This document shows, piece by piece, positions 1-64,000 of a stretch of DNA of 64,000 nt (position 1 is its first letter; every line of letters begins with the position of its first letter). The position numbers were made by a program, and so were the translations under genes. The stretch covers positions 2,430,669 through 2,494,668 of the forward strand of contig NC_017770.1 in NCBI RefSeq assembly GCF_000242635.2. The letters are read 5' to 3'. The notes beneath the pieces are model-generated. The model was not told the DNA's origin, did no database searches, and saw nothing but the letters and a program-made list of their open reading frames with translations. The DNA comes from Solitalea canadensis DSM 3403. Lineage in GTDB: Bacteria > Bacteroidota > Bacteroidia > Sphingobacteriales > Sphingobacteriaceae.

Positions 1-2127
1 ATTTAACATATCACCATTGGGTATAACAATTTCTGCCCCGTCAAATGTGACCATTTTGCTACTACGAATTCCAATTTCTTTTACGGTACCGGTATTCGTT
101 CCTACTTCAATCTGATCGCCTACAGAAATAGGCTTTTCAAACGCCAGAATAACACCACTTACCAGATTATTCACAATGTTCTGTAAACCAAATCCGATAC
201 CTACACCCAAAGCTCCAATAATGATGGTAACCTTATCTAATGGAATACCGGCAGCTGCAATTGCTACCAGGAAACCTAAGGCTAATATGGTTAATCGCAA
301 AATAAGTCCGATGCTGCCAAATCTCGACTTTCTGATCTTTTGTCCTTGTGAAGCCCCCAACATATAGGAAACAATACTGGCTATTATGCTGGCTACCCAA
401 ATGATAATAAAAAAGATGAGCACGCTGCCAAGGGTAAAATCAATGCTTCCCACTTTACGTTCTTTGGATAAAAAGTTACTGATATCCTCGATAACAAGAT
501 CGTAGACATCCAGATTTTTTGCCAGAATCAAGAACCAACCAATTAAACCCAATATCCCCAACATCGGACGAATCACCTTTTGCAAGTGATCAAAATTGAT
601 ATAAGCCGTTAGCTTTTCATTCGACTTATTTGCTTCTGTTTGAACAAATAGAAATTCACTAACTAACCTAATCCACCATACCAGACAAATTCCGGCAATA
701 AGGTTAAAGTAGCTTCCATCAACCATAAGTTTGGCTAACGAATACCTGCCTAAGGGATTAGCGATCACTCCGATAGCCAGTTGTATAAAGAATACCCAAA
801 TCAGTATTTTATATTCTGATTTAAGTACAGTGCTAATGCGTATCATGTAGATACTTAAAATTAGGCCTGCGCAGCCCATAACAAATAAACCCCAACGTTC
901 TTGTCTTGATACCTCCAACAGTAAATTATCTAGTACCGCCAAACCAAACAGTAGCAAAATAAGCGGCCAGATTGCCCTGTATTGAGGCCGGGCATCTCCC
1001 CAAAATATGTATGATCCTAACAACACCATCACTAACCATAAAAACTCAAGGTAAATCATCGGACTGTCCGAATAAAAAAACTGAGCCGGTACAATCACAA
1101 TGAAAATTGCAGAGGTAATTTGATGTAGATAAATATGCTTTACTTGTTTGGAGATTTTCTTTAAAACCGTTGAATCAATTAACCTGAAAGCTCGAATAGT
1201 AATAAAGACCATTAAAGCGATCAAAAACAAAATAAACATGTGCGATGGCCAATTGCTTTCGAGGTAGTAATTAGCAATCAGTTTATTTTTCTTAACTGAA
1301 AACTTCATCACTTTCATCAGGGTTTTCGACTGCATCGAAGTTGGTTCCCACAGATAAGGTGCTTCCTTAGAAAAAATGATCTTTTTAAAATTACGAATCT
1401 GATAGTTGATCTCGTCAAGGCGGTCGTCAACATCCAAATTTAGTCGCACAACCCTACCCTGCAGTATCCCAATTCTTATGATTGCTTTGTTAATATCAGC
1501 ATCAACCGCTTTATAGCGTAATACAAAATCCTGCATCTGCCGTAAATACTCTGCCCTTAAAAAATTGTCTTTGGGCATCTGAAACATCAACGGATCGTGT
1601 TTGATTGATTCCCTGAAAACTTTATATTGGATTAATCGTTCCGAAGCTTCGGTAGTTATTATCTGCCATCCATCCAATTGATTACCTACAGCAATTAATA
1701 ATACTTTACTGGTATAAAGATTCCGAAGATTTAGTCGCCCCGATGAATGATAAATACCTTCTTCTGCAACCGCCATCTGATCTTCCACCTTGTCCAGCTT
1801 TTTACTCATATCAGTAGTATCAAATCCGCGGCGCAAGGCATTTTGAATTTGGGTCATCTTTTTGGAATACTCTTCAAGACGACTTAACTGATGGGTTACA
1901 ATGGTATCGCTACCTTGATATTTACGTGCAACCGAATCAGAAAAACGTTGGAGTCGTTTTAAAGCTTTTTGCTGCTTAACCTGAACTTTGGAGGTATCTT
2001 CAGCCTGAATGGTATCTTTCTTTTGTTTTATTGAGTCTTGCGCAGGTTTGATCGATGTTTGTCCATAACAAGTAACAGAAAATAAAACAAATAGCAATAA
2101 GTACCTGAATGCTGTCATTCCAAACAT
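1..2127 (-). CDS. MscS-family mechanosensitive ion channel (partial, C-terminus outside window)
   Basis: Reads leftward off the window edge; 709 codons are visible and open. The N-terminus (start at 2127, or in-frame ATG at 2118) is a hydrophobic signal peptide ending near CYGQTS, followed by a charged, coiled-coil-like periplasmic region of about 250 residues and then a run of membrane helices. The last visible part carries the hallmark MscS pore and beta-domain stretch (IGFGLQNIVNNLVSG, then FEKPISVGDQIEVG, then GTVKEIGIRSSKM). Large MscS proteins of this type release solutes on hypo-osmotic shock from the inner membrane. The large extracytoplasmic domain makes it closer to MscK/YnaI-type than to small MscS. 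Divergent from the DUF1684 gene. Confidence 0.9.
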   Translation of the reverse strand, partial: MFGMTAFRYLLLFVLFSVTCYGQTSIKPAQDSIKQKKDTIQAEDTSKVQVKQQKALKRLQRFSDSVARKYQGSDTIVTHQLSRLEEYSKKMTQIQNALRRGFDTTDMSKKLDKVEDQMAVAEEGIYHSSGRLNLRNLYTSKVLLIAVGNQLDGWQIITTEASERLIQYKVFRESIKHDPLMFQMPKDNFLRAEYLRQMQDFVLRYKAVDADINKAIIRIGILQGRVVRLNLDVDDRLDEINYQIRNFKKIIFSKEAPYLWEPTSMQSKTLMKVMKFSVKKNKLIANYYLESNWPSHMFILFLIALMVFITIRAFRLIDSTVLKKISKQVKHIYLHQITSAIFIVIVPAQFFYSDSPMIYLEFLWLVMVLLGSYIFWGDARPQYRAIWPLILLLFGLAVLDNLLLEVSRQERWGLFVMGCAGLILSIYMIRISTVLKSEYKILIWVFFIQLAIGVIANPLGRYSLAKLMVDGSYFNLIAGICLVWWIRLVSEFLFVQTEANKSNEKLTAYINFDHLQKVIRPMLGILGLIGWFLILAKNLDVYDLVIEDISNFLSKERKVGSIDFTLGSVLIFFIIIWVASIIASIVSYMLGASQGQKIRKSRFGSIGLILRLTILALGFLVAIAAAGIPLDKVTIIIGALGVGIGFGLQNIVNNLVSGVILAFEKPISVGDQIEVGTNTGTVKEIGIRSSKMVTFDGAEIVIPNGDMLN

Positions 2128-2246
2128 AAGGGTTCATGATGATCATTAATATACGAAAAAGAAAACACTAAGAAATGGTTCCCAATTAGCAATTGCATGC
2201 AATTGTTCGTATAAAAAAGTATTATTGCAGTTATAGATTACTTAAT

Positions 2247-2840
2247 ATGAAAAGATTGCTACTTACCCTGACTCTTTTATTGACAGGTATTTGTCTGAAA
2301 GCTCAAACCAGCTATATAGAAGAAATAAAGCATTATCAGAAAGAACTGAACGAGGAATTTGCCAGTCCAGAGAAGTCGCCGCTGACAGAAGAAGACCGGG
2401 CAAAGTTCAAAGAGTTGCCTTTCTTTCCGATAAACGAAGCATACAAAGTTGAAGCGAAATTTATCCGAACACACAATTCGGTTCCTTTTGAGATGCCTAC
2501 TACCACTGCCCGTAAGCCGGTTTATGAAAAGTACGGAGAAGCTCATTTTAAGTTGAATGGGAAAGATCTTGTGTTGAGCATTTATCAAAGCCACTCATTG
2601 AGAGAGAAAGCGGAATATAAAGATCATTTATTCCTGCCCTTTATGGATTTGACCAATGGAGAAGAATCATATGGCGGAGGGCGTTTCCTTGATCTAACCA
2701 TACCCGAAGACGATACCATTGTGATCGATTTTAACAAAGCATACAATCCATATTGTGCCTATAATCACAAATATTCATGTCCAATACCGCCTAAAGAAAA
2801 TGATATGAATACGGAGATAAAGGCTGGCGTTAAAAAGTGA
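2247..2840 (+). CDS. DUF1684 domain-containing secreted protein
   Basis: About 197 residues from the ATG at 2247; an upstream in-frame TTG (2193) only adds a non-signal extension. The start at 2247 gives a clean signal peptide (MKRLLLTLTLLL... cleaved near KAQ). The body has the family pattern of DUF1684: a region with FPINEAYKV, then LPFMDLTNGEESYGGGRFLDL, and a C-terminal NPYCAYNHKYSCPIPP motif with conserved cysteines and YN-x-YC. The family has no firm biochemical function. Convergent with argS; a palindromic repeat fills the gap between their stop codons. Confidence 0.8.
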   Translation: MKRLLLTLTLLLTGICLKAQTSYIEEIKHYQKELNEEFASPEKSPLTEEDRAKFKELPFFPINEAYKVEAKFIRTHNSVPFEMPTTTARKPVYEKYGEAHFKLNGKDLVLSIYQSHSLREKAEYKDHLFLPFMDLTNGEESYGGGRFLDLTIPEDDTIVIDFNKAYNPYCAYNHKYSCPIPPKENDMNTEIKAGVKK

Positions 2841-2843
2841 AGA

Positions 2844-3005
2844 TGATTACACCTATTATTGAGCGGATTACACTGATTAGTGAGATGATTATACAGATGA
2901 TAAGAATTGGATTCTATCTGTGGTAAATCAATTAATCCCAAACTATCGGTGTAATCCCAAAAAATCTAAATCGGTGTAATCACTTTCAAAAATCAGTGTA
3001 ATCCC
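2844..3005. repeat. Intergenic palindromic repeat, GATTACACCGATT family, copy 1
   Basis: Left part carries GATTACAC-type words on the plus strand and the right part carries the inverse (ATCGGTGTAATC at several places), so the segment can fold back on itself. It fills the whole gap between two converging genes. Related segments lie at 16911-17094 and 37265-37474, also between converging genes. Confidence 0.75.
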
Positions 3006-3011
3006 CATCAA

Positions 3012-4778
3012 TTACATACGTTCCGGAACTTCGATTCCTAAAAGCGCCATACCTTTTTGAAGTACATCTGCTGTTAATGAAGATAACCCCAAACGAGATT
3101 TCTTTAATTGCTCGTCTTCTGCTTTTAAGATTGGCGTTTCATGATAGAACTTATTATATCCTTTAGCTACTTCGTATAAATAGTTGGCGATAATTGCCGG
3201 ACTGTAACTTTCTGCGGCGTCAGCAATAATTATTGGGAATTTATCCAGTTGTTGAATTAACTCACGCTCATCCTTCGTTAAAACAGTCGGAATTACATTT
3301 GTAAACTCAATTCCTTCACTTTTACGGATTACCGAACGGATACGAGCATAAGAATATTGAATAAACGGCCCTGTATGTCCCTGAAAGTCGATTGACTCGT
3401 TAGGGTCGAACATGATACGTTTTTTAGGATCTACTTTTAGCAGGTGATATTTTAATGCACCTAAACCAATCTGACGGAATAATTCTGTTTTTTCAGTTTC
3501 TGAGAAATCATCCACCTTACCTAACTCTTCGGTATGTTGGGCAGCTGTATCGATCATCTCCTGAACCAGGTCATCCGCATCCACAACGGTTCCCTCGCGT
3601 GATTTCATTTTACCACTTGGAAGGTCAACCATTCCGTATGAAAGGTGGAATAAACCTTTTGCCCATGATTTTCCTAATTTATCCAAAATCAGGAATAATA
3701 CTTTGAAGTGATAATCTTGTTCGTTACCAACCACATACACCGATTTATCCATTTGAAAATCGTTGTATTTTAGCTCGGCCGTTCCTAAATCCTGGGTCAT
3801 GTAAACAGAAGTACCATCTGAACGTAAGACTAGTTTTTCATCCAAACCATCAGCAGTAAGGTCAATCCACACAGAGCTATCAGGTTTGCGGAAGAAAACA
3901 CCTTTAGCTAGTCCCTCTTCGATCAAATCTTTACCCAACAAATACGTATTAGACTCGTAATAGTATTTATCAAAGTTTACGCCTAAGTTTTTGTAGGTAA
4001 CGTCAAATCCTTCATATACCCAGCCGTTCATCATTTTCCAAAGGTTAATCACATCGGTATCCCCTTCTTCCCATTTCTGTAACATCTGCTGAGTTTCAAC
4101 CATTAATGGAGCTTGTTTCTTTGCGTCATCCTCACTTACACCCTGCTCTTTTAATATGTCGATTTCTTTCTTGTATTCCTTATCAAAAATAACGTAGTAC
4201 TTTCCTACAAGGTGATCACCTTTCATTCCACTTGATGCAGGCGTTTCTCCGTTACCAAATTTCTGCCAGGCCAGCATCGACTTACAAATATGGATACCTC
4301 TGTCGTTTACCAGGTTAGCCTTAATCACTTCATATCCTGCTGCCTCAATAATTTCAGCAACTGAATAACCTAATAAGTTATTACGAACGTGGCCTAAGTG
4401 TAAAGGTTTATTGGTATTCGGTGATGAATACTCTACCATTACCTTCTTACCATTTGATGCTGATACTCCAAAATTTGGTGTAGCAGCATTTACTTTATAT
4501 CGGTTGATCCAGAATGAATCGTCAATAACAATATTTAAAAAACCTTTGATTACATTGAAATCAGCAATTTCAGCAACATTTTGTTTAAGGTATTCACCGA
4601 TTTCTTGTCCGGTTACATCCGGAGATTTCTTTGAAAATCGGGTAAAAGCAAATACTACCACAGTAATATCACCTGCAAATTCTTTTCTAGTTTCTTGTAA
4701 TGAAATGTCTGAAGCGGTGATCGTTTGATTGTAGAGTGTCTGAACGGCTTCAATGGTTTTTTGAATAATAAATTCCAT
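3012..4778 (-). CDS. argS: Arginyl-tRNA synthetase
   Basis: 588 residues, the normal length for ArgRS. Attaches arginine to tRNA-Arg in the cytoplasm (class Ia enzyme). Seen: an N-terminal additional domain (residues 1-115), the HIGH signature variant HLGHVRNN preceded by VEYSSPNTNKPL (about residue 130), and a KMSKS-region variant (KMKSREGTVV, about residue 395), and a C-terminal DALR anticodon-binding domain (IQYSYARIRSV onward). Starts at ATG 4778. Its neighbours to the right (arginine deiminase family, CtlX, SpeA) also act on arginine or its products, but they are transcribed away from it. Confidence 0.97.
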   Translation of the reverse strand: MEFIIQKTIEAVQTLYNQTITASDISLQETRKEFAGDITVVVFAFTRFSKKSPDVTGQEIGEYLKQNVAEIADFNVIKGFLNIVIDDSFWINRYKVNAATPNFGVSASNGKKVMVEYSSPNTNKPLHLGHVRNNLLGYSVAEIIEAAGYEVIKANLVNDRGIHICKSMLAWQKFGNGETPASSGMKGDHLVGKYYVIFDKEYKKEIDILKEQGVSEDDAKKQAPLMVETQQMLQKWEEGDTDVINLWKMMNGWVYEGFDVTYKNLGVNFDKYYYESNTYLLGKDLIEEGLAKGVFFRKPDSSVWIDLTADGLDEKLVLRSDGTSVYMTQDLGTAELKYNDFQMDKSVYVVGNEQDYHFKVLFLILDKLGKSWAKGLFHLSYGMVDLPSGKMKSREGTVVDADDLVQEMIDTAAQHTEELGKVDDFSETEKTELFRQIGLGALKYHLLKVDPKKRIMFDPNESIDFQGHTGPFIQYSYARIRSVIRKSEGIEFTNVIPTVLTKDERELIQQLDKFPIIIADAAESYSPAIIANYLYEVAKGYNKFYHETPILKAEDEQLKKSRLGLSSLTADVLQKGMALLGIEVPERM

Positions 4779-5132
4779 GCGGCAAAAGTATCAAATCTGT
4801 TGAAAAAACGAGGATATTTTTTGATTGAGCCGCTAAGAAATGGAGACACAAAGTATAGAATATCATTACCACCGCATTGCCATGGTTCAATTAATGACCG
4901 GCTAAAATGCGACAGCTTCTTTTTTTTACTTTTTTTCCTCCTCCTTTATTCATCCCCAAAACATAGTTTAAATGATTTAAACTCGGAAAATAGACCAAAA
5001 CCTTAAGCTATCTTTAGGTAGAATTGCCCCTCACAGCTTCACAAGGGCTTTTTTATGTGGTTTTTTGATATAGCTTTGTATATCAATCAACCTCCACGAA
5101 GTGAACTCTTCAATGAGATTAAATTTATTTTT
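4779..5132. other. Divergent intergenic region between argS and arginine deiminase-family gene
   Basis: 354 bp without a gene. It contains a single copy of the CCGCTAAG...GACACAAAG repeat word (about 4829-4854), a pyrimidine-rich stretch (4920-4945), a small GCCC/GGGC hairpin followed by six T (about 5028-5056) that could be a terminator or attenuator, and a TAnnTTTG promoter box near 5071. Small ORFs here have no family resemblance. Confidence 0.6.
5071..5078 (+). promoter_or_regulatory. Candidate Bacteroidota -7 promoter box (TAGCTTTG)
   Basis: Fits TAnnTTTG and lies 54 bases before the preferred start at 5133. A clear -33 TTTG at the usual spacing is not seen, so support is moderate. Confidence 0.35.
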
Positions 5133-6605
5133 ATGAGTTTCAAAAATGTAGAAAACAAAGTCAATGTTACCTCTGAAATTGGCACACTCCGCCGATTATT
5201 AATTCACAGTCCTGATAGCGGATTAGGTAAAGTAGTACCATCAAAAGCGCAAGACTGGCTTTTCGAAGATATTGTACACCTCGATACAATCCGCAGAAAA
5301 GAATACGATTTTTACGTAAAGATCTTACTCTATTTTCTTGATCCTGAAAAGATCAAAGGCAAATTAGCTGAAATAGACGCTGAAGCATCGAGACGTGCTT
5401 TTTACAAACCCGACAATCCAAATTTCCATAATTCCGACAAGGTAATTGAAATTCAGGTTTTACTTTCAGACATTCTAAAAGATAAAGAAACCAAATTACA
5501 ACTTGTCGCTTCGGTATGTTCATTAGAGAACTGTACTTATGAACTACAAGCAGAATTAATGGCTTTACCTGAAATTAAACTGGCTAAAGTGCTTATTTCC
5601 GGTTCCATTGATGATGAACGAATGATCTTCCCTCCGATTCCGAACTTCATTTTCACACGTGATATTGGTATTACCATCAATAATCACATCTTAATGAATA
5701 AAGCAGCCAAACAGGCCCGCACACGCGAATCGGTTTTAACAAAATATATTTTCTTCAATCACCCGATCTTTGCTGATTACAAGAAAAACATTATTGAAAT
5801 TTCCGACAACGCCCATCATTTCTTACTACCTTATAATGAGATTGAAAATCAGAAGGTAACGCTTGAGGGTGGTGATGTGATGGTGGTAAGTGAAGACCAC
5901 CTTGTAATTGGTTGCAGTGAACGTACTTCATTGTTTGCCTGTAACCAGGTGATCAAGACGTTATTCAAAAAGAAAGTGGTGAAGAAGGTTACAGTTGTTA
6001 AAATTCCGAAAAAACGCGACTATATGCACCTTGATACCGTTGTTACGCAGGTAAAACGTAACATGTGGATTATGTTGGGTTCATTAGGAAGAATGGCTGA
6101 AACCAATAAGATTCCGGTGGCTGATGTAATTGTTGAATTGCAGAATATTAAGGAGGAAGAAAAAACAAAAATCATCCAGTTTAAAATTGAAAATCCTCAA
6201 CAACCTGTGTATTTTGAGTATCTTGAAGATTTACTGGAAGATATCAGCAAAAATGATTTGGGCTGCACCGAAGAAGTTAAATTTATTTATTCGGGTAACA
6301 ATAAATTTCCTTATGACACCCGCGAACAGTGGACAGATTCCTGTAATTTAGTATGCATTAAGGAAGGTGTTGTTTTAGGCTACGACCGCAATGAGAAAAC
6401 GCTGGAAGTGCTAAAAGAAAATGGTTTTTCAGCAATTGAGGCACATGAACTAGTCGCAAAAATGGAAAGCGGAGAGATTGACCCTGAAAAACTAAGCAAC
6501 ACAGTGGTTTTAATGCCTTCTGCTGAACTATCACGTGCGCGAGGAGGTTTCCATTGCATGAGTATGCCGATATTGAGAGATAACCTCACTCCGGCCCTCT
6601 CTTAA
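5133..6605 (+). CDS. Arginine deiminase-family (amidinotransferase fold) protein
   Basis: 490 residues from the ATG at 5133; the upstream ATG at 5055 lies before the promoter box and adds 26 unlikely residues. Predicted to hydrolyse the guanidine group of arginine to citrulline and ammonia. Seen motifs, in order: FTRDIG, LEGGDVMV, MHLDTVV (catalytic His) and GGFHCMSMP with the nucleophilic Cys at residue 475. Longer than classical ArcA (about 410), as in the Bacteroidota/Chlamydiae branch. Odd: after ILRD the reading frame enters an inverted-repeat arm starting at 6583, so the last residues (NLTPALS) and the stop codon come from the repeat. Next gene, 168 bp on, is ctlX. Exact substrate is inferred. 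Confidence 0.85.
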   Translation: MSFKNVENKVNVTSEIGTLRRLLIHSPDSGLGKVVPSKAQDWLFEDIVHLDTIRRKEYDFYVKILLYFLDPEKIKGKLAEIDAEASRRAFYKPDNPNFHNSDKVIEIQVLLSDILKDKETKLQLVASVCSLENCTYELQAELMALPEIKLAKVLISGSIDDERMIFPPIPNFIFTRDIGITINNHILMNKAAKQARTRESVLTKYIFFNHPIFADYKKNIIEISDNAHHFLLPYNEIENQKVTLEGGDVMVVSEDHLVIGCSERTSLFACNQVIKTLFKKKVVKKVTVVKIPKKRDYMHLDTVVTQVKRNMWIMLGSLGRMAETNKIPVADVIVELQNIKEEEKTKIIQFKIENPQQPVYFEYLEDLLEDISKNDLGCTEEVKFIYSGNNKFPYDTREQWTDSCNLVCIKEGVVLGYDRNEKTLEVLKENGFSAIEAHELVAKMESGEIDPEKLSNTVVLMPSAELSRARGGFHCMSMPILRDNLTPALS

Positions 6606-6767
6606 AAGGAGAGGGAGGTAACGCACTTAACTTAGTGTTACGCGTTATTCTAACAAAGGTGTGATCTATTTCTTTTCTAAGAGATTCATTATTTAACTTG
6701 TATAACCATAAAAGAAATCCCCGCAGCCAAGCGCTCCCTCTCCTTTAGGAGGGGGCTGGGGTGAGGT
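6583..6767. repeat. 185-bp element with imperfect ~35-bp inverted termini, G/C-rich palindromic type
   Basis: Left arm 6583-6617 and right arm 6734-6767 are inverted copies with a few mismatches and one gap; each arm itself holds a CCCTCTC/GAGAGGG hairpin. The left arm overlaps the 3' end of the arginine deiminase-family gene and the right arm ends 6 bases before the ctlX start. Same architecture as the element at 26099-26239, with a different but similar arm sequence. No ORF inside. Confidence 0.85.
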
Positions 6768-6773
6768 ATTATT

Positions 6774-7697
6774 ATGCAAACTACCAATCATATCATGATG
6801 ATCCGCCCGGTTCGTTTTGAATTTAATGTTCAAACAGCCGTTAATAACGCTTTTCAGGATCCTAATGCACAAACTGCAGATACCCAACAAAAAGCGTTAA
6901 TAGAGTTTGACAATTTTGTAAACCTGTTAAAAGAAAACGGTCTGGATGTAACTGTAATTGAAGATACGACAGAACCTCATACTCCTGATTCTATCTTTCC
7001 AAATAACTGGATTTCATTTCATAACGACGGAACAATTGTATTGTATCCGATGCAAGCCGAAAACCGTCGCTTAGAACGTCGTTCAGATATTCCTGAGTTA
7101 TTAAAGAAAAAGGGATTCACAGCTACCAAAACGCTTGATTTTAGTCATTACGAATCTGAAAACAAGTTTTTGGAAGGAACCGGTAGCATGGTATTAGATC
7201 GGGTTGATCGTGTAGCCTATGCCTGCTTGTCGCCGCGCACCGAAATGAGTGTGTTGGAAGATTTCTGTAAGCAACTTAATTACGACTTTGTTGCTTTTGA
7301 TGCCATCGACAAATCGGGAAAAGCCATTTATCATACGAATGTAATGATGTGCTTAGGTACTGATTACGCAGTAATTTGTTTAGATTCTATTCCGGATCCG
7401 GAAGAACATGAATCTGTGGTTAATTCATTAATCGCTTCGGGTAAGGAAATCATTGAAATTACGCTGGAGCAAATGAATGAATTTGCCGGAAACATGCTTG
7501 AATTAAAGAACAACAAAGGCGAAAGTTTATTGGTGATGTCGGAGCAAGCATACAAATCTTTAGCTGCTTCTCAGGTAGAAAAATTAAGCAAACATAGTAG
7601 GCTTGTTTATGCTCCAATTTACACAATTGAAGCGAACGGAGGAGGCAGTGCAAGATGCATGATTGCCGAAGTACATTTGCCAATGGAAAATCAGTAA
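6774..7697 (+). CDS. ctlX: Citrulline utilisation hydrolase CtlX-like amidinotransferase
   Basis: 307 residues. Member of the amidinotransferase/ADI superfamily of the CtlX branch, which is known to cleave citrulline (ureide hydrolysis to ornithine). Seen: MMIRPVRFEFN near the N-terminus, SIFPNNWISFH (about residue 73), an acidic/His segment YHTNVMMCLG (about residue 188), and the catalytic-cysteine motif GGGSARCM with Cys 295. Lies just downstream of the arginine deiminase-family gene and upstream of speA, so a two-step arginine-citrulline-ornithine route is plausible. A terminator follows at 7771. Substrate assignment is by family. Confidence 0.8.
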   Translation: MQTTNHIMMIRPVRFEFNVQTAVNNAFQDPNAQTADTQQKALIEFDNFVNLLKENGLDVTVIEDTTEPHTPDSIFPNNWISFHNDGTIVLYPMQAENRRLERRSDIPELLKKKGFTATKTLDFSHYESENKFLEGTGSMVLDRVDRVAYACLSPRTEMSVLEDFCKQLNYDFVAFDAIDKSGKAIYHTNVMMCLGTDYAVICLDSIPDPEEHESVVNSLIASGKEIIEITLEQMNEFAGNMLELKNNKGESLLVMSEQAYKSLAASQVEKLSKHSRLVYAPIYTIEANGGGSARCMIAEVHLPMENQ

Positions 7698-7770
7698 AAA
7701 ATTACATAAAACTGAAGAAATTCACTTTTGCTATTTCAGACTTACAATTAACTCATTTACAATATTTTAC

Positions 7771-7806
7771 AAACGGACATTTTTCAAAAAAATGTCCGTT
7801 TTTTTT
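7771..7806 (+). terminator. Rho-independent terminator after ctlX
   Basis: AAACGGACATTTTT and its inverse flank a one-base-to-few-base loop, followed by eight T. Strong, well placed 74 bases after the ctlX stop. Confidence 0.85.
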
Positions 7807-7890
7807 GAAATTCCCCCGAAGTAAAAAAAATCACACTTTTAGGTAAGTTTTTTGTTCTAAAAATTACATTTTTGCAAAAAATTTAAATAG

Positions 7891-9279
7891 ATGCAGAGCT
7901 ACCAGGAATTTCTTGACTTAAGTGTGGGTTTTCCACAGGAAGGTTTCGACATTATTGACGATGAATTATTCTTTCATGATCTTAACCTGATGGAATTAAT
8001 TGAGACGTATGGCACGCCCCTACGGTTTACTTATGTTCCTTTGATCTCTAAGAAAATTCAACAGGCTAAATTATTGTTCCAAAAGGCAATCCTTAATAAT
8101 AATTATCGCGGAAAATACATTTATTGTTATTGTACTAAAAGCTCACACTTCCGTCACGTAGTTGAAGAGGCATTGAAAAATGATATTCACCTAGAGACTT
8201 CTTCAGCTTTCGATATGCCAATGATCGATGCGTTAGAGAAAAAAGGCGTGGTCGACAAAAGTGTGTATGTAATCTGTAACGGATATAAAACATCGCAGTA
8301 CAAACAGTACATCTGTGATATGATCCATGATGGCTTTAAAAACATTATGCCAGTTCTGGACAATAAAGAGGAGTTTTTCTTTTACGATGATGAGCTGGAA
8401 GAAGAATGTAACTTGGGCGTACGCATTGCATCTGAGGAGCAACCAGATTCTCAGTTTTATACCAGTCGTTTAGGTATTCGTGCGGAAGATATTATTGATT
8501 TTTATCATCAGCGTATCGAAAAGAACCCGAATTTCAACATTAAAATGTTGCACTTCTTTATCAATTCAGGAATTCAGGATTCTCCATATTACTGGAACGA
8601 GTTAGAGAAGCATGTAACTTTATACTGTAAATTCAAAAAAATTAACCCGGCTTTAACTATGCTGGATATCGGTGGAGGATTTCCGTTTAAAGATTCGCTA
8701 GTTTTTGATTTCGATTATGAATACATGACTAATGAGATCATCAAACGTATTAAAGAAATCTGTGCTGAACATGAAGTTGAAGTACCGGATATTGTTACCG
8801 AATTTGGTAAATACACCGTTGCTGAGGCTTCAGGTATTATTTATAAAGTGTTAGGTCGTAAACAACAAAATGACCGTGAAAGATGGTTAATGCTGGATGG
8901 TAGTTTTATTACAAACTTACCTGATGTTTGGGCTTTAAATCAGAAATACATTCTATTACCCATTAACAACTGGGATGCAGAATACGAACGAGTAAACCTT
9001 GGAGGCATTACTTGTGACGGACAGGATTATTATAATCAGGAAGCTCACATGAACTCTGTATATATGCCTAAAACACGTAAAGTTCAGTACCTGGGTTTCT
9101 TCCATACCGGTGCCTATCAGGAAGTGTTAAGTGGTTACGGAGGTATACACCATTGTTTAATGCCAACTCCTAAACACATTCTGATTCGTCGCAACCGTGA
9201 TGAAACATTTAACTTTGAGGTATTTGGTGAAGAACAAAACTCTAAACAAGTATTAAAACTATTAGGATACGTCCAATAA
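7891..9279 (+). CDS. speA: Biosynthetic arginine decarboxylase (short Bacteroidota form)
   Basis: 462 residues, against about 630-660 for E. coli SpeA; this compact form is usual in the Bacteroidota. PLP enzyme (fold type III, Orn/DAP/Arg decarboxylase 2 family) converting arginine to agmatine and CO2 for polyamine synthesis. Seen: PLP-lysine region YCYCTKSSHFRHV (Lys about residue 77), DIGGGFPF glycine-rich phosphate-binding loop (about residue 257), EFGKYTVAEASG, GGITCDGQDYY (the Cys-Asp pair that completes the neighbouring active site) and FFHTGAYQEVLSGYGG near the C-terminus. Own terminator at 9287. Third gene of the arginine group. Confidence 0.93.
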   Translation: MQSYQEFLDLSVGFPQEGFDIIDDELFFHDLNLMELIETYGTPLRFTYVPLISKKIQQAKLLFQKAILNNNYRGKYIYCYCTKSSHFRHVVEEALKNDIHLETSSAFDMPMIDALEKKGVVDKSVYVICNGYKTSQYKQYICDMIHDGFKNIMPVLDNKEEFFFYDDELEEECNLGVRIASEEQPDSQFYTSRLGIRAEDIIDFYHQRIEKNPNFNIKMLHFFINSGIQDSPYYWNELEKHVTLYCKFKKINPALTMLDIGGGFPFKDSLVFDFDYEYMTNEIIKRIKEICAEHEVEVPDIVTEFGKYTVAEASGIIYKVLGRKQQNDRERWLMLDGSFITNLPDVWALNQKYILLPINNWDAEYERVNLGGITCDGQDYYNQEAHMNSVYMPKTRKVQYLGFFHTGAYQEVLSGYGGIHHCLMPTPKHILIRRNRDETFNFEVFGEEQNSKQVLKLLGYVQ

Positions 9280-9286
9280 GTAAAAA

Positions 9287-9316
9287 AAATCCGGTTAATG
9301 AACCGGATTTTTTTTT
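9287..9316 (+). terminator. Rho-independent terminator after speA
   Basis: ATCCGGTT-AATG-AACCGGAT stem-loop followed by a run of T; preceded by a run of A, so it can act on both strands. Eight bases after the speA stop. Confidence 0.9.
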
Positions 9317-9317
9317 A

Positions 9318-9353
9318 AGCTGGTAGCTAGTAGCTAGTAGCTAACGGCTAACA
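9318..9353. repeat. TAGCTnnTAGC-type intergenic repeat
   Basis: Short repeats of TAGCTAG/TAGCTAAC words. The same vocabulary (TTAGCTGTTAGC) recurs at 10771-10805, 13308-13345 and 43827-43983. Confidence 0.6.
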
Positions 9354-9420
9354 CAAAAAAAATCATCTTATTTTCATAATTGAATTTTATCTTGCGCCGA
9401 CCAAATTCCGAAAATATAAG

Positions 9421-9867
9421 ATGAAAAAAATTTTGTTGATGGCAATTGGCTGCCTGTTTTTAGCTTCATGCACTAAAACAGTGGTAGTTGAAAAAGAAAG
9501 AAAAGGCCCTCCTCCTCATGCCAAAGCTTGGGGACACAAGAAAAAACACCGTACCTATTACTATTACTATCCTACTTCAAATGTTTACTTCGATATTACA
9601 TTTGGACAGTATGTTTATTTTAGTGCTGGCGCTTGGGTTAGGATGAATACCTTACCTTCAGGTGTGACAATTGGATCGGATCGTGTAAGAATTGATTATC
9701 AGGGTGACGATGTTTATGTCTATAACTCTAATCATAAATCAAAATATAAATCAGTTCCTCCAGGACAAGCTAAAAAGATGTCTTATGGAAATGATGATAA
9801 TGGCCGTGGGAATGGGAATGGGAATGGGAATGGTAAGGGAAAAGGCAAAGGTAAAAAGGGTCATTGA
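9421..9867 (+). CDS. Small lipoprotein with Gly-Asn/Gly-Lys tail
   Basis: 148 residues. SPII signal peptide with lipobox LASC (Cys about 17). The body is basic and Tyr-rich (RTYYYYYP), then a beta-rich stretch (VYFDITFGQYVYFSAGAW, VTIGSDRVRIDYQGDDVYVY) and a low-complexity C-terminus of GN then GK repeats encoded by a hexanucleotide repeat at 9808-9831. Probably anchored in a membrane facing the periplasm or surface. No family with a known function recognised. Own terminator at 9901. Confidence 0.75.
   Translation: MKKILLMAIGCLFLASCTKTVVVEKERKGPPPHAKAWGHKKKHRTYYYYYPTSNVYFDITFGQYVYFSAGAWVRMNTLPSGVTIGSDRVRIDYQGDDVYVYNSNHKSKYKSVPPGQAKKMSYGNDDNGRGNGNGNGNGKGKGKGKKGH
9808..9831 (+). repeat. In-frame GGGAAT hexanucleotide repeat (4 units)
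   Basis: Four perfect GGGAAT units encode the Gly-Asn tail of the lipoprotein. Units are multiples of three, so slippage would change tail length, not frame. Confidence 0.8.
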
Positions 9868-9900
9868 GAATAAGTAGGTCTGTCAATAGTTTATTGGTGA

Positions 9901-9927
9901 AAGGCTCGACAATGTCGAGCCTTTTTT
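9901..9927 (+). terminator. Rho-independent terminator after lipoprotein gene
   Basis: AAGGCTCGAC-AAT-GTCGAGCCTT hairpin followed by TTTTATT. Confidence 0.85.
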
Positions 9928-10004
9928 ATTTTAGCAACCTTTTTATTGAAGGTAGTTTATCCATTAATTAGATTTGATTGACAGTCAGCAGCTTTCATCG
10001 CCTA

Positions 10005-10724
10005 TTATGCATCAAACTTTTCCAACAACTTTAAGAAGGTAGCAAAATCTTTAGGGTATGGTGCATGAACCGTTATTTCCTCTCCATTCAATAATTTAAA
10101 GGAAACTTCATACGCATGTAATGCAAAACGTCTGATTAGTGGTTGCTCCTCTTCACCTTTCGACAATCTGTACCCTCTTTTAAAAGTTGAAAGCATTGGG
10201 TATTTACCTCCATACATTTCGTCAGCAACAATTGATGCACGTTGCGTTGCAAGGTGAATACGAATTTGGTGCATACGTCCCGTTTTAGGCTGACATTCAA
10301 CCAAGGTAAAATGTTTGAAGAATTTTATAGAATTGAAGGTGGTCTCAGCACGCTTACCTTCGTACTTATCGATCACCACATTGCCTTTACCAAAATTAGC
10401 AATTGGCAAGTCAACTAATTTATTATCGAAAGCATGCGAACCATCAATAATTGCATGATAGATTTTCTTAACCTCGCGATGCTCAAACTGCATGGAAACT
10501 GAACGGTAAGCTTCAGGAGTTTTTGCAAAAATCAACGCACCGGAAGTTTCTTTATCTAAGCGATGACAGATCTGCGCATCATCCCAATACTTTTTGGCCA
10601 ATCTTAGCATATTTAATTCACCACCAGTACGCTCATCAACAGAGGCAACAAAAGGTGGTTTATTAACTACAATTACATCATCATTTTCAAAAAGTATCAG
10701 GTCTTTAAATGCAGGAATCTTCAT
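10005..10724 (-). CDS. RluA-family rRNA/tRNA pseudouridine synthase
   Basis: 239 residues from the ATG at 10724 (a TTG 11 codons upstream is the only longer option). Isomerises uridine to pseudouridine in RNA. Seen: DVIVVNKPPFVAS, the catalytic motif CHRLDKETSGAL (Asp nucleophile, about residue 60), and the RNA-binding/closure motif PKTGRMHQIRIHL (about residue 150). No S4 domain precedes the catalytic domain, so it resembles RluA/RluE-like short forms rather than RluC/RluD. The exact target uridine cannot be read from sequence. Confidence 0.9.
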   Translation of the reverse strand: MKIPAFKDLILFENDDVIVVNKPPFVASVDERTGGELNMLRLAKKYWDDAQICHRLDKETSGALIFAKTPEAYRSVSMQFEHREVKKIYHAIIDGSHAFDNKLVDLPIANFGKGNVVIDKYEGKRAETTFNSIKFFKHFTLVECQPKTGRMHQIRIHLATQRASIVADEMYGGKYPMLSTFKRGYRLSKGEEEQPLIRRFALHAYEVSFKLLNGEEITVHAPYPKDFATFLKLLEKFDA

Positions 10725-10770
10725 GCTAAAATTAATATCGAACTTAAAAGTCGACAAAAGTACTAAAAAG

Positions 10771-10867
10771 AATTAGCTATTGGCTTTTAGCTGTTAGCTT
10801 TTAGAGCAGCCAATGACAAAAGACTGAATACTCAGGCCCTCAAGACTCTGAACTCAAGACTCCGAAC
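10771..10867. repeat. Composite intergenic repeats (TTAGCTGTTAGC and CAAGACTC words)
   Basis: First part repeats TTAGCT/TTGGC words (10771-10805); second part repeats CTCAAGACTC/GAACTCAAGACTC (about 10831-10867). Lies between two minus-strand genes. No gene. Confidence 0.5.
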
Positions 10868-10873
10868 TAACAA

Positions 10874-11911
10874 CTATCCTTTTCTCAATGTAAAGCCAAA
10901 CGTGGTACCCACACCTATACTGCTCCTAACATTAATGGTTTGATTATGAGCCTCAATAATGTGCTTCACAATGGCCAAACCTAAACCGGTTCCACCTTCA
11001 GCACGTGAACGGCTGCGATCAACACGATAAAAACGCTCAAACAAACGCGGTATATGCTCAGGTTCCACACCTATTCCGTTATCGGTAATTTCAACCAGAG
11101 TGTTTTCATCCATATCATACAATCCTACAATTGTATGACCATCTTTATTACCGTATTTGATAGAATTAGAAACTAAATTAACGACCACCTGCCGAATACG
11201 CGACTTATCAGCTTCAACAATAAACGGTACATCACAGCCTTCCTTAAATCCAAAGGAAATATTTTTGTCATGAGCTATAAACTCCATCGAATCAAAAACA
11301 TCCTTTATGAGATCATGCACATCAAATGTTTCCATCTCCATGGTAAGATAGCCTGACTCTAATTGAGAAATAGACTCTAAATCTTCAACCAGAGAAGCTA
11401 AGCGATCCGCACTTTTCGAGGCCTTGGAAAGAAAATGAAGATTAACCTCCGGATCATCCAATGCGCCATCTAAAAGGGTATTTATATAGCCCTGAACATT
11501 AAAAATTGGTGTTTTAAGTTCATGAGAAACATTGCCCAAAAACTCTTTCCTAAAAGTCTCGTTCTTCCGAAGCTGTTCTATTTCAACGGCCTGATCTTTA
11601 GCCCAATTTAACACATCTTGCGTAACACCGGCAATAGGATCTTCCGTAGATCCGAACAGTGGAGGAAAAACCGGATCTGATTTACCCGTTTTTAACTGAT
11701 GAATGCTTTTATAGACAAGTTTTATCTTCCTGTAGATGAAAAACTCAAGTGCATACAAGGTTAATACAAAAGATACGATGAAGTTTAGTGTAACTTCAAG
11801 TAATATCTCTACGAATGAAGATTTAAAAATTATGGAAATCAGCCCTACAACACAAGTTAAAATGGTAGCTGTTAAAAAGGCAATTATACGAGGCGTAGGG
11901 TTTTTTATCAT
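10874..11911 (-). CDS. Sensor histidine kinase, PhoR-like
   Basis: 345 residues. Two N-terminal membrane helices (about 10-30 and 35-58), a HAMP-like linker, HisKA with the phospho-acceptor motif GNVSHELKTP (His about 128), then a full HATPase domain: N-box VVNLVSNSIKYG, G1 EITDNGIGV, F-box LFERFYRVDRSRS, G2 GGTGLGLAIVKH. No large periplasmic sensor between the helices. Phosphorylates the OmpR-type regulator whose gene overlaps its start by 4 bases (ATGA). PhoR-like naming is by overall layout only; the signal is unknown. Confidence 0.9.
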   Translation of the reverse strand: MIKNPTPRIIAFLTATILTCVVGLISIIFKSSFVEILLEVTLNFIVSFVLTLYALEFFIYRKIKLVYKSIHQLKTGKSDPVFPPLFGSTEDPIAGVTQDVLNWAKDQAVEIEQLRKNETFRKEFLGNVSHELKTPIFNVQGYINTLLDGALDDPEVNLHFLSKASKSADRLASLVEDLESISQLESGYLTMEMETFDVHDLIKDVFDSMEFIAHDKNISFGFKEGCDVPFIVEADKSRIRQVVVNLVSNSIKYGNKDGHTIVGLYDMDENTLVEITDNGIGVEPEHIPRLFERFYRVDRSRSRAEGGTGLGLAIVKHIIEAHNQTINVRSSIGVGTTFGFTLRKG

Positions 11912-12609
11912 AGTTCAAATTTGTATCCAACTCCTTTTACGGTGGTTACGTAATTTTCGCCTAACTTTTCGCGTAATTTTCTGATGTGAACATCAATTGT
12001 TCGATTGGTAACCACTACCGAATCCTCCCAAATATTTTTAAGGATAATTTCGCGGGTATAAACTTTTCCAGGTTTTGAAGCCAATAAATACAGTAATTCA
12101 AATTCTTTTTTGGCTAAAATTACCTTATTACCGTTTTGAAAAACGACAAAAGCTTCACGATCGATAACCAAGTCACCTATCTCCAGTTTATTTTCGAAAT
12201 TATCTTCGTTGTAAACATTTCTACGTAAAATGGCATTAATACGACTTATAAGCGCACGAGGTTTAATCGGCTTAGCGATGTAATCATCTGCACCTACATT
12301 AAAACCTGCGATCTCTGAGTACTCTTCACTACGAGCAGTTAAAAACACCATAAACGTATTTTTAAACTCCGGCATACTTCTCATTAAACGGCAAGCCTCT
12401 ATACCATCCATTTTAGGCATCATAATATCAAGGATGATTAAATCCGGCATTACTTTTTTGGCAATAGTAACCGCTTCTTGTCCATTGTTGGCAAGAAAAA
12501 CCTGATATCCTTCTTTCTTTAAATTGTACTCGATTAACTCCAGTATATCCGGTTCGTCGTCAACAATTAGAATTTTTTGTTTCGGTGTAGTCATATCTGA
12601 ATTTTCCAT
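11908..12609 (-). CDS. Response regulator, OmpR/PhoB family
   Basis: 233 residues. Receiver domain with the acidic pocket (VDDEPD), the phospho-acceptor Asp in LIILDIMMPKMDG (about residue 58), the TAR threonine and the switch Lys in DYIAKPIKP. The C-terminal winged helix carries the OmpR-type recognition region VVTNRTIDVHIRKLREKLG and TVKGVGYKFE. First gene of a two-gene operon with the kinase; translation is coupled through an overlapping ATGA. ATG at 12594 is an alternative start. Confidence 0.93.
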   Translation of the reverse strand: MENSDMTTPKQKILIVDDEPDILELIEYNLKKEGYQVFLANNGQEAVTIAKKVMPDLIILDIMMPKMDGIEACRLMRSMPEFKNTFMVFLTARSEEYSEIAGFNVGADDYIAKPIKPRALISRINAILRRNVYNEDNFENKLEIGDLVIDREAFVVFQNGNKVILAKKEFELLYLLASKPGKVYTREIILKNIWEDSVVVTNRTIDVHIRKLREKLGENYVTTVKGVGYKFEL

Positions 12610-12695
12610 AAAAGTAAAACGCTAATTGAAGCAATTTGTTAATCCTATATTAAGAATTTGTTAAGAAGTAAAAAAGAGTTAATATGAGATAGTTG

Positions 12696-13232
12696 TTAAT
12701 TCAACAATTTCTTTAAAAAATCTTCTAATTGAGTGCCGTGTAAGTCTTTAGCAATTATTTTCCCTTCCTTATCAAGGATAAAATTTGCTGGAATTCCTTC
12801 AATTCCATAGCCTTCAACAGGCTGAGAACCCCATTTTTTCAGATCCGATACATGAATCCATTGCATTTTGTAATCTTCAACGGCCTTTAACCATCGATCT
12901 TTATCCTTATCTAAAGATACTCCATAGATTTCCAGGCCTTTATTTTTATACGCTGAATATAATTGAGTAAGATGCGGGATTTCGGCCCTGCAAGGTGGAC
13001 ACCATGATGCCCAAAAGTCAATCAATACATATTTGCCTTGCAATGATGATAATTTTACTGGAATTCCTTCAGCTGTTGGCAATTCGATTTCAGGCGCCAT
13101 AAATCCAACATCTTTGCCAATCGGCAACCCATTGGCAGCTAACACTACAGCGGATGATTCTTTTTTAGGAGCGGTATTACAGGAAGCAAGAAATAAAGCG
13201 ATTACGAAAGCAAAAAAGATTTTTTTCATCAT
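12696..13232 (-). CDS. TlpA-family thioredoxin-like lipoprotein
   Basis: About 178 residues from ATG 13232 (ATG 13229 equally possible; the longer reading begins at TTG). Lipobox LASC, a short linker, then an AhpC/TSA-thioredoxin fold: PEIELPTAEG, VLIDFWASWCPPCRAEIP with the CPPC redox pair (about residue 85), and the cis-proline region EGIPANFILDKEG. Predicted to be anchored to a membrane on the periplasmic side, reducing disulfides or acting in cytochrome c or peroxide metabolism. Stands alone; not obviously co-transcribed with the regulator upstream. Confidence 0.9.
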   Translation of the reverse strand: MMKKIFFAFVIALFLASCNTAPKKESSAVVLAANGLPIGKDVGFMAPEIELPTAEGIPVKLSSLQGKYVLIDFWASWCPPCRAEIPHLTQLYSAYKNKGLEIYGVSLDKDKDRWLKAVEDYKMQWIHVSDLKKWGSQPVEGYGIEGIPANFILDKEGKIIAKDLHGTQLEDFLKKLLN

Positions 13233-13307
13233 ATACAAATGTACAAGACTTTCTGGTTGTAAAAACCGGAAAGTCTTGTAACAATTTATTTAATAAACTC
13301 AAGTTGT

Positions 13308-13435
13308 CGCTGTTAGCAATTAGCTGTTAGCCATTAGAAATTAGCTCAAGTGCCAGTTCAATAGGATGTCCCAGCGGGACAATAGATCGGTAACAATATC
13401 TTGATTGCATTATGCTGATAGCCCTGTTAAGGGCT
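13308..13435. repeat. Composite intergenic repeats between gatB and tlpA-like gene
   Basis: Holds TTAGC-family words (13308-13345), then a TGTCCC-AGC-GGGACA palindrome (13366-13380) and a TAGCCCT-GTT-AAGGGCTA hairpin (13418-13435). Such GTCCC and AGCCC palindromes are typical of dispersed intergenic repeats in this phylum. No ORF. Confidence 0.6.
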
Positions 13436-13496
13436 AAACAATTATTCATTTTCTATTATAACTGACAACTTGGGTTAATAAGTAAAATCGGTTTAT

Positions 13497-14966
13497 TTAA
13501 ACCTCCTTAAAGGCTTCTAAGCGTTCTACCACTAGTTTATTTGCAGATTTAGGGTCAATTTTTCCTTTGGTAAGCTTCATCACATCGCCCATAAACATCC
13601 CTACCAAATTCTTTTTGCCTTTATGGTACTCTTTAACCTTATCCGGATATTTTGACAACACCTGATCTATAAAACCAATCAGCTCGTCATCATTTGATTC
13701 AATCAATACACCTAAATCATGCGCTAACTGGCTAACTTTTTTTAACGGGTCATCCAACAGCGCAGGAAATACTTTTTGTGTGGCTACAGAGTTATTAATT
13801 TTCCCAGCGTCAATTAAGTTAATAATTGCGGCAATCTGTTCAGGCTTCAATGCAAAGTCTGTAATTTCCAGCGACTGGTCATTCAGGTAAGATTTGATTG
13901 CCCCCATCATCCAGTTTGCAGCTGATTTATAATTGCTCGTATGAACAATTATGCTTTCGAAAAACTGCGCAAACTGTTTATTTTCCGTTAAAACTCCTGC
14001 GTCATATTCTGATAATTCGTATTCGGAAGTATACTTTGTTATCAACTGCTCTGGCAATAGCGGCAACGATTCTTTAATGGATGCGATATATTCATCCGAT
14101 AGTACTACCGGCAAAATATCCGGTTCAGGAAAATAACGATAATCATTCGCCATTTCCTTTGTTCTCAACACCGAAGTAGATCCACTAACTGTATCAAAGT
14201 TCAGGGTATTTTGAGAAATGGTTCCACCTGCTTCTATTACATCTATCTGGCGCTTAAACTCGTATTCAATCGCACGCTGTACATTTCGGATCGAGTTCAT
14301 ATTTTTTACCTCACAACGGGTTCCATATTCTTCGGCTCCCTTTAAACGAACGGAAATATTAGCATCACATCGCATGCTACCTTCCTCCATATTTCCATCA
14401 CATATCTCAAGGTATCTCAAGATCTTCCTAAGCTCCGTTAAATATTGAGTTGCCTGCTCAGCGCTTCTCATATCGGGCTCCGAAACAATTTCCAATAATG
14501 GAACTCCTGCCCTATTTAAATCGATGTAAGAGTTATACGGATCCTGATCATGCATACTTTTCCCGGCATCTTCTTCCATATGAATATGGTGCAAACGTAA
14601 TTTCTTGCGAGTACCATCTTTCAGTGCTACATCAACATACCCACCAATACTGATTGGTTTTGTATCCTGACTGATCTGATAACCTTTTGGAAGATCAGCA
14701 TAGAAATAATTTTTGCGATCAAAGGCATTAAATTTATTAATAGTCCCGTTTGTTGCCAATCCAAGTTTTACAGCATATTCTACTACTTTACCATTTAATC
14801 GTGGTAGAGTGCCTGGATGGCCCAAAGTAACAGGGTTAACATTCCGGTTAGGTTCTGCGCCAAATGCGGCCGAATCACCGGAAAATATCTTCGTTTGAGT
14901 TGACATCTGCGCATGCACCTCAAGTCCGACAACCAATTCGTATTTATCGTATATCGTTGTATTCAT
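13497..14966 (-). CDS. gatB: Asp-tRNA(Asn)/Glu-tRNA(Gln) amidotransferase subunit B
   Basis: 489 residues, full length. Tail-binding and kinase-like subunit of GatCAB, which amidates misacylated Glu-tRNA(Gln)/Asp-tRNA(Asn). Seen: VVGLEVHAQ near the N-terminus, ALGHPGTLP-like segment (VTLGHPGTLPRLN), FYADLPKGYQISQ, LEEDAGKS-like HMEEDAGKS, VSEPDMRSAEQA, EVKNMNSIRNVQRAIEYE, and the C-terminal YqeY-like helical domain (GKKNLVGMFMGDVMKLTKGK). gatC is 28 kb away in the same window and gatA is not seen, so the operon is split. Confidence 0.96.
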   Translation of the reverse strand: MNTTIYDKYELVVGLEVHAQMSTQTKIFSGDSAAFGAEPNRNVNPVTLGHPGTLPRLNGKVVEYAVKLGLATNGTINKFNAFDRKNYFYADLPKGYQISQDTKPISIGGYVDVALKDGTRKKLRLHHIHMEEDAGKSMHDQDPYNSYIDLNRAGVPLLEIVSEPDMRSAEQATQYLTELRKILRYLEICDGNMEEGSMRCDANISVRLKGAEEYGTRCEVKNMNSIRNVQRAIEYEFKRQIDVIEAGGTISQNTLNFDTVSGSTSVLRTKEMANDYRYFPEPDILPVVLSDEYIASIKESLPLLPEQLITKYTSEYELSEYDAGVLTENKQFAQFFESIIVHTSNYKSAANWMMGAIKSYLNDQSLEITDFALKPEQIAAIINLIDAGKINNSVATQKVFPALLDDPLKKVSQLAHDLGVLIESNDDELIGFIDQVLSKYPDKVKEYHKGKKNLVGMFMGDVMKLTKGKIDPKSANKLVVERLEAFKEV

Positions 14967-15185
14967 AGCTTAATCACAAAAATATAACTTAATAACATTT
15001 TGTCAACAGATTAAGACTTTTTAAATAAATTTATTAACATAAATGCGATTTTGTTTAAACAATTTAAAAACAATAACAAATTTCAGGTCTATCACTACAA
15101 CATTGATTTTTAGGTAAATGAATCCTCTCAGAAAATAATTATATTGCAAGCAGTAGGACCAGCACCGAATTCTTTTAAAACTTAA

Positions 15186-15845
15186 ATGTTAAGCAGATTT
15201 TTTAACCAATTCTTTAACGCCATATCAGGTGAAAGCAAACGTTTTTCTCTTGAAAATCGGATTTTCAATATTACCTGTATCGTTACCATCTTAATTGCGT
15301 TTGGGGGAATTGTCCTGAATGTTATTAATCAGATCGATTATAGGCTTAATATTGTGATCATTATTGCCGAATGTGGATTGCTTATCTTGTATTATTTCTC
15401 CCGGTTTAAACAGCAATTTCAGTCTACTTTAATTACTTTTTTAATAATTTGTTATATAAGCTTAGGCTTGGGTTGGTTTTATAATGGAGGTGTTGATGGG
15501 CCAGTGATTTATATTATTACTTTCTTCCTGATCGTTTTTATCAGCATTATCAATGTAAAATATCAATACTTATGGATATTCACCTGTATTGCATTTACAC
15601 TATTATTGTTTTTACTTGAATACTTGCATCCGGAACTTGTTGCACCTTATTATAGCAGGAAAGCCCGCTTCCTTGATCTTGCCGGAAGCTACATCATTGT
15701 GATTGTCAGTATTCTAACCATTGTTTTGGCCATAAAACGAAACTATGAATACGAAAGAAAAAAGCAGAAATACAGAGGACAGAAATTACGCAACAAAACA
15801 AACTCATTAGTAAACAATACAAAAATCTTGAAAACCAAGATTTAA
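15186..15845 (+). CDS. Histidine kinase, N-terminal membrane part (frame-0 product ending at early stop)
   Basis: 219 residues in frame 0. About six membrane helices (from ITCIVTILIAFGGIVLNVIN to SYIIVIVSILTIVLAIK) form a 7TM-like or MASE-type sensor, followed by YEYERKK. The last ~27 residues after that are out of frame with the kinase and end at a TAA. The kinase domain continues in frame -1 (next entry). The switch point is the heptamer A AAA AAG at 15758-15764. Either this is a real 1-nt loss in an A run, a sequencing error, or a -1 recoding site. Confidence 0.7.
   Translation: MLSRFFNQFFNAISGESKRFSLENRIFNITCIVTILIAFGGIVLNVINQIDYRLNIVIIIAECGLLILYYFSRFKQQFQSTLITFLIICYISLGLGWFYNGGVDGPVIYIITFFLIVFISIINVKYQYLWIFTCIAFTLLLFLLEYLHPELVAPYYSRKARFLDLAGSYIIVIVSILTIVLAIKRNYEYERKKQKYRGQKLRNKTNSLVNNTKILKTKI
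15758..15764 (+). promoter_or_regulatory. Candidate -1 frameshift site, slippery heptamer A AAA AAG
   Basis: In the reading phase of the upstream ORF the bases read A AAA AAG, the canonical slippery sequence known from E. coli dnaX. A -1 slip here joins the membrane half directly to AEIQRTEITQQ... and the complete kinase domain. I see no strong downstream stem-loop, which weakens programmed shifting and leaves transcriptional slippage, mutation or assembly error as options. Confidence 0.5.
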
Positions 15846-16522
15846 TTAAGATTAAGGTATTTTCGATTATTTCACATGATTTGCGTGGCCCACTAACATC
15901 CTTGCAAGGTCTGTTGAATCTTTTTAACGATCGTTTAATAGAGGTTGATGAGTTTAAAGAATTATCGATGGAAGTAACCGAACGCGTACGTCATAACCTT
16001 CAGCTGCTTGATAACCTACTTTATTGGTCGAACAGCCAAATGTTGGGTTTACGGGTTGAAGCCAAACAAATAGAGTTGAACAACTTAGTGGATGAATTTT
16101 TACACTTGCTAAGACCTGAGGCTGACGCCAAAAATATTATCATTGAAAATAAACTTTCTGAGAACAGTATCGCTTATGCCGATATTAACATGATAAAGGT
16201 GGTAATCAGAAATTTACTTTCGAATGCAATTAAGTTTACGAGACAAGGTGGACGCATAAAAATTAATTCGCGAAAAGACGGCGATGCAATGGTTTTTTCA
16301 GTTGAAGATAATGGGGTTGGTATTAGTCGCGAAAATCAAATGAAATTGTTTAGCATGGATCATTTTTCAACCAAAGGTACGGCTAATGAGGTTGGCACCG
16401 GTTTGGGACTTATTCTCTGCAAAGATTTTATTGAACGCAATGGCGGAAAAATATGGACGATGAGTGAACTAGGTAAAGGCAGTACATTTAGCTTTTCGTT
16501 GCCTCATCATAAACTAACCTAA
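15764..16522 (+). CDS. Histidine kinase, C-terminal HisKA-HATPase part (read after -1 shift)
   Basis: 252 residues following the shift. A coiled-coil linker (NKLISKQYKNLENQDLIKIK) leads into the H-box VFSIISHDLRGPL with its phospho-accepting His, then N-box VVIRNLLSNAIKFT, G1 VEDNGVGIS, and G2 GTGLGLILCKD. The H-box starts before the first possible in-frame initiation codon (TTG 15881), so the part cannot work as an independent gene without losing its phosphorylation site. This argues that the two halves are one protein of about 445 residues. No partner response regulator is adjacent; dgkA follows after 31 bases. Confidence 0.8.
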   Translation, partial: AEIQRTEITQQNKLISKQYKNLENQDLIKIKVFSIISHDLRGPLTSLQGLLNLFNDRLIEVDEFKELSMEVTERVRHNLQLLDNLLYWSNSQMLGLRVEAKQIELNNLVDEFLHLLRPEADAKNIIIENKLSENSIAYADINMIKVVIRNLLSNAIKFTRQGGRIKINSRKDGDAMVFSVEDNGVGISRENQMKLFSMDHFSTKGTANEVGTGLGLILCKDFIERNGGKIWTMSELGKGSTFSFSLPHHKLT

Positions 16523-16553
16523 GGGTTTCTACCTAAAAAGAACTGTTACCCTC

Positions 16554-16913
16554 ATGAAAATAGAAAAAGATCACTCCTTCAAAGCTCGCCTGAAAAGTTT
16601 TGGTTATGCCTATAAAGGATTGAAGTTTTTGTTTTTAAATGAACCCAATGCTAAAATCCATCTTTTAATTACCATTATCGTCATTATTGCAGGTTTCTAT
16701 TTCAATGTTAGCTCCATTGAGTGGTGTATGTTACTCTTGGCAATTGGATTGGTTATTTCTGCTGAGATGATAAATACAGCTATCGAAAAAATGGCCGATG
16801 TTGTTAGCCCGGAAAAAAATGCAAAGATCGGTTTAATAAAGGATATTGCCGCAGGAGCGGTACTGTTTACAGTAGTTATTGCAGTACTTATAGGCTTAAT
16901 AATATTTTTATGA
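16554..16913 (+). CDS. dgkA: Diacylglycerol kinase / undecaprenol kinase family (DgkA)
   Basis: 119 residues, the usual size for this trimeric integral-membrane kinase. Three predicted helices. Seen: an N-terminal amphipathic SFKARLKSFGYAYKGL, the first helix LLITIIVIIAGFYF, the signature SAEMINTAIEKMADVVSP with catalytic Glu and Asn, and IKDIAAGAVLF before the last helix. Gram-positive-like members phosphorylate undecaprenol, so the substrate (diacylglycerol or undecaprenol) is open. Its TGA stop lies inside the repeat arm that begins at 16911. Confidence 0.93.
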   Translation: MKIEKDHSFKARLKSFGYAYKGLKFLFLNEPNAKIHLLITIIVIIAGFYFNVSSIEWCMLLLAIGLVISAEMINTAIEKMADVVSPEKNAKIGLIKDIAAGAVLFTVVIAVLIGLIIFL

Positions 16914-17094
16914 TTACACTGATTATTGATTACATTGGATTGATTACACCGATTTTTGAATAGATTTTAAGATTAGTTGATCTTTAATTGATTCAAGAAA
17001 TTACTAATCGTAATCATTAAATAATCCGTCGATAATCTATAAATACCTGAGTAATAAAAAATCGGTGTAATCAATCCAATAATCAGTGTAATCC
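16911..17094. repeat. Long inverted repeat, GATTACACCGATT family, copy 2
   Basis: Left arm from 16911 and right arm ending at 17094 are inverted copies of about 35 bases (TGATTACACTGATTATT, then GGATTGATTACACCGATT), with a 9-base insertion in the left arm. Lies between converging dgkA and the META gene, and supplies the dgkA stop codon. Confidence 0.85.
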
Positions 17095-17101
17095 AAAAAA
17101 A

Positions 17102-17542
17102 CTATTTAGTAAACGAAGCCAATAAGTCGCTTCCTTTAAACAGCTGTAATTTTTCACCGTTTAATTTTACGTCAGTAGCGTCATTTAAGGCTTTAGAAAG
17201 AGCGTCTTCAACGGCCATTTCAGTACACATCATTTTAGTGCTTGCTAACGGGCCAAATTTCAGTTTTCCTTCTTCAAACTTATATCCACCGGTAAAATTA
17301 TTGCAGCCTAATGATCCGCTTACCCTGCTATCGTCTTTATTAAATTCAATAAAGGCTGGCTTTCCTTTTGAAATATCAATGGCACTACCATTCGACATTA
17401 GTTGAGATAAGTTCCATTTGCTGCCAACTAATTGGTTTACATTTTCAGGGGTTACTAATCCGGAACTTTTCATCGTGTTACATCCAAATCCTAAAAAGGC
17501 AAAAATTGCAAACATTGCAACGAGCGTGAATTTTACTTTCAT
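17102..17542 (-). CDS. META domain (HslJ-like) lipoprotein
   Basis: 147 residues from the ATG at 17542, which begins a signal peptide ending in the lipobox FGFGC; the longer reading from 17605 would bury the signal. META/HslJ fold: VGSKWNLSQLMSNG, FIEFNKDDSRVSGSLGCNNFTGGYK (the highly conserved G-x-x-G-CN core), LKFGPLASTKMMC, and a closing LQLFKGSDLLASF. Related proteins in E. coli are heat-inducible envelope proteins; function is unknown. Monocistronic; converges with dgkA. Confidence 0.9.
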   Translation of the reverse strand: MKVKFTLVAMFAIFAFLGFGCNTMKSSGLVTPENVNQLVGSKWNLSQLMSNGSAIDISKGKPAFIEFNKDDSRVSGSLGCNNFTGGYKFEEGKLKFGPLASTKMMCTEMAVEDALSKALNDATDVKLNGEKLQLFKGSDLLASFTK

Positions 17543-17606
17543 AATATTAAGTGTAAATAAATTTTCGACTTGATACTTACTAAATTTAAGCAATGACTGC
17601 ATCAAA

Positions 17607-17637
17607 TAAAAAAGTAGTCTGGGTAAACCGGACTACC
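17607..17637 (-). terminator. Rho-independent terminator of alaS
   Basis: On the minus strand GTAGTC...GACTAC encloses a partly paired loop and is followed by TTTTTTATTT. Lies 58 bases after the alaS stop. Confidence 0.75.
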
Positions 17638-17694
17638 TTATACTTATTACTACGATCGTATTACCAGATATGTAACACTCGATGTGGTTATTTT

Positions 17695-20304
17695 TTAAGA
17701 AAGATATTGCTTGGCTTTTTCTAGCGCTCTATCTAAGCCTGATGCATCTTTACCTCCTGCAGTTGCGTAGAATGGCTGTCCGCCCCCACCTCCCTGGATC
17801 TCTTTCCCTAACTCGCGAACGATCTGAGAAGCATTTAATTTTTTATCTTGAACCAGGCTATCAGAGATAATTACTGAAATACTTGGCTTTCCGTCAATTT
17901 CAGCAGCTATAACAAGGAACAAATCATTTAACTTCTCACGCATTTCAAACGAAAGATTCTTAATCGCTTCGGCAGATGGAATATCTACTCTAGTAGCGAT
18001 GAAGTTTACTCCATTGATGGACTCTGCTTTTTTAACAAGATCATCTTTAAGCATTGACGCTTTCTGAATGATCATTTGCTCCAGTTCTTTACGCAAACGA
18101 TTATTTTCTTCTAAAACATTTTCTAATCCTTTGACAACATCTTTAGGATTTTTCAATAACGTTTTTACTTCGTTAACGATCGCTTGCTGCTGATTATATA
18201 ATTCTTCTGCTTTGGTGGCAGTAATCGCTTCAATACGACGAACACCTGCAGCTACAGCGCTTTCGGCAACGATTTTAAACGAACCAATTTGACCGGTTGC
18301 CGGCACGTGAATACCTCCACAAAGCTCTTTTGAATAAGAAGGATCAAAGGTAATCACACGCACAAAATCACCATATTTTTCACCAAACAAGGCAGTTACA
18401 CCAGAATCAATCGCTTGTTGGAATGGAACTTTTCGTTGTTCGTCCAGCTTTATGTTCTCGCGAATTTTTTCGTTTACAATTTTCTCAATTGCGGCAATTT
18501 CTTCATCAGTTACTTTAGCGAAGTGTGAAAAGTCAAAACGCAAATATTCTTCATTCACCAATGAACCTTTTTGATTCACGTGATCACCTAAAACGCGTTT
18601 TAAGGCAGCATGTAGTAAGTGCGTTGCAGAGTGATTATTAGCCGTATCTCTACGTTTATCTGTATCAACCTTAGCAACAAATGCCTTCGTTAAGTCTTCC
18701 GGTAATTCGTCCGTAAAATGAACAATCAGGTTATTTTCTTTTTTGGTGTCATTGATTCGAACCAATTCATTTGCATTTTCTAATACACCGGTATCTCCTA
18801 CTTGTCCACCACCTTCAGCATAGAAAGGAGTTTTATCCAATACTAACTGGTATTGCTCTTTACCTTTCGCTTTAATCTTACGGTATTTTAAAATATGCAC
18901 TTCAGTTTCTAACTGATCATACCCTAAGAATTCCGTTTCTTTATCTTCACTTACTAGCACCCAGTCGCCGGTATCAATTGCAGTAGCTGCACGAGAACGA
19001 TTTTTCTGCGCTTCCAATGCTTTATTGAAGCCATCCATGTCAACGTTTAGCTTACTTTCGCGAGCCAACAATTGAGTTAAATCGATAGGAAAGCCATACG
19101 TATCATATAATTCGAAAGCGAATTCACCTTCAATCTCTTTATGATCAGCAATGTATTTTTCAAAACGTTGGATACCTCCTGCAAGTGTACGTAAGAAAGA
19201 TGCTTCTTCTTCTTTTACCACCTTTTCAACAAATGATTTTTGCTCTTTCAATTCGTTGAAAACCCCGTCAAACTGTTCTGCCAATAATGCAACCAGCTTG
19301 TACAAGAAGGGCTCCTTAAAGTTTAGGAATGTATAAGAATAACGAACCGCACGGCGCAAAATACGACGGATTACATAACCTGCTCCTGTATTTGACGGTA
19401 ATTGTCCATCGGTAATGGTGAAGGCGATTGCACGAATATGATCTGCCATTACACGCATAGCAATATCCGTTTTTTCGACTTTACCATAAGCAATTCCACA
19501 TTGTGACGCGATGAACTGAATCATTGGCTGGAACACATCGGTATCATAGTTTGATCGTTTTTGCTGCAACGCCATACATAAACGTTCAAAACCCATTCCG
19601 GTATCCACATGTTGAGCAGGAAGTTTTTCCAATGAACCATCGGCTTTACGGTTAAACTCCATAAATACGTTGTTCCAAATCTCAACAACTTGCGGATGGT
19701 CATTATTTACCAGTTCCTTACCATCCTTCTGAGCGCGTTCTTCCTCACTTCTTAAATCGATGTGAATTTCAGAACATGGGCCACAAGGTCCCTGGTCGCC
19801 CATTTCCCAGAAGTTATCTTTTTTATTTCCGTAGAGGATACGATCTGCGGCAATATATTTTTTCCAAATTTCTAAGGCTTCGTTGTCGGGCGCTAAGTTT
19901 TCTTTAGCATCACCTTCAAAAACAGTCACATACAAACGATCTTTAGGTAACTTATAAACTTCCGTCAATAATTCCCAAGCCCACTGAATAGCTTCTTTTT
20001 TGAAATAGTCGCCAAAGCTCCAGTTACCCAACATTTCAAACAACGTATGGTGATAGGTATCGATACCTACTTCTTCCAAGTCATTATGTTTACCAGAAAC
20101 GCGAAGACATTTTTGCGTATCGGCGACACGAGGAAACTTAACCGGAGAAACACCTAAGAAAATATCCTTAAAAGGTGCCATACCTGAGTTAACGAACATT
20201 AGGGTCGGATCGTTTTTAACCACCAATGGTGCCGAAGGAACAATTTTATGTCCTTTACTTTCAAAAAAGTCTAAAAATGCTTTACGTATAGATCTGGAAT
20301 CCAT
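17695..20304 (-). CDS. alaS: Alanyl-tRNA synthetase
   Basis: 869 residues, full length. Class II synthetase with editing. N-terminal catalytic core with [28 protein letters not shown] and the motif-3-like [12 protein letters not shown]; a tRNA-recognition domain; the editing domain with [11 protein letters not shown] and the distal [13 protein letters not shown] (zinc/editing residues); and a C-terminal C-Ala domain ending [16 protein letters not shown]. Ribosome start at ATG 20304. Divergent from bioA across a repeat-rich region. Confidence 0.97.
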
Positions 20305-20326
20305 GAAATGTATAATTTGATATTTT

Positions 20327-20513
20327 TAACCGCTAAGGCGCTAACACACGAAGGCTATTGTCTTTGTGTGTTAGCGCCTTTTTCGATTTTTAATAAGCCT
20401 CAAAAATAACTGTTTGAATTGGAAGGCAAAAGCTAAATGAAAAATAATAATCTTTGCCTTTTGACAACAATTGAACTGAAAATCTCTTAGCGCCTTTGTG
20501 CCTTTGTGGTTAA
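20327..20513. repeat. Inverted repeat of the CCGCTAAGGCGC family between alaS and bioA
   Basis: A 15-bp perfect stem (AAGGCGCTAACACAC and inverse, 20335-20380) followed by T-rich DNA, plus an outer inverted match between 20327 and 20484-20513 (CTTAGCGCCTTTGTGCC...). Same word set as the tandem repeat at 21791-22075 and the short copy at 4829. Confidence 0.7.
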
Positions 20514-20526
20514 TAAAATTTTTAGC

Positions 20527-21792
20527 ATGAATTTAGTTAAACGTGACCTTAAAGCCATATGGCACCCATATACTCAAATGAAAACCGCCTCTGCCCCTAT
20601 TCCAATTGTAAGAGGCGAAGGATTATATTTAATTGATGAGCATGGAAATCGTTACATGGATGTGGTGGCTTCATGGTGGGTAAATATCCACGGACACTCA
20701 CACTCTTATATCGCTCAAAAGGTTTCTGAGCAATTACATACCTTAGAACATGTGATTTTTGCTGGATTTACACACCCTACGGCTGTTGAATTAGCTGAAC
20801 GTTTATTGGCGATAATTCCTGATAATCAGCAAAAAATATTCTATTCAGATAATGGTTCAACCGCTGTTGAAGTGGCATTAAAAATGGCCTTTCAATACTG
20901 GCATAATTCGGGAATTTCTAAAAAGAAAGTACTTGCTTTTAACAACTCCTATCACGGCGATACATTCGGTGCTATGTCGGTAAGTGCCCGAAGCGCTTTT
21001 ACCAATGCGTTTGAAAGTCTTTTATTTGATGTAGAATACATTGATCTTCCTACTCCGGAAAATCTCTCCAATCTAAAATCCCATATCTCAAATCTAAGTG
21101 ATCATATCTCCTCTTTCATTTTTGAACCTTTAGTACAAGGTGCAGGCGGCATGATCATGTATGAGGCGGCTCCTTTAGATGAATTAATTCGTTTTTGTAA
21201 AGAGCAGAATATTCTTGTAATTGCCGATGAAGTAATGACCGGCTTTGGTCGTACTGGTAAGCTGTTTGCCTGCAATTATTTGACCGAACAGCCTGATATG
21301 ATATGTTTTTCAAAAGGGTTAACTGGCGGAACTATGCCTTTAGGAATTACTTCGTGTTCGCAAGCTATTTATGACCGTTTCTTATCGGATGATAAATTAA
21401 AAACACTTTTCCACGGACATTCCTTTACAGCTAATCCTGTTGCCTGTGCAGCTTCTTTAGCAAGTTTGGATCTTCTTTTAAAAGAAGAAACTATGAAACA
21501 AATTGAAATGATCTGCGAAAAGCATTCGGTGTTCAAAAACAAGATAGTTGGGCATGCTAAATTATTTGACATACGCCAACAAGGAACCATTTTGGCGATG
21601 GAGTGGAATTACGGTGAAAACACTTCCTATTTCAATGAAGTAAGGGACAAGCTGTACAACTTTTTTCTTGAAAACAAGATCATTATGCGCCCAATGGGCA
21701 ATGTTCTTTACCTATTACCTCCCTACTGCATTACAACTGCTGAACTTGATTTTGTGTACGGCAAGATTGAAGAGGCATTAGAAAAATTTTAA
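20527..21792 (+). CDS. bioA: Adenosylmethionine-8-amino-7-oxononanoate aminotransferase
   Basis: 421 residues from ATG 20527 (the longer reading starts with GTG and lies in repeat DNA). Class III PLP aminotransferase that converts KAPA to DAPA with SAM as amino donor in biotin synthesis. Seen: IWHPYTQMK (typical BioA start), ASWWVNIHGHSH, SDNGSTAVEVALKMA, SYHGDTFGAMSVS, IADEVMTGFGRTGK, and the PLP Lys in CFSKGLTGGTMPLG. Other bio genes are not in the window. Its stop codon touches the first 95-bp tandem repeat. Confidence 0.96.
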   Translation: MNLVKRDLKAIWHPYTQMKTASAPIPIVRGEGLYLIDEHGNRYMDVVASWWVNIHGHSHSYIAQKVSEQLHTLEHVIFAGFTHPTAVELAERLLAIIPDNQQKIFYSDNGSTAVEVALKMAFQYWHNSGISKKKVLAFNNSYHGDTFGAMSVSARSAFTNAFESLLFDVEYIDLPTPENLSNLKSHISNLSDHISSFIFEPLVQGAGGMIMYEAAPLDELIRFCKEQNILVIADEVMTGFGRTGKLFACNYLTEQPDMICFSKGLTGGTMPLGITSCSQAIYDRFLSDDKLKTLFHGHSFTANPVACAASLASLDLLLKEETMKQIEMICEKHSVFKNKIVGHAKLFDIRQQGTILAMEWNYGENTSYFNEVRDKLYNFFLENKIIMRPMGNVLYLLPPYCITTAELDFVYGKIEEALEKF

Positions 21793-22075
21793 TAACCCGC
21801 AAAGACACGAAGGCACAAAGTAAAAACTTCTGATTTGTAAAGAAAAAACTTAGCGTCTCTGCATCTTAGCGGTAAAAAATACTTTAATAAACCGCAAAGA
21901 CACGAAGGCGCAAAGTAAAAACTTCTGATTTGTAAAGAAAAAACTTAGCGTCTCTGCGTCTTAGCGGTAAAAAATACTTTAATAAACCGCAAACACACGA
22001 AGGCACAAAGTAAAAACTTCTGATTTATAAAGAAAAAACTTAGCGTCTCTGCGTCTTAGCGGTAAAAAATACTTT
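21791..22075. repeat. Three tandem copies of a 95-bp palindromic unit
   Basis: Units start at 21791, 21886 and 21981; they are nearly identical (a handful of substitutions). Each unit is itself an imperfect inverted repeat: ACCGCAAAGACACGAAGG at one end and the inverse-like CTCTGCGTCTTAGCGGT at the other, with an AT-rich loop. Fills the 311-bp gap between bioA and the next gene. Confidence 0.95.
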
Positions 22076-22103
22076 TAACTTTGCCACCCTAAACCAATCT
22101 TTT

Positions 22104-22712
22104 ATGCAACTCGAAAAAATTGTATCCAAAATAACACAGCAACCTGAAGTGCACGCCAAATGGTTAAACACACTTTCGATGATGGAAAATACCGGGGCAC
22201 GTAAAATTTCAGCTTGTGAACATAAAAAGGATGTAACGCTCATTGTTTTAAAACATGCTGCTGAAGAAGCTCGTCATGCTTATTACCTTAAAAAGCAAAT
22301 CGGTAAAATTGATGAAGCGCTTTGTCCAGACTATAATAATGACCATTTATTAGCGCCACAAGCAAGCTATACTTACCTAAATTCATTGGATATCGAAGTT
22401 TGCAGGTACCTAAAGGATGAATTGAGATTAAAAGGTGAAGAACTAAAATTTGCAGCTTACTTATTGGTAACCTATGCTATCGAAGTAAGAGCGGATGAAA
22501 TTTATCCAATCTACCAGGATGCATTAGATCTTACGGGTAGCAAAGTAAATGTGAAATCAATTATTTTAGAAGAGGAAGGACATTTGGAAGAAATGATCAA
22601 TCAACTGAAAAAGTTCTCTGACGACTGGGAATCGCATGGACAAAAAGCTATTGCGATTGAATCGGCACTCTATCAAAATTGGTTAAATGAGTTGGAAAAG
22701 GAATTAATTTGA
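22104..22712 (+). CDS. Possible ferritin-like di-iron carboxylate protein
   Basis: 202 residues, all-helical by composition. Two E-x-x-H motifs (EEARHAYY, about residue 55, and EEEGHLEEM, about residue 155) with a Glu-rich helix between them (YAIEVRADEIYP) match a ferritin-like four-helix bundle that binds two metal ions. I do not recognise a named family. Follows bioA on the same strand but separated by the tandem repeat; the DUF1801 gene follows 32 bases later. A redox or oxygenase role is only inferred. Confidence 0.55.
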   Translation: MQLEKIVSKITQQPEVHAKWLNTLSMMENTGARKISACEHKKDVTLIVLKHAAEEARHAYYLKKQIGKIDEALCPDYNNDHLLAPQASYTYLNSLDIEVCRYLKDELRLKGEELKFAAYLLVTYAIEVRADEIYPIYQDALDLTGSKVNVKSIILEEEGHLEEMINQLKKFSDDWESHGQKAIAIESALYQNWLNELEKELI

Positions 22713-22744
22713 TAGTATTGGAAAAATCTGAGCAATATTAAATT

Positions 22745-23200
22745 ATGCAATCAAACGCTAAAACTCCACAAGAATATATCGAATCCCTACCGGAAGATCG
22801 TAAAACAGCACTTTCAAAATTAAGAGCTGCTATTCATCAAAATCTTCCGGCAGGTTTTGAAGAAGCCATGTCCTATGGCATGCTTGGCTATATAGTTCCA
22901 CATTCGCTATATCCAGCCGGGTATCATTGTGCACCAGAACTGCCGCTTCCCTTTATGAGTATTGCCTCACAAAAAAACTTTGTGGCCATTTATCATATGG
23001 GAATGTATATGGATAATGAATTATTAGACTGGTTTACAAGCGAATATACTAAACATAGTACACTCAAACTGGATATGGGCAAAAGCTGTGTCCGTTTCAA
23101 AAAAATGGATCAAATTCCATTTGAATTGATCGGTGAGCTAGCATCAAAAATGACAACTGATCAATGGATCGAACTTTATGAAAAGAAACTGATGCGTTGA
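22745..23200 (+). CDS. DUF1801 domain-containing protein
   Basis: 151 residues. Family pattern of DUF1801/YdhG: TPQEYIESLPEDRKTALSKL, PAGFEEAMSYGMLGY, MSIASQKNFVAIYHMGMY, and KLDMGKSCVRFKKMDQIP. Small cytoplasmic protein; family function unknown. Likely co-transcribed with the preceding gene. Confidence 0.85.
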   Translation: MQSNAKTPQEYIESLPEDRKTALSKLRAAIHQNLPAGFEEAMSYGMLGYIVPHSLYPAGYHCAPELPLPFMSIASQKNFVAIYHMGMYMDNELLDWFTSEYTKHSTLKLDMGKSCVRFKKMDQIPFELIGELASKMTTDQWIELYEKKLMR

Positions 23201-23211
23201 TAATGATTCTT

Positions 23212-23985
23212 TTACCATTTTAGCTTAGTTTTTGTCAAGAAAGAATTAACACCTTTTTTAAAATCTTCGGTTGAACGAATATGAGCATTGGTTTCTGCGG
23301 CATAAACTAATGCTTCTTCTGACTTCATTTGCTGAACCTTCTGAATAAGATCTTTGGTGTAGGCAATAGAATTTGCTGATGTTTCGTTACTCAGTTTTTC
23401 GGCAAAAAGTCTGACCTCTTCAGCTAACTGATGTTTGGTTACTAAGTAATTAATCAGTCCAAACTCTTTGGCTTCTGAAGCCGTAATCAGCCGCCCACTT
23501 AATAATAAATCGCGAGCTTTGCCTTCTCCAATTTTCCTGATCAAAAATAAGGCAACTATAGCCGGAACAAAACCTATTTTAACTTCGGTGTAACCAAACT
23601 GAGCTTCAGGAGCTGCAAACACAAAATCGCACACGGTTATCAAGCCACATCCTCCCGCAATGGCATGTCCTTGTACCTTTGCAATGGTTATTTTTTGTGA
23701 AAAGTAAATCGCTGCAAACAGTTCGCGCAACTGGTGACTGTCGGCAAGGTTTTCAGCGGCAGAATTCTGTTGAAGTTGCTGAAGATAGGCTAGGTCTGCA
23801 CCTGCACTAAACACATCCCCTTCCGCTTCTAAAACAATAATCTTTACATCCTTATCTTTTTCTGCTTTATAAAATGCTTGTTTTAACTGCTGAACCATTT
23901 CCTCATTTAACGCATTGCGTTTTTCAGCACGGCTCAACGTAATAAAAGCAATTCTGTTTTCGACTTTATAATTGATCAGTTCCAT
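23212..23985 (-). CDS. Enoyl-CoA hydratase/isomerase family protein
   Basis: 257 residues, crotonase fold. Seen: LSRAEKRNALNEEM, the oxyanion-hole segments DVFSAGADLAYL (about residue 60) and HAIAGGCGLITVCDF (about residue 108), and the catalytic-Glu region FGYTEVKIGFVPA (about residue 134). Family members with this last motif include methylglutaconyl-CoA hydratases of leucine breakdown; substrate not certain. Its ATG overlaps the comEC stop by one base (TAATG), so it is last gene of the comEC transcription unit. Confidence 0.88.
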   Translation of the reverse strand: MELINYKVENRIAFITLSRAEKRNALNEEMVQQLKQAFYKAEKDKDVKIIVLEAEGDVFSAGADLAYLQQLQQNSAAENLADSHQLRELFAAIYFSQKITIAKVQGHAIAGGCGLITVCDFVFAAPEAQFGYTEVKIGFVPAIVALFLIRKIGEGKARDLLLSGRLITASEAKEFGLINYLVTKHQLAEEVRLFAEKLSNETSANSIAYTKDLIQKVQQMKSEEALVYAAETNAHIRSTEDFKKGVNSFLTKTKLKW

Positions 23986-26072
23986 TAAATAGAAATTCTT
24001 AATGCTTGAGATTGATGTATATTAACTATATCCTTACCCAGTATTTTACATTGTTCCTGAATCTGAGTAGCCCTGTATTCCGGAACCGAATTATCGATCA
24101 CAATACATTTTGTATCAAACAGTTGCAATAGCTGTTTAGGATCAACTTTATGTTTACCGGATATTAACAGGTAATCGACTTTTAATTTCTTGTTTACTTC
24201 ATAAGGTCGAAATTTAGAATCAATTACTCCGATACGCAAATTATAAAATTGAATGAAATTATATTGCTTTAATAAATGAACATTCTCGCTCTTCTTTTGG
24301 AGATACTGAACCGATTTTATTCCTAAATGTAAAATGTACGGTTGAATTGAAAAGTTGAACTGTTTTTCGGGTAAAACGCTGTCGGCATAAAGATATAATG
24401 TTTGACCATCCGTAAATCCCATTGCCGTTGTACTCTTTAACGCAAAAACGATCATTTCTTTTTGTTTTGATGAATGGTAGCTTTTAAACGCAAACGAACA
24501 ACATAACGCAGTCATACAAGCTAAAAAAGAAAGTTTCAATAGCGTTTTTCTTGAAATCATTAAATAACCTAAAATGACTATAGCTACGACCATAATGGTC
24601 AGCTGAAACTCATCAATCATTAAGTTTTGAAAAATAGCAAAGGGTAAATGACTCAATTTATATAGTATGAGATTCATTAGTGAAATCACATTTGAAAGAG
24701 CCCACCCTACTCCCGACCCCAAAATTGAAACGGGTGAAACGAGCAATAATAAAATTCCACCATAAAGAATAATACTTGCCAGAGGAATTATTAAAATATT
24801 AGCAACCAGAAAATAATTAGGGAATTGATGAAAATAGTAAACTGACAATGGAAATGTAACCAATTGAGCAGCAATGGAAACACTCGACATTAACCATAGT
24901 TGATTCAGCAGCCAATTGTCAAGTTTTATCCATCGATAAATCTTGGGTTGAAAATAGATAATGCCCAAAACAGCTAAGTACGATAACTGAAAACCCACAT
25001 CAACCAATAAATAAGGATTGAATAACAGCAAAAAGAATAATGAAACTGCTATTGAATTATAAATATTGGTATACCTGTTAAATCCCTGAGCTGTTGCAAT
25101 GATACTGATCATAAATGCTGCCCGACAAACTGCCGGAGAAAACCCGGTTATTGATGCATAAAACCAGGTAAGTAGCAGTGTTAAAAGAACTTTTATATAC
25201 CTACCTCCTTTGACTTTATCCAAAAAACCAAGCAAGTAATTAATTACTATGTAGATAATGCCAACATGTAATCCGGATACTGATAGAATGTGAACTGTGC
25301 CTGTATTGGTAAAGGCATTTACAATATCGGGACTTAAATCGGCTCTGTAACCCAATAAAAATGCGGAAACAATTCCAGCATTTTCCCTTTCAGTAATGTA
25401 TTTATTAAATCGTTGTACACATTTTTCGCGAAGCTTTAAGGCATAATAGGTTAAGTTGTGTTTGGGTTCTACCGGAATAATCCTGAACTCACTTTTCTTT
25501 AAATAAGTTTGGTAATGAATGTTTTTAAAACCCAGGTATTGTTTGTAGTCAAATTCATATGGATTTTGGGGAGGATCCATTAATTTATATTTGGAAGGGA
25601 TTAACAAATAGGTACCGTAGCCAACAGAATCAGTTGTTTCTAAAGTTACCAGCAAATTGCCAGAACAATCTGACAGCCTTTCCTTCTTATTTACCTTAAC
25701 TACTTTTGCATTAAATTTCACCTGCTTCCCTTTTCGTATTGGGACATCATTTACATAAATTACAAATGAGGTGGCAGTTTTCTTGGTAAAATGCTCCGAA
25801 CTCATCAGTTCATTATGCAATCCAGTTCCCACCAAACCAACAATAAAAAAGGATACGTTTATCAGTTTTCCTTTATATTTCTTCCAGGTTGTTTGATTGA
25901 TCTGCTTGTTATTAAATGTGATAAAACCCAAAACAACCAAGGCTATTAATAATAGCAGTACATTAAAAGATATCGATAGTGAGCTAAATAGACTTACTGT
26001 GACTCCTGCTAAAAATGGGAATAGTATTCTTAAAAAAGTTAGCTGTCGGGTTTGGAGACGTAAACTGCTCAT
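23985..26072 (-). CDS. comEC: ComEC/Rec2-family DNA-uptake channel
   Basis: 695 residues from ATG 26072; the longer reading to 26120 runs into a repeat arm and is rejected. Inner-membrane channel that carries single-stranded DNA into the cytoplasm during transformation. Seen: N-terminal helices, a DUF4131 soluble domain with the PPQNPYEFDYKQYLGFKNI segment, the competence-domain core HILSVSGLHVGIIY, FSPAVCRAAFM and LLVDVGFQLSYLAVLGI, and a C-terminal remnant of the beta-lactamase-like domain lacking the HxHxDH metal motif. The absence of that motif is usual in this phylum. Downstream gene overlaps by one base. Confidence 0.92.
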   Translation of the reverse strand: MSSLRLQTRQLTFLRILFPFLAGVTVSLFSSLSISFNVLLLLIALVVLGFITFNNKQINQTTWKKYKGKLINVSFFIVGLVGTGLHNELMSSEHFTKKTATSFVIYVNDVPIRKGKQVKFNAKVVKVNKKERLSDCSGNLLVTLETTDSVGYGTYLLIPSKYKLMDPPQNPYEFDYKQYLGFKNIHYQTYLKKSEFRIIPVEPKHNLTYYALKLREKCVQRFNKYITERENAGIVSAFLLGYRADLSPDIVNAFTNTGTVHILSVSGLHVGIIYIVINYLLGFLDKVKGGRYIKVLLTLLLTWFYASITGFSPAVCRAAFMISIIATAQGFNRYTNIYNSIAVSLFFLLLFNPYLLVDVGFQLSYLAVLGIIYFQPKIYRWIKLDNWLLNQLWLMSSVSIAAQLVTFPLSVYYFHQFPNYFLVANILIIPLASIILYGGILLLLVSPVSILGSGVGWALSNVISLMNLILYKLSHLPFAIFQNLMIDEFQLTIMVVAIVILGYLMISRKTLLKLSFLACMTALCCSFAFKSYHSSKQKEMIVFALKSTTAMGFTDGQTLYLYADSVLPEKQFNFSIQPYILHLGIKSVQYLQKKSENVHLLKQYNFIQFYNLRIGVIDSKFRPYEVNKKLKVDYLLISGKHKVDPKQLLQLFDTKCIVIDNSVPEYRATQIQEQCKILGKDIVNIHQSQALRISI

Positions 26073-26098
26073 TTGTTTGATTTTATTCTTATCGTATA

Positions 26099-26239
26099 AC
26101 ACACCCCTAACCCCTCTCAAGAGGGGAACCTTGAATCAACTTCGTTGATTTAATATTCTTAAATCGCATAACAATTATGTGTTAAAACTATGAGTAAGCA
26201 CTGTCGGAGTTCCCCTCTTGAGAGGGGTTAGGGGTGTGT
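26099..26239. mobile_element. 141-bp MITE-like element with perfect 31-bp inverted termini
   Basis: Bases 26099-26129 and 26209-26239 are exact inverse copies (31 of 31). Each arm also folds on itself (CCCCTC-TCAA-GAGGGG). The interior has small hairpins (AATCAAC-TTC-GTTGATT and CATAA-CAA-TTATG). No coding capacity and no clear target-site duplication. It lies between comEC and the DUF559 gene, three bases from the DUF559 stop codon. Mobility is inferred from structure. Confidence 0.75.
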
Positions 26240-26242
26240 CTT

Positions 26243-26629
26243 TTATTTATTCATTTTATTGCATACATTTTCCTCAATCCATATTTCAATCGTTCTCACA
26301 ACATTTTCAATATCCTTTAGCACCTCATCATCATCAAACCGAAGTACTTTAACCCCTACTTCGTTTAATTCTATTTCTCTTTTAACATCATGTGCTAAAG
26401 AATGCTCATGATAATGAGAAAATCCATCCACTTCTATTGCCAGATTCAATTCATGACAATAGAAATCTACTATATAACACAGCAAAGGTTTCTGTCGATG
26501 AAAATCATAATTATATGGCCTTAACTTGAGTTCATTCCACAATAACACTTCAGCCAAGGTGCTGTCGTTTCTAAGCCTTCTGGCTAATAATTTCAACTTA
26601 GGATCATAAGGAATAATTTTTCTTTTCAT
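26243..26629 (-). CDS. DUF559 (Vsr-like PD-(D/E)XK) endonuclease-domain protein
   Basis: 128 residues. Family features: LLARRLRNDSTLAEVLLWNEL, FHRQKPLLCYIVDFYC, LNLAIEVDGFSHYH (the E-V-D of a PD-(D/E)XK core) and VLRFDDDEVLKDIENV. This fold is related to very-short-patch-repair nucleases. Four bases after the stop of the helix-hairpin-helix gene, three bases from the inverted-repeat element. Looks like an insertion between that gene and comEC. DUF559 genes are often found beside G/C-rich palindromes; a functional link is an inference. Confidence 0.88.
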   Translation of the reverse strand: MKRKIIPYDPKLKLLARRLRNDSTLAEVLLWNELKLRPYNYDFHRQKPLLCYIVDFYCHELNLAIEVDGFSHYHEHSLAHDVKREIELNEVGVKVLRFDDDEVLKDIENVVRTIEIWIEENVCNKMNK

Positions 26630-26633
26630 TTAC

Positions 26634-28679
26634 TTAAAATGCATACCTCATTTGTGCTTTAACCTCCGATTTTTTATTCCCATCAATTACATCATAGCCA
26701 GATCCCAATTGTTCAACATTTCTATAAGAGTAGACACTATACCTTAGCCAAAAGGTTAAACTCTTGATTGGAATAGCTTTTAAATTCACATAAAAACGAG
26801 TTCCGGCATTTTGATACATGGCCGAAGAATAAGAATATAAAATGTCCTTTTCCGCAGCATACAACCTGGAGTTATAGGAATCTGTATCAAATAGTGTGTA
26901 CCTTGATTCAATCCCTAAACGCTTAGTACGGTTTTGGAGGGCCAAATTAAATGACATGGCAAAACCACTTTCCAATGGGTTCTTCGATTCTTGGAAAGTG
27001 ACATAATCAATTTTATTCCCCAAACTAAAGCCCTGACTGATATCGTACTCAAATGAAAATCGATAATTTTTTCTGGTGTCGGTTACAACCGAAGTTATTG
27101 TTGATTCACTTTGGGTTTGATTAATATCCTTTTCTTGCTTAGTAAACCTTAATTCAAATTTTGCTTTTCTATTGGGTACATAACAGATCATTGAAAATAG
27201 TCCATAGCCATTTGTTGGAGCATCAACCCTGTATTTAAGCCAGGGAAAATTGAAATGATCTGCATAGCCAGCCCACTCAATCTTAGGAGTTAGCTTAATA
27301 TTAATACCCGAATAAAAGCCTCTTTCATTGTTATTGTTTCCGGATTCTCCAAATGCTTGAGAAAATGGATTTGAAAAACTTCGTTGATAATTTCTATAGA
27401 GAAAACTCAAAGTTGAATTGGGGCTAATTGCCACCAATACGCCATTTATAGTTCCTGTGCCACCATTAATCAATTTGGCTTCTTCTCCATAAAAATAGAA
27501 CCTACTTAAGTTCAGTCCATAAGAAAATGAAAGTGCACTTTGTTCTTTCCCCGTAAATTCAAACTGATTATATAAATGAGCAGTCTTAATTAGCGGCTTA
27601 TCATATTGAAAATGAAAACCTGTAAGTCCAATTGTTAGTTTTCGGAACAGTTGAGCCGATAAATTTCCTCCGTAAAGGAGTTCCTTTAACGATTTTTGAT
27701 TAGTTAATTCGGTTTCCGTTCGATGATACCCTGTAGTCAATAAAGCTGAAACGAACGATAAAGAATCTGACTTATGGAGAGTTGCATCTAAACTTCTAAA
27801 TGAGACGAAGGGTGTAAAACTTAAATTCTTATTAAATGCTAATTTTCCAGCTACTCCTCTTAAATAAGCATTTTCATTGGAAGATCTGAAAGCTCCAACA
27901 CCTGTTCCAATTCTAGCTGTGTTAACAGTCATTGCACTTTTTCCCATTGCATAGCCCGTCCACATTGCTACGCCCTGGCCAAATTGCAAACTATAATCTC
28001 CTATAACCAATTGCTTTAATCTCCCGGCATCTTTAATAAACAAATTGCCTGTATAGAAATCGAACCCCTTTAATTTTGTATTAAAAAATGCTTCTCCGGC
28101 ATCCTTATGTGCCTGAAAAGTCATTTTGATTTTATCTGTATAACTATAGGACAAACGGCTATACAAACGGATTTTATCTCCTATATATTTGTGATCTTTA
28201 TACCCTCGAGCATCCTCTAGTATACTTGCGGCCGTAACAACAAATTCATTATCCGACAAATGAACTAAATCGCTGAATTTATAGGAGGTGGCACCTGTTA
28301 CTGCCATAACAGATACAAATGGTTTTAACTGAAGAATGGTTGATTTATCAATCAGATCAATAACTTGTAATTCGGCAACATCTGCTAACGCTCCAAACTT
28401 TTGAATGTGCTCCTTTATCGCACTGATCTGCAAATCATTTAATAGATAAAGTGATTTAAGCTCCTCATTTGAAGCTGTATTTAGGTTTAATGGATGCCTT
28501 TTATAATAATAAAGCTGATTGGCAAGGTCATTTATATCTAATTCTTCTGTTTCATGCTGAGCAACCACAGATTCTATGATAGTATCAACTATATTAACTT
28601 CCTGTTGTTGAGCGTATAAAGAGATTGGAATTGCAAATAAACACCAAAACAAGGTAAACAACCCTAATTTAGAATGCAT
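26634..28679 (-). CDS. Helix-hairpin-helix (ComEA-like) domain fused to outer-membrane beta-barrel
   Basis: About 681 residues from ATG 28679. Signal peptide ending near LYAQQQ. N-terminal tandem helix-hairpin-helix region (HPLNLNTASNEELKSLYLL, then KEHIQKFGALADVAELQVIDLID; about residues 60-125) like the DNA-binding part of ComEA. The rest has alternating beta strands rich in aromatics and ends in a C-terminal Phe (MRYAF), the mark of an outer-membrane barrel. Overlaps the upstream barrel gene by 11 bases and sits in the same direction as comEC. A role in DNA capture at the outer membrane is an inference. Confidence 0.8.
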   Translation of the reverse strand: MHSKLGLFTLFWCLFAIPISLYAQQQEVNIVDTIIESVVAQHETEELDINDLANQLYYYKRHPLNLNTASNEELKSLYLLNDLQISAIKEHIQKFGALADVAELQVIDLIDKSTILQLKPFVSVMAVTGATSYKFSDLVHLSDNEFVVTAASILEDARGYKDHKYIGDKIRLYSRLSYSYTDKIKMTFQAHKDAGEAFFNTKLKGFDFYTGNLFIKDAGRLKQLVIGDYSLQFGQGVAMWTGYAMGKSAMTVNTARIGTGVGAFRSSNENAYLRGVAGKLAFNKNLSFTPFVSFRSLDATLHKSDSLSFVSALLTTGYHRTETELTNQKSLKELLYGGNLSAQLFRKLTIGLTGFHFQYDKPLIKTAHLYNQFEFTGKEQSALSFSYGLNLSRFYFYGEEAKLINGGTGTINGVLVAISPNSTLSFLYRNYQRSFSNPFSQAFGESGNNNNERGFYSGINIKLTPKIEWAGYADHFNFPWLKYRVDAPTNGYGLFSMICYVPNRKAKFELRFTKQEKDINQTQSESTITSVVTDTRKNYRFSFEYDISQGFSLGNKIDYVTFQESKNPLESGFAMSFNLALQNRTKRLGIESRYTLFDTDSYNSRLYAAEKDILYSYSSAMYQNAGTRFYVNLKAIPIKSLTFWLRYSVYSYRNVEQLGSGYDVIDGNKKSEVKAQMRYAF

Positions 28680-29478
28680 AAGCAAGATTCATTTGTGAAG
28701 AAAACCCTAAGGTTGGATGACTTATTGCACCAAGGTCCATTGCAAAATTTGCGGTATGCAAGCCTAAACCCGCTGTTTCCCTGAATGGGTTAGTGAGAAC
28801 CCCGCCTCGCAGTGATAATGCATTAAGTAAACCATATTCGATCGCAGTTTTAAAAACAGGAGCAAATGATAAGGTTTTTTCAATCTCAGCAACCCAAAAT
28901 GTCCGCTGACTAAAATTATATCGCCCTCCGACTCTTAAAATGGTGAATAATGGATTTTGTAATTCGTTACCAAACTTTTCCCTGGTTGGATTAACGATAT
29001 GCGTCCCTAAGGTTAATTCGGGGAAAACCTTCACTTGCATGCCTACTTCTATTGTATAGGCTGCTACATTACCGTAATCAAGTATGGAAACAGTGTGGTA
29101 GTTAAATTTTAATCCTGCTGAAAAATTGGGACCGAAGGTTTTAGCATAACTCAGCGTAGATGTTGTTTCGGTATATGGTTGTTCTCCAAAGGAACTAAAG
29201 CTTAAACCAAAATAGTTTGATTTTACCGGAAATCCGATAATAGCTGATTGAGTGCTAAATTCTTTGCTTAAAAAGCGACTTTCGTACCCAATTGAAGCGG
29301 AAAAGGAATGGATAGAAGTAAATCCTGCAGGATTTCCCGAAATATTCCAAAGATCCGATATACTCGCCCCTGCATTCGCCAACGCTCCGATACGAGACCC
29401 CTGAAAATAGTTTTGTCCGTATACTTTTGCGCAAATGAAGGATACGGACAAAACACCCAGTATGATTTTTCTGATCAT
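28669..29478 (-). CDS. PorV/PorQ-like outer-membrane beta-barrel protein
   Basis: 269 residues. Signal peptide cleaved near KVYGQ. The N-terminal GSRIGALANAGASISD...WNISGNPAGF segment is the typical opening of the PorV/PorQ (OmpP1/FadL-related) family; the rest is beta-strand-rich and ends AYAF. Such proteins help cargo delivery in type IX secretion or act as porins. Translationally coupled to the helix-hairpin-helix barrel gene downstream (11-base overlap). Confidence 0.8.
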   Translation of the reverse strand: MIRKIILGVLSVSFICAKVYGQNYFQGSRIGALANAGASISDLWNISGNPAGFTSIHSFSASIGYESRFLSKEFSTQSAIIGFPVKSNYFGLSFSSFGEQPYTETTSTLSYAKTFGPNFSAGLKFNYHTVSILDYGNVAAYTIEVGMQVKVFPELTLGTHIVNPTREKFGNELQNPLFTILRVGGRYNFSQRTFWVAEIEKTLSFAPVFKTAIEYGLLNALSLRGGVLTNPFRETAGLGLHTANFAMDLGAISHPTLGFSSQMNLAYAF

Positions 29479-29791
29479 GTATAAAAGAGTAGATGTTGAC
29501 GTATCAATTAAATTACAAAAAAACTTTGAAAATCAAGTAGTTGAATGATTAAATAATAAAATTAACCTTATTGATTTCAACTATTTGAAATGGTAATTAC
29601 GAATCTGTTTTAATAGTTAAATTAGATGTAGACATTGTTTGTTCTTCGTTTAAATAGCAGCTACTAATAAATCACAAAGTGATTTTTAGAAATTAAACTT
29701 TCAAACAATTGAAAAGTTACCGGGGAATGTAAAATAAATGAAAAAAATTGTCATTGGATAATGGAGCGTATCCAATGACAGTATAAAATTG
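29479..29791. other. Intergenic region between merR-like gene and barrel operon
   Basis: 313 bp. Contains the minus-strand terminator of the MerR gene at its left end (29742-29780) and presumably the promoter of the barrel operon near its right end. Nothing else is recognisable; AT-rich. Confidence 0.5.
29742..29780 (-). terminator. Rho-independent terminator of the M23/MerR operon
   Basis: 12-bp perfect stem (TGTCATTGGATA and inverse) with an 8-base loop, followed on the minus strand by ATTTTTTTC. Starts 12 bases after the MerR stop. Confidence 0.85.
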
Positions 29792-30133
29792 TTATTCCTT
29801 TAGCTCGTCGCCAAGTTTCAATAAAAAGGATTTCAAACTTGTTAATGACTCGATAACCTTTTGTTTATCAGTTTCAACATTTTTGTTTCCTTTTAAATAA
29901 TCTTTGGCTCCCTGAAGGGTGTAGCCTTTTTCTTTCACCAAATGATAAATGATTCTTAAATTTTCTAAATCTTCTGGTGAAAAGAGGCGATTTCCTTTTT
30001 TATTTTTCTTTGGTTGAAGAATATCGAATTCCTTTTCCCAAAATCGAATTAAAGAGGTGTTCACATTGAACAAAGCAGCGACTTCGCCAATGGTGTAGTA
30101 GAGTTTGGTTATTTCACGGTCTTTGTATGGCAT
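29792..30133 (-). CDS. MerR-family transcriptional regulator
   Basis: 113 residues. N-terminal MerR winged helix: YYTIGEVAALFNVNTSLIRFWEKEF and GNRLFSPEDLENLRIIYHLVKEKGYTLQGAKDYLK. Short C-terminus with no cysteine cluster, so it is not a metal sensor of the classic type. Three bases after the M23 peptidase stop; co-transcribed. Confidence 0.93.
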   Translation of the reverse strand: MPYKDREITKLYYTIGEVAALFNVNTSLIRFWEKEFDILQPKKNKKGNRLFSPEDLENLRIIYHLVKEKGYTLQGAKDYLKGNKNVETDKQKVIESLTSLKSFLLKLGDELKE

Positions 30134-30136
30134 AGT

Positions 30137-31108
30137 TTAATCGAAGGATTGGTTATTTCGTGATGATAATTCAAGCATTTTTTCGTACTCTGCCGGACTC
30201 AAATCATTAAAGTAAAAATTAATCGGGTTTACAGGTTGTCCGTTTTTATGAACCTCGTAATGGCAGTGCGGACCTGTTGATGCCCCTGTACTACCTACAT
30301 AACCAATCACCTCGCCCCTTTTAACCCTGTTTCCAACCCTCACCGCTATCTTACTCATATGGCCGTAAAGCGTTTGATAGCCATAGCCATGATTTATTTT
30401 CACTTCATTTCCATATCCACGTTCCTGTCCTGCAGTTATTACTACACCATCGCCGGTTGCATAAATAGGTGTTCCGGTAGGTGAAGTAAAATCCATTCCC
30501 GCATGAAATTTACGGGTTTTATAAATAGGATGAATTCTGTATCCATAACCCGATGCCATTCTTGTTAAATCTTTGTTAGACACTGGTTGTATGGCTGGCA
30601 CTGATGCCAGTAATTTATCTTTATTTTTAACCTCTTTAGCAAGGTAATCGTAAGACTTGGATTGAATGTACATTTTTTTAGCCAATTCATCTAGTTTACG
30701 GGTAGTTTCTATCATCAAGGCGCCAAAATTTGCCGACTCGAGTGCTTTATATCTATTAATGCCGGCAAATGTAGTTTGCCACTCATCCGATGTAATTGGC
30801 TCCGATTCAAAAACGGTACGGTAAATATTATTATCACGCTCTTGCAGATCACTTACCACCATATCCATTTGTTTTATCCTTTTTTTTAGGATATCATACT
30901 GCATATTAAGCTGTGAAATGTCTCGCTTAAGTTTCTTCTCTTTCGGTGAATCAATTACATTATAGGCAATAGTTACGGCAACTACAGAAAAAACAGTTAC
31001 TGTTGCTAAATACCCAAGTACTCTAAGAACTTTTTTCTTAACGCTTAGTTCTACTTTTTCGTACTTTAATGTATGCGAGTTATAGAAATACTTTACCTTT
31101 TTCGCCAT
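30137..31108 (-). CDS. M23-family (LytM) peptidoglycan endopeptidase, membrane-anchored
   Basis: 323 residues. One N-terminal membrane helix (about 27-50: VLGYLATVTVFSVVAVTIAYNV), then a coiled coil (KEKKLKRDISQLNMQYDILKKRIKQM), and a C-terminal LytM domain with zinc ligands in KFHAGMDF (H-x3-D, about residue 203) and HCHYEVH (about residue 282). Cuts peptide cross-links in peptidoglycan or activates other hydrolases from the periplasmic face. First gene of a two-gene operon with the MerR regulator. Confidence 0.92.
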   Translation of the reverse strand: MAKKVKYFYNSHTLKYEKVELSVKKKVLRVLGYLATVTVFSVVAVTIAYNVIDSPKEKKLKRDISQLNMQYDILKKRIKQMDMVVSDLQERDNNIYRTVFESEPITSDEWQTTFAGINRYKALESANFGALMIETTRKLDELAKKMYIQSKSYDYLAKEVKNKDKLLASVPAIQPVSNKDLTRMASGYGYRIHPIYKTRKFHAGMDFTSPTGTPIYATGDGVVITAGQERGYGNEVKINHGYGYQTLYGHMSKIAVRVGNRVKRGEVIGYVGSTGASTGPHCHYEVHKNGQPVNPINFYFNDLSPAEYEKMLELSSRNNQSFD

Positions 31109-31681
31109 GACATAGGCAAGTCAAAAATTAAAAAATCGATGAAAAATGCGTGAGACCGGGAAAAATAAAGCTTGGCTTTTAATGGTTTGGCTCCTGGCTT
31201 TTTACGATTAAAAAACGCATTGGTTACATGAAAAACTGCAAAAGTGTTGTTTAATTATTTATTCAAAAAACTAAACATCATAAGTAACACCACTTAACCT
31301 ATTAACAAACAAAAGAATATGAGAATCTACTTAAAACCATTACATTCCGGTTGTTAACACTTTCTTTACAGTTTCACATGAATTTAAATCTAAATTTAGG
31401 CCTTGAAACTATCCAAACTTGAAAATTTATATTGTTTCTCGAAACCATTGGTAGCAAATTTTGCCCTTTAAATGGATGATTATACTCATAGGAAATATTA
31501 AGTAGAAAGGAATAGATAATTTTGTTGAGCCGAGGAATATTTTGAGAATATTACGAGAAAAATAATAGTTAGAAAGACTTTGGGCTTCAAACAGAAAACA
31601 AAAAAATTCAATAATAGCTAATGCTGTATAAGGAATTAAACTTTAAGGAACCAGAAAAGTTAACTTAAAAACCCAACTAAT
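31109..31681. other. 573-bp region without a recognisable gene
   Basis: Strongly AT-rich; no ORF with family resemblance on either strand, no convincing RNA fold, no repeat from the families listed elsewhere. It holds the promoter side of the M23 gene (right to left) and the 3' flank of dacB. I see nothing more. Confidence 0.5.
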
Positions 31682-33097
31682 CTATTTTAGCTGGTCGATA
31701 ACACTCCACATTTTCTCCCGGGCAGTCTTAGGGCTACCAGTAAAATTATTTACGATGAAAGAGAAAATATAGGTGTTTCCATCCTTTGAATTCACATACC
31801 CGGCATAGGAACGAACGCCATTAATATAGCCATCTTTCATTTTCAATCCATTTATATCTGGAAGTGAAGTATTGAATGTATTAAACCAAGGTTGACGATA
31901 AGCATATTGCAATACCTTAGTCATCACCGAAGTAGTTATCCTGTTACCAGGAGATAAACCGCTTCCGTCTACAATATTTAATGCATTTTTATCGATACCC
32001 TGCTTAGTCCAGAAATCTTGCTCAACTGAAATACCATTTGTAGTTGACGCCTCTTTACCTTGCATCATAGCAATCGTTTTAACAAGATGCTCACCATAAA
32101 GGTTTACGCTTTTACGATCGAACCAGTATATTATTTTACCTAAAGAAGGTGATTGAATTTCTGTTAGTACCTTACTAATTGCAGGAACCGATTTCTCTTC
32201 AATTTTCAATCGTCTGGCAGTGGTAATGTCTATTTTAAAATCAAGTGCATTTTGCTCAAGGGCTGCTTTAATTCTATAAGCACACTCATAAGCAGGATCT
32301 GGCAATGAACCTGAAATTGTTAAGCCTTTTTCATCAATGCCAATCTCTCCTCTTAAATATCCAAAATCACAGTATGGGGGTAAAAACACATAAGCATCAT
32401 CTCCGATACCTTTGGAACCCGTTTTAAGTTCATTTTTAAACTTAAGATAATCCATTTTCGGTTTTGAACTTATTAACTGAGCATCACTTCCCACAGATAT
32501 TCCCGGTTTTAAAACAAGGTCATATTGATTTTCACGCCATGATAATCCGGATGCTCCTGCTCCATAATAGTTACCTATATCTTGCCAAATCCAACCGTCA
32601 GGCAAAGTTTGTGATGGAAACAGGCTATCATCAGCTACTAAGCGGCCATTTATCCGTTTAATACCTGCTTGTTTAACAGCTGTAACAATTATACTTATGA
32701 TTACGTCTTCTTTGGTATCTTCATATCGCCAGGAAGCCAGTGTAGGATCTCCTCCACCTTTAATAATTAAATCACCATTTAACGTTCCGTTATGATCTAT
32801 TGTGCCTGAATAGCCTATTTGTGTTTTATAACGAAAATCTTCTCCCAATAAACTTAATGCCGTTACAGAAGTTATTGTTTTCAGTGTAGATGCCGGAGCC
32901 AAACCCATATCAGGGTTCCGCGAATAGACAACTTCACTGGTTTTAGCATTCAACACTGTAATTCCTACTGAGGCATATTTCAACTGTTCATCTTTCATAA
33001 AAGCCGACAAGCTATTATCAACCTTTTGGCGGATCGTTTGGGCTGTTGATTGAAAGTAAGAAGGTAAAAAGAGAAGCAGAATGCAGATTTTCTTCAT
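31682..33097 (-). CDS. dacB: D-alanyl-D-alanine carboxypeptidase/endopeptidase (PBP4 type)
   Basis: 471 residues from ATG 33097. Signal peptide (to about FQSTAQT). Class C penicillin-binding protein: SxxK in LAPASTLKTITS (about residue 61), the inserted PBP4 domain, SxN in DRKSVNLYGEHL, and DGSGLSPGNRIT. Odd: where the family has KTG or KSG the sequence reads LKMKDGYINGVRSYAGY, so the third motif appears as KDG and the segment before it is shortened. Trims peptidoglycan peptides in the periplasm. Seven bases downstream of a NUDIX gene, same operon. Confidence 0.92.
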   Translation of the reverse strand: MKKICILLLFLPSYFQSTAQTIRQKVDNSLSAFMKDEQLKYASVGITVLNAKTSEVVYSRNPDMGLAPASTLKTITSVTALSLLGEDFRYKTQIGYSGTIDHNGTLNGDLIIKGGGDPTLASWRYEDTKEDVIISIIVTAVKQAGIKRINGRLVADDSLFPSQTLPDGWIWQDIGNYYGAGASGLSWRENQYDLVLKPGISVGSDAQLISSKPKMDYLKFKNELKTGSKGIGDDAYVFLPPYCDFGYLRGEIGIDEKGLTISGSLPDPAYECAYRIKAALEQNALDFKIDITTARRLKIEEKSVPAISKVLTEIQSPSLGKIIYWFDRKSVNLYGEHLVKTIAMMQGKEASTTNGISVEQDFWTKQGIDKNALNIVDGSGLSPGNRITTSVMTKVLQYAYRQPWFNTFNTSLPDINGLKMKDGYINGVRSYAGYVNSKDGNTYIFSFIVNNFTGSPKTAREKMWSVIDQLK

Positions 33098-33104
33098 CAA
33101 AAGT

Positions 33105-33563
33105 TTAATTGGAAAATGATTGGATTCTTGTTAAAAGCATTGAAACTACATGTTTATCAATAGGAAAAGTCATGTCTTCAGGACTGATTTTTTGTAGTGA
33201 AAGCCAACGAAATGATTGTGATAGTTCAATTCTTTCCTTAAAATCAAAAGGCGTTTGTGAGATTCGGACGGCTAAAGGAGAGCTATTTCTAACTAAGTAA
33301 TAAATGCTGATCAGTTGTCCGCTGCCAAACATTGATTCCTGAAAAAAGTCGGTCGTATAAAAATGATCCAGCACTTCAATTTCACAACCACATTCCTCCA
33401 TAAACTCACGTTTTAATCCGTCAATTGTTCCTTCTCCAAACTCCAATCCACCTCCGGGAAACTTAGAGAATTCAATGCCATATTCAAATTCATCGCTTAC
33501 CAGTACTTCATTATTTTCATTTATGAGGATTCCGTAAACTCTTACGTTGAATTTTTTTACCAT
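33105..33563 (-). CDS. NUDIX hydrolase
   Basis: 152 residues. Complete Nudix box GGGLEFGEGTIDGLKREFMEECG (G-x5-E-x7-REUxEE-x-GU), about residues 37-59, preceded by FSKFPGGG. Hydrolyses a nucleoside diphosphate linked to another group; substrate unknown. Upstream of dacB by 7 bases. Start ATG 33563. Confidence 0.9.
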   Translation of the reverse strand: MVKKFNVRVYGILINENNEVLVSDEFEYGIEFSKFPGGGLEFGEGTIDGLKREFMEECGCEIEVLDHFYTTDFFQESMFGSGQLISIYYLVRNSSPLAVRISQTPFDFKERIELSQSFRWLSLQKISPEDMTFPIDKHVVSMLLTRIQSFSN

Positions 33564-33584
33564 TTCTAATTAATTACGTTTTTG

Positions 33585-33674
33585 GGGTTGCGGGTTATTA
33601 GTTGAATATTAATCTAACATTTCAATATTAATAAAACAATCGAGAACTCGCAATGCGTAACTCACAACTCTCCA
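33585..33674. repeat. Intergenic repeat, GCGGGTTATTAGTTG / inverse family
   Basis: Left GGGGTTGCGGGTTATTAGTTG and right GAACTCGCAATGCGTAACTCACAACTC are approximate inverse copies around an AT-rich centre. Same vocabulary as 39961-40025. Confidence 0.55.
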
Positions 33675-33678
33675 TTTT

Positions 33679-34656
33679 CTAAACAGCAAAATGTTTCTGA
33701 TTTTCCATTAAAATATCAACAGTCCATTCAATTTCCTTACGGTATTCTTCCGTTCTAACAGGACAGTTTTCTACTTTACAGTAATGACAACACTGAGGTA
33801 AACATGGATCAGCATGAATAAAGAATTCTACCGTTCCTTCCGAATCTTTCGCAACCATTTTATCAATGCATGAAACTTCTTCATGCACACGCTGAAGGTC
33901 AAAATACCAAGGCAAAGTAACATGACAGTCGACATGAATATCAGCTCCGTATTGCTGTACACGAAGGTTATGAATGTCAATCCACTCCTTTCTTCGATTT
34001 ACATTTAACTGGGCTACTACTTTTTCGAGCAAATCAAAATCAGCTTCATCCATCAATCCTGCTACGAATTTTCGCACCAGTTTGTAGCCGTTAAAAATGA
34101 TATATCCACCAATCATCAAAGAGAGAACACCATCAATAATTAAGACATTGGTGAAATAGATAAGCGCTATACCTATTATAACTCCCAAACTGCTAAAAGC
34201 ATCTGTTTGTAAATGTTTTCCATCGGCTTCGAGTGTAAGTGAATTAATTTTTTTACCATTCTTAATTAAAATATAGCCAAGAATATAGTTAACCAATCCG
34301 GTTGATGCAATAAGTATTGAACCCAAACCAAGCTCTTTTATCGGTTGCGGAGCCACAATCGCAAAACAAGCTTTAACACAGATTAATATACCAGCCACAA
34401 AAATGAGCACACCCTCTACTCCTGCGGCAAAAAACTCTACTTTACCATGACCATAAGGGTGATTTTTATCTCGGGGTTTCGACGAAAGGTAAATGCTGTA
34501 GAACGCAAACCCGCTTCCTACAATGTTAACGATACTTTCAGCGGCATCTGTTAAGATTACGGTTGATCCTGTTAAAAAATAGGCCAAAAATTTGGTCACC
34601 ATTAATACCACAGAAACAATAATTGCAACTATTATTAAGCTCTTAGGTGTTTTCAA
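33679..34656 (-). CDS. Cation diffusion facilitator family transporter
   Basis: 325 residues. Six membrane helices with the CDF zinc-site pattern (FLTGSTVILTDAAESIVNIVG and the HxxxD-like HLQTDAFSSLGVIIG), a DKNHPYGHGKVEFFAAGVEG loop, and a C-terminal cytoplasmic ferredoxin-like domain ending in a Cys-rich tail (CLPQCCHYCKVENCPV). Exports Zn2+/Fe2+/Mn2+ by proton antiport. The start must be TTG (34656): a TAA stop is immediately upstream in frame and the next ATG falls inside the first helix. Confidence 0.9.
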   Translation of the reverse strand: MKTPKSLIIVAIIVSVVLMVTKFLAYFLTGSTVILTDAAESIVNIVGSGFAFYSIYLSSKPRDKNHPYGHGKVEFFAAGVEGVLIFVAGILICVKACFAIVAPQPIKELGLGSILIASTGLVNYILGYILIKNGKKINSLTLEADGKHLQTDAFSSLGVIIGIALIYFTNVLIIDGVLSLMIGGYIIFNGYKLVRKFVAGLMDEADFDLLEKVVAQLNVNRRKEWIDIHNLRVQQYGADIHVDCHVTLPWYFDLQRVHEEVSCIDKMVAKDSEGTVEFFIHADPCLPQCCHYCKVENCPVRTEEYRKEIEWTVDILMENQKHFAV

Positions 34657-34843
34657 TTTAAGGATTATTGAGCCTGCAAAAATATTGATTCGACAAGATT
34701 TAAACTAATTGTTTATTTTCATTTTGATGAATACAGAATTACTAGTTTGTCATTTTAACAACAAAAACAATAATTAATTATGAATTAAATAATTAATAAA
34801 ATGAAAAATTTTAATTCAGTTAACACAGAAATATAAATTTCTA

Positions 34844-34851
34844 TATATTTG
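34844..34851 (+). promoter_or_regulatory. Promoter -7 box TATATTTG of the aminotransferase gene
   Basis: Exact TAnnTTTG. Predicts a transcript start near 34858 and a leader of about 105 bases, the same length as the leader of the ABC ATPase gene that shares the RNA element. Confidence 0.55.
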
Positions 34852-34871
34852 TAATCTAAGGATATTTTAAA

Positions 34872-34955
34872 AACCGGCATGAGTTTTCAACTTACCAATA
34901 ACAATGAAAGTTAGTTAGCCGGTTCTAGATGACCAAATAAAACAAATCAACTTTC
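34872..34955 (+). promoter_or_regulatory. Structured leader RNA with H-type pseudoknot potential, copy 1
   Basis: Stem 1: AACCGGC (34872-34878) with GCCGGTT (34918-34924). Stem 2: GAAAGTT (34906-34912), inside the loop of stem 1, with AACTTTC (34949-34955) downstream. The connecting loop after stem 1 is A-rich (CCAAATAAAACAAA). Stem 2 ends 7 bases before the start codon, so folding could gate translation. The same element with a compensatory change in stem 1 lies at 42585-42668 on the minus strand. Not a class I can name. Confidence 0.65.
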
Positions 34956-34962
34956 AGAAAAA

Positions 34963-36159
34963 ATGAGCGTACAACTGTCAGAGCGTATTAACCGACTTGA
35001 AGAATCTGCCACCATCTTGATGGCAAAAAAAGCACGTGAACTGGCTTCACAAGGTGTTGATGTTATTAATTTAAGCTTGGGTGAACCTGATTTCACTACT
35101 CCAAAACATATTCTTGAAGCAACAAAAACTGCGTTAGATGGTGCTTATACCTTCTACACTCCTGTTGCAGGTTATTTAGACCTTCGTCAGGCAGTTGCCG
35201 CTAAATTAAAGAACGAAAACGGATTGGATTATGCAGCTGACCAGATTGTAGTTTCAACAGGTGCAAAACAATCATTGACTAACGCTGTAATGGCATTGGT
35301 TAACCCAGAAGAAGAAGTAATTATTCCTACTCCATACTGGGTTTCGTATTCTGAAATGGTGAAGCTGGCTGAAGGAGAAAGTGTTTTCATCCCTAGTTCT
35401 GTAGAAAGTAATTTCAAGATCACTCCTGCACAGCTTGAAGCAGCTATCACTCCGAAATCAAAACTATTCATGTTCTCTTCTCCTTGTAACCCAACAGGTT
35501 CGGTTTACACTAAAGAAGAATTGGCTGAATTGGTTAAAGTATTTGAAAAACACCCTCAGATCTATATCATTTCTGATGAGATCTATGAGCATATTAACTT
35601 TGGTGCAGCCCACGCAAGTATTGCTTCTTTTGAGAGCGTAAAAGACCGTGTAATTATTATCAATGGCTTCTCAAAAGGTTTTGCAATGACCGGATGGCGT
35701 TTGGGTTACCTTGCGGCTTCTAAACCAATTGCAGCTGCTTGTGATAAATTGCAAAGTCAGATTACCTCAGCTACTTGCTCTATTGCAAAACGTGCGGCTT
35801 TAGCAGCATTAACCTCTGATATGACTCCTACTTACGAAATGCGCGAAGCATTCCGTAAACGTCGTGATTTGGTTTATAACCTGATTAAAGACATGAAAGG
35901 TTTAAAAGTAAATCTTCCTGAAGGAGCATTTTATTTCTTCCCTGACGTAAGTTATTTCTTCGGAAAGTCTTATGAAGGAAAGGCGATCAATAATTCAAGT
36001 GATTTGAGTTTATTATTGTTAAGCGAAGCTCACGTATCAACTGTTAGTGGCGATTCATTTGGTGATCCGAATTCGATTCGTTTCTCTTATGCTACTTCGG
36101 AAGACAAACTAATTGAAGCAGTTAGACGTATTTCTGCATTTTTAGAAAAAGTGAAATAA
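34963..36159 (+). CDS. aspC: Aspartate aminotransferase (class I PLP aminotransferase)
   Basis: 398 residues. Fold-type I enzyme that moves the amino group between aspartate and 2-oxoglutarate. Seen: INLSLGEPDFTTPKHI, YTFYTPVAGYLDLRQAVA, FSSPCNPTGSVYTKEEL (Asn contact), YIISDEIYEHI, and the PLP-Lys motif INGFSKGFAMTGWRLGY (about residue 236). The C-terminal SGDSFGDPNSIRFSYAT carries the substrate carboxylate-binding Arg. Close to the Bacteroidota/thermophile branch (Iγ), which can also accept prephenate. Preceded by the structured leader and followed by a strong terminator. Confidence 0.92.
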   Translation: MSVQLSERINRLEESATILMAKKARELASQGVDVINLSLGEPDFTTPKHILEATKTALDGAYTFYTPVAGYLDLRQAVAAKLKNENGLDYAADQIVVSTGAKQSLTNAVMALVNPEEEVIIPTPYWVSYSEMVKLAEGESVFIPSSVESNFKITPAQLEAAITPKSKLFMFSSPCNPTGSVYTKEELAELVKVFEKHPQIYIISDEIYEHINFGAAHASIASFESVKDRVIIINGFSKGFAMTGWRLGYLAASKPIAAACDKLQSQITSATCSIAKRAALAALTSDMTPTYEMREAFRKRRDLVYNLIKDMKGLKVNLPEGAFYFFPDVSYFFGKSYEGKAINNSSDLSLLLLSEAHVSTVSGDSFGDPNSIRFSYATSEDKLIEAVRRISAFLEKVK

Positions 36160-36180
36160 GTATCCTAATACTATTAACAA

Positions 36181-36213
36181 AAACAGGCCGCTTTAAAAAA
36201 GTGGCCTGTTTTG
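36181..36213 (+). terminator. Rho-independent terminator after aspartate aminotransferase
   Basis: AAACAGGCC...GGCCTGTTTT stem with a T run, 22 bases after the stop. Confidence 0.85.
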
Positions 36214-36255
36214 TTAATATACCGTTTCAACATGCACTCTTATCATTAAAATCTT

Positions 36256-36263
36256 TATTTTTG
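36256..36263 (+). promoter_or_regulatory. Promoter -7 box TATTTTTG of the heptose kinase gene
   Basis: Exact TAnnTTTG, 24 bases before the start codon. Confidence 0.45.
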
Positions 36264-36286
36264 GGCCGTTTCAAACAATACCTTTA

Positions 36287-37264
36287 ATGAAGGAACTATT
36301 CAAAAAACTTGAACACCAAACGATATTAATTATTGGCGATGTAATGATCGACTCTTACTTATGGGGAAATGTTGAACGTATCTCGCCAGAGGCTCCAGTT
36401 CCAATTTTATCCGTAACAAAAAGAGAAAATCGCTTAGGGGGCGCAGCAAACGTTGCCCTTAATATTTTAGCGATGGGTGCAAAACCTGTCATTTGTTCTG
36501 TAATTGGTGATGATGAACATTCAACCACATTTCTGAATTTACTGAATGATCAGAATATCAGCAGTGCTGGCATTGTTAAAAGCCAAAATCGGGTTACTAC
36601 AATTAAAACGCGATTAATCGGTCATCATCAGCAAATGTTACGTGTAGATACCGAAATGACCAAAGACGTAACAAAGCATGAAACTGATGAATTGATTTCA
36701 AAAATTGCACAGCTAATCGGTACCCAAAAAATCGATGCTATTATTTTTGAAGATTATGATAAAGGCGTAATTACGCATCGTCTTATTGAGCAAATTGTTG
36801 AATTGGCTCAAGAGCAAAATATTCCGACGATTGTTGATCCTAAGAAGAAAAACTTCCTTCACTATAAGAATGTAACGTTGTTTAAACCTAACCTGAAAGA
36901 ATTACGTGAAGGTTTAAAGATTGATGTGGACGCCAGGGATAACCAGCAGCTTACGGAGGCTATTGAGCTCTTAAAGCAAAAATTAAATGCCAAAATGGTG
37001 ATGGTTACACTTTCTGAATTAGGCATCTACATTAATAGTAATGAAGAAAAAGTATTAATTCCTGCACATATACGTGATATTTCGGATGTTTCGGGTGCTG
37101 GTGATACGGTAGTTAGTGTTGCAGCATTAGGTTTAGCCGCTGGCTTAACTCCTTCAAAATTCACTGCTTTGGCAAACCTGGCAGGTGGCCTGGTATGTGA
37201 GAAATTAGGCGTAGTCCCAATTGATAAAGAGCAATTGTTAGCAGAAGCAAAAAAACATTTATAG
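36287..37264 (+). CDS. rfaE1: D-glycero-beta-D-manno-heptose-7-phosphate kinase (RfaE domain I)
   Basis: 325 residues. PfkB-family kinase equal to the N-terminal half of HldE/RfaE; makes heptose 1,7-bisphosphate for the LPS inner core. Seen: IIGDVMIDSYLWGNVERISPEAPVP (family hallmark), LGGAANVALNI, VDPKKKNF, and the catalytic DVSGAGDTVVS (about residue 262). The nucleotidyltransferase half is not attached and not seen in the window. Ends at a TAG that abuts the GATTACACCGATT repeat. Confidence 0.9.
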   Translation: MKELFKKLEHQTILIIGDVMIDSYLWGNVERISPEAPVPILSVTKRENRLGGAANVALNILAMGAKPVICSVIGDDEHSTTFLNLLNDQNISSAGIVKSQNRVTTIKTRLIGHHQQMLRVDTEMTKDVTKHETDELISKIAQLIGTQKIDAIIFEDYDKGVITHRLIEQIVELAQEQNIPTIVDPKKKNFLHYKNVTLFKPNLKELREGLKIDVDARDNQQLTEAIELLKQKLNAKMVMVTLSELGIYINSNEEKVLIPAHIRDISDVSGAGDTVVSVAALGLAAGLTPSKFTALANLAGGLVCEKLGVVPIDKEQLLAEAKKHL

Positions 37265-37474
37265 GATTACACCGATTAAGATTGATTACACAGATTTAGA
37301 TTTGATTGCAACGATTAATGTGTAATACTCAGATTATTTAGGTGATTATAGGAGGATTTGAAGATTATACAGATTTTTTGTGCCTCATATAAAAAACAAA
37401 TACACCGATAAATTGATTTTAATCGGTGTATTTATTTTAATATCGGTGCAATCACACAAAAGATCGGTGTAATC
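37265..37474. repeat. Intergenic palindromic repeat, GATTACACCGATT family, copy 3
   Basis: Starts directly after the stop of the heptose kinase gene with GATTACACCGATTAAG and GATTACACAGATT words; ends with ATCGGTG(T/C)AATC words before the permease gene. Contains a perfect 12-bp hairpin at 37398-37433. Converging genes on either side. Confidence 0.8.
37398..37433. terminator. Bidirectional terminator-like hairpin inside the repeat
   Basis: AAATACACCGAT and ATCGGTGTATTT pair over a 12-base AT loop; T-rich on one side, A-rich on the other, so usable from both converging genes. Confidence 0.65.
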
Positions 37475-37484
37475 TCAGCAACTA

Positions 37485-38735
37485 TTATTTAGATCTTATC
37501 GCTTCTACCGGATCTAATCTTGATGCGGTAAATGCAGGGATAAAACCTGCTAGGGTTCCTATTCCCAATGAAATGCCTACCCCTGTAAGAACATTTCCAA
37601 TATTTACGCTAAAATCTATACCCAGCAGACTTGTTGCCACGGCGCTAAGTCCAAAAACGATGGCCATTCCAATCAATCCGCCAATTAAACACAATGCGAT
37701 AGATTCAACCAGAAATTGCAACAGGATAAAGAAATTTTTGGCCCCTAAGGATTTTTGAATGCCAATGATGTGAGTACGTTCTTTAACAGAAACAAACATA
37801 ATATTAGCAATACCAAAACCACCTACCAAAATAGAAAAACCACCTATCACCAAACCTGCCATATTCATTACAGCAAATAAACCATCTATTTGGTTGGCTA
37901 ACACTGTGACCTTATTCACAGCAAAATCATCCTCTTGTTGTGGATTTAATCTTCTGATCGAACGCATTACACTTTTTAACTCTGCTTCAACCTCTGATTC
38001 CGGAATGTCTGTTTTTCCCTTTAACATAATCCTTGGATCGTTGCGTTCGTCTTTAGGATTGATCATGTTCTTGGCAAAATTCAACGGAATATAGACACAG
38101 TTATCATCTTCCGTGAAATTCAAAATTGATGTTCCTTCTTTCTTTAAAACACCAATAACTGTTGCTTTAAAGTTTCCTATTTTGATTTCTTTTCCAATTG
38201 GGCTTTCATTCTTAAACACACCGTTGGCAATTTCATGGCCTAAAATGGCCAGTGCTTTTCCACTCTGAGCTTCATTCTGGGTAAAATAACGGCCCTGTTC
38301 GATTTCTAACGTATAAACTTTATCCATATCATACGTTACACCCAACATATAAGCACCTTCGGCAGTGTTGCTTTTATATTTAATTGTCTTTCCTCCGGTA
38401 ACAGTATAAAATGCAGCTGCATCGACTGTTTTAACCCGAGGCATCAATGCATTATAATCCTTTTCATCTACAGGCTTCCGATTGATAAACTTCCACCAAG
38501 GGTAGTCATCTTGAAACAACATTGGCCATTTTTCTATAATCATTGTATTGCTGCCCAACTTATCAATGCTGGCCCGAACATTACGTTTTAAGGCATCAAC
38601 AGCCGTTAAAATGGAAATGATTGTAAGAATACCGATGGTAATACCCAAGAGCGAAAGAAAGGTACGAAGTTTGTTTGTCCTAAGCGCCTCAAAGGCGAAG
38701 GCAAAACTTTCTTTAATTAAACGCAGATAGATCAT
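37485..38735 (-). CDS. MacB/FtsX-type ABC transporter permease
   Basis: 416 residues. An N-terminal helix after RTNKLRTFLSLLGITIGILTIIS (the usual opening), a large MacB periplasmic core domain (about 60-280), then three C-terminal FtsX-type helices (LVIGGFSILVGGFGIANIMFVSV, IALCLIGGLIGMAIVFGL, GISLGIGTLAGFIPAFTASRLDPVEAIRSK). Works in lipoprotein or peptide export with a LolD/MacB-type ATPase; a fitting ATPase gene is 3 kb away at 41853 but not adjacent. Confidence 0.9.
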   Translation of the reverse strand: MIYLRLIKESFAFAFEALRTNKLRTFLSLLGITIGILTIISILTAVDALKRNVRASIDKLGSNTMIIEKWPMLFQDDYPWWKFINRKPVDEKDYNALMPRVKTVDAAAFYTVTGGKTIKYKSNTAEGAYMLGVTYDMDKVYTLEIEQGRYFTQNEAQSGKALAILGHEIANGVFKNESPIGKEIKIGNFKATVIGVLKKEGTSILNFTEDDNCVYIPLNFAKNMINPKDERNDPRIMLKGKTDIPESEVEAELKSVMRSIRRLNPQQEDDFAVNKVTVLANQIDGLFAVMNMAGLVIGGFSILVGGFGIANIMFVSVKERTHIIGIQKSLGAKNFFILLQFLVESIALCLIGGLIGMAIVFGLSAVATSLLGIDFSVNIGNVLTGVGISLGIGTLAGFIPAFTASRLDPVEAIRSK

Positions 38736-38860
38736 TCATCAAATCTAAATAAATAACCATGTCTTCCACCTAATTAATTGTAAAATTTATACTAATAATT
38801 GTTACAAACATTACGTAAAATGCACCTCAAATTGTGCACGATAATCTTTAACATTTTTTC

Positions 38861-38868
38861 TATCTTTG
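38861..38868 (+). promoter_or_regulatory. Promoter -7 box TATCTTTG of queA
   Basis: Exact TAnnTTTG, 36 bases before the queA start; no perfect -33 TTTG seen. Confidence 0.45.
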
Positions 38869-38904
38869 CCAACATTTTATTGTACAAAATAATCATCATA
38901 TAAC

Positions 38905-39954
38905 ATGAAATTATCGCAATTTAGTTTCCACTTACCGGAGTCATTAGTTGCCCACAAACCTTCCGAAACCCGCGACGAAGCACGCTTGATGGTCTTACAC
39001 AAAGATTCAGGTAAGATTGAGCATAAAATTTTTAAAGACGTTTTAGATTATTTTGATGATAAAGACGTAATGATTCTTAATAATACCAAAGTATTTCCTG
39101 CCCGTATGTACGGCAACAAGGAAAAAACCGGTGCCCAAATCGAAGTTTTTTTATTACGTGAATTAAACAGGGAAATGCGACTGTGGGACGTATTGGTTGA
39201 CCCGGCACGTAAAATCCGTGTCGGTAATAAATTATATTTCGGTGATAACGATTTATTAATCGCAGAAGTTGTTGACAATACTACTTCACGCGGTCGTACT
39301 ATCCGTTTCCTTTTTGATGGAACTGATGAAGAATTCCGTGAGGCAATTGAAATCTTAGGAGAAACACCTCTTCCTAAATACATTAAACGTAAAGCTACTG
39401 CTGAAGATAAAGAGCGCTACCAAACAGTATTCGCTAAGAATGAAGGTGCTGTTGCAGCCCCTACTGCCGGTTTGCACTTTAGTCGTGAGTTATTAAAACG
39501 TTTAGAATTAAAAGGTGTTGATTTCGCTGAAGTAACCTTACACGTTGGTTTAGGAACTTTCCGCCCGGTAGAGGTTGAAGACTTAACTAAACACAAAATG
39601 GATTCAGAGCACTTTATCATTGAACAGAAAGATGCTGATATTGTGAATCATGCTTTAGAACAAAAGAGAAGAATTTGTGCGGTAGGTACCACCAGTATGC
39701 GTGCTATTGAATCTGCTGTTTCGGCTAGCAGAACGTTGAAAGCAGCTAACGAGTGGACTAGTAAATTTATCTTCCCTCCTTACGATTTCAGCATTGCAAA
39801 TACAATGATTACCAACTTCCATACGCCTGAATCAACATTATTAATGATGGTAGCAGCATTTGGCGGTTATGAACATGTAATGAATGCTTATGAAGTGGCT
39901 GTTAAAGAAAAGTATCATTTCTATAGCTATGGAGATGCAATGTTAATTATATAA
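38905..39954 (+). CDS. queA: S-adenosylmethionine:tRNA ribosyltransferase-isomerase
   Basis: 349 residues. Transfers the ribosyl part of SAM to preQ1 in tRNA to make epoxyqueuosine. Seen: [69 protein letters not shown], and [32 protein letters not shown] near the C-terminus. Followed by an intergenic inverted repeat and ispD. Confidence 0.97.
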
Positions 39955-39960
39955 TATTTT

Positions 39961-40025
39961 ATTACGGGTTACGAGTTATTAGTTGCGAGTTTATTACCCG
40001 TAACTCCTAACCCGTAATCCGTAAT
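39961..40025. repeat. Inverted repeat, ATTACGGGTTACGAGT family
   Basis: ATTACGGGTTACGAGTT at the left and the inverse AACTCCTAACCCGTAAT plus TCCGTAAT at the right. Lies between queA and ispD. Same vocabulary as 33585-33674. Confidence 0.7.
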
Positions 40026-40032
40026 TTCATTT

Positions 40033-40698
40033 ATGACCTATTACGCAATTATCGTTGCAGGCGGAACGGGCTCACGTATGGGAGCACAAGTTCCTAAACA
40101 GTTTCTTGAGTTAAAGGGCTTACCTATTTTAATGCACAGCATTAAAGCGTTCTATCAATGGCCCTTAGTTCCTAAAATTATTTTAGTAATGCACCCCGAT
40201 TATCACGAGCATTGGAAAAAGCTTTGTGATGAACATAAATTCACTACTCCACATACACTTATCTCCGGCGGAAAAACTCGTTTTGAATCTGTAAAAAATG
40301 GACTTTCGGTCATTAGTTCTCCTGGAATTGTTGCAGTGCATGATGCGGTAAGACCTCTAGCCGATCATGAATTTATTACCCGACTATTTCAGCAAGCACA
40401 ACAAAATGGAAATGCTATCCCGGCAGTAAAATGCCGCGACTCCATCCGTAAGGTTGAAAATGGTGTTTCAGTAAGTTTAAATCGTGAACATTATTACTTA
40501 GTGCAAACACCGCAATGTTTTACCACAGAGCTTCTTTTACAGGCTTATGAACAACCTTTTAGAGAGGAATTTACAGATGATGCAAGTGTGGTAGAGGCTA
40601 TGGGGACTAAAATACTATTGGCTGAAGGAGAATATAAGAACATTAAAATTACTTATCCTGAGGACCTGATATTTGCAGAAGCGATAATGAGAGGATAA
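40033..40698 (+). CDS. ispD: 2-C-methyl-D-erythritol 4-phosphate cytidylyltransferase
   Basis: 221 residues. CTP-dependent step 2 of the MEP isoprenoid pathway. Seen: AIIVAGGTGSRMGAQVPKQFLELKGLP (nucleotide-binding signature), VAVHDAVRPLAD, and TDDASVVEAMG; closing ENIKIT-like motif KNIKITYPEDL. Cytoplasmic. A shared terminator separates it from the DUF2795 gene. Confidence 0.95.
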   Translation: MTYYAIIVAGGTGSRMGAQVPKQFLELKGLPILMHSIKAFYQWPLVPKIILVMHPDYHEHWKKLCDEHKFTTPHTLISGGKTRFESVKNGLSVISSPGIVAVHDAVRPLADHEFITRLFQQAQQNGNAIPAVKCRDSIRKVENGVSVSLNREHYYLVQTPQCFTTELLLQAYEQPFREEFTDDASVVEAMGTKILLAEGEYKNIKITYPEDLIFAEAIMRG

Positions 40699-40780
40699 CC
40701 AGCCTTAAGATGATACAAAAGAAATACCGGTGAGTTTTTGAAAATAATGAAACTCAGCAACAAAACTTCTTAGTTTAAAC

Positions 40781-40812
40781 AAAAATCCCCACCGGTTAGG
40801 TAGGGATTTTTT
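40781..40812. terminator. Bidirectional terminator between ispD and DUF2795 gene
   Basis: AAAAATCCC-C-ACC-GGTTA-GGT-A-GGGATTTTTT hairpin; A run on one side, T run on the other. Confidence 0.85.
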
Positions 40813-40814
40813 GT

Positions 40815-41036
40815 TTAATATTCATCTTCGTTGAATAAGAAGTCGTCTTTTGTTGGATAATCAGGCCAAACCTCTTCGATTGTTTCGTAAGGTTCGCCAT
40901 CATCTTCCAATGCCTGTAAGTTCTCAATCACCTCAACCGGTGCTCCTGAACGGATAGCGTAATCAATCAATTCATCTTTGGTTGCAGGCCATGGAGCATC
41001 TTCCAGGTGCGAAGCTAATTCTAGTGTCCAGTACAT
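40815..41036 (-). CDS. DUF2795 domain-containing small protein
   Basis: 73 residues from ATG 41036 (the longer reading uses TTG 41042). Acidic. Family pattern ASHLEDAPWPATKDELIDYA and SGAPVEVIENLQALEDDGE. DUF2795 proteins are small and of unknown function; many in this phylum are single-copy and conserved. Monocistronic. Confidence 0.85.
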   Translation of the reverse strand: MYWTLELASHLEDAPWPATKDELIDYAIRSGAPVEVIENLQALEDDGEPYETIEEVWPDYPTKDDFLFNEDEY

Positions 41037-41175
41037 AGGCAATAGATTTTAATACGTTTAACAGAAATTGCTAATTTTTTGCGAATATATAATAAAAACG
41101 ATTACTTGAATAAAAAAGTTTTTTTTTACTAATAATTAATTTCTTGTATTAAAAAACCATTAATTCTCAGCTAAA

Positions 41176-41724
41176 TTAAACTCTCGGTACCCAAATATAT
41201 TCTTCTGCACTCAAATCTTTTGCCAGTTTTCTACCTAAAATAAATAAATAATCAGACAATCGATTTAAATATTTAATGACCAACCCATTAACAGTCCCAT
41301 CTCCTGCCAATTCAACCACCAAACGTTCGGCTCTGCGACAAACAGTTCTGCCTAAATGGCAAAATGACACAGTTGTATGTCCACCAGGCAACACAAAATG
41401 GCGCAATGGGGGTAATTCATCGTTCATTTTATCCATTTCTTTCTCCAGGAGCTCAATATCACTTTCATGAAGATCTGGAATAGTCATCTTTGACTTTTGT
41501 GGATCTGATGCCAATGATGCGCCAACCGTAAACAAACGATCTTGTATTTCCTTTAATATCGTTTTATACTGTTCATCTATTTGCTGATCGCGGATAAGCC
41601 CGATGTAAGAGTTTAATTCGTCTACAGTGCCATAAGAATCAATTCTAAGGTGGTGCTTTGCTACACGTGTTCCTCCTATTAATGCTGTAGTGCCTTTATC
41701 GCCGGTTTTAGTATATACTTTCAT
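41176..41724 (-). CDS. Cob(I)yrinic acid a,c-diamide/cob(I)alamin adenosyltransferase (PduO type)
   Basis: 182 residues. ATP-dependent formation of adenosylcobalamin. PduO signature at the N-terminus (YTKTGDKGTTALIGGTRVAKH and RIDSYGTVDELNS), then FVLPGGHTTVSFCHLGRTVCRRAER and LNRLSDYLFILGRK. Five-helix trimer in the cytoplasm. A cobalamin riboswitch is 10 kb away but does not control this gene. Confidence 0.95.
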   Translation of the reverse strand: MKVYTKTGDKGTTALIGGTRVAKHHLRIDSYGTVDELNSYIGLIRDQQIDEQYKTILKEIQDRLFTVGASLASDPQKSKMTIPDLHESDIELLEKEMDKMNDELPPLRHFVLPGGHTTVSFCHLGRTVCRRAERLVVELAGDGTVNGLVIKYLNRLSDYLFILGRKLAKDLSAEEYIWVPRV

Positions 41725-41852
41725 CGATGTAGGTTTATTTTACTGCAAGATTGATTGCCTTGTATTGGGTTATAAAAAAATTAGGTCTAAGTTACCCATT
41801 TCAGGAAAAACTTAAACCTAATATAACTATCTATATTTTAAACGCAGTGCGA

Positions 41853-42575
41853 TTAAAGCATTTCTGCTTCTTTTAATGCGCTGCGGATATTGGTATTCAG
41901 GTAGTCATCTTCAATCAAACCATCGCGCAAACGGATGATACGATGTGCATGTTGAGCAATATCTTCTTCGTGTGTTACCAAAATAATGGTATTTCCTTTT
42001 TTATGGATCTCTTCCATAAGTCCCATTATTTCAATTGAAGTTTTGGTATCAAGGTTACCAGTAGGCTCATCGGCTAAAATAATGGATGGATTGTTAACCA
42101 GCGCTCTGGCTACAGCAACCCTTTGGCGCTGACCACCCGATAATTCGTTAGGCTTATGGTCTACTCGATTACCTAACCCCACTCCTTCTAAAGCTTTGCG
42201 CGCCCGTTCATCACGTTGTTCTTTTTTAACTCCTGCATATACTAATGGGAGTGCAACATTGTCTAGTGAAGATGAACGAGGTAATAAGTTGAAGGTTTGA
42301 AATACGAAACCGATCTCTTTATTTCTTACTTCGGCCAGATCATCATCAGTCATGCGACTTACATCTGTACCATTTAAAATATAAGTACCTTTTGTTGGAG
42401 TATCTAAACAGCCCAAAATATTCATTAACGTTGATTTCCCCGATCCGGAAGGACCCATCAACGCCACAAATTCTCCTTTATTAATGGTTAACGTAACCGA
42501 GTTCAAAGCATGTATGACCTCTGAACCGATCACATATTTCTTACCGATATCCGTAATTGAAATTAAAGCCGACAT
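41853..42575 (-). CDS. ABC transporter ATP-binding protein (LolD/MacB type)
   Basis: 240 residues. Walker [11 protein letters not shown]-loop [13 protein letters not shown] signature [16 protein letters not shown], Walker [13 protein letters not shown]-loop ILVTHEE. Matches the MacB/YknY/LolD group that partners FtsX-type permeases such as the one at 37485. Odd: its ~105-base leader carries the same pseudoknot element as the aspartate aminotransferase gene, while the permease gene does not. Confidence 0.93.
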
Positions 42576-42584
42576 ATTTTTTCT

Positions 42585-42668
42585 GAAAGTTAATGTGTTT
42601 TTTATTGGCCATCAAGAACCCGCTAACTAACTTTCATTCCTACCATCTCATTCAGGCGTAGGCGGGTT
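42585..42668 (-). promoter_or_regulatory. Structured leader RNA with H-type pseudoknot potential, copy 2
   Basis: Read on the minus strand: stem 1 AACCCGC (42668-42662) with GCGGGTT (42623-42617); stem 2 GAAAGTT (42635-42629) with AACTTTC (42591-42585). Compared with copy 1 the middle stem-1 pair changes from G-C to C-G with pairing kept. The loop segments ATGAAAGTTAGTTAGC, GGTTCT-GATG-CCAA and AACTTTCAGAAAAAAT are almost unchanged. An extra CCTAC/GTAGG hairpin can form in the first loop. Confidence 0.65.
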
Positions 42669-42686
42669 TTCTTAACTGTGGCTTAT

Positions 42687-42694
42687 CAAATGTA
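42687..42694 (-). promoter_or_regulatory. Promoter -7 box TACATTTG of the ABC ATPase gene
   Basis: Exact TAnnTTTG on the minus strand; predicts a start near 42680, about 12 bases before stem 1 of the leader RNA. Confidence 0.5.
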
Positions 42695-42790
42695 CTTTAA
42701 TTGTTAAGTTTTAGATGCTTGTATAAATAAAATTACAAAGTGGATTTATCCAATAATCTGAATGGATTAATGAATTATCTTTCAGATGAG

Positions 42791-43075
42791 TTATTGCTCA
42801 ATTACCTTTGCCACTTTAAAGAAATTTTCATCCGCATCAGGCGCATTTTTCAATGCTTCCGTATGCGTAATTTCCTGTTTTACCACATCCGGTCTAAATG
42901 CATTCACTTCATCTGTTAAATACACTAAAGGCTCAACATTTTCGGTATCCAATTCGTTCAGTTTCTCCATAAACGTAAGGATCTTGTTCATGTCGGCCAC
43001 ACTTTCGTCCACATTTTCAACGTCTAACCGGGCTAAGTGCGCTATCTTTTCTACTACGTTTTTGTCGATCTTCAT
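42791..43075 (-). CDS. gatC: Asp-tRNA(Asn)/Glu-tRNA(Gln) amidotransferase subunit C
   Basis: 94 residues from ATG 43075 (MKIDKNVVEKIAHLARLDV); an in-frame ATG at 43093 is possible. Seen: AHLARLDVENVDE, MNKILTFMEKLNELDTENVEPL, and FRPDVVKQEITHTEALKNAP, FKVAKVIEQ as in GatC. Stabilises GatA-GatB. Begins 59 bases inside the 3' end of the acyltransferase gene, so translation of the two is probably coupled. Confidence 0.93.
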   Translation of the reverse strand: MKIDKNVVEKIAHLARLDVENVDESVADMNKILTFMEKLNELDTENVEPLVYLTDEVNAFRPDVVKQEITHTEALKNAPDADENFFKVAKVIEQ

Positions 43076-43802
43076 AATCTTTAATTTTACCATTGATTAC
43101 ATGGTACACCTGATTTTTCAACATTTCGTCATCATCTGGTGTAAGTCCGATTGTTTCAATGGGTTTGTGTACAAATATATCAATTACACCCGGACGAGAA
43201 CCATAGAGTTTGCCATCATCAAAAAAAAGTTCCCAAACATTCGCTAGTGTAATCGGAATAACAGGAACCTGCTTTTCAATTGCCAATCGGAAGGCTCCGT
43301 TTTTAAAATGATGCAATTGCGGCGGGTATCGTTCTAATATTCCTCCTTCCGGAAAAATAACCAAACTCATCCCATTTTCAATGTTTTCTGACGCCCTTTT
43401 AAATGCCCTGTACGACGAAAGCTTGCTTTCCCTCTTTACAGTAATATCAATCGTCTTAAAAAACAGTTTTAGCACAGGAACTTTTAGCAGTTCTTCCTTT
43501 CCAATAAAATGATGATTGCCATTACATAAAATCAGTAATAACGGACTATCTAAAAAGGATGTGTGGTTAGGACAATAAACATACACTCCATCTTTCGTTA
43601 GTGTATGCTCAGCATGTATACGCCATAACATTCCACTTAACAATAATGGAACAGCTGCATTTATCTTTCTGAAAAAGTTAAGTACACGGTATCGTTTAGG
43701 TTTTCTGGATGTATAATAAAATATGGGATACAGAAAATAATATACGAGTACTGTGAGCGACAAATAATAATAAAGATGAAGCTTTCTCAATAGGATTTTC
43801 AC
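43017..43802 (-). CDS. 1-acyl-sn-glycerol-3-phosphate acyltransferase (PlsC-like)
   Basis: 261 residues, GTG start at 43802. Two N-terminal hydrophobic segments, then the acyltransferase motif I NHTSFLD (H-x4-D, about residue 80), motif III region VIFPEGG (about residue 151) and VPVIPITL. Esterifies the sn-2 position in phospholipid synthesis at the inner membrane. The last 19 codons overlap gatC in another frame. Confidence 0.88.
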   Translation of the reverse strand: MKILLRKLHLYYYLSLTVLVYYFLYPIFYYTSRKPKRYRVLNFFRKINAAVPLLLSGMLWRIHAEHTLTKDGVYVYCPNHTSFLDSPLLLILCNGNHHFIGKEELLKVPVLKLFFKTIDITVKRESKLSSYRAFKRASENIENGMSLVIFPEGGILERYPPQLHHFKNGAFRLAIEKQVPVIPITLANVWELFFDDGKLYGSRPGVIDIFVHKPIETIGLTPDDDEMLKNQVYHVINGKIKDYEDRQKRSRKDSALSPVRR

Positions 43803-43826
43803 GGCTCAAATTTATAGATTTTTTTT

Positions 43827-43983
43827 ATTAGCTGTTAGCTTTTAGCCATTAGCTATTAGCCTTCTGACGGTTTCATATTATTAGCTGTTGGCTTTTAGCC
43901 TTAGCTATTAGCTTCCGGCGTTCATTGGATTAAATCAAATACCTAATGGCTCATTGCTATCAGCTAACTGCTACTAGCTAACA
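43827..43983. repeat. TTAGCTGTTAGC-family repeat cluster
   Basis: At least four units of TTAGCTGTTAGCTTTTAGCC-like sequence, then the inverse CAGCTAACTGCTACTAGCTAAC. Fills the divergent gap between the acyltransferase and trpS. Confidence 0.75.
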
Positions 43984-44051
43984 ATCAACAAAAAATGCAA
44001 AATCAATTTTTTGTCAGCATGTTTTCAGACGGATTTTTTTACTTTCGTGCA

Positions 44052-45047
44052 ATGGAAACAGTAGTTAGCGGTATACGTTCTACCGGAAATTTACATTTAG
44101 GAAATTATTTTGGTGCAGTTAAAAATTTCGTTCAAATGCAGAACGAGTATAACTGCTTCTTTTTTATAGCTGATTATCACTCATTAACAACACATCCAAA
44201 TCCAGCTAACCTTCATGGAAGCGTTCGTCAGGTAATGGTTGAGTATTTAGCAGCCGGTATTGATCCGGAAAAAAGTACTATTTACATCCAATCGGATGTA
44301 CCTGAGGTTACTGAACTTTACTTATTGTTAAATATGAATGCTTATTTGGGTGAGCTGCAACGAGCAACTTCATTCAAAGATAAAGTACGTGCCAATCCGG
44401 ATAACGTAAACGCAGGATTATTGACCTACCCTACCTTAATGGCGGCAGATATTTTAATTCATCGTGCTACTAAAGTACCTGTAGGTAAAGACCAGGAACA
44501 GCACCTTGAAATGACCCGTACATTCGGTAACCGTTTTAACAAAATGTATGGTCAGGATTATTTCCCTGAATCTTTTGCATTTAACTTCGGTTCAAAATTA
44601 ATCAAAGTTCCAGGCTTAGATGGTAAGGGTAAAATGGGTAAATCTGAAGGAGAAGGAAATGCTATTTTCTTAGCAGATAAGCCAGATGTGATCCGTAAAA
44701 AGGTAATGCGTGCACTAACAGACAGTGGACCGGCAGAACCAAATGCTAAAAAGCCTGATTACATACAAAATCTGTTTGATTTGATGAAATTGGTATCAAC
44801 CAAAGAAACCGTTAAACATTTTGATGATGCATGGAAAGATTGCACCATTCGTTATGGAGATTTGAAAAAACAATTGGGAGAAGATATGGTAACGTTCCTT
44901 ACTCCTGTGCGTGAAAAAATTGAAGATATTGCTGCAAACGAAAGCTATTTACGTCAAGTTGCTCGCCATGGTGCAGCTAAAGCACGTGAAAGTGCTCAAA
45001 AGACAATTCAGGATGTTAGAGAAATTATTGGTATTAAACGATTTTAA
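44052..45047 (+). CDS. trpS: Tryptophanyl-tRNA synthetase
   Basis: 331 residues from ATG 44052 (METVVSGIRSTGNLHLGNYFGAV); the upstream ATG at 43995 adds a non-conserved 19 residues. Class Ic synthetase: HIGH variant TGNLHLGNY, RATKVPVGKDQEQHLEMTR, and the KMSKS variant GKMGKSEG (about residue 197). Charges tRNA-Trp. Confidence 0.96.
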   Translation: METVVSGIRSTGNLHLGNYFGAVKNFVQMQNEYNCFFFIADYHSLTTHPNPANLHGSVRQVMVEYLAAGIDPEKSTIYIQSDVPEVTELYLLLNMNAYLGELQRATSFKDKVRANPDNVNAGLLTYPTLMAADILIHRATKVPVGKDQEQHLEMTRTFGNRFNKMYGQDYFPESFAFNFGSKLIKVPGLDGKGKMGKSEGEGNAIFLADKPDVIRKKVMRALTDSGPAEPNAKKPDYIQNLFDLMKLVSTKETVKHFDDAWKDCTIRYGDLKKQLGEDMVTFLTPVREKIEDIAANESYLRQVARHGAAKARESAQKTIQDVREIIGIKRF

Positions 45048-45048
45048 T

Positions 45049-45108
45049 TAATTACGATTTGACTAATTTCCAAATTTTTCAAATTCATAAATTCCCAAAT
45101 TCATAATT
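45049..45108. repeat. CCAAATTTTCAAATT-type low-complexity repeat
   Basis: Sequence words CCAAATTTTTCAAATTCATAAATTCCCAAATTCAT directly before the next start codon. Typical of dispersed AT-rich intergenic repeats in this phylum. Confidence 0.4.
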
Positions 45109-45729
45109 ATGCATATTGCGATCGTAGGAAATATTGGAGCGGGTAAAACCACGTTAGCTGAATTGTTGGCAAAGCACTACAATTGCGAAGCACTTTTTGA
45201 AACAGTGGATGACAATCCTTATCTGGAAGATTTTTACAACGACATGAAACGTTGGTCGTTTAACCTCCAGATCTATTTTTTAAATAGTCGTTTTAATCAA
45301 ATTTTAGATATTGACCGTAATAAACGATTTGTTGTTCAGGATCGTACGATCTATGAGGATGCTTATATTTTTGCAGACAACTTGCATGATATGAGCCTGA
45401 TGACGGCTCGTGATTACGAAAATTACCTGGCAATTTTTGATTCGATCAAACAATTTATCAAACCGCCTGACTTGTTGATTTACCTCAGAGCTTCGGTGCC
45501 TACTTTGGTTAGCAACATTCAACGTCGTGGCCGCCAATACGAGGCAGGTATCCGCTTAGATTATCTGAGCAGTTTAAATGAGAAATACGAAAAATGGATC
45601 GGTGGATACAACGAAGGTAAATTAATGATTGTCGATAAAGACAAAATGGATTTCACTAATAATCCTGAAGATCTGGGACAGATCATTAATAATATCGAAA
45701 AAGAGTTTCACGGGTTGTTTAAGTTTTAA
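45109..45729 (+). CDS. Deoxynucleoside kinase (dNK/dGK type)
   Basis: 206 residues. P-loop GNIGAGKTTLAEL, FETVDDNPYLEDFYNDMKRWSF, the DRTIYEDAYIF (DR-Y/S motif), and the lid RRGRQYEAGI. Phosphorylates deoxynucleosides for salvage. Followed by a terminator. Confidence 0.92.
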   Translation: MHIAIVGNIGAGKTTLAELLAKHYNCEALFETVDDNPYLEDFYNDMKRWSFNLQIYFLNSRFNQILDIDRNKRFVVQDRTIYEDAYIFADNLHDMSLMTARDYENYLAIFDSIKQFIKPPDLLIYLRASVPTLVSNIQRRGRQYEAGIRLDYLSSLNEKYEKWIGGYNEGKLMIVDKDKMDFTNNPEDLGQIINNIEKEFHGLFKF

Positions 45730-45750
45730 ATAACCAAAGTTTATGTACAA

Positions 45751-45787
45751 AACATTCTTATGATCCTACATTGTAAGAATGTTTTTT
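45751..45787 (+). terminator. Rho-independent terminator after deoxynucleoside kinase gene
   Basis: AACATTCTTA...TAAGAATGTT stem and seven T. It covers the ATG at 45779, which supports ATG 45800 as the start of the next gene. Confidence 0.8.
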
Positions 45788-45799
45788 TATTTAATACCA

Positions 45800-46369
45800 A
45801 TGCCAACACACGAAGATCAAACCTTTGAAAAAGCCAGCTTTTCAGAAAAAGTTATAAAACAGGAGAGCTTTGAGAACTGCACATTTATCAATTGTGACTT
45901 TTCGAATGCTAATGTAACCAATAGCCGTTTCACCGAATGTTCATTTATTGGTTGCAATATGGGTATGATGAAGGTAAAATCAACCACCCTGAACGATGCA
46001 AAATTTAAAGATTGTAAGTTAATGGGTATTAACTTTAGCGAATGTATTGATTTTCTTTTTAGTGTGTCTTTTCAAAATTGCATTCTTGATTATTCCTCAT
46101 TTGAGGGAAAGAAAATGGTAAAAACCACTTTCGCTGATTGTTCACTAAAAGGTGCTGTATTCGCGAATACTGATTTGAAGGGTTCAAAATTTGATAACTG
46201 TAACCTGGATTCAGCCCAATTTGAACGGACGAATCTAAGAGAAGCGAATCTTTCTACTGCGATAAATTACGCGATTGATCCTGAACTAAATGATATAAAG
46301 AAAGCTCGTTTCTCAATACACGGAATTCCCGGTTTGCTAAATAAGTATGATATTAAAATTGAACAGTAA
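45800..46369 (+). CDS. Pentapeptide-repeat protein
   Basis: 189 residues from ATG 45800. Tandem five-residue units with central Phe/Leu (FENCTFINCDFSNANVTNSR, FTECSFIGC, CSLKGAVFANTDLKGS, FERTNLREANLS) predict a right-handed quadrilateral beta helix. Some such proteins (Qnr, MfpA) mimic DNA and protect gyrase; here the role is unknown. No signal peptide. Confidence 0.9.
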   Translation: MPTHEDQTFEKASFSEKVIKQESFENCTFINCDFSNANVTNSRFTECSFIGCNMGMMKVKSTTLNDAKFKDCKLMGINFSECIDFLFSVSFQNCILDYSSFEGKKMVKTTFADCSLKGAVFANTDLKGSKFDNCNLDSAQFERTNLREANLSTAINYAIDPELNDIKKARFSIHGIPGLLNKYDIKIEQ

Positions 46370-46507
46370 ACTTTTGTTTTCCTTTCTTTAATATTAAAAA
46401 ACAACTAATAACCAATCAGTTAGCCATATTAAAATTCACAAAAGTATTGTAACTATTAATTATTTTTTCTTAACTTAATGTAAATCAACCAATTTGCTAC
46501 ATTAGTT

Positions 46508-47659
46508 ATGAAAAAACACAAATTTTACCTACTGGCAGCAATTATAATTTCTGCCGCAGGTCTCGTTTATTGTTCAAAGCAAAAGGACAATCTTAACAAT
46601 TCAGAATCCGAAAAAACAGCTTCGTCCCGAAGTACAGAAGCTGTTGGAACTACCTCCACTCCCATTCAGATTTATGGCGTATGGCACGCAGGAAACGAAG
46701 CCTGCGGCTGGTCGACTGAGCGAAACATGACAGAATTTGATGCCGCCAATCATTGGCTTATTGATCGAGGTAACGGACAACCATCAGTTAACCTTGTTGT
46801 TTTAAGCTTTGTAAATCCTCTGAAATTATTAAACAAAACCACAGATGCTCAAACCTTAAATGGTTTGCCAAGAGGCATGACACAAGCTGTTGTCAATTAT
46901 TTTAAAACAAGAGGAATCAGAGTAATGCTTTCAATTGGAGGTATTACCTATACTAACGACTGGAATAGTGCATTAGCCCAGAATGCTACACAATTGGGAT
47001 TAAATGCAGCAGAGGTTGCTGTTAACATGGGAGTTGGGATTGAAATTGACTATGAACAAAGCAACGCACCTAATCTTACCGGTTTACAGAGCTTTATTAC
47101 CGCATATCGTTCCGTATTACCATACGATGCTTCAGGTAATAATCATGCAGCCAGACTTACAATAGATCTTGCTGCAGGCGACAGGTGGTTAATCGACATT
47201 TGCCGTAAAGCTACTGCAGACTGGCTTCGTACGGATACCCCTGTTCTGGATTATGCAAATGCCATGGTAGAAGCCCGTCAGGCAAGCAGTGCAGCTGCGG
47301 CACAAGCTAACTGGCAGGAACATATTGATGGTAAATCAAACTACAGTCCGGTTATTCCTCCGTTGGCTCCATGTAAATTTACCGGCGCTGTATATCTTGT
47401 AACTGGCAAAAGTGCAGCACCTGAATGTAATAATTTCAACAATTCTTTAGCAAAAAGCACCGGAACTTATGTTCAATCAGTAGTACCTAACGGTGCCGGT
47501 ACAAGTCCGGGAATGTTAGGTTATATGTATTGGGCCGCTGAATGTCCGTCGTCACGTCGTATATGTACCACTCCTCCAAACAGCTGTGAAAATGGGGTTG
47601 GGACAGGTGCTACCTTCTACAACATTCAAATACCAATGCCAACTTTACGGCAGCAATAG
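46508..47659 (+). CDS. GH18-family lipoprotein, endo-beta-N-acetylglucosaminidase-like
   Basis: 383 residues. SPII signal with lipobox LVYC, a Ser/Thr-rich linker (about 25-50), then a TIM-barrel GH18 domain: IYGVWHAGNEACGW, VNLVVLSFVNPL, GIRVMLSIGGITYTNDW (SxGG), and a variant catalytic signature VGIEIDYEQ. The usual D-G-x-D-x-D-x-E reads V-G-I-E-I-D-Y-E: the general acid Glu and the Asp two before it remain; earlier Asp residues are Val and Glu. May attack chitin-like or N-glycan chains at the cell surface. Terminator at 47685. Confidence 0.8.
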   Translation: MKKHKFYLLAAIIISAAGLVYCSKQKDNLNNSESEKTASSRSTEAVGTTSTPIQIYGVWHAGNEACGWSTERNMTEFDAANHWLIDRGNGQPSVNLVVLSFVNPLKLLNKTTDAQTLNGLPRGMTQAVVNYFKTRGIRVMLSIGGITYTNDWNSALAQNATQLGLNAAEVAVNMGVGIEIDYEQSNAPNLTGLQSFITAYRSVLPYDASGNNHAARLTIDLAAGDRWLIDICRKATADWLRTDTPVLDYANAMVEARQASSAAAAQANWQEHIDGKSNYSPVIPPLAPCKFTGAVYLVTGKSAAPECNNFNNSLAKSTGTYVQSVVPNGAGTSPGMLGYMYWAAECPSSRRICTTPPNSCENGVGTGATFYNIQIPMPTLRQQ

Positions 47660-47684
47660 TTTTTCCAATAGTTTAACATATGCC

Positions 47685-47717
47685 ATCCATGTCGGAAACT
47701 CCGGCATGGATTTTTTA
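47685..47717 (+). terminator. Rho-independent terminator after the GH18 gene
   Basis: ATCCATG-T-CGG-AAACT-CCG-G-CATGGAT hairpin with TTTTTTA. Confidence 0.85.
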
Positions 47718-47738
47718 TTTACGAAACCTTTTCTTTTG

Positions 47739-47746
47739 TATTTTTG
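47739..47746 (+). promoter_or_regulatory. Promoter -7 box TATTTTTG of the AraC-type gene
   Basis: Exact TAnnTTTG, 16 bases before the start codon at 47762. Confidence 0.4.
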
Positions 47747-47761
47747 CTAAAGGAAATTATC

Positions 47762-48199
47762 ATGAGTAAAATCCCACAGAAAATACTATTTCGTCAGCAT
47801 GAGATAACTGCTGATTTTTTAAAGGAATTGGACAAACATTTGGCCGATATTCTTGATGAACGGACTATTGAAATGCTCGAAATCAGGGATTTTGCCTCGT
47901 TGATGCATATCCATCCTACTCATTTAAGTAATACCATTAAACTCACAACAGGTAAGGCTCCCTGCTTTTTCTTTGAGGAAAAGATCATGAAGATAGCAAA
48001 GGAACTGTTAAGTGATCCTTCTTTACCAATTGCTCAGATTGCTTTCAAACTAACTTTTGATCCTTCTAACTTTACGAAGTTCTTTAAACGATTTGAAGGA
48101 GTAACTCCAAAATACTATCGGGAGCAGGTGCTTTCAGCAAAGTATTCACCTCAATCGGAAACACTCACCATTAATACTGAAACAGTCACCATAAATTAA
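47762..48199 (+). CDS. AraC-family helix-turn-helix regulator (DNA-binding domain only)
   Basis: 145 residues from ATG 47762. Two helix-turn-helix motifs of an AraC C-terminal domain: FASLMHIHPTHLSNTIKLTTGKAPCFFFEEKIMKIAKELL and IAQIAFKLTFDPSNFTKFFKRFEGVTPKYYRE. No cupin or other ligand domain, so its input is unclear. 44 bases upstream of an SDR gene on the same strand; probably the regulator of that gene. Confidence 0.88.
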   Translation: MSKIPQKILFRQHEITADFLKELDKHLADILDERTIEMLEIRDFASLMHIHPTHLSNTIKLTTGKAPCFFFEEKIMKIAKELLSDPSLPIAQIAFKLTFDPSNFTKFFKRFEGVTPKYYREQVLSAKYSPQSETLTINTETVTIN

Positions 48200-48243
48200 A
48201 GCTGAGAACCCTGCAATTTTGTGATCAACAAATCACAACAGAA

Positions 48244-49008
48244 ATGAAATCAGAAAACAAAATAGCATTAGTAACAGGCGGTAGTCGTGGCTTAGGTAAA
48301 AATGCTGCATTGCGCCTTGCTGAAAAAGGTTTAGACGTTATCATCACTTATAATAGCAAACAGCAAGAGGCCTTAGCTGTGGTAAAGGCACTCGAAGATA
48401 AAGGGGTTAAGGCTGCATCTCTTCAGTTAAATGTTGGATCACTCAACAGATATGATGATTTTTCCTCTACACTTAATTCAATATTAACCGAAAAATGGGA
48501 TCGCTCTACATTCGATTACCTGATCAATAATGCCGGTATCGACTGGGCGGCTCCATTTGCTCAAACATCGGAAGAACAGTTTGATAGTCTGATGAATGTG
48601 CATTTTAAAGGAACCTATTTCTTAACACAAAAACTTCTCCCCTTATTAGCTGATAACGGAGGTATTATTAATCTTTCAACCGGTTTGGCTCGTTTCGTAA
48701 TTCCGGGTTATAGTGCTTATGCTTCTATGAAAGGAGCTATCGAAACATTTACCAAGTATTTAGCTAAAGAATTAGGCTCACGTGGTATCCGAGCCAATAC
48801 TGTAGCACCCGGAGCAATTGATACTGATTTCAACAAAGCGAACTTTGACTCACATCCTGAAGTGAAAGGTTTTATTGCATCACAAACAGCACTGGGCAGA
48901 GTGGGTATTGCTGAGGATATTGGCGGTGTGATCGCTTTCTTATGTACTGATGACGCACGTTGGATCAATGCTCAACGCTTAGAGGCTTCTGGGGGAATGT
49001 TCTTATAG
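48244..49008 (+). CDS. Short-chain dehydrogenase/reductase
   Basis: 254 residues. Classical SDR: cofactor motif VTGGSRGLGKNAALRLAEKG (TGxxxGxG), NNAG in YLINNAGID (about residue 95), catalytic Ser in INLSTGLA and Y-x3-K in YSAYASMKGAI (about residue 160), and VAPGAIDTDF. NAD(P)H-dependent carbonyl reduction; substrate unknown. Downstream of the AraC gene. Confidence 0.92.
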   Translation: MKSENKIALVTGGSRGLGKNAALRLAEKGLDVIITYNSKQQEALAVVKALEDKGVKAASLQLNVGSLNRYDDFSSTLNSILTEKWDRSTFDYLINNAGIDWAAPFAQTSEEQFDSLMNVHFKGTYFLTQKLLPLLADNGGIINLSTGLARFVIPGYSAYASMKGAIETFTKYLAKELGSRGIRANTVAPGAIDTDFNKANFDSHPEVKGFIASQTALGRVGIAEDIGGVIAFLCTDDARWINAQRLEASGGMFL

Positions 49009-49019
49009 TCCTTCACCTA

Positions 49020-49070
49020 AAATTATTCCGAAGAACTCAATGAAGATGTCTGTGTTCTTCGGAATAATTT
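49020..49070 (+). terminator. 17-bp perfect hairpin after the SDR gene
   Basis: AAATTATTCCGAAGAAC (49020-49036) and its exact inverse (49054-49070) enclose a 17-base loop. Starts 12 bases after the SDR stop. Only a short T run follows, so it may terminate or stabilise the 3' end. Confidence 0.65.
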
Positions 49071-49118
49071 CCCGTTTGTCTACAGAAACCTTCACTTCTT
49101 CTCGGATTAGGCATTGTG

Positions 49119-49151
49119 TTTGACATAACCTTTGCAAAAAGATTACATTTG
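49119..49151 (+). promoter_or_regulatory. kdsB promoter: -33 TTTG and -7 TACATTTG
   Basis: TTTG at 49119-49122, 21 bases, TACATTTG at 49144-49151. This matches the Bacteroidota consensus spacing. ATG is 18 bases further on. Confidence 0.6.
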
Positions 49152-49168
49152 CAGACAGTCCAACATAA

Positions 49169-49894
49169 ATGAAATTTTTAGGCATTATTCCATCCCGCTA
49201 TCAATCCACAAGATTTCCGGGCAAACCATTGGTAGAAATCAAAGGTAAAAGTATGATCAGACGTGTTTACGAACAATGTAAACTTTGTCAGGAACTTGAT
49301 GAAGTGGTGGTTGCTACCGATGACCAACGCATCTATGATCATGTGATCGCCTTTGGAGGCAAAGCTATGTTGACGTCAGAAGACCACCTAAACGGGACCT
49401 CAAGGTGTGCAGAAGTTGCGGAAGCTTTTCCTGATTATGAGGTGGTCATTAATATTCAGGGCGATGAACCTTTTATCTCTCCAAAACAAATAAGTGATTT
49501 AATTCATTGCTTTGACGATAAAGAAACCGAGTTGGCGAGTATGTATAAGAAAATTAAACAGCCTGAAGAAGTATTTGACCCACATGTAGCTAAAGTGGTA
49601 ATGAACTTAAAAGGCGAAGCATTATTCTTTAGTCGCTCACCTATTCCATTTTTGCGAAACGTTGCAGAACATGAATGGCTAAACAAACAGGATTATTACT
49701 ACCATGTTGGTATATACGGCTATAAATCAGCAGTGTTGTTTCAGCTAATCAACTTAGATCCGTCTCCACTCGAGCTCAGCGAGTCTTTGGAGCAATTACG
49801 TTGGCTTGAGTATGGCTTTAAGATAAAAATGGCGGAAACTGATATTGATACGATTGCAATTGATACTCCCGAGGATCTGGAAAAAATAAAATGA
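49169..49894 (+). CDS. kdsB: 3-deoxy-manno-octulosonate cytidylyltransferase
   Basis: 241 residues. Activates KDO as CMP-KDO for lipid A attachment. Seen: FLGIIPSRYQSTRFPGKPLVEIKGKSMI, VVVATDDQRIYDH, TSEDHLNGTSRCAEVAE, VINIQGDEPFI, and HVGIYGYKSAVLFQL. Indicates an LPS-bearing outer membrane. Followed by an inverted repeat, then converging genes. Confidence 0.95.
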   Translation: MKFLGIIPSRYQSTRFPGKPLVEIKGKSMIRRVYEQCKLCQELDEVVVATDDQRIYDHVIAFGGKAMLTSEDHLNGTSRCAEVAEAFPDYEVVINIQGDEPFISPKQISDLIHCFDDKETELASMYKKIKQPEEVFDPHVAKVVMNLKGEALFFSRSPIPFLRNVAEHEWLNKQDYYYHVGIYGYKSAVLFQLINLDPSPLELSESLEQLRWLEYGFKIKMAETDIDTIAIDTPEDLEKIK

Positions 49895-49918
49895 TTTTTT
49901 CCTAAAGAGAGAATAGCG

Positions 49919-49995
49919 TTGTCATGCTGAGGTACGAAGCATCTGTAACATATTTCGCAATGAATCAACAGATCCTTCGTACCTCAGGATGACAA
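49919..49995. repeat. Inverted repeat, TTGTCATnCTGAGGTACGAAG family
   Basis: Arms at 49919-49946 and 49968-49995 pair over 28 positions with two mismatches. This is the GTCAT-CTGAG-GAAG palindrome common in this phylum. Lies between converging kdsB and the thioesterase gene. Confidence 0.8.
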
Positions 49996-50022
49996 TCATA
50001 TGAAGTTATTAATGATGTAACA

Positions 50023-50406
50023 CTACACCACACTCACCGGCTTTTTATGTTCGTCTATAGCCACAAAAGTAAAAGTTCCTGTAATAGCCTTTTCACGTTC
50101 AAATGAATACATTTCTTCGATAAAAATCTCCACGCTTACCTTTAAACTGGTATTTCCGATATGTGCAACTCTACCTACCAGTTCGATAATTGTTCCTGCC
50201 GGAATTGGCTTTGAAAAGTCAATGCGATCTGAAGAAACGGTTACTACACGTTTGCGGGTAAAACGGGTTGCCGTAATAAAAGCTACTTCATCCATTAAAT
50301 GCATTGCTGTTCCGCCAAATAGCGTATCATAGTGGTTGGTAGTATTAGGAAAAACGGCTTTAAAGATTCGGGTTTCTGAGAGATTTATTTTTTCTTCTAT
50401 ATTCAT
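50023..50406 (-). CDS. Hot-dog fold acyl-CoA thioesterase
   Basis: 127 residues. Single hot-dog domain with the YciA/BFIT-like core: VFPNTTNHYDTLFGGTAMHLMDEVAFITATR, DRIDFSKPIPAGTIIELVGRV, TGTFTFVAIDEHKKPV. Hydrolyses acyl-CoA thioesters. Its ATG overlaps the CWC gene stop by four bases. Last gene of the PAS-CWC-thioesterase unit behind the cobalamin riboswitch. Confidence 0.88.
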   Translation of the reverse strand: MNIEEKINLSETRIFKAVFPNTTNHYDTLFGGTAMHLMDEVAFITATRFTRKRVVTVSSDRIDFSKPIPAGTIIELVGRVAHIGNTSLKVSVEIFIEEMYSFEREKAITGTFTFVAIDEHKKPVSVV

Positions 50407-50645
50407 CTTGTTTTTAATATGGTGTTAATTTGTTCTTTCTTTTCTATGAGCGCTTTGAATTTTATCTCTTGTTTTATTTCCAGCAAACAATTACGACAAA
50501 GACAGTCGTTATAGCCACAAGCTATCGCTTCTTTCTCCTCCTCATTAAATGTGAGTCCAAAGCATTGACATTGAGTAATGCTTCCGGCTTTACACTCAAA
50601 TGAAGCATTGCACCGTGGACAGTTTTTTGATTCGTGATTTGCCAT
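50403..50645 (-). CDS. Cysteine-rich CWC-family small protein
   Basis: 80 residues from ATG 50645. Eight cysteines; two CxxC-like groups (NCPRCNASFEC and CLCRNCLLEIK) plus QCQCFGL match the cysteine-rich CWC family, which probably binds a metal. Function unknown. Overlaps the PAS gene stop (ATGA-type) upstream and the thioesterase start downstream, so tight translational coupling in a three-gene unit. Confidence 0.8.
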   Translation of the reverse strand: MANHESKNCPRCNASFECKAGSITQCQCFGLTFNEEEKEAIACGYNDCLCRNCLLEIKQEIKFKALIEKKEQINTILKTR

Positions 50646-51163
50646 CAACTTTCCTTTGCAAAAGTTATAAAATTAACCAGTTCCTGTTTTCTGTTAAATA
50701 CCGGAAATCCTTGAATATTGCTGGTATAGGGAGTACCATTTTTTCGGTAATTCAAAATACTCACCTCAAAAGGCAACTTATTGCTAACCACCACTGAGAC
50801 TTTATCCTTTACAACTTGATCCGTATCTATCCCTTGAAACATACTTAGTTTGTTTCCTATTACTTCTGTAGGTAAATAACCGTTCATTTCGAGCATATTA
50901 TGACTTGCAAAAACAATTCTCAAATCTGGCTCAGTTACAATAATGGTCAGTCCTTGGTGGAATATTTTCTGATTAAAATTAAAGTCGTGATTCCATTTAT
51001 TCTCCACCGCATACTTTTTCAGGTTCGTTATATCTTTTAGTAATAAAGAGTTACGTTGAAATCCTTGGATATAAATATCCCAGCTGTTTAATGGCGCTTT
51101 AAAATTGATTTTTTCAGTTTCTTCAACGAGTTTCTGACAATATTCCTTTGCGTTACATTTCAT
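50645..51163 (-). CDS. PAS-domain protein
   Basis: 172 residues. After a short helical N-terminus, residues about 75-170 form a PAS fold: IIVTEPDLRIVFASHNMLEMNGYLPTEVIGNKLSMFQG, VSNKLPFEVSILNYRKNGTPYTSNIQGFPVFN. No output domain. Possibly senses a small molecule, redox state or flavin/haem. The first gene downstream of a cobalamin riboswitch (about 160 bases on), which is unexpected. No vitamin B12 enzyme motif seen. Confidence 0.75.
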   Translation of the reverse strand: MKCNAKEYCQKLVEETEKINFKAPLNSWDIYIQGFQRNSLLLKDITNLKKYAVENKWNHDFNFNQKIFHQGLTIIVTEPDLRIVFASHNMLEMNGYLPTEVIGNKLSMFQGIDTDQVVKDKVSVVVSNKLPFEVSILNYRKNGTPYTSNIQGFPVFNRKQELVNFITFAKES

Positions 51164-51324
51164 TTAATTTATGATTAACAACTAAATACAAATAAACATG
51201 GCTTATGCTTGTGAACTATTCACGATTCAGTGTAGAAATAAAAGATAATAGTAATCCGGTCGTCAGGAGGAAGATTGGTTAAACGACAGAAATATAACTT
51301 TTGACTACTGCTTTTTATCGCGAA

Positions 51325-51475
51325 AGCATTGATCCGAATAATGAGGCAAGTATCCTGACTTATTATAATTGATCGAAATCAATATAAATTACAGTTGCGC
51401 GACAGCCCGTGATTTGCACACGGTTCCTTTTTAATCTGGCATAACAATACCAGAACCACATTATAACAAGATAAA
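51325..51475 (-). promoter_or_regulatory. Cobalamin riboswitch
   Basis: Read on the minus strand: GTGGTTCTGGT and GCCAG arms, then AAAAAGGAACCGTGTGCAAATC and CGGGCTGTCGCGCAACTGTAA, then the B12 box AGTCAGGATACTTGCC with the following CGGATCAATGC and TTTCGCG. These are the conserved core blocks of the adenosylcobalamin riboswitch in order and at normal spacing. Controls genes to its left on the minus strand: PAS, CWC and thioesterase. The ligand is by class; the expression platform is not obvious. Confidence 0.92.
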
Positions 51476-51487
51476 GAACTAACGGCG

Positions 51488-51495
51488 CAAAGATA
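51488..51495 (-). promoter_or_regulatory. Promoter -7 box TATCTTTG of the riboswitch transcript
   Basis: Exact TAnnTTTG on the minus strand; transcription would begin near 51481, right at the riboswitch 5' end. Confidence 0.5.
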
Positions 51496-51650
51496 GGAAT
51501 AAGTTTTTCTTCTGCGGTTATTATTGAAGTCAGTCCTACTAATCGAGCATTAAAGTGAACATTTTGATTTCATATCTTATTTTTAATCAAAATTTTACCA
51601 TAAGATTACGAGAAAATAAAATCATTAAGATAAGCAACCATTATTTTTCG

Positions 51651-51658
51651 TACTTTTG
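51651..51658 (+). promoter_or_regulatory. Promoter -7 box TACTTTTG of pyrG
   Basis: Exact TAnnTTTG, 32 bases before the pyrG start. Confidence 0.45.
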
Positions 51659-51690
51659 CAACCCGTAACCAGCAGCGATCAATTCAGATT

Positions 51691-53319
51691 ATGACTAAAT
51701 ACGTATTTGTTACGGGGGGTGTTACCTCGTCGTTAGGGAAAGGAATTATTTCAGCTTCATTAGCTAAATTATTACAGTCGAGGGGGTACAGGGTAACCAT
51801 CCAAAAGCTTGATCCTTATATAAACATCGATCCCGGAACCTTAAATCCATATGAACACGGAGAGTGTTATGTAACCGAGGATGGTGCAGAAACCGATCTT
51901 GACTTAGGTCATTATGAGCGTTTTTTAAATGTTCCAACTTCACAGGCCAACAACGTAACTACCGGCCGCATTTATCAAAATGTAATTAACAAAGAGCGCA
52001 GAGGTGATTATTTGGGAAAAACTGTTCAGGTGGTTCCTCATATCACTGATGAGATAAAAGCAAATATTCAGCGTTTAGGAGATACTGGTGAATACGATAT
52101 CGTTATTACTGAGCTAGGCGGTACCGTAGGTGATATTGAGTCATTACCGTATATTGAGGCTGTTCGTCAATTCCGTTGGGAACATGGTTCAACTAATACC
52201 CTGGTTATTCATTTAACGTTATTACCCTATTTAGCTGCTGCAGGTGAGCTTAAAACCAAACCAACCCAGCACTCGGTTAAAATGTTAATGGAGTACGGTG
52301 TTCACCCTGATATTTTGGTTTGCCGTACTGAGCATAGAATGACGCCAGATTTACGTAAGAAAATCGCTCTATTCTGTAACGTAAACGTAAATGCAGTAAT
52401 CGAATCGGCTGATGCTTCAACCATTTATGACGTTCCGTTATTAATGTTGAAAGAACAGCTAGATCGTATTGTTCTTACCAAACTAAAATTACCTATTAAA
52501 GACGAGCCAAATCTTGATTCATGGAAAGAGTTTTTAGGCAAGCTTAAAAACCCTACTTCTGAAGTTAAAATTGGGTTAGTTGGTAAATATGTTGAACTTC
52601 CGGATGCTTATAAATCGATTTGTGAATCATTTATTCATGCCGGTGCTAAAAACGAATGCAAAGTAAACCTACAATACATCCACTCAGAGCATATCAATGC
52701 TGAAAATGTTGCCGAGAAATTAGGCGGACTTGACGGTGTTCTTGTTGCTCCGGGTTTTGGTAACCGTGGTATCGAAGGTAAAATTGATGCTATCAAATAT
52801 GTTCGTGAGAATAATATTCCGTTCTTTGGTATCTGCTTAGGTATGCAGTGTGCGGTTATTGAATTTGCACGCAACGTATTAGGCCTAAGTGATGCACATT
52901 CATTAGAAATGAACCCTGATACTCCATATCCGGTGATCAATCTGATGGAAGAACAAAAACAAATCACTAATATGGGTGGAACAATGCGTTTAGGTGCATA
53001 TCCTTGCGAAATAAAGAAAGGAACTAAAGCATTTAGCGCATATGGTAAATCGCGAATTACTGAGCGTCACCGCCACCGTTATGAGTTCAACAACGATTAT
53101 TTACAACAATACAATGATGCAGGAATGATCACTTCGGGTATCAACCCTGATTCTGGTCTGGTTGAAATCATTGAATTGAAAAATCATCCTTATTTTGTAG
53201 GCGGACAATTTCACCCTGAATTAAAAAGTACTGTAGCTAACCCTCACCCACTGTTTGTTAAATTTGTGGATGCTGCTAAAACTTACCATTACGAGAATAA
53301 TCCAAAGAAATCTAAATAA
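51691..53319 (+). CDS. pyrG: CTP synthase
   Basis: 542 residues, full length. Makes CTP from UTP, ATP and glutamine. Seen: synthase domain with [17 protein letters not shown] (P-loop), [27 protein letters not shown]; the class I glutaminase domain with PGFGNRG, the nucleophile Cys in FGICLGMQ (about residue 390) and the His/Glu pair in FHPE. 18 bases upstream of yidC, same strand. Confidence 0.97.
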
Positions 53320-53337
53320 GAATTAAGAAACCAATAG

Positions 53338-55125
53338 ATGGATAGAAACACCTTCACCGGTATGTTTATGATTGCTGCCATTTTGCTTGCGTGGGGCTAT
53401 TTTATGAAGCCCAACGAAGCGGAAGTGAAGCAATACCAACACCAAACCGATTCAATTAAAAATGCAAAAGCCGGCATTAAAACAACTCCGGCCGCTGCAA
53501 ATAAAAGTGTAAATCTGGCCGATACCTCAACTGTTCAACAGCAACAATTCATCACTGTTGAAAATGAGTTGATCAAGGTAATCCTTTCAACCAAAGGTGG
53601 TCGTGTTTACTCAACCGAAATCAAAGGTCAAAAATCGTATGACGGTAAACCTGTTGTTCTATTTAACGGTGACGACAACCGCTTTGGTTTTAAATTGCCT
53701 TTAAACAGCAAGAATGTTAATACTAACGATGAGTTTTTCCAACCTGTAGGTTCTTCTTTCAGTGTTGCAGGAAAAGACTCTAGCAGCGTTACTTTACGTT
53801 TAGCCTTCTCTCCTACACAATACATTGATTATGTATATTCATTAAAAGGAAACAGCTATTTATTAAATTATGCTGTTAAAATGGTGGGTATGAATCAATT
53901 GATCTCTCCTAATGCGAAAGCATTAAATCTGGAGTGGAAAAGTGATTTGATCCAACAAGAAAAAGATAAAAAGAGTGAGCAAGGATACACTACTGTTTAT
54001 TTCAAAAAAGACGCAGGAGATGTAGATTATTTATCAGAAACAAAAGATAAAGAAGTTAAGAATGAAGAGCCTGTAAAATGGATTTCATTTAAACAGCATT
54101 TCTTCTCTACTGTTTTAATTGCAAAGGATAAATTCCCTGGAAGTACTTTAAATACTGAAACAGATTTAACAAAATCCTATTTAAAAAGACTTTCAGCTGA
54201 TCTTACCATTCCTTATCAGTCAAAACCAACTGATGAGTTGAACTTTACGTTCTACTTCGGTCCTAACCAATATAATACGCTTAAAAATGTTGGTAATGAC
54301 TTACAACGTCAGGTTAACTTAGGCTGGGGACCTTTAGGTTGGATTAACCGTTGGGCAGTAATTCCTCTGTTTAATTTCCTTGATAACTTTAATATGAGTT
54401 ATGGTATTATCATTTTGATTTTAACCATCATATTAAAACTGGTTTTATTGCCAATTACTTATAGCTCATACATGTCGCAAGCAAAAATGCGCGTGTTAAA
54501 ACCAGAAATGGATGCTATTAAGGAAAAAGTTGGCGAAGAAGATCAAACCCGTTTACAACAAGAATACCTGAAGTTATACAAGCAAGCCGGTGTAAATCCA
54601 TTAGCGGGATGTATCCCTCTGTTACTACAGATGCCTATCTTACTGGCATTCTTCCGTTTCTTCCCTGCTTCGTTTGAATTACGTCAGCAATCATTCTTAT
54701 GGGTACCTGACCTTTCAACTTATGACTCGGTAATTACCTGGGGAACTAATATTCCTTTCATCGGAAATCACTTGAGTTTAATGTGTTTATTAATGACCAT
54801 TTCCACCTTAATTTACACATGGATGAATAACCGTATTTCGGGTGTTACAGGCCAAATGAAGTATATTGGTTACATTATGCCAATTATCTTCTTAGGCGCG
54901 TTAAACAGCTTCCCTGCAGGTTTGAACTTCTATTATTTCTGTGCTAACATTATCACATTTGCACAACAGTTCATTATCCGCAAATTCGTTAACGAAGACG
55001 CTATCCACGCAAAAATTCAGGAAAACAAAAAACGTCCTAGCGCTGGCAAGAAATCTAAATGGCAAATGCGTTTAGAGGAAATGACTAAACAGCAACAAGC
55101 TGCGCAATCAAAAAGTAAGAAATAA
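53338..55125 (+). CDS. yidC: Membrane protein insertase YidC
   Basis: 595 residues. Inserts proteins into the inner membrane, with or without SecYEG. N-terminal membrane anchor, large periplasmic beta-sandwich (about 75-340), then the conserved five-helix core (WGPLGWINRWAVIPLFNFLDNF, TIILKLVLLPITYSSYMSQAKM, NPLAGCIPLLLQMPILLAFF, NSFPAGLNFYYFCANI) and a Lys-rich tail (KSKWQMRLEEMTKQQQAAQ). Same operon as pyrG. Its last codons and terminator recur as a fossil at 55915. Confidence 0.97.
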   Translation: MDRNTFTGMFMIAAILLAWGYFMKPNEAEVKQYQHQTDSIKNAKAGIKTTPAAANKSVNLADTSTVQQQQFITVENELIKVILSTKGGRVYSTEIKGQKSYDGKPVVLFNGDDNRFGFKLPLNSKNVNTNDEFFQPVGSSFSVAGKDSSSVTLRLAFSPTQYIDYVYSLKGNSYLLNYAVKMVGMNQLISPNAKALNLEWKSDLIQQEKDKKSEQGYTTVYFKKDAGDVDYLSETKDKEVKNEEPVKWISFKQHFFSTVLIAKDKFPGSTLNTETDLTKSYLKRLSADLTIPYQSKPTDELNFTFYFGPNQYNTLKNVGNDLQRQVNLGWGPLGWINRWAVIPLFNFLDNFNMSYGIIILILTIILKLVLLPITYSSYMSQAKMRVLKPEMDAIKEKVGEEDQTRLQQEYLKLYKQAGVNPLAGCIPLLLQMPILLAFFRFFPASFELRQQSFLWVPDLSTYDSVITWGTNIPFIGNHLSLMCLLMTISTLIYTWMNNRISGVTGQMKYIGYIMPIIFLGALNSFPAGLNFYYFCANIITFAQQFIIRKFVNEDAIHAKIQENKKRPSAGKKSKWQMRLEEMTKQQQAAQSKSKK

Positions 55126-55218
55126 GATCCTGTTTAATATAATTATGAAAGCCGTCCCGGTCTAACCGGGATGGCTTTTTTTTGTAGTCTATAAATTGAT
55201 CAGCTATTCATTTGGATT
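55111..55218. repeat. Direct repeat copy A: yidC tail, terminator and lipoprotein 3' end
   Basis: 108 bases that recur with about 94% identity at 55915-56021. Includes the last yidC codons, a terminator and the last codons of the first lipoprotein gene. Marks the left end of a tandem duplication. Confidence 0.9.
55151..55183 (+). terminator. yidC terminator
   Basis: GCC-G-TCCCGG-TCTAA-CCGGGA-T-GGC stem and eight T, 25 bases after the yidC stop. Confidence 0.85.
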
Positions 55219-55800
55219 CGGACAAGGACTAACGGTATAATAAAATACTCCTTGAGGATCTGCATATTTATAGAGATAGAAATTAACAACGGTGTCTAAA
55301 AAGCCATCAATATAATAGTCTGTAAACTCAAAGGTACTAGGGTAATTAAAGTCAGCTATAATTACTTCATTAGTGTAAAAGTCTGAGATTGGAAATTTCA
55401 ATGCCGACTCTCCATTAACATAAGCGTATTCACCTGTAAAAGTTCGTAAGCCATCGCTTGAGGTTAACTCAATATAATTCAGACCATCATATCCAGCTTG
55501 AACATAGACAAACTGATGATCATGAAATATTGAAACCCCGAGATTATATGAATCATTGGAATCTTCCATTGTCATCTCCTGAGTTACACCTGGAGGGTTA
55601 ATCTCATGGGTATCGGACTCATACCTTAAATAACTCGAATGCATAACAACAGTATATTGGGCTGTTGGACCACAAGATTGAACAGTTGAAGCTGAATTGT
55701 TAACAATCGGAGAGTTTACATTGGGATAAACCTTATCAATGTCTTTCTGACAACTTAGTGAGCACACTAGTACTCCCATAAGCACAATGATTTTTTTCAT
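55204..55800 (-). CDS. Hypothetical lipoprotein, paralogue A
   Basis: 198 residues. SPII signal with lipobox SLSC and a short KD linker. The rest is beta-rich and acidic, with a DYYIDGFLDTVVNFYLY segment and the C-terminal SPCPNPNE. Same fold and ending as the next gene (paralogue B). No family with known function recognised. Product of a tandem duplication that also copied the yidC terminator. Confidence 0.75.
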   Translation of the reverse strand: MKKIIVLMGVLVCSLSCQKDIDKVYPNVNSPIVNNSASTVQSCGPTAQYTVVMHSSYLRYESDTHEINPPGVTQEMTMEDSNDSYNLGVSIFHDHQFVYVQAGYDGLNYIELTSSDGLRTFTGEYAYVNGESALKFPISDFYTNEVIIADFNYPSTFEFTDYYIDGFLDTVVNFYLYKYADPQGVFYYTVSPCPNPNE

Positions 55801-55914
55801 AAAGAAGATGTAATTTAAAGAAGATGTAATTTATTGAGTCAATTTGCAATTGAACAAACTATAAATCAATACATTAAATGATTTAACAAAAAAAAGAAAA
55901 AATAGAATCAATCG

Positions 55915-56021
55915 AAAAGTAAGAAGTAAAGATCCTGTTTAATATAATTATGAAAGCCGTCCCGGTCTAACCGGGATGGCTTTTTTGTAGTCTATAAATT
56001 GATTAGTTATTCATTTGGATT
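55915..56021. repeat. Direct repeat copy B (fossil of the yidC tail and terminator)
   Basis: Almost identical to 55111-55218. Contains AAAAGTAAGAA of the yidC 3' end with no gene in front, and a second copy of the terminator hairpin (55956-55986). Right end lies in the last codons of paralogue B. Confidence 0.9.
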
Positions 56022-56597
56022 ACAACACGGGCTGATCTTATAGGCAAGTTCACTTTTATTCGTGTTAATTGAAAGCCCGCGCTTAATGCTTCTGAGGTAA
56101 ACATAAATCGGAGTTTCTAAGGTATAATCAATATAATAACTTTCAGGATCAAAAGTTTCAACATAACGGATCAAAATTGATTGATTGGCAGAAAATTTAC
56201 TAAGTGGTATTTTTAAAATTAACGTACTACTATTTAGATAATCGTATGTTCCTGTATAGGTCGTTAACCAATCTGTTGAAGAAACAACAAAAGCTGATGA
56301 ATCAATGTTAACCGTTCTAACATATAAATATTGATAATCGTTAAAGACGCAAACAGAACCAGAATGATCAGCATCATCAAAACCAGGAGTTGGGGGTATT
56401 CCAGAAGGCTCATAATAGCGGATTGTTTCTCTTTTAAATAAGACTGAATCTCTAACTACATTACCACAGATTTGAATAGGAATTCCCAAACTGTTTACCT
56501 GTTTGGCTGTTGCATTTACATACGGACATTTGTCCGTGTCTTTTTGGCAACTAAGAAGGCACACCATGGCCATCATAAGTAGAAAAGTTTGTTTCAT
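56007..56597 (-). CDS. Hypothetical lipoprotein, paralogue B
   Basis: 196 residues. SPII signal with lipobox LLSC; beta-rich body with DPESYYIDYTLETPIYVYL; ends SPCCNPNE, like paralogue A. Overall the two proteins have drifted far apart in the middle, while the DNA around their 3' ends is nearly identical. Function unknown. Confidence 0.75.
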   Translation of the reverse strand: MKQTFLLMMAMVCLLSCQKDTDKCPYVNATAKQVNSLGIPIQICGNVVRDSVLFKRETIRYYEPSGIPPTPGFDDADHSGSVCVFNDYQYLYVRTVNIDSSAFVVSSTDWLTTYTGTYDYLNSSTLILKIPLSKFSANQSILIRYVETFDPESYYIDYTLETPIYVYLRSIKRGLSINTNKSELAYKISPCCNPNE

Positions 56598-56684
56598 AAG
56601 TATAAAGTTTAGATAAACAATAAGTTACGAAAAAAACAGGATATATAGTGGGCTTGAAAAATCAGATAAGGTAGCTACATAAAA

Positions 56685-56719
56685 AAAGGAGTTGAAACCT
56701 GGGAAGAATCAACTCCTTT
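56685..56719 (-). terminator. Candidate terminator of the T9SS gene
   Basis: AAAGGAGTTGA and inverse enclose 13 bases; on the minus strand the stem is followed by seven T. It is about 160 bases past the stop. Confidence 0.65.
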
Positions 56720-56796
56720 AATTTAACCTAAACCAAAAGAAAAAGAATAATAATAGGAATATAAAATATAACTATACTCTTTTTCCTACCGCTAAA

Positions 56797-56861
56797 GTAG
56801 ATTATAGATTTGACTTACCCAAATTTTTTTTAGAAATGCGAGATAAGTCCCTATAATCTAC
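56797..56861. other. Long hairpin downstream of the T9SS gene
   Basis: GTAGATTATAG (56797-56807) pairs with CTATAATCTAC (56851-56861) and GACTTA with TAAGTC inside it. Lies 17 bases past the stop of the minus-strand gene. May be a 3' stability or terminator element. Confidence 0.5.
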
Positions 56862-56878
56862 GTGGACAAAAAACTTAA

Positions 56879-58315
56879 TTATTGTTTTTGAAACTTTAAA
56901 GACTTTTGAAAATCGGCACTTTCAACTATTATATTATAATAACCAGGAGACAGTGATGATACATTTATACTTTTATTATTTTCAAAGACACCTGTTTGTA
57001 CTATTTGGTTATCTAAACTTACAATCCTATATTTTCCTAATTTAACAACTTCACTGGTTTTCAAAGTGATTTCAGAAGTTGATGGATTAGGATATAGTAA
57101 CATAATTGCTTCATTAGATTTGTTTTGAACCTGCATTGTACTTCCTCCACCGCATCTAAAATCCACATTTACTAATGTAGAAGAAGTTGAGGTCTCTACT
57201 GCTGTTCCACATAAACTGACAGGTAATGCATATATATAATAGTTACCGGGATCTGTTATTCCAAACTCTTGATAATTCAAGCCAAATTGATTGACAATGG
57301 TTTTATCATTAGGATTATTAGCTGGATAATACCCCCAAACGTAGGTTGATACATCCGGCAATGGTTCTGCCTGAACTGTAAATAATTCTCCAGAGCAAAC
57401 TTTTGAAGGTGCACTTACCCAATTTACTGGAACAGCTCCAATTAAAAACTCCCTACTTGCATACGGTGTTGAGTTTGTACAAAGTGGTTTATTTGCTTTA
57501 ACCTTTACAGTTCCTTTGTAATTAGATAATTGACTTGAAACAACTACCGAAGTACCACCCAACCCAGTGATGGTAACAGGAGATGACTGACCATTTATTA
57601 ATAAGGCAGATGTCGAAGTTTCCCATGTATATGAATCTGCTCCTTCAACTGGGTTAATAGTTACATTTCCTGATCCACATAGTGTACTAAAATCATTTGT
57701 TATTACCGGCGCATTATTTGTCCTATTGATCTGAATTGAAGCAACCTGACCAGTTGTGGTACATAGGTTATCTCTGCCAATTACATTGATACTAATTGAA
57801 TTATTAGTTGTTACATTGTAATTTACACTTGGAGTTGTGGTTGTCTGCGTCCAGCCTAATCCATCGGACCACGTGTACTGATTCGCAATAGCAACCGGTG
57901 TAATACTTAATGGAATACTTCCTCTAAATGAACAATCTTTAGAAATTGTTAGAGATTGAACATCAGCAAATACCCTGACCTTTACATCATGTTTAATCGA
58001 AACAATATCAGTAGTACATCCACCACTTGAAGAAGTTTTATAATATGTATAATAAACCTTTGCATTAATTGATGTAGGGGTATTGATCCACTTGACTTTA
58101 ATTTTGTCTTTATTCTGTGAAACCTCAATTATTTGCCCTCCAGATACAGACCATGGAAGATTATTTGGACATGGTGGAATACTTGAAATTGAGTACTCAT
58201 AAATTACATCCGGACAAGGATTTTGAGGGCCAGAAATTGTTTGGGCTTTGGAATTAAAGCAACAAGAAACCACAAGGAATAAGATTCCTGGCAGAATTAG
58301 GCATTTTTTATACAT
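56879..58315 (-). CDS. Secreted protein with type IX secretion sorting domain
   Basis: 478 residues from ATG 58315 (MYKKCLILPGILFLVVSCCF); the longer reading to 58471 is not supported. Signal peptide, then PKD/Ig-like beta-sandwich repeats (about 30-400; many Tyr/Trp-containing strands such as SDGLGWTQTT and ADSYTWETS), and a C-terminal Por-type sorting domain (LYPNPSTSEITL, GKYRIVSLDNQIVQTG, LSPGYYNIIVES, KSLKFQKQ). Exported through the type IX system; no enzymatic domain seen. Confidence 0.85.
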   Translation of the reverse strand: MYKKCLILPGILFLVVSCCFNSKAQTISGPQNPCPDVIYEYSISSIPPCPNNLPWSVSGGQIIEVSQNKDKIKVKWINTPTSINAKVYYTYYKTSSSGGCTTDIVSIKHDVKVRVFADVQSLTISKDCSFRGSIPLSITPVAIANQYTWSDGLGWTQTTTTPSVNYNVTTNNSISINVIGRDNLCTTTGQVASIQINRTNNAPVITNDFSTLCGSGNVTINPVEGADSYTWETSTSALLINGQSSPVTITGLGGTSVVVSSQLSNYKGTVKVKANKPLCTNSTPYASREFLIGAVPVNWVSAPSKVCSGELFTVQAEPLPDVSTYVWGYYPANNPNDKTIVNQFGLNYQEFGITDPGNYYIYALPVSLCGTAVETSTSSTLVNVDFRCGGGSTMQVQNKSNEAIMLLYPNPSTSEITLKTSEVVKLGKYRIVSLDNQIVQTGVFENNKSINVSSLSPGYYNIIVESADFQKSLKFQKQ

Positions 58316-58531
58316 AAATAAATTGTTTAAGATGTGATCAAGTGTACGACGATTAATAAAGAAAGTTGTATAAATTTGCAAGTATACAGTATAATGAGTA
58401 TCAGTGCTCCCATTTTTAACTTGCAAAAAAAACGCAACCACCTTCAATCCTCCATTAATAATGCAGTTCACATTTATGTTACAATTAAGTTAATAGTCAT
58501 TTTATTTAGCAAAATAATTGCAACAACTGCT

Positions 58532-58539
58532 TACCTTTG
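58532..58539 (+). promoter_or_regulatory. Promoter -7 box TACCTTTG of the DeoR gene
   Basis: Exact TAnnTTTG, 23 bases before the start at 58563. Confidence 0.45.
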
Positions 58540-58562
58540 TAAACATTAAACCCAGAGGCAAC

Positions 58563-59336
58563 ATGAAGGATACTGAATTTGTAAACTACACTAAAGAGGA
58601 AAGAAAGTCGCACATCTTAAAAGAGATTGATTTACATACACGTGTAAGTTTCGAAACATTATCCAATCAATTAGGAGTTTCTGAGGATACAATAAGGCGA
58701 GATATTAACGAATTAGAAATCGAATCGCTGTTGATTAAGGTAAAAGGTGGGGCTATGACAAAAGCCTATCATCATACCTCCTCTGCACAAACTTATGCTG
58801 AATCTTCTAAAAAGATCATTGCTCAAAAAACAACGAAATTGCTGAAAGACGGCATGGTGTTGCTTGTTGGCGGAGGCACTACAATCAGAGAATTTATCCG
58901 ATTGATTCCTACAGATCTTAACCTCACTGTCTTTACAGTAAATGTTTTATCAGCTGTTGAGTTATTAGATAAAGCCAATGTAAAAACCATTATGATTGGT
59001 GGCAGTATTTCTACCTACAGTCAAATGTGTATAAGCGGAGATGTTTATAGTCAATTGGCCAACATTAAAGCTGACCTATTGATTTTAGGAACAAACGCTT
59101 TAGCCATTGAAGGAGGATTTTCAGACTCGGATTGGGAAACGGTTCAGGTGAAAAAGGCGATGATACAAGCTGCTGAAAAAACAGCCATTCTTACTATTTC
59201 TGAAAAGTTGGATACTACCCTAAAAATGAAAATAGCCAACTTATCCGAAGTAGATTATGTTATTACTGAGATCGACACAGATAACGAAAAACTACAATCG
59301 TATAAGGAGGCTGTTCCTAGGCTAATATTTGTTTAA
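58563..59336 (+). CDS. DeoR/GlpR-family transcriptional regulator
   Basis: 257 residues from ATG 58563. N-terminal winged helix: ERKSHILKEIDLHTRVSFETLSNQLGVSEDTIRRDINELE. The C-terminal DeoR sensor domain is of the sugar-phosphate-binding type (LVGGGTTIREFIRLIP, MIGGSISTYSQMCISG, DLLILGTNALAIEGGFSDSDWETVQVKKAMI). Converges with the last gene of the catabolic operon (stop codons share TTAA), so it likely represses that operon in response to a phosphorylated intermediate. Confidence 0.9.
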   Translation: MKDTEFVNYTKEERKSHILKEIDLHTRVSFETLSNQLGVSEDTIRRDINELEIESLLIKVKGGAMTKAYHHTSSAQTYAESSKKIIAQKTTKLLKDGMVLLVGGGTTIREFIRLIPTDLNLTVFTVNVLSAVELLDKANVKTIMIGGSISTYSQMCISGDVYSQLANIKADLLILGTNALAIEGGFSDSDWETVQVKKAMIQAAEKTAILTISEKLDTTLKMKIANLSEVDYVITEIDTDNEKLQSYKEAVPRLIFV

Positions 59337-60403
59337 TTCCAATTTTTCATCAGAAAATTAATCCAATTCTGGTGAAAAATATTATTCAAATCTGCTTGTG
59401 AATACCCATGATCTGTAAAAATCGTTACTAATTTTTGCAAATCTGCGATTGTATCCAAATCATGCGGACACTGTTCCGTTCCGAAAGCTCCATCCAGATC
59501 AGACCCAATACCTATATGCAATGTATTTCCTGCTAACTGACAAATATGATCCATGTGATTAAATACGGTTTGTAAATCACAGTGCATACCTGTTGGCGTT
59601 GACACCCCTCTCTCCCAGTTAGGAACCAGCATCCATGCATCAAATGCTCCTCCAATTACTGCTCCTCTTTTGATCAACGCTGTTAGCTGTTCATCGCTGA
59701 ACTGCCTGTTGTGATTTACAAGAGCACGACAGTTATTATGACTTGCCCATACTGCACCATTAAAATGATCCATTGCCTGCCAAAAGGCATCATCACATAA
59801 ATGAGTTGCATCAAGTATAATATTCAACCGCTCCATTTCTTTTAACAACGCTAAGCCATTGGCATTCATTTTTCCTGTAGCATCAGTACCGTTAGCATAT
59901 CGGCCTGGACCATAATGTGCAGGTCCAACTGCACGTAATCCATAATTATAGGCTCTTTCAAGGTAGGAAAGATCGATCAGCGAATCGGCCCCTTCTAAAC
60001 TTAATATATATCCAATAGGTTTTTGGTCGTTTGGCTGACCATTATTCCATAGTGAGATATGGTTTTGTAAGGATGTTTTATCTATGATCTGCACCATTTC
60101 ACCAGCTTCTTCCATGGATTTATACCATGCAAGCTGGGCTTGTGTTTGTGCCCACGCTTGTTGGGGTGAATTCCAGCCGGGAATCAGGCTGTCGGGTTTT
60201 ACAAAACGGGCAATCTGCGTAGCCACAACAATTCCAATATTTCCATTTCTTAATGCAGGCAACGATACCGTTGCTCTTTCTCTGTCGGGTTTATCGGTCA
60301 TGCCTTTTTCCAAAGCACGCAACGTTGTAACATCATTTCTCAGATCCCTGTTCCATTCCATGGCATTCATGCTAAGGTCCAGGTGTGCATCTACTATAAA
60401 CAT
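59333..60403 (-). CDS. Membrane dipeptidase (peptidase family M19)
   Basis: 356 residues. TIM-barrel zinc peptidase: VDAHLD (H-x-D), bridging Glu in YILSLEGADSL, LDATHLCDDAFW, AVWASHNNCRALVNHNRQ, and GIGSDLDGAFG. Family members cut L-D and D-amino-acid-containing dipeptides. No signal peptide, so cytoplasmic here. Last gene of the operon, 18 bases after the PLP lyase gene. Confidence 0.88.
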   Translation of the reverse strand: MFIVDAHLDLSMNAMEWNRDLRNDVTTLRALEKGMTDKPDRERATVSLPALRNGNIGIVVATQIARFVKPDSLIPGWNSPQQAWAQTQAQLAWYKSMEEAGEMVQIIDKTSLQNHISLWNNGQPNDQKPIGYILSLEGADSLIDLSYLERAYNYGLRAVGPAHYGPGRYANGTDATGKMNANGLALLKEMERLNIILDATHLCDDAFWQAMDHFNGAVWASHNNCRALVNHNRQFSDEQLTALIKRGAVIGGAFDAWMLVPNWERGVSTPTGMHCDLQTVFNHMDHICQLAGNTLHIGIGSDLDGAFGTEQCPHDLDTIADLQKLVTIFTDHGYSQADLNNIFHQNWINFLMKNWN

Positions 60404-60421
60404 AATAGCTAGTATGTGATT

Positions 60422-61537
60422 TTAAATAGTTATTTTTTTGTTGCGTGCTTCCACCAACCATGTATCATAGATCTCATGATTATTATTGACGACTTGTACG
60501 GAATCGTACAAAGCACACGTCGGACATACATGATAAGGTAGTGCATAAATGGTTTCTCCCAAAGAGTAGTGGTGTACACCTTTGTTCTCTAAAACCAAAT
60601 GCTCTTCTGAATGCGAAATAGGGATTAAATTCTCATCATTTAAAATTGCCAGGCGCTTATCCAGCGGATTTTCAGAAGACACCGATTTATAACCTATATC
60701 AACACATAAAGTACTGGCAGATGGTTTAGAAATAACCGTTCCAACAATTACAGCAGCATTTTTAAACTCTTGCTCCGGAAGATTAGTCTGATAGTTTACA
60801 TCCCAGAATACAAACGTACCCGGACTACATTCAACCTCCTTTATTCCAGCATAGAATGGGAAAGTGTTTGAACCTCCGGCTACAATCTTTAATTTATAAT
60901 TTAACCGCTCCTGGAGGGTAGACAAACGGGAAATGATTTTCGAAAAGGAGTTACAAGCTTGCTGTTCACGTTGCTCAACAGTTCCTTTTATATGCCCGTC
61001 GTAAATATGTAAACCTAAAAAATTAAGATTAGGTAGTTGAGAAATTTGCAATGCCAGATCGTCCCAGGAATCATTCACATCAATACCTGTTCTGTTCATT
61101 CCGGTATTCATATCAATGTAAACATTTAACACCAGGTTATTTTCTTTTGCCGTTTCAGCTAGCAATGTTGCGGTTTCTATATTATCAACAATGATTGAAA
61201 AAATAGAATTCCGGTACCGCTGGATTAAACGAATCCAACGATTCAACTTCAGACCTGCAGGTTGGTAGGCTAATAAAATATCTGAAATATGATGCATCGC
61301 ACTTAACTCAGCCTCTGCAATCGTTGCACATTTCACCTTTTCGATCTTGAAGTCTTTATATAATTGCAAGATCTCCCCTATTTTATGCGTTTTTATATGC
61401 GGTCTAAGGCGCAGAGGATCACCATCCACTGCTCGAATCAATTGTTCAATATTGTATTTGATTCGATCCGTATAAATAGCTAAAAAAGGTGTATCAATGC
61501 GAGTTTCAGGAGTTATTTCCCACCAATTATACTGCAT
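60422..61537 (-). CDS. Fold-type III PLP enzyme, D-threonine aldolase/D-serine dehydratase/D-glucosaminate dehydratase family
   Basis: 371 residues. PLP Lys in LRPHIKTHKIGEIL (about residue 48), then a Mn/Zn-site motif with YHVCPTC at the C-terminus (His and Cys, about residue 340) as in DSD1/D-TA. Members split or dehydrate D-beta-hydroxy amino acids. Next to KDPG aldolase and a PfkB kinase, dehydration of D-glucosaminate to KDG is attractive. Substrate inferred from context. Confidence 0.82.
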   Translation of the reverse strand: MQYNWWEITPETRIDTPFLAIYTDRIKYNIEQLIRAVDGDPLRLRPHIKTHKIGEILQLYKDFKIEKVKCATIAEAELSAMHHISDILLAYQPAGLKLNRWIRLIQRYRNSIFSIIVDNIETATLLAETAKENNLVLNVYIDMNTGMNRTGIDVNDSWDDLALQISQLPNLNFLGLHIYDGHIKGTVEQREQQACNSFSKIISRLSTLQERLNYKLKIVAGGSNTFPFYAGIKEVECSPGTFVFWDVNYQTNLPEQEFKNAAVIVGTVISKPSASTLCVDIGYKSVSSENPLDKRLAILNDENLIPISHSEEHLVLENKGVHHYSLGETIYALPYHVCPTCALYDSVQVVNNNHEIYDTWLVEARNKKITI

Positions 61538-61539
61538 AA

Positions 61540-62190
61540 CTATTTTGTTCTGGATTTTCTTACAATTTCTATTAACTGTTTAAATACCTGAAATGCCTTT
61601 TCATAGCTAAGATGGGCTAAAACATTCTTAGAAAACAAGTGAGAGCCTATACCCACACAATCAACACCTGCATCAAACCAAGCTTTCAAATTAGTTTCTT
61701 CAAGTGTTACTCCACCAGTTGGCATTAATTTAAGACTTGAAAAAGGAGCTTTGATTGCTTTTACATAATCAGGTCCACCAATTTTATCGGCAGGAAAAAG
61801 TTTAACGATTTCAGCTCCTAATTTATTGGCGTACAACACTTCATTAAGCGTGGCAGCTCCAGGAATCCAATAAATATGATTATCAATACAATATTTCCCT
61901 GTTTCAGCATCAATGTGCGGAGAAATGATACAATCGGCACCTGCTTTATGAAAAAATTGAGCATCAGCAACATTTAAAACCGATCCTACTGCTAATTTTA
62001 TGTTCAGGTTATTTTTTACTTTAAAATCCACCATTTGGGTGAAAACATCCTTTGCATCTGCTGAGCGTGCTGCAAATTCAATAATTCGAATTCCCGCATC
62101 TTCAGCCGACCTCAAAATTATTTCAGCAGTCTTGATATCAATCTGAGTAACTAAAGGAAGTACACCTTGCGTATATAAAATTTGGTACAT
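61540..62190 (-). CDS. KDPG/KHG aldolase
   Basis: 216 residues, (beta/alpha)8 aldolase trimer. Seen: GVLPLVTQ, the Glu in IRIIEFAARS, the Schiff-base Lys in EIVKLFPADKIGG (about residue 129) and LMPTGGVTLEE. Cleaves 2-keto-3-deoxy-6-phosphogluconate to pyruvate and glyceraldehyde 3-phosphate (also 4-hydroxy-2-oxoglutarate). Two bases from the lyase gene. Confidence 0.9.
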   Translation of the reverse strand: MYQILYTQGVLPLVTQIDIKTAEIILRSAEDAGIRIIEFAARSADAKDVFTQMVDFKVKNNLNIKLAVGSVLNVADAQFFHKAGADCIISPHIDAETGKYCIDNHIYWIPGAATLNEVLYANKLGAEIVKLFPADKIGGPDYVKAIKAPFSSLKLMPTGGVTLEETNLKAWFDAGVDCVGIGSHLFSKNVLAHLSYEKAFQVFKQLIEIVRKSRTK

Positions 62191-62208
62191 GAGATTATTA
62201 AAAACTAT

Positions 62209-63240
62209 TTATCGGCTAATTCTATTACTTGTACCATTTATCAGGAAATGATTTACTTCATCAACCGAAGTGATAGAAAAGTCGCCTGGTATACTCTGCT
62301 TAATAACTCCACAAGCGGTGGCCCATTCAATGCTTTCCTGTGCAGCAAACTGATTCATCAAGCCATACAATAATCCGGCTGTAAATGCATCACCAGACCC
62401 AATTTGATCGGTTACCAAATGAATTTGATGTTGCTTCGATTCATAAAAATTATCCTCATGCATTAACATGGCCGAATAAATATGTGATTGTCCTTCCGAC
62501 TTTCTGAAACTCATTGCAAGCGTTTTCAAATAAGGCATCTTTAATTTCAATAAGCCATATGCTTTCTGAAATCGATCTGTATCCGGCGTATCTTTATCGG
62601 TTTTGATACCGAAATAGATCTCGACAGCATCCAGATCTGCCACAGTTATCGTACTATACTCAAGCAGTGGCGGCATTATTTCTGCCGGCGTTTTACCGTA
62701 TCGCCATATTTTAGACCGATAGTTAAAATCCGAAGAAATGATCAATCCTTTATGATGTGCCGCTAAGATGGCCTCTTTACATGCCAGACTAGCCTCATAA
62801 GAAATTCCTGGACTGGTACCCGACCAGTGAAAATGAGTTGCTCCTTCTAATGCTTTACCCCAATTAATTTGGTTTAGGCCAATGGTTGAAAATGCTGTGT
62901 TATCACGATCATAAATAACCTGCGATTGTCTTATTTGATTGCCCTGTTCAATAAAATAAAGGCCGATACGATGTCCTCCAAACACACAATTGGTGGTATC
63001 AATCTTGTATTTATGAAGTTCATTTAGTGCAAGCTGAGCTAAATCATTTTCGGGCAACCGGGTAACATAAGCTGTTTTTATACCTAATTGAGAAAGTAAT
63101 ACACAAACATTTGCCTCGGCAGCTCCTACATTAACACGTAACTCATTAGCCTGTGTAAATCTGAATCCGTTGAGCGTGCCCATGCGTAATAATAGATCGC
63201 CAAAAGCAACAAGTTTTGTTTGTGTGTGGATATTATTCAT
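62209..63240 (-). CDS. PfkB-family sugar kinase, 2-keto-3-deoxygluconate kinase-like
   Basis: 343 residues. Ribokinase fold: N-terminal AFGDLLLRMGTLNGFRFTQ, GAAEANVCVLLSQLG, substrate region WSGTSPGISYEA, and the catalytic DQIGSGDAFTAGLLYGL (Asp about residue 282). Phosphorylates KDG to KDPG for the aldolase downstream. Kinase and aldolase together define the semi-phosphorylating end of the pathway. Confidence 0.85.
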   Translation of the reverse strand: MNNIHTQTKLVAFGDLLLRMGTLNGFRFTQANELRVNVGAAEANVCVLLSQLGIKTAYVTRLPENDLAQLALNELHKYKIDTTNCVFGGHRIGLYFIEQGNQIRQSQVIYDRDNTAFSTIGLNQINWGKALEGATHFHWSGTSPGISYEASLACKEAILAAHHKGLIISSDFNYRSKIWRYGKTPAEIMPPLLEYSTITVADLDAVEIYFGIKTDKDTPDTDRFQKAYGLLKLKMPYLKTLAMSFRKSEGQSHIYSAMLMHEDNFYESKQHQIHLVTDQIGSGDAFTAGLLYGLMNQFAAQESIEWATACGVIKQSIPGDFSITSVDEVNHFLINGTSNRISR

Positions 63241-63291
63241 GGATAATTAATTAATATAAACGCATTGTGATCTGACAAACAGCATAATTAG

Positions 63292-63759
63292 TCAGTATAA
63301 TTCAAAAATCGCTTCAACTTCAACCGGAATATTATCTGGCAACGACCCCATGCCAACTGCACTTCTAACACCTATTCCGTTTTCCTGACCCCATACATCT
63401 GCAAACAACTCACTGCAGCCATTGATTACATATGGATGTCTTAAAAAATCGGGAGTACAATTTACCATTCCTAATACTTTTACCACTCGCTTAACTGCAT
63501 TTAAACTTCCAATGTTGGTAACAATGGTTGAAAGCATAGTTAACCCAACCTGACGAGCAGCCAATTTACCTTCTTCCATATCCATATCATCACCAATTCG
63601 ACCAATAATCAATGATTTATCATCTCTCACCGGACCATGACCTGATAAGTATAAATATTTGCCATCAATCAAATAAGGTCTATAAATACCCAATGGTTGA
63701 GGAGCGGGAGGTAATGATAAGCCAAGCGTTTCAAATTTTTCTTGAGGAAGTAAATTCAT
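63292..63759 (-). CDS. RidA-family protein
   Basis: 155 residues from ATG 63759 (MNLLPQEKFETLGLSLPPAP); the longer reading lies over the permease 3' end. RidA/YjgF fold: YLSGHGPVRDD, GKLAARQVGLTMLSTI, VVKVLGMVNCTPDF, GQENGIGVRSAVGMGSLPDNIPVEVEAIFEL with the conserved Arg. Hydrolyses reactive enamine/imine products released by PLP dehydratases, which fits the fold-III lyase two genes downstream. Confidence 0.88.
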   Translation of the reverse strand: MNLLPQEKFETLGLSLPPAPQPLGIYRPYLIDGKYLYLSGHGPVRDDKSLIIGRIGDDMDMEEGKLAARQVGLTMLSTIVTNIGSLNAVKRVVKVLGMVNCTPDFLRHPYVINGCSELFADVWGQENGIGVRSAVGMGSLPDNIPVEVEAIFELY

Positions 63760-63767
63760 ATAATAAC

Positions 63768-64000
63768 CTAGTGAATAATAAAATTTAACACAAACACAAA
63801 TACAATTCCGATAACAGATACTAATGATTCCATCACCGTCCACGATTTAAACGTATCTTTAATACTGATATTAAAATACTCTTTAAACATCCAAAAGCCC
63901 GGATCATTAACATGCGAGCACATTAAGCTTCCGGCTCCAACAGCGAGTACTAACAAATTAGGATCCAGTCCATGAACCTGGAGTAAAGGCAATAAAACAC
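63768..64000 (-). CDS. GntP-family permease (partial, N-terminus outside window)
   Basis: The C-terminal ~77 residues are visible; the frame is open at the right edge. Typical GntP/DsdX ending: GAGSLMCSHVNDPGFWMFKEYFNISIKDTFKSWTVMES, then a final hydrophobic helix. The family takes up gluconate, D-serine or related acids by proton symport. First visible gene of the catabolic operon; nine bases before RidA start. Confidence 0.85.
   Translation of the reverse strand, partial: VLLPLLQVHGLDPNLLVLAVGAGSLMCSHVNDPGFWMFKEYFNISIKDTFKSWTVMESLVSVIGIVFVFVLNFIIH

Follow-up and report, generated by a model that had tools for sequence, protein, structure and literature searches.

Two start-codon-proximal pseudoknots of Solitalea canadensis as probable copies of a gene-less insertion element of about 90 nt, widespread in Bacteroidia and possibly guide-directed

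The locus and its two leaders

The window analysed here, a stretch of 64,000 nt of the Solitalea canadensis DSM 3403 genome, holds an aminotransferase class I/II gene (here called aspC) and an ABC-transporter ATPase gene, each directly preceded by a copy of the same folded element (Table 1). Both copies had been recognised in a preliminary description and were recovered with the R3 model of the family at 34872-34965 (+, 91.2 bits) and 42575-42668 (-, 80.9 bits), and no further copy was found in the window with the family model at E ≤ 1. The strands of two helices, S1 and S2, are present in both copies in the order of an H-type pseudoknot, as that description had it, and in copy 1 S2 indeed ends seven bases before the ATG at 34963. 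The exact ends of copy 1 are ambiguous by the A's common to element and target. Inside S1 lies a putative optional hairpin, P2, whose sequence and register differ among copies. Moreover, the statement that the element belongs to no known class has held: in 20 element loci no Rfam 15 family reached the gathering cut-off, other Rfam matches being sub-threshold, and in the open-licence PMC literature we found no description of the element and none combining Sphingobacteriaceae with a pseudoknot. The sole Rfam match in the window is a cobalamin riboswitch (RF00174) at 51328-51475 (-), with 79.4 bits.

Table 1. Coordinates in the window of the two element copies, their parts and the genes that follow them.
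Feature	Position	Strand	Remark
Copy 1, apparent inserted element, about 90 nt	34872..34962	+	directly before the aminotransferase ATG
Copy 1, S1 5' strand AACCGGC	34872..34878	+	sequence, covariation
Copy 1, P2, optional hairpin inside S1, TGAGTT/AACTTA	34880..34894	+	best helix per copy
Copy 1, S2 5' strand TGAAAGTT	34905..34912 (core GAAAGTT 34906-34912)	+	sequence, covariation
Copy 1, S1 3' strand GCCGGTT	34918..34924	+	sequence, covariation
Copy 1, guide-position hexamer TAGATG	34926..34931	+	3 Watson-Crick pairs out of 6 with the 3' end
Copy 1, S2 3' strand AACTTTCA	34949..34956 (core AACTTTC 34949-34955)	+	sequence, covariation
Copy 1, 3'-end hexamer CAGAAA	34955..34960	+	guide partner in relatives
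Aminotransferase class I/II gene (aspC), ATG at 34963	34963..36159	+	PF00155, E 2.5e-72
Copy 2, apparent inserted element	42576..42668	-	directly before the ABC-transporter ATPase gene start
Copy 2, S1 5' strand AACCCGC	42662..42668	-	sequence
Copy 2, S2 5' strand GAAAGTT	42629..42635	-	sequence
Copy 2, S1 3' strand GCGGGTT	42618..42624	-	sequence
Copy 2, S2 3' strand AACTTTC	42585..42591	-	sequence
ABC-transporter ATPase gene, ORF start 42575	41853..42575	-	PF00005, E 3.3e-36

Insertion before existing start codons

The window genome was compared with three genomes of the same genus, G001, G002 and G003 (Solitalea longa). From the motif TATATATTTG (TCTATATTTG in G002), which we take to be a promoter motif of the form TAnnTTTG, the distance to the aspC ATG is 111 nt here versus 20, 21 and 21 nt in G001, G002 and G003, and from TATCTTTGC to the ATG of uvrA, which is preceded by a third near-identical copy (located by pattern search in the single 5.2-Mb contig of the genome), it is 116 nt versus 26 nt in all three. 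In these six comparisons the gain is 90 nt in five and 91 nt in one (aspC, one congener), and the site before the ABC-transporter gene, read from sequence, is likewise empty in the three congeners. Since the flanks are recognisably alike, about 90 nt appear to have been gained in an A-run directly before the start codon; as judged from these sequences, the element has been put into A-runs right before existing start codons in the Solitalea lineage. A folded leader of about 90 nt thereby separates the promoter motif from the ATG at aspC and uvrA and also precedes the ABC gene, and a putative effect of this leader on the translation of the host genes is plausible.

The preliminary description had seen in its two loci a promising candidate for a new cis-regulatory class; such a class tied to these genes finds no support. 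Besides the empty sites in the congeners, none of 80 aspC orthologue loci (the best 80 of 593 aspC relatives, including one, L152, that has 7 nt upstream and is uninformative) carries the element upstream of the gene, and the two matches found in them up to E 1 (0.12 and 0.16) both lie downstream of aspC; a lack of covarying homologues upstream of related genes, which the description itself had named as speaking against its proposal, is thus what was found for aspC. The leaders are almost certainly inserted mobile elements and not an aspC riboswitch. Of note, two insertions are common to G003 and G001, at one place each (L012/L013 and L015/L020), which implies that some copies predate the divergence of the species.

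A dispersed family in Bacteroidia

Six copies were found in the window genome with a covariance model at E ≤ 0.1, three of them weaker; the preliminary description was right about its two loci, and had missed the uvrA copy, the three weaker copies and the insertion nature of the element. The congeners G001, G003 and G002 hold 7, 2 and 0 copies with the R1 model (E ≤ 0.1), which includes one stray base pair that R2 and R3 are without, and at least 10, 4 and 1 with R3 (E ≤ 0.01), the family models having been built from 15 and then 44 copies. The covarying homologues that had been called for were found by covariance-model searches in many species: R3 matches at E ≤ 0.01 occur in 159 of 399 Sphingobacteriaceae genomes and in 16 of 25 genera, and in a class-wide sample of Bacteroidia 28 of 395 genomes match (3 Sphingobacteriaceae and 25 genomes in 16 other families; 16 of the 19 new loci were read), of which about four, mainly the weakest, could be chance at these rough E-values.

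In seven genomes of genus g16, one of them Sphingobacterium multivorum, the 35-nt 3' part of the element has 7-14 places each at up to 3 mismatches, and the reversed-pattern control gave none in the same genomes. Thirty of these 78 places were read as loci: 29 have the whole element, at 88-91 nt, one has a version of 73 nt, and no longer, gene-carrying version was found among them. Two loci of this genus (L173 and L174, in G312 and G373) have an identical element and the same 30 nt upstream, with different downstream hairpins. Across the family, unit lengths range from 80 to 93 nt, plus one of 135 nt, and 21 of 34 are divisible by three. Many copies are single and dispersed, and tandem head-to-tail units also occur, of 87 nt in Desertivirga xinjiangensis (G008) and of 87-90 nt in G010. 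No element match was obtained in the phage, plasmid and viral collections with strict patterns and short BLAST queries; these are weak negatives, because an exact 23-base pattern comes out empty even in the genome contigs. Taken together, the sequences argue that the two leaders are copies of a gene-less insertion family of about 90 nt that is dispersed, sometimes in tandem, in many Bacteroidia.

Helices, covariation and a candidate guide

Between the two window copies, S1 shows a compensating change, from AACCGGC/GCCGGTT to AACCCGC/GCGGGTT. Nearest-neighbour folding is unimpressive for the two copies (z -1.44 and -0.47), with a program that cannot score a pseudoknot. By the main measures, covariation is stronger than in shuffled or slid controls in sets of 15, 44 and 103 copies, although in the smallest set the five pairs changed on both sides are matched by 11 of 500 shuffles and one slid version. 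In 102 distinct rows, S1, S2 and a third helix, P3, have 85.2% of cells paired versus 70.7% in shuffles, 278 two-sided changes versus 95, and a covariation score of 0.383 versus 0.143 shuffled and at most 0.085 with slid partners; the copies were found by models made from earlier copies, in which S1 was modelled as pairs and S2 and P3 as letters only, and S1 is therefore favoured in the pair counts. With 80.9% paired, S2 is the weakest of the three helices.

P3 pairs the hexamer just 3' of S1 with the element's final bases (CATNTG/CANATG or TTTNTG/CANAAA). With 4 of 103 rows omitted for gaps, it has on average 5.04 Watson-Crick pairs of 6, versus 3.80 when the ends are redealt, and none of 2000 shuffles reaches 5.04. 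The CAT type comprises CATCTG/CAGATG (12), CATATG/CATATG (7), CATGTG/CACATG (5) and CATTTG/CAAATG (2), and the TTT type TTTCTG/CAGAAA (20) and TTTGTG/CACAAA (8), many of these counts coming from related copies. In Solitalea, P3 is poorly formed by Watson-Crick count: the guides of the window copies, TAGATG and TTGATG, make 3 and 4 Watson-Crick pairs of 6 with CAGAAA. A TTGATG guide leaves two positions unpaired, GA opposite GA, and such a tandem can be stable. S2 and P3 use the same bases CA and hence cannot both be complete. Covariation supports S1, S2 and the guide/3'-end helix P3. Two variants of the guide region were seen: a copy of 107 nt in G001 (L019, 1501-1607) with an extra hairpin (ATCC..GGAT), and copies of genus g11 (L026 and L187) with TTCAT, out of register, that would pair with the 3'-end ATGAA and may represent a shifted guide.

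The pairs also bear on whether the fold is selected as RNA or as DNA. Relative to column shuffles, with 24 of 103 rows dropped as at least 90% identical to another, Watson-Crick pairs, G-T pairs and other mismatches stand at 1.33, 0.47 and 0.52 of expectation over the helices of the element (S1 inner pairs: 1.72, 0.35 and 0.30; S2: 1.10, 0.68 and 0.80; P3: 1.35, 0.45 and 0.50), whereas 29 tRNAs, mostly of phage T5, give 2.18, 0.49 and 0.06. The lack of any wobble preference over other mismatches fits selection on folded single-stranded DNA, although decaying copies or misalignment could also give it. On balance, we lean slightly towards a single-stranded DNA route of movement.

Insertion sites and junctions

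According to ORF calls, a gene in the same sense starts just downstream of 8 of the first 15 genus copies, and the other 7 follow stop codons, face convergent genes or are antisense between two genes. The genes with copies are unrelated (aminotransferase, ABC ATPase, UvrA, GATase_5, histidine kinase, PhoH and DUF2461). Several copies in G008, G048, g16 and other genomes end, as seen by eye, in the A-run of a terminator-like hairpin, and the A-run insertions have the same orientation. In G008, a tandem array (L044, 27-1391, -) reads as antisense to a lipoprotein-like ORF and overlaps its apparent 5' part, to which it may supply a new N-terminus.

Many relatives are flanked by ATGAAA on both sides, the second ATG often being the start codon. 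ATGAA is part of the end in 45 rows; 35 of them have ATGAAA as left junction, and in 22 an ORF that either reaches at least 80 aa or runs off the contig begins at the terminal ATG, one of these rows (L063) truly lying inside an ORF in another frame. Of the other ATGAAA sites in the same loci, 56 of 484 open such an ORF, in a control whose definition is slightly different, as it also requires an upstream stop within 20 codons. In these sequences, the type of guide goes with the insertion site: in the 79 rows below 90% identity (24 of 103 dropped), the left junction is ATGAAA in 21 of 27 copies with a CAT guide and in 2 of 37 with a TTT or TTG guide (Fisher p 1.4e-9, ignoring descent; 15 rows have other guides), with the left flank outside all models except for two A's belonging to S1. 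This correlation makes the mechanism directly testable. The gain of about 90 nt fits insertion without duplication, but the left and right junctions have A's or ATGAAA in common, so that the ends are ambiguous and a target duplication could also be accommodated.

In-frame copies

In-frame insertion in protein-coding genes was seen in G010 alone, a genome 76% complete, in which the frame is open through the elements in three ORFs. The first, a beta-mannosidase ORF (L072, -), has three in-frame elements and is open over 599 aa. It matches 2vqu with residues 1-170 and 395-585 (262-436 and 574-766 of the chain), and between these stretches it has 224 residues versus 137, an excess of 87; the inserts of 135, 87 and 84 nt correspond to 45, 29 and 28 aa, 102 in total, and all junctions are in one phase. 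Two tandem units, of 87 and 90 nt, lie in a UDP-GlcNAc 2-epimerase-like ORF that the contig end cuts short, and a single 87-nt unit lies in an ORF for an M23 peptidase. Two further copies of this genome (L047 and L065) could extend the N-terminus of a gene. That only part of the units are divisible by three is what one would expect if insertions inside genes persist only when they keep the frame. Translational bypassing of the byp kind, suggested by flanks with repeats of the same codons, is not needed as an explanation, since the frame stays open through the coding inserts that were read.

Proposed mechanism and alternatives

The best explanation overall, to which we give a probability of about 0.68, is a gene-less insertion family of about 90 nt that is guide-directed and moves as folded single-stranded DNA. 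In the mechanism that we propose, the folded single strand would be recognised at its pseudoknot by a small DNA-processing enzyme provided in trans. Two sites would be chosen through base pairing with the internal hexamer, CATNTG or TTTNTG: the 3' cleavage site of the element itself (CANATGAAA or CANAAAA) and the target, which is ATGAAA or an A-run. Insertion would take place 3' of the target, and the element's own end would regenerate ATGAAA or AAAATG. As such a regenerated end leaves the start codon intact, copies at gene starts, in terminator-like A-runs and in frame would be tolerated; the rebuilt start codon and A-run may thus explain why insertion before genes is borne. A role of P3 as a guide in mobility is predicted and seems reasonably probable. 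As a more specific and tentative proposal, this might be an undescribed gene-less element that reads its excision end and its target with its own hexamer, a change from TTTNTG to CATNTG re-aiming it from A-runs to start codons (ATGAAA), and that owes its movement, as folded single-stranded DNA, to an enzyme outside the recognisable Y1 transposases.

The identity of the enzyme is where the first alternative enters, namely that the element is a remnant or satellite of an IS200/IS605 or REP/RAYT system mobilised by an ordinary Y1 transposase. The kept left-flank target, the pairing of guide and cleavage site, the folded ends and the lack of inverted repeats all follow the logic described for IS608 (in the excerpt used of PMC5934647) and for REP (in that of PMC8266576). 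We nevertheless hold this reading to be unlikely: the Y1 transposase family PF01797 has no match at E ≤ 0.001 in five copy-bearing genomes (G001, G008, G032, G010 and G017), four of which are 99-100% complete, yet it is matched in 8 of the 16 genomes searched, among them G002, which has one copy, and G004, which has none; a distant homologue could have escaped this search. Around the 10 of 23 Y1 places that were examined, no element lies within 1.5 kb at E < 0.05, the best match (0.053) being inside a Y1 gene, and the guide is a stretch of 6 nt 3' of S1 and not a tetranucleotide 5' of a hairpin.

The element might otherwise be mobile through RNA, a folded copy with its 3' end on its own guide being reverse transcribed or inserted at A-runs or ATGAAA. 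Such a route would suit the H-type pseudoknot with its A-rich loop, the A-rich 3' end, the insertion into A-runs in one orientation and the precise gain of about 90 nt, but G-T pairs are not favoured over other mismatches as they are in tRNA, and we regard it as quite improbable. Far less likely is that aspC, the ABC transporter and uvrA are controlled by a leader RNA of a new cis-regulatory class, be it a riboswitch or an RNA that binds a protein. A covarying pseudoknot near the start codon, the position of 8 of the first 15 genus copies in sense before a gene and the two copies that G001 and G003 have in common would all agree with it; against it stand the empty sites of the three genes in three congeners, the 80 aspC orthologue loci without an upstream copy, the unrelated host genes and the copies that lie within ORFs, behind stop codons, in tandem arrays or in antisense orientation. 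Lastly, a MITE of a DDE transposon, with inverted repeats and target duplication, can practically be set aside, since the element, short, AT-rich, multi-copy and without a gene as it is, has ends (AAAACC.. and ..CANAAAA or ..CANATGAAA) that on reading the alignments are not mutual inverted repeats, and a guide/end helix that has no role in the DDE model. We thus return to the guide-directed insertion family as the preferred reading.

An apparent riboswitch hence becomes a widespread mobile element, and comparative RNA discovery is warned that insertion can produce covariation beside start codons. Were the guide model true, the family would be a very small natural insertion system in which the site is chosen by base pairing and genes are spared through a rebuilt start codon, and it would extend to Bacteroidia the in-frame selfish inserts known from Rickettsia.

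Relation to known systems

Within the same bacterial family, the Pedo-repair RNA motif of Pedobacter (RF01715) is also a structured motif, and one element copy precedes uvrA; Pedo-repair, however, is a model of 211 positions. It had no match in 61 genomes, in a search where the control genomes were equally silent, so that its absence is not shown. Like MITEs, including BrickBuilt of Porphyromonas gingivalis in the partial account available, the element is small, non-coding, multi-copy and mostly intergenic, but on reading it is without terminal inverted repeats. Two further kinds were considered: type III toxin-antitoxin RNA, a pseudoknot array beside a ToxN-like nuclease gene, which the tandem pseudoknots suggested (many copies of the element are single), and integron attC sites, which go with an integrase gene and R/L core sites.

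Rickettsia palindromic elements are, in the excerpt used of PMC10969869, short repeats lying in frame in unrelated protein-coding genes and giving translational fusions. Unlike these elements of about 150 bp, the one described here has about 90 nt, belongs to another phylum, combines a pseudoknot with a guide/end helix and has many copies exactly at start codons. The REP sequences of REP/RAYT (TnpA-REP) systems, in the part of PMC8266576 used, are likewise short folded repeats at dispersed positions, for which mobilisation in trans is proposed; the present element differs in being absent beside the 10 of 23 Y1 genes examined, in its larger pseudoknot and in its insertion before an ATG or in frame.

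The closest logic is that of the IS200/IS605 family. In IS608, according to the parts used of PMC5934647 and PMC8266576, both the cleavage site and the target are bound through pairing with a guide internal to the element, and the target is retained on the left flank. The element resembles it in its insertion 3' of a short left-flank target, its internal guide, its folded single-stranded ends and its strand specificity, as far as the mechanism proposed above holds. Complementarity of an internal guide to the putative cleavage site and target is found, by sequence, family-wide, and in part (3-4 of 6) in the window copies. Unlike IS608, the element is one pseudoknot of about 90 nt instead of two subterminal hairpins, has a hexamer guide after S1, targets ATGAAA or A-runs and contains no gene. 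Since it shares IS200/IS605-like logic and Y1 is unmatched in five copy-bearing genomes, we class it as probably working like such a system and not as a member of it.
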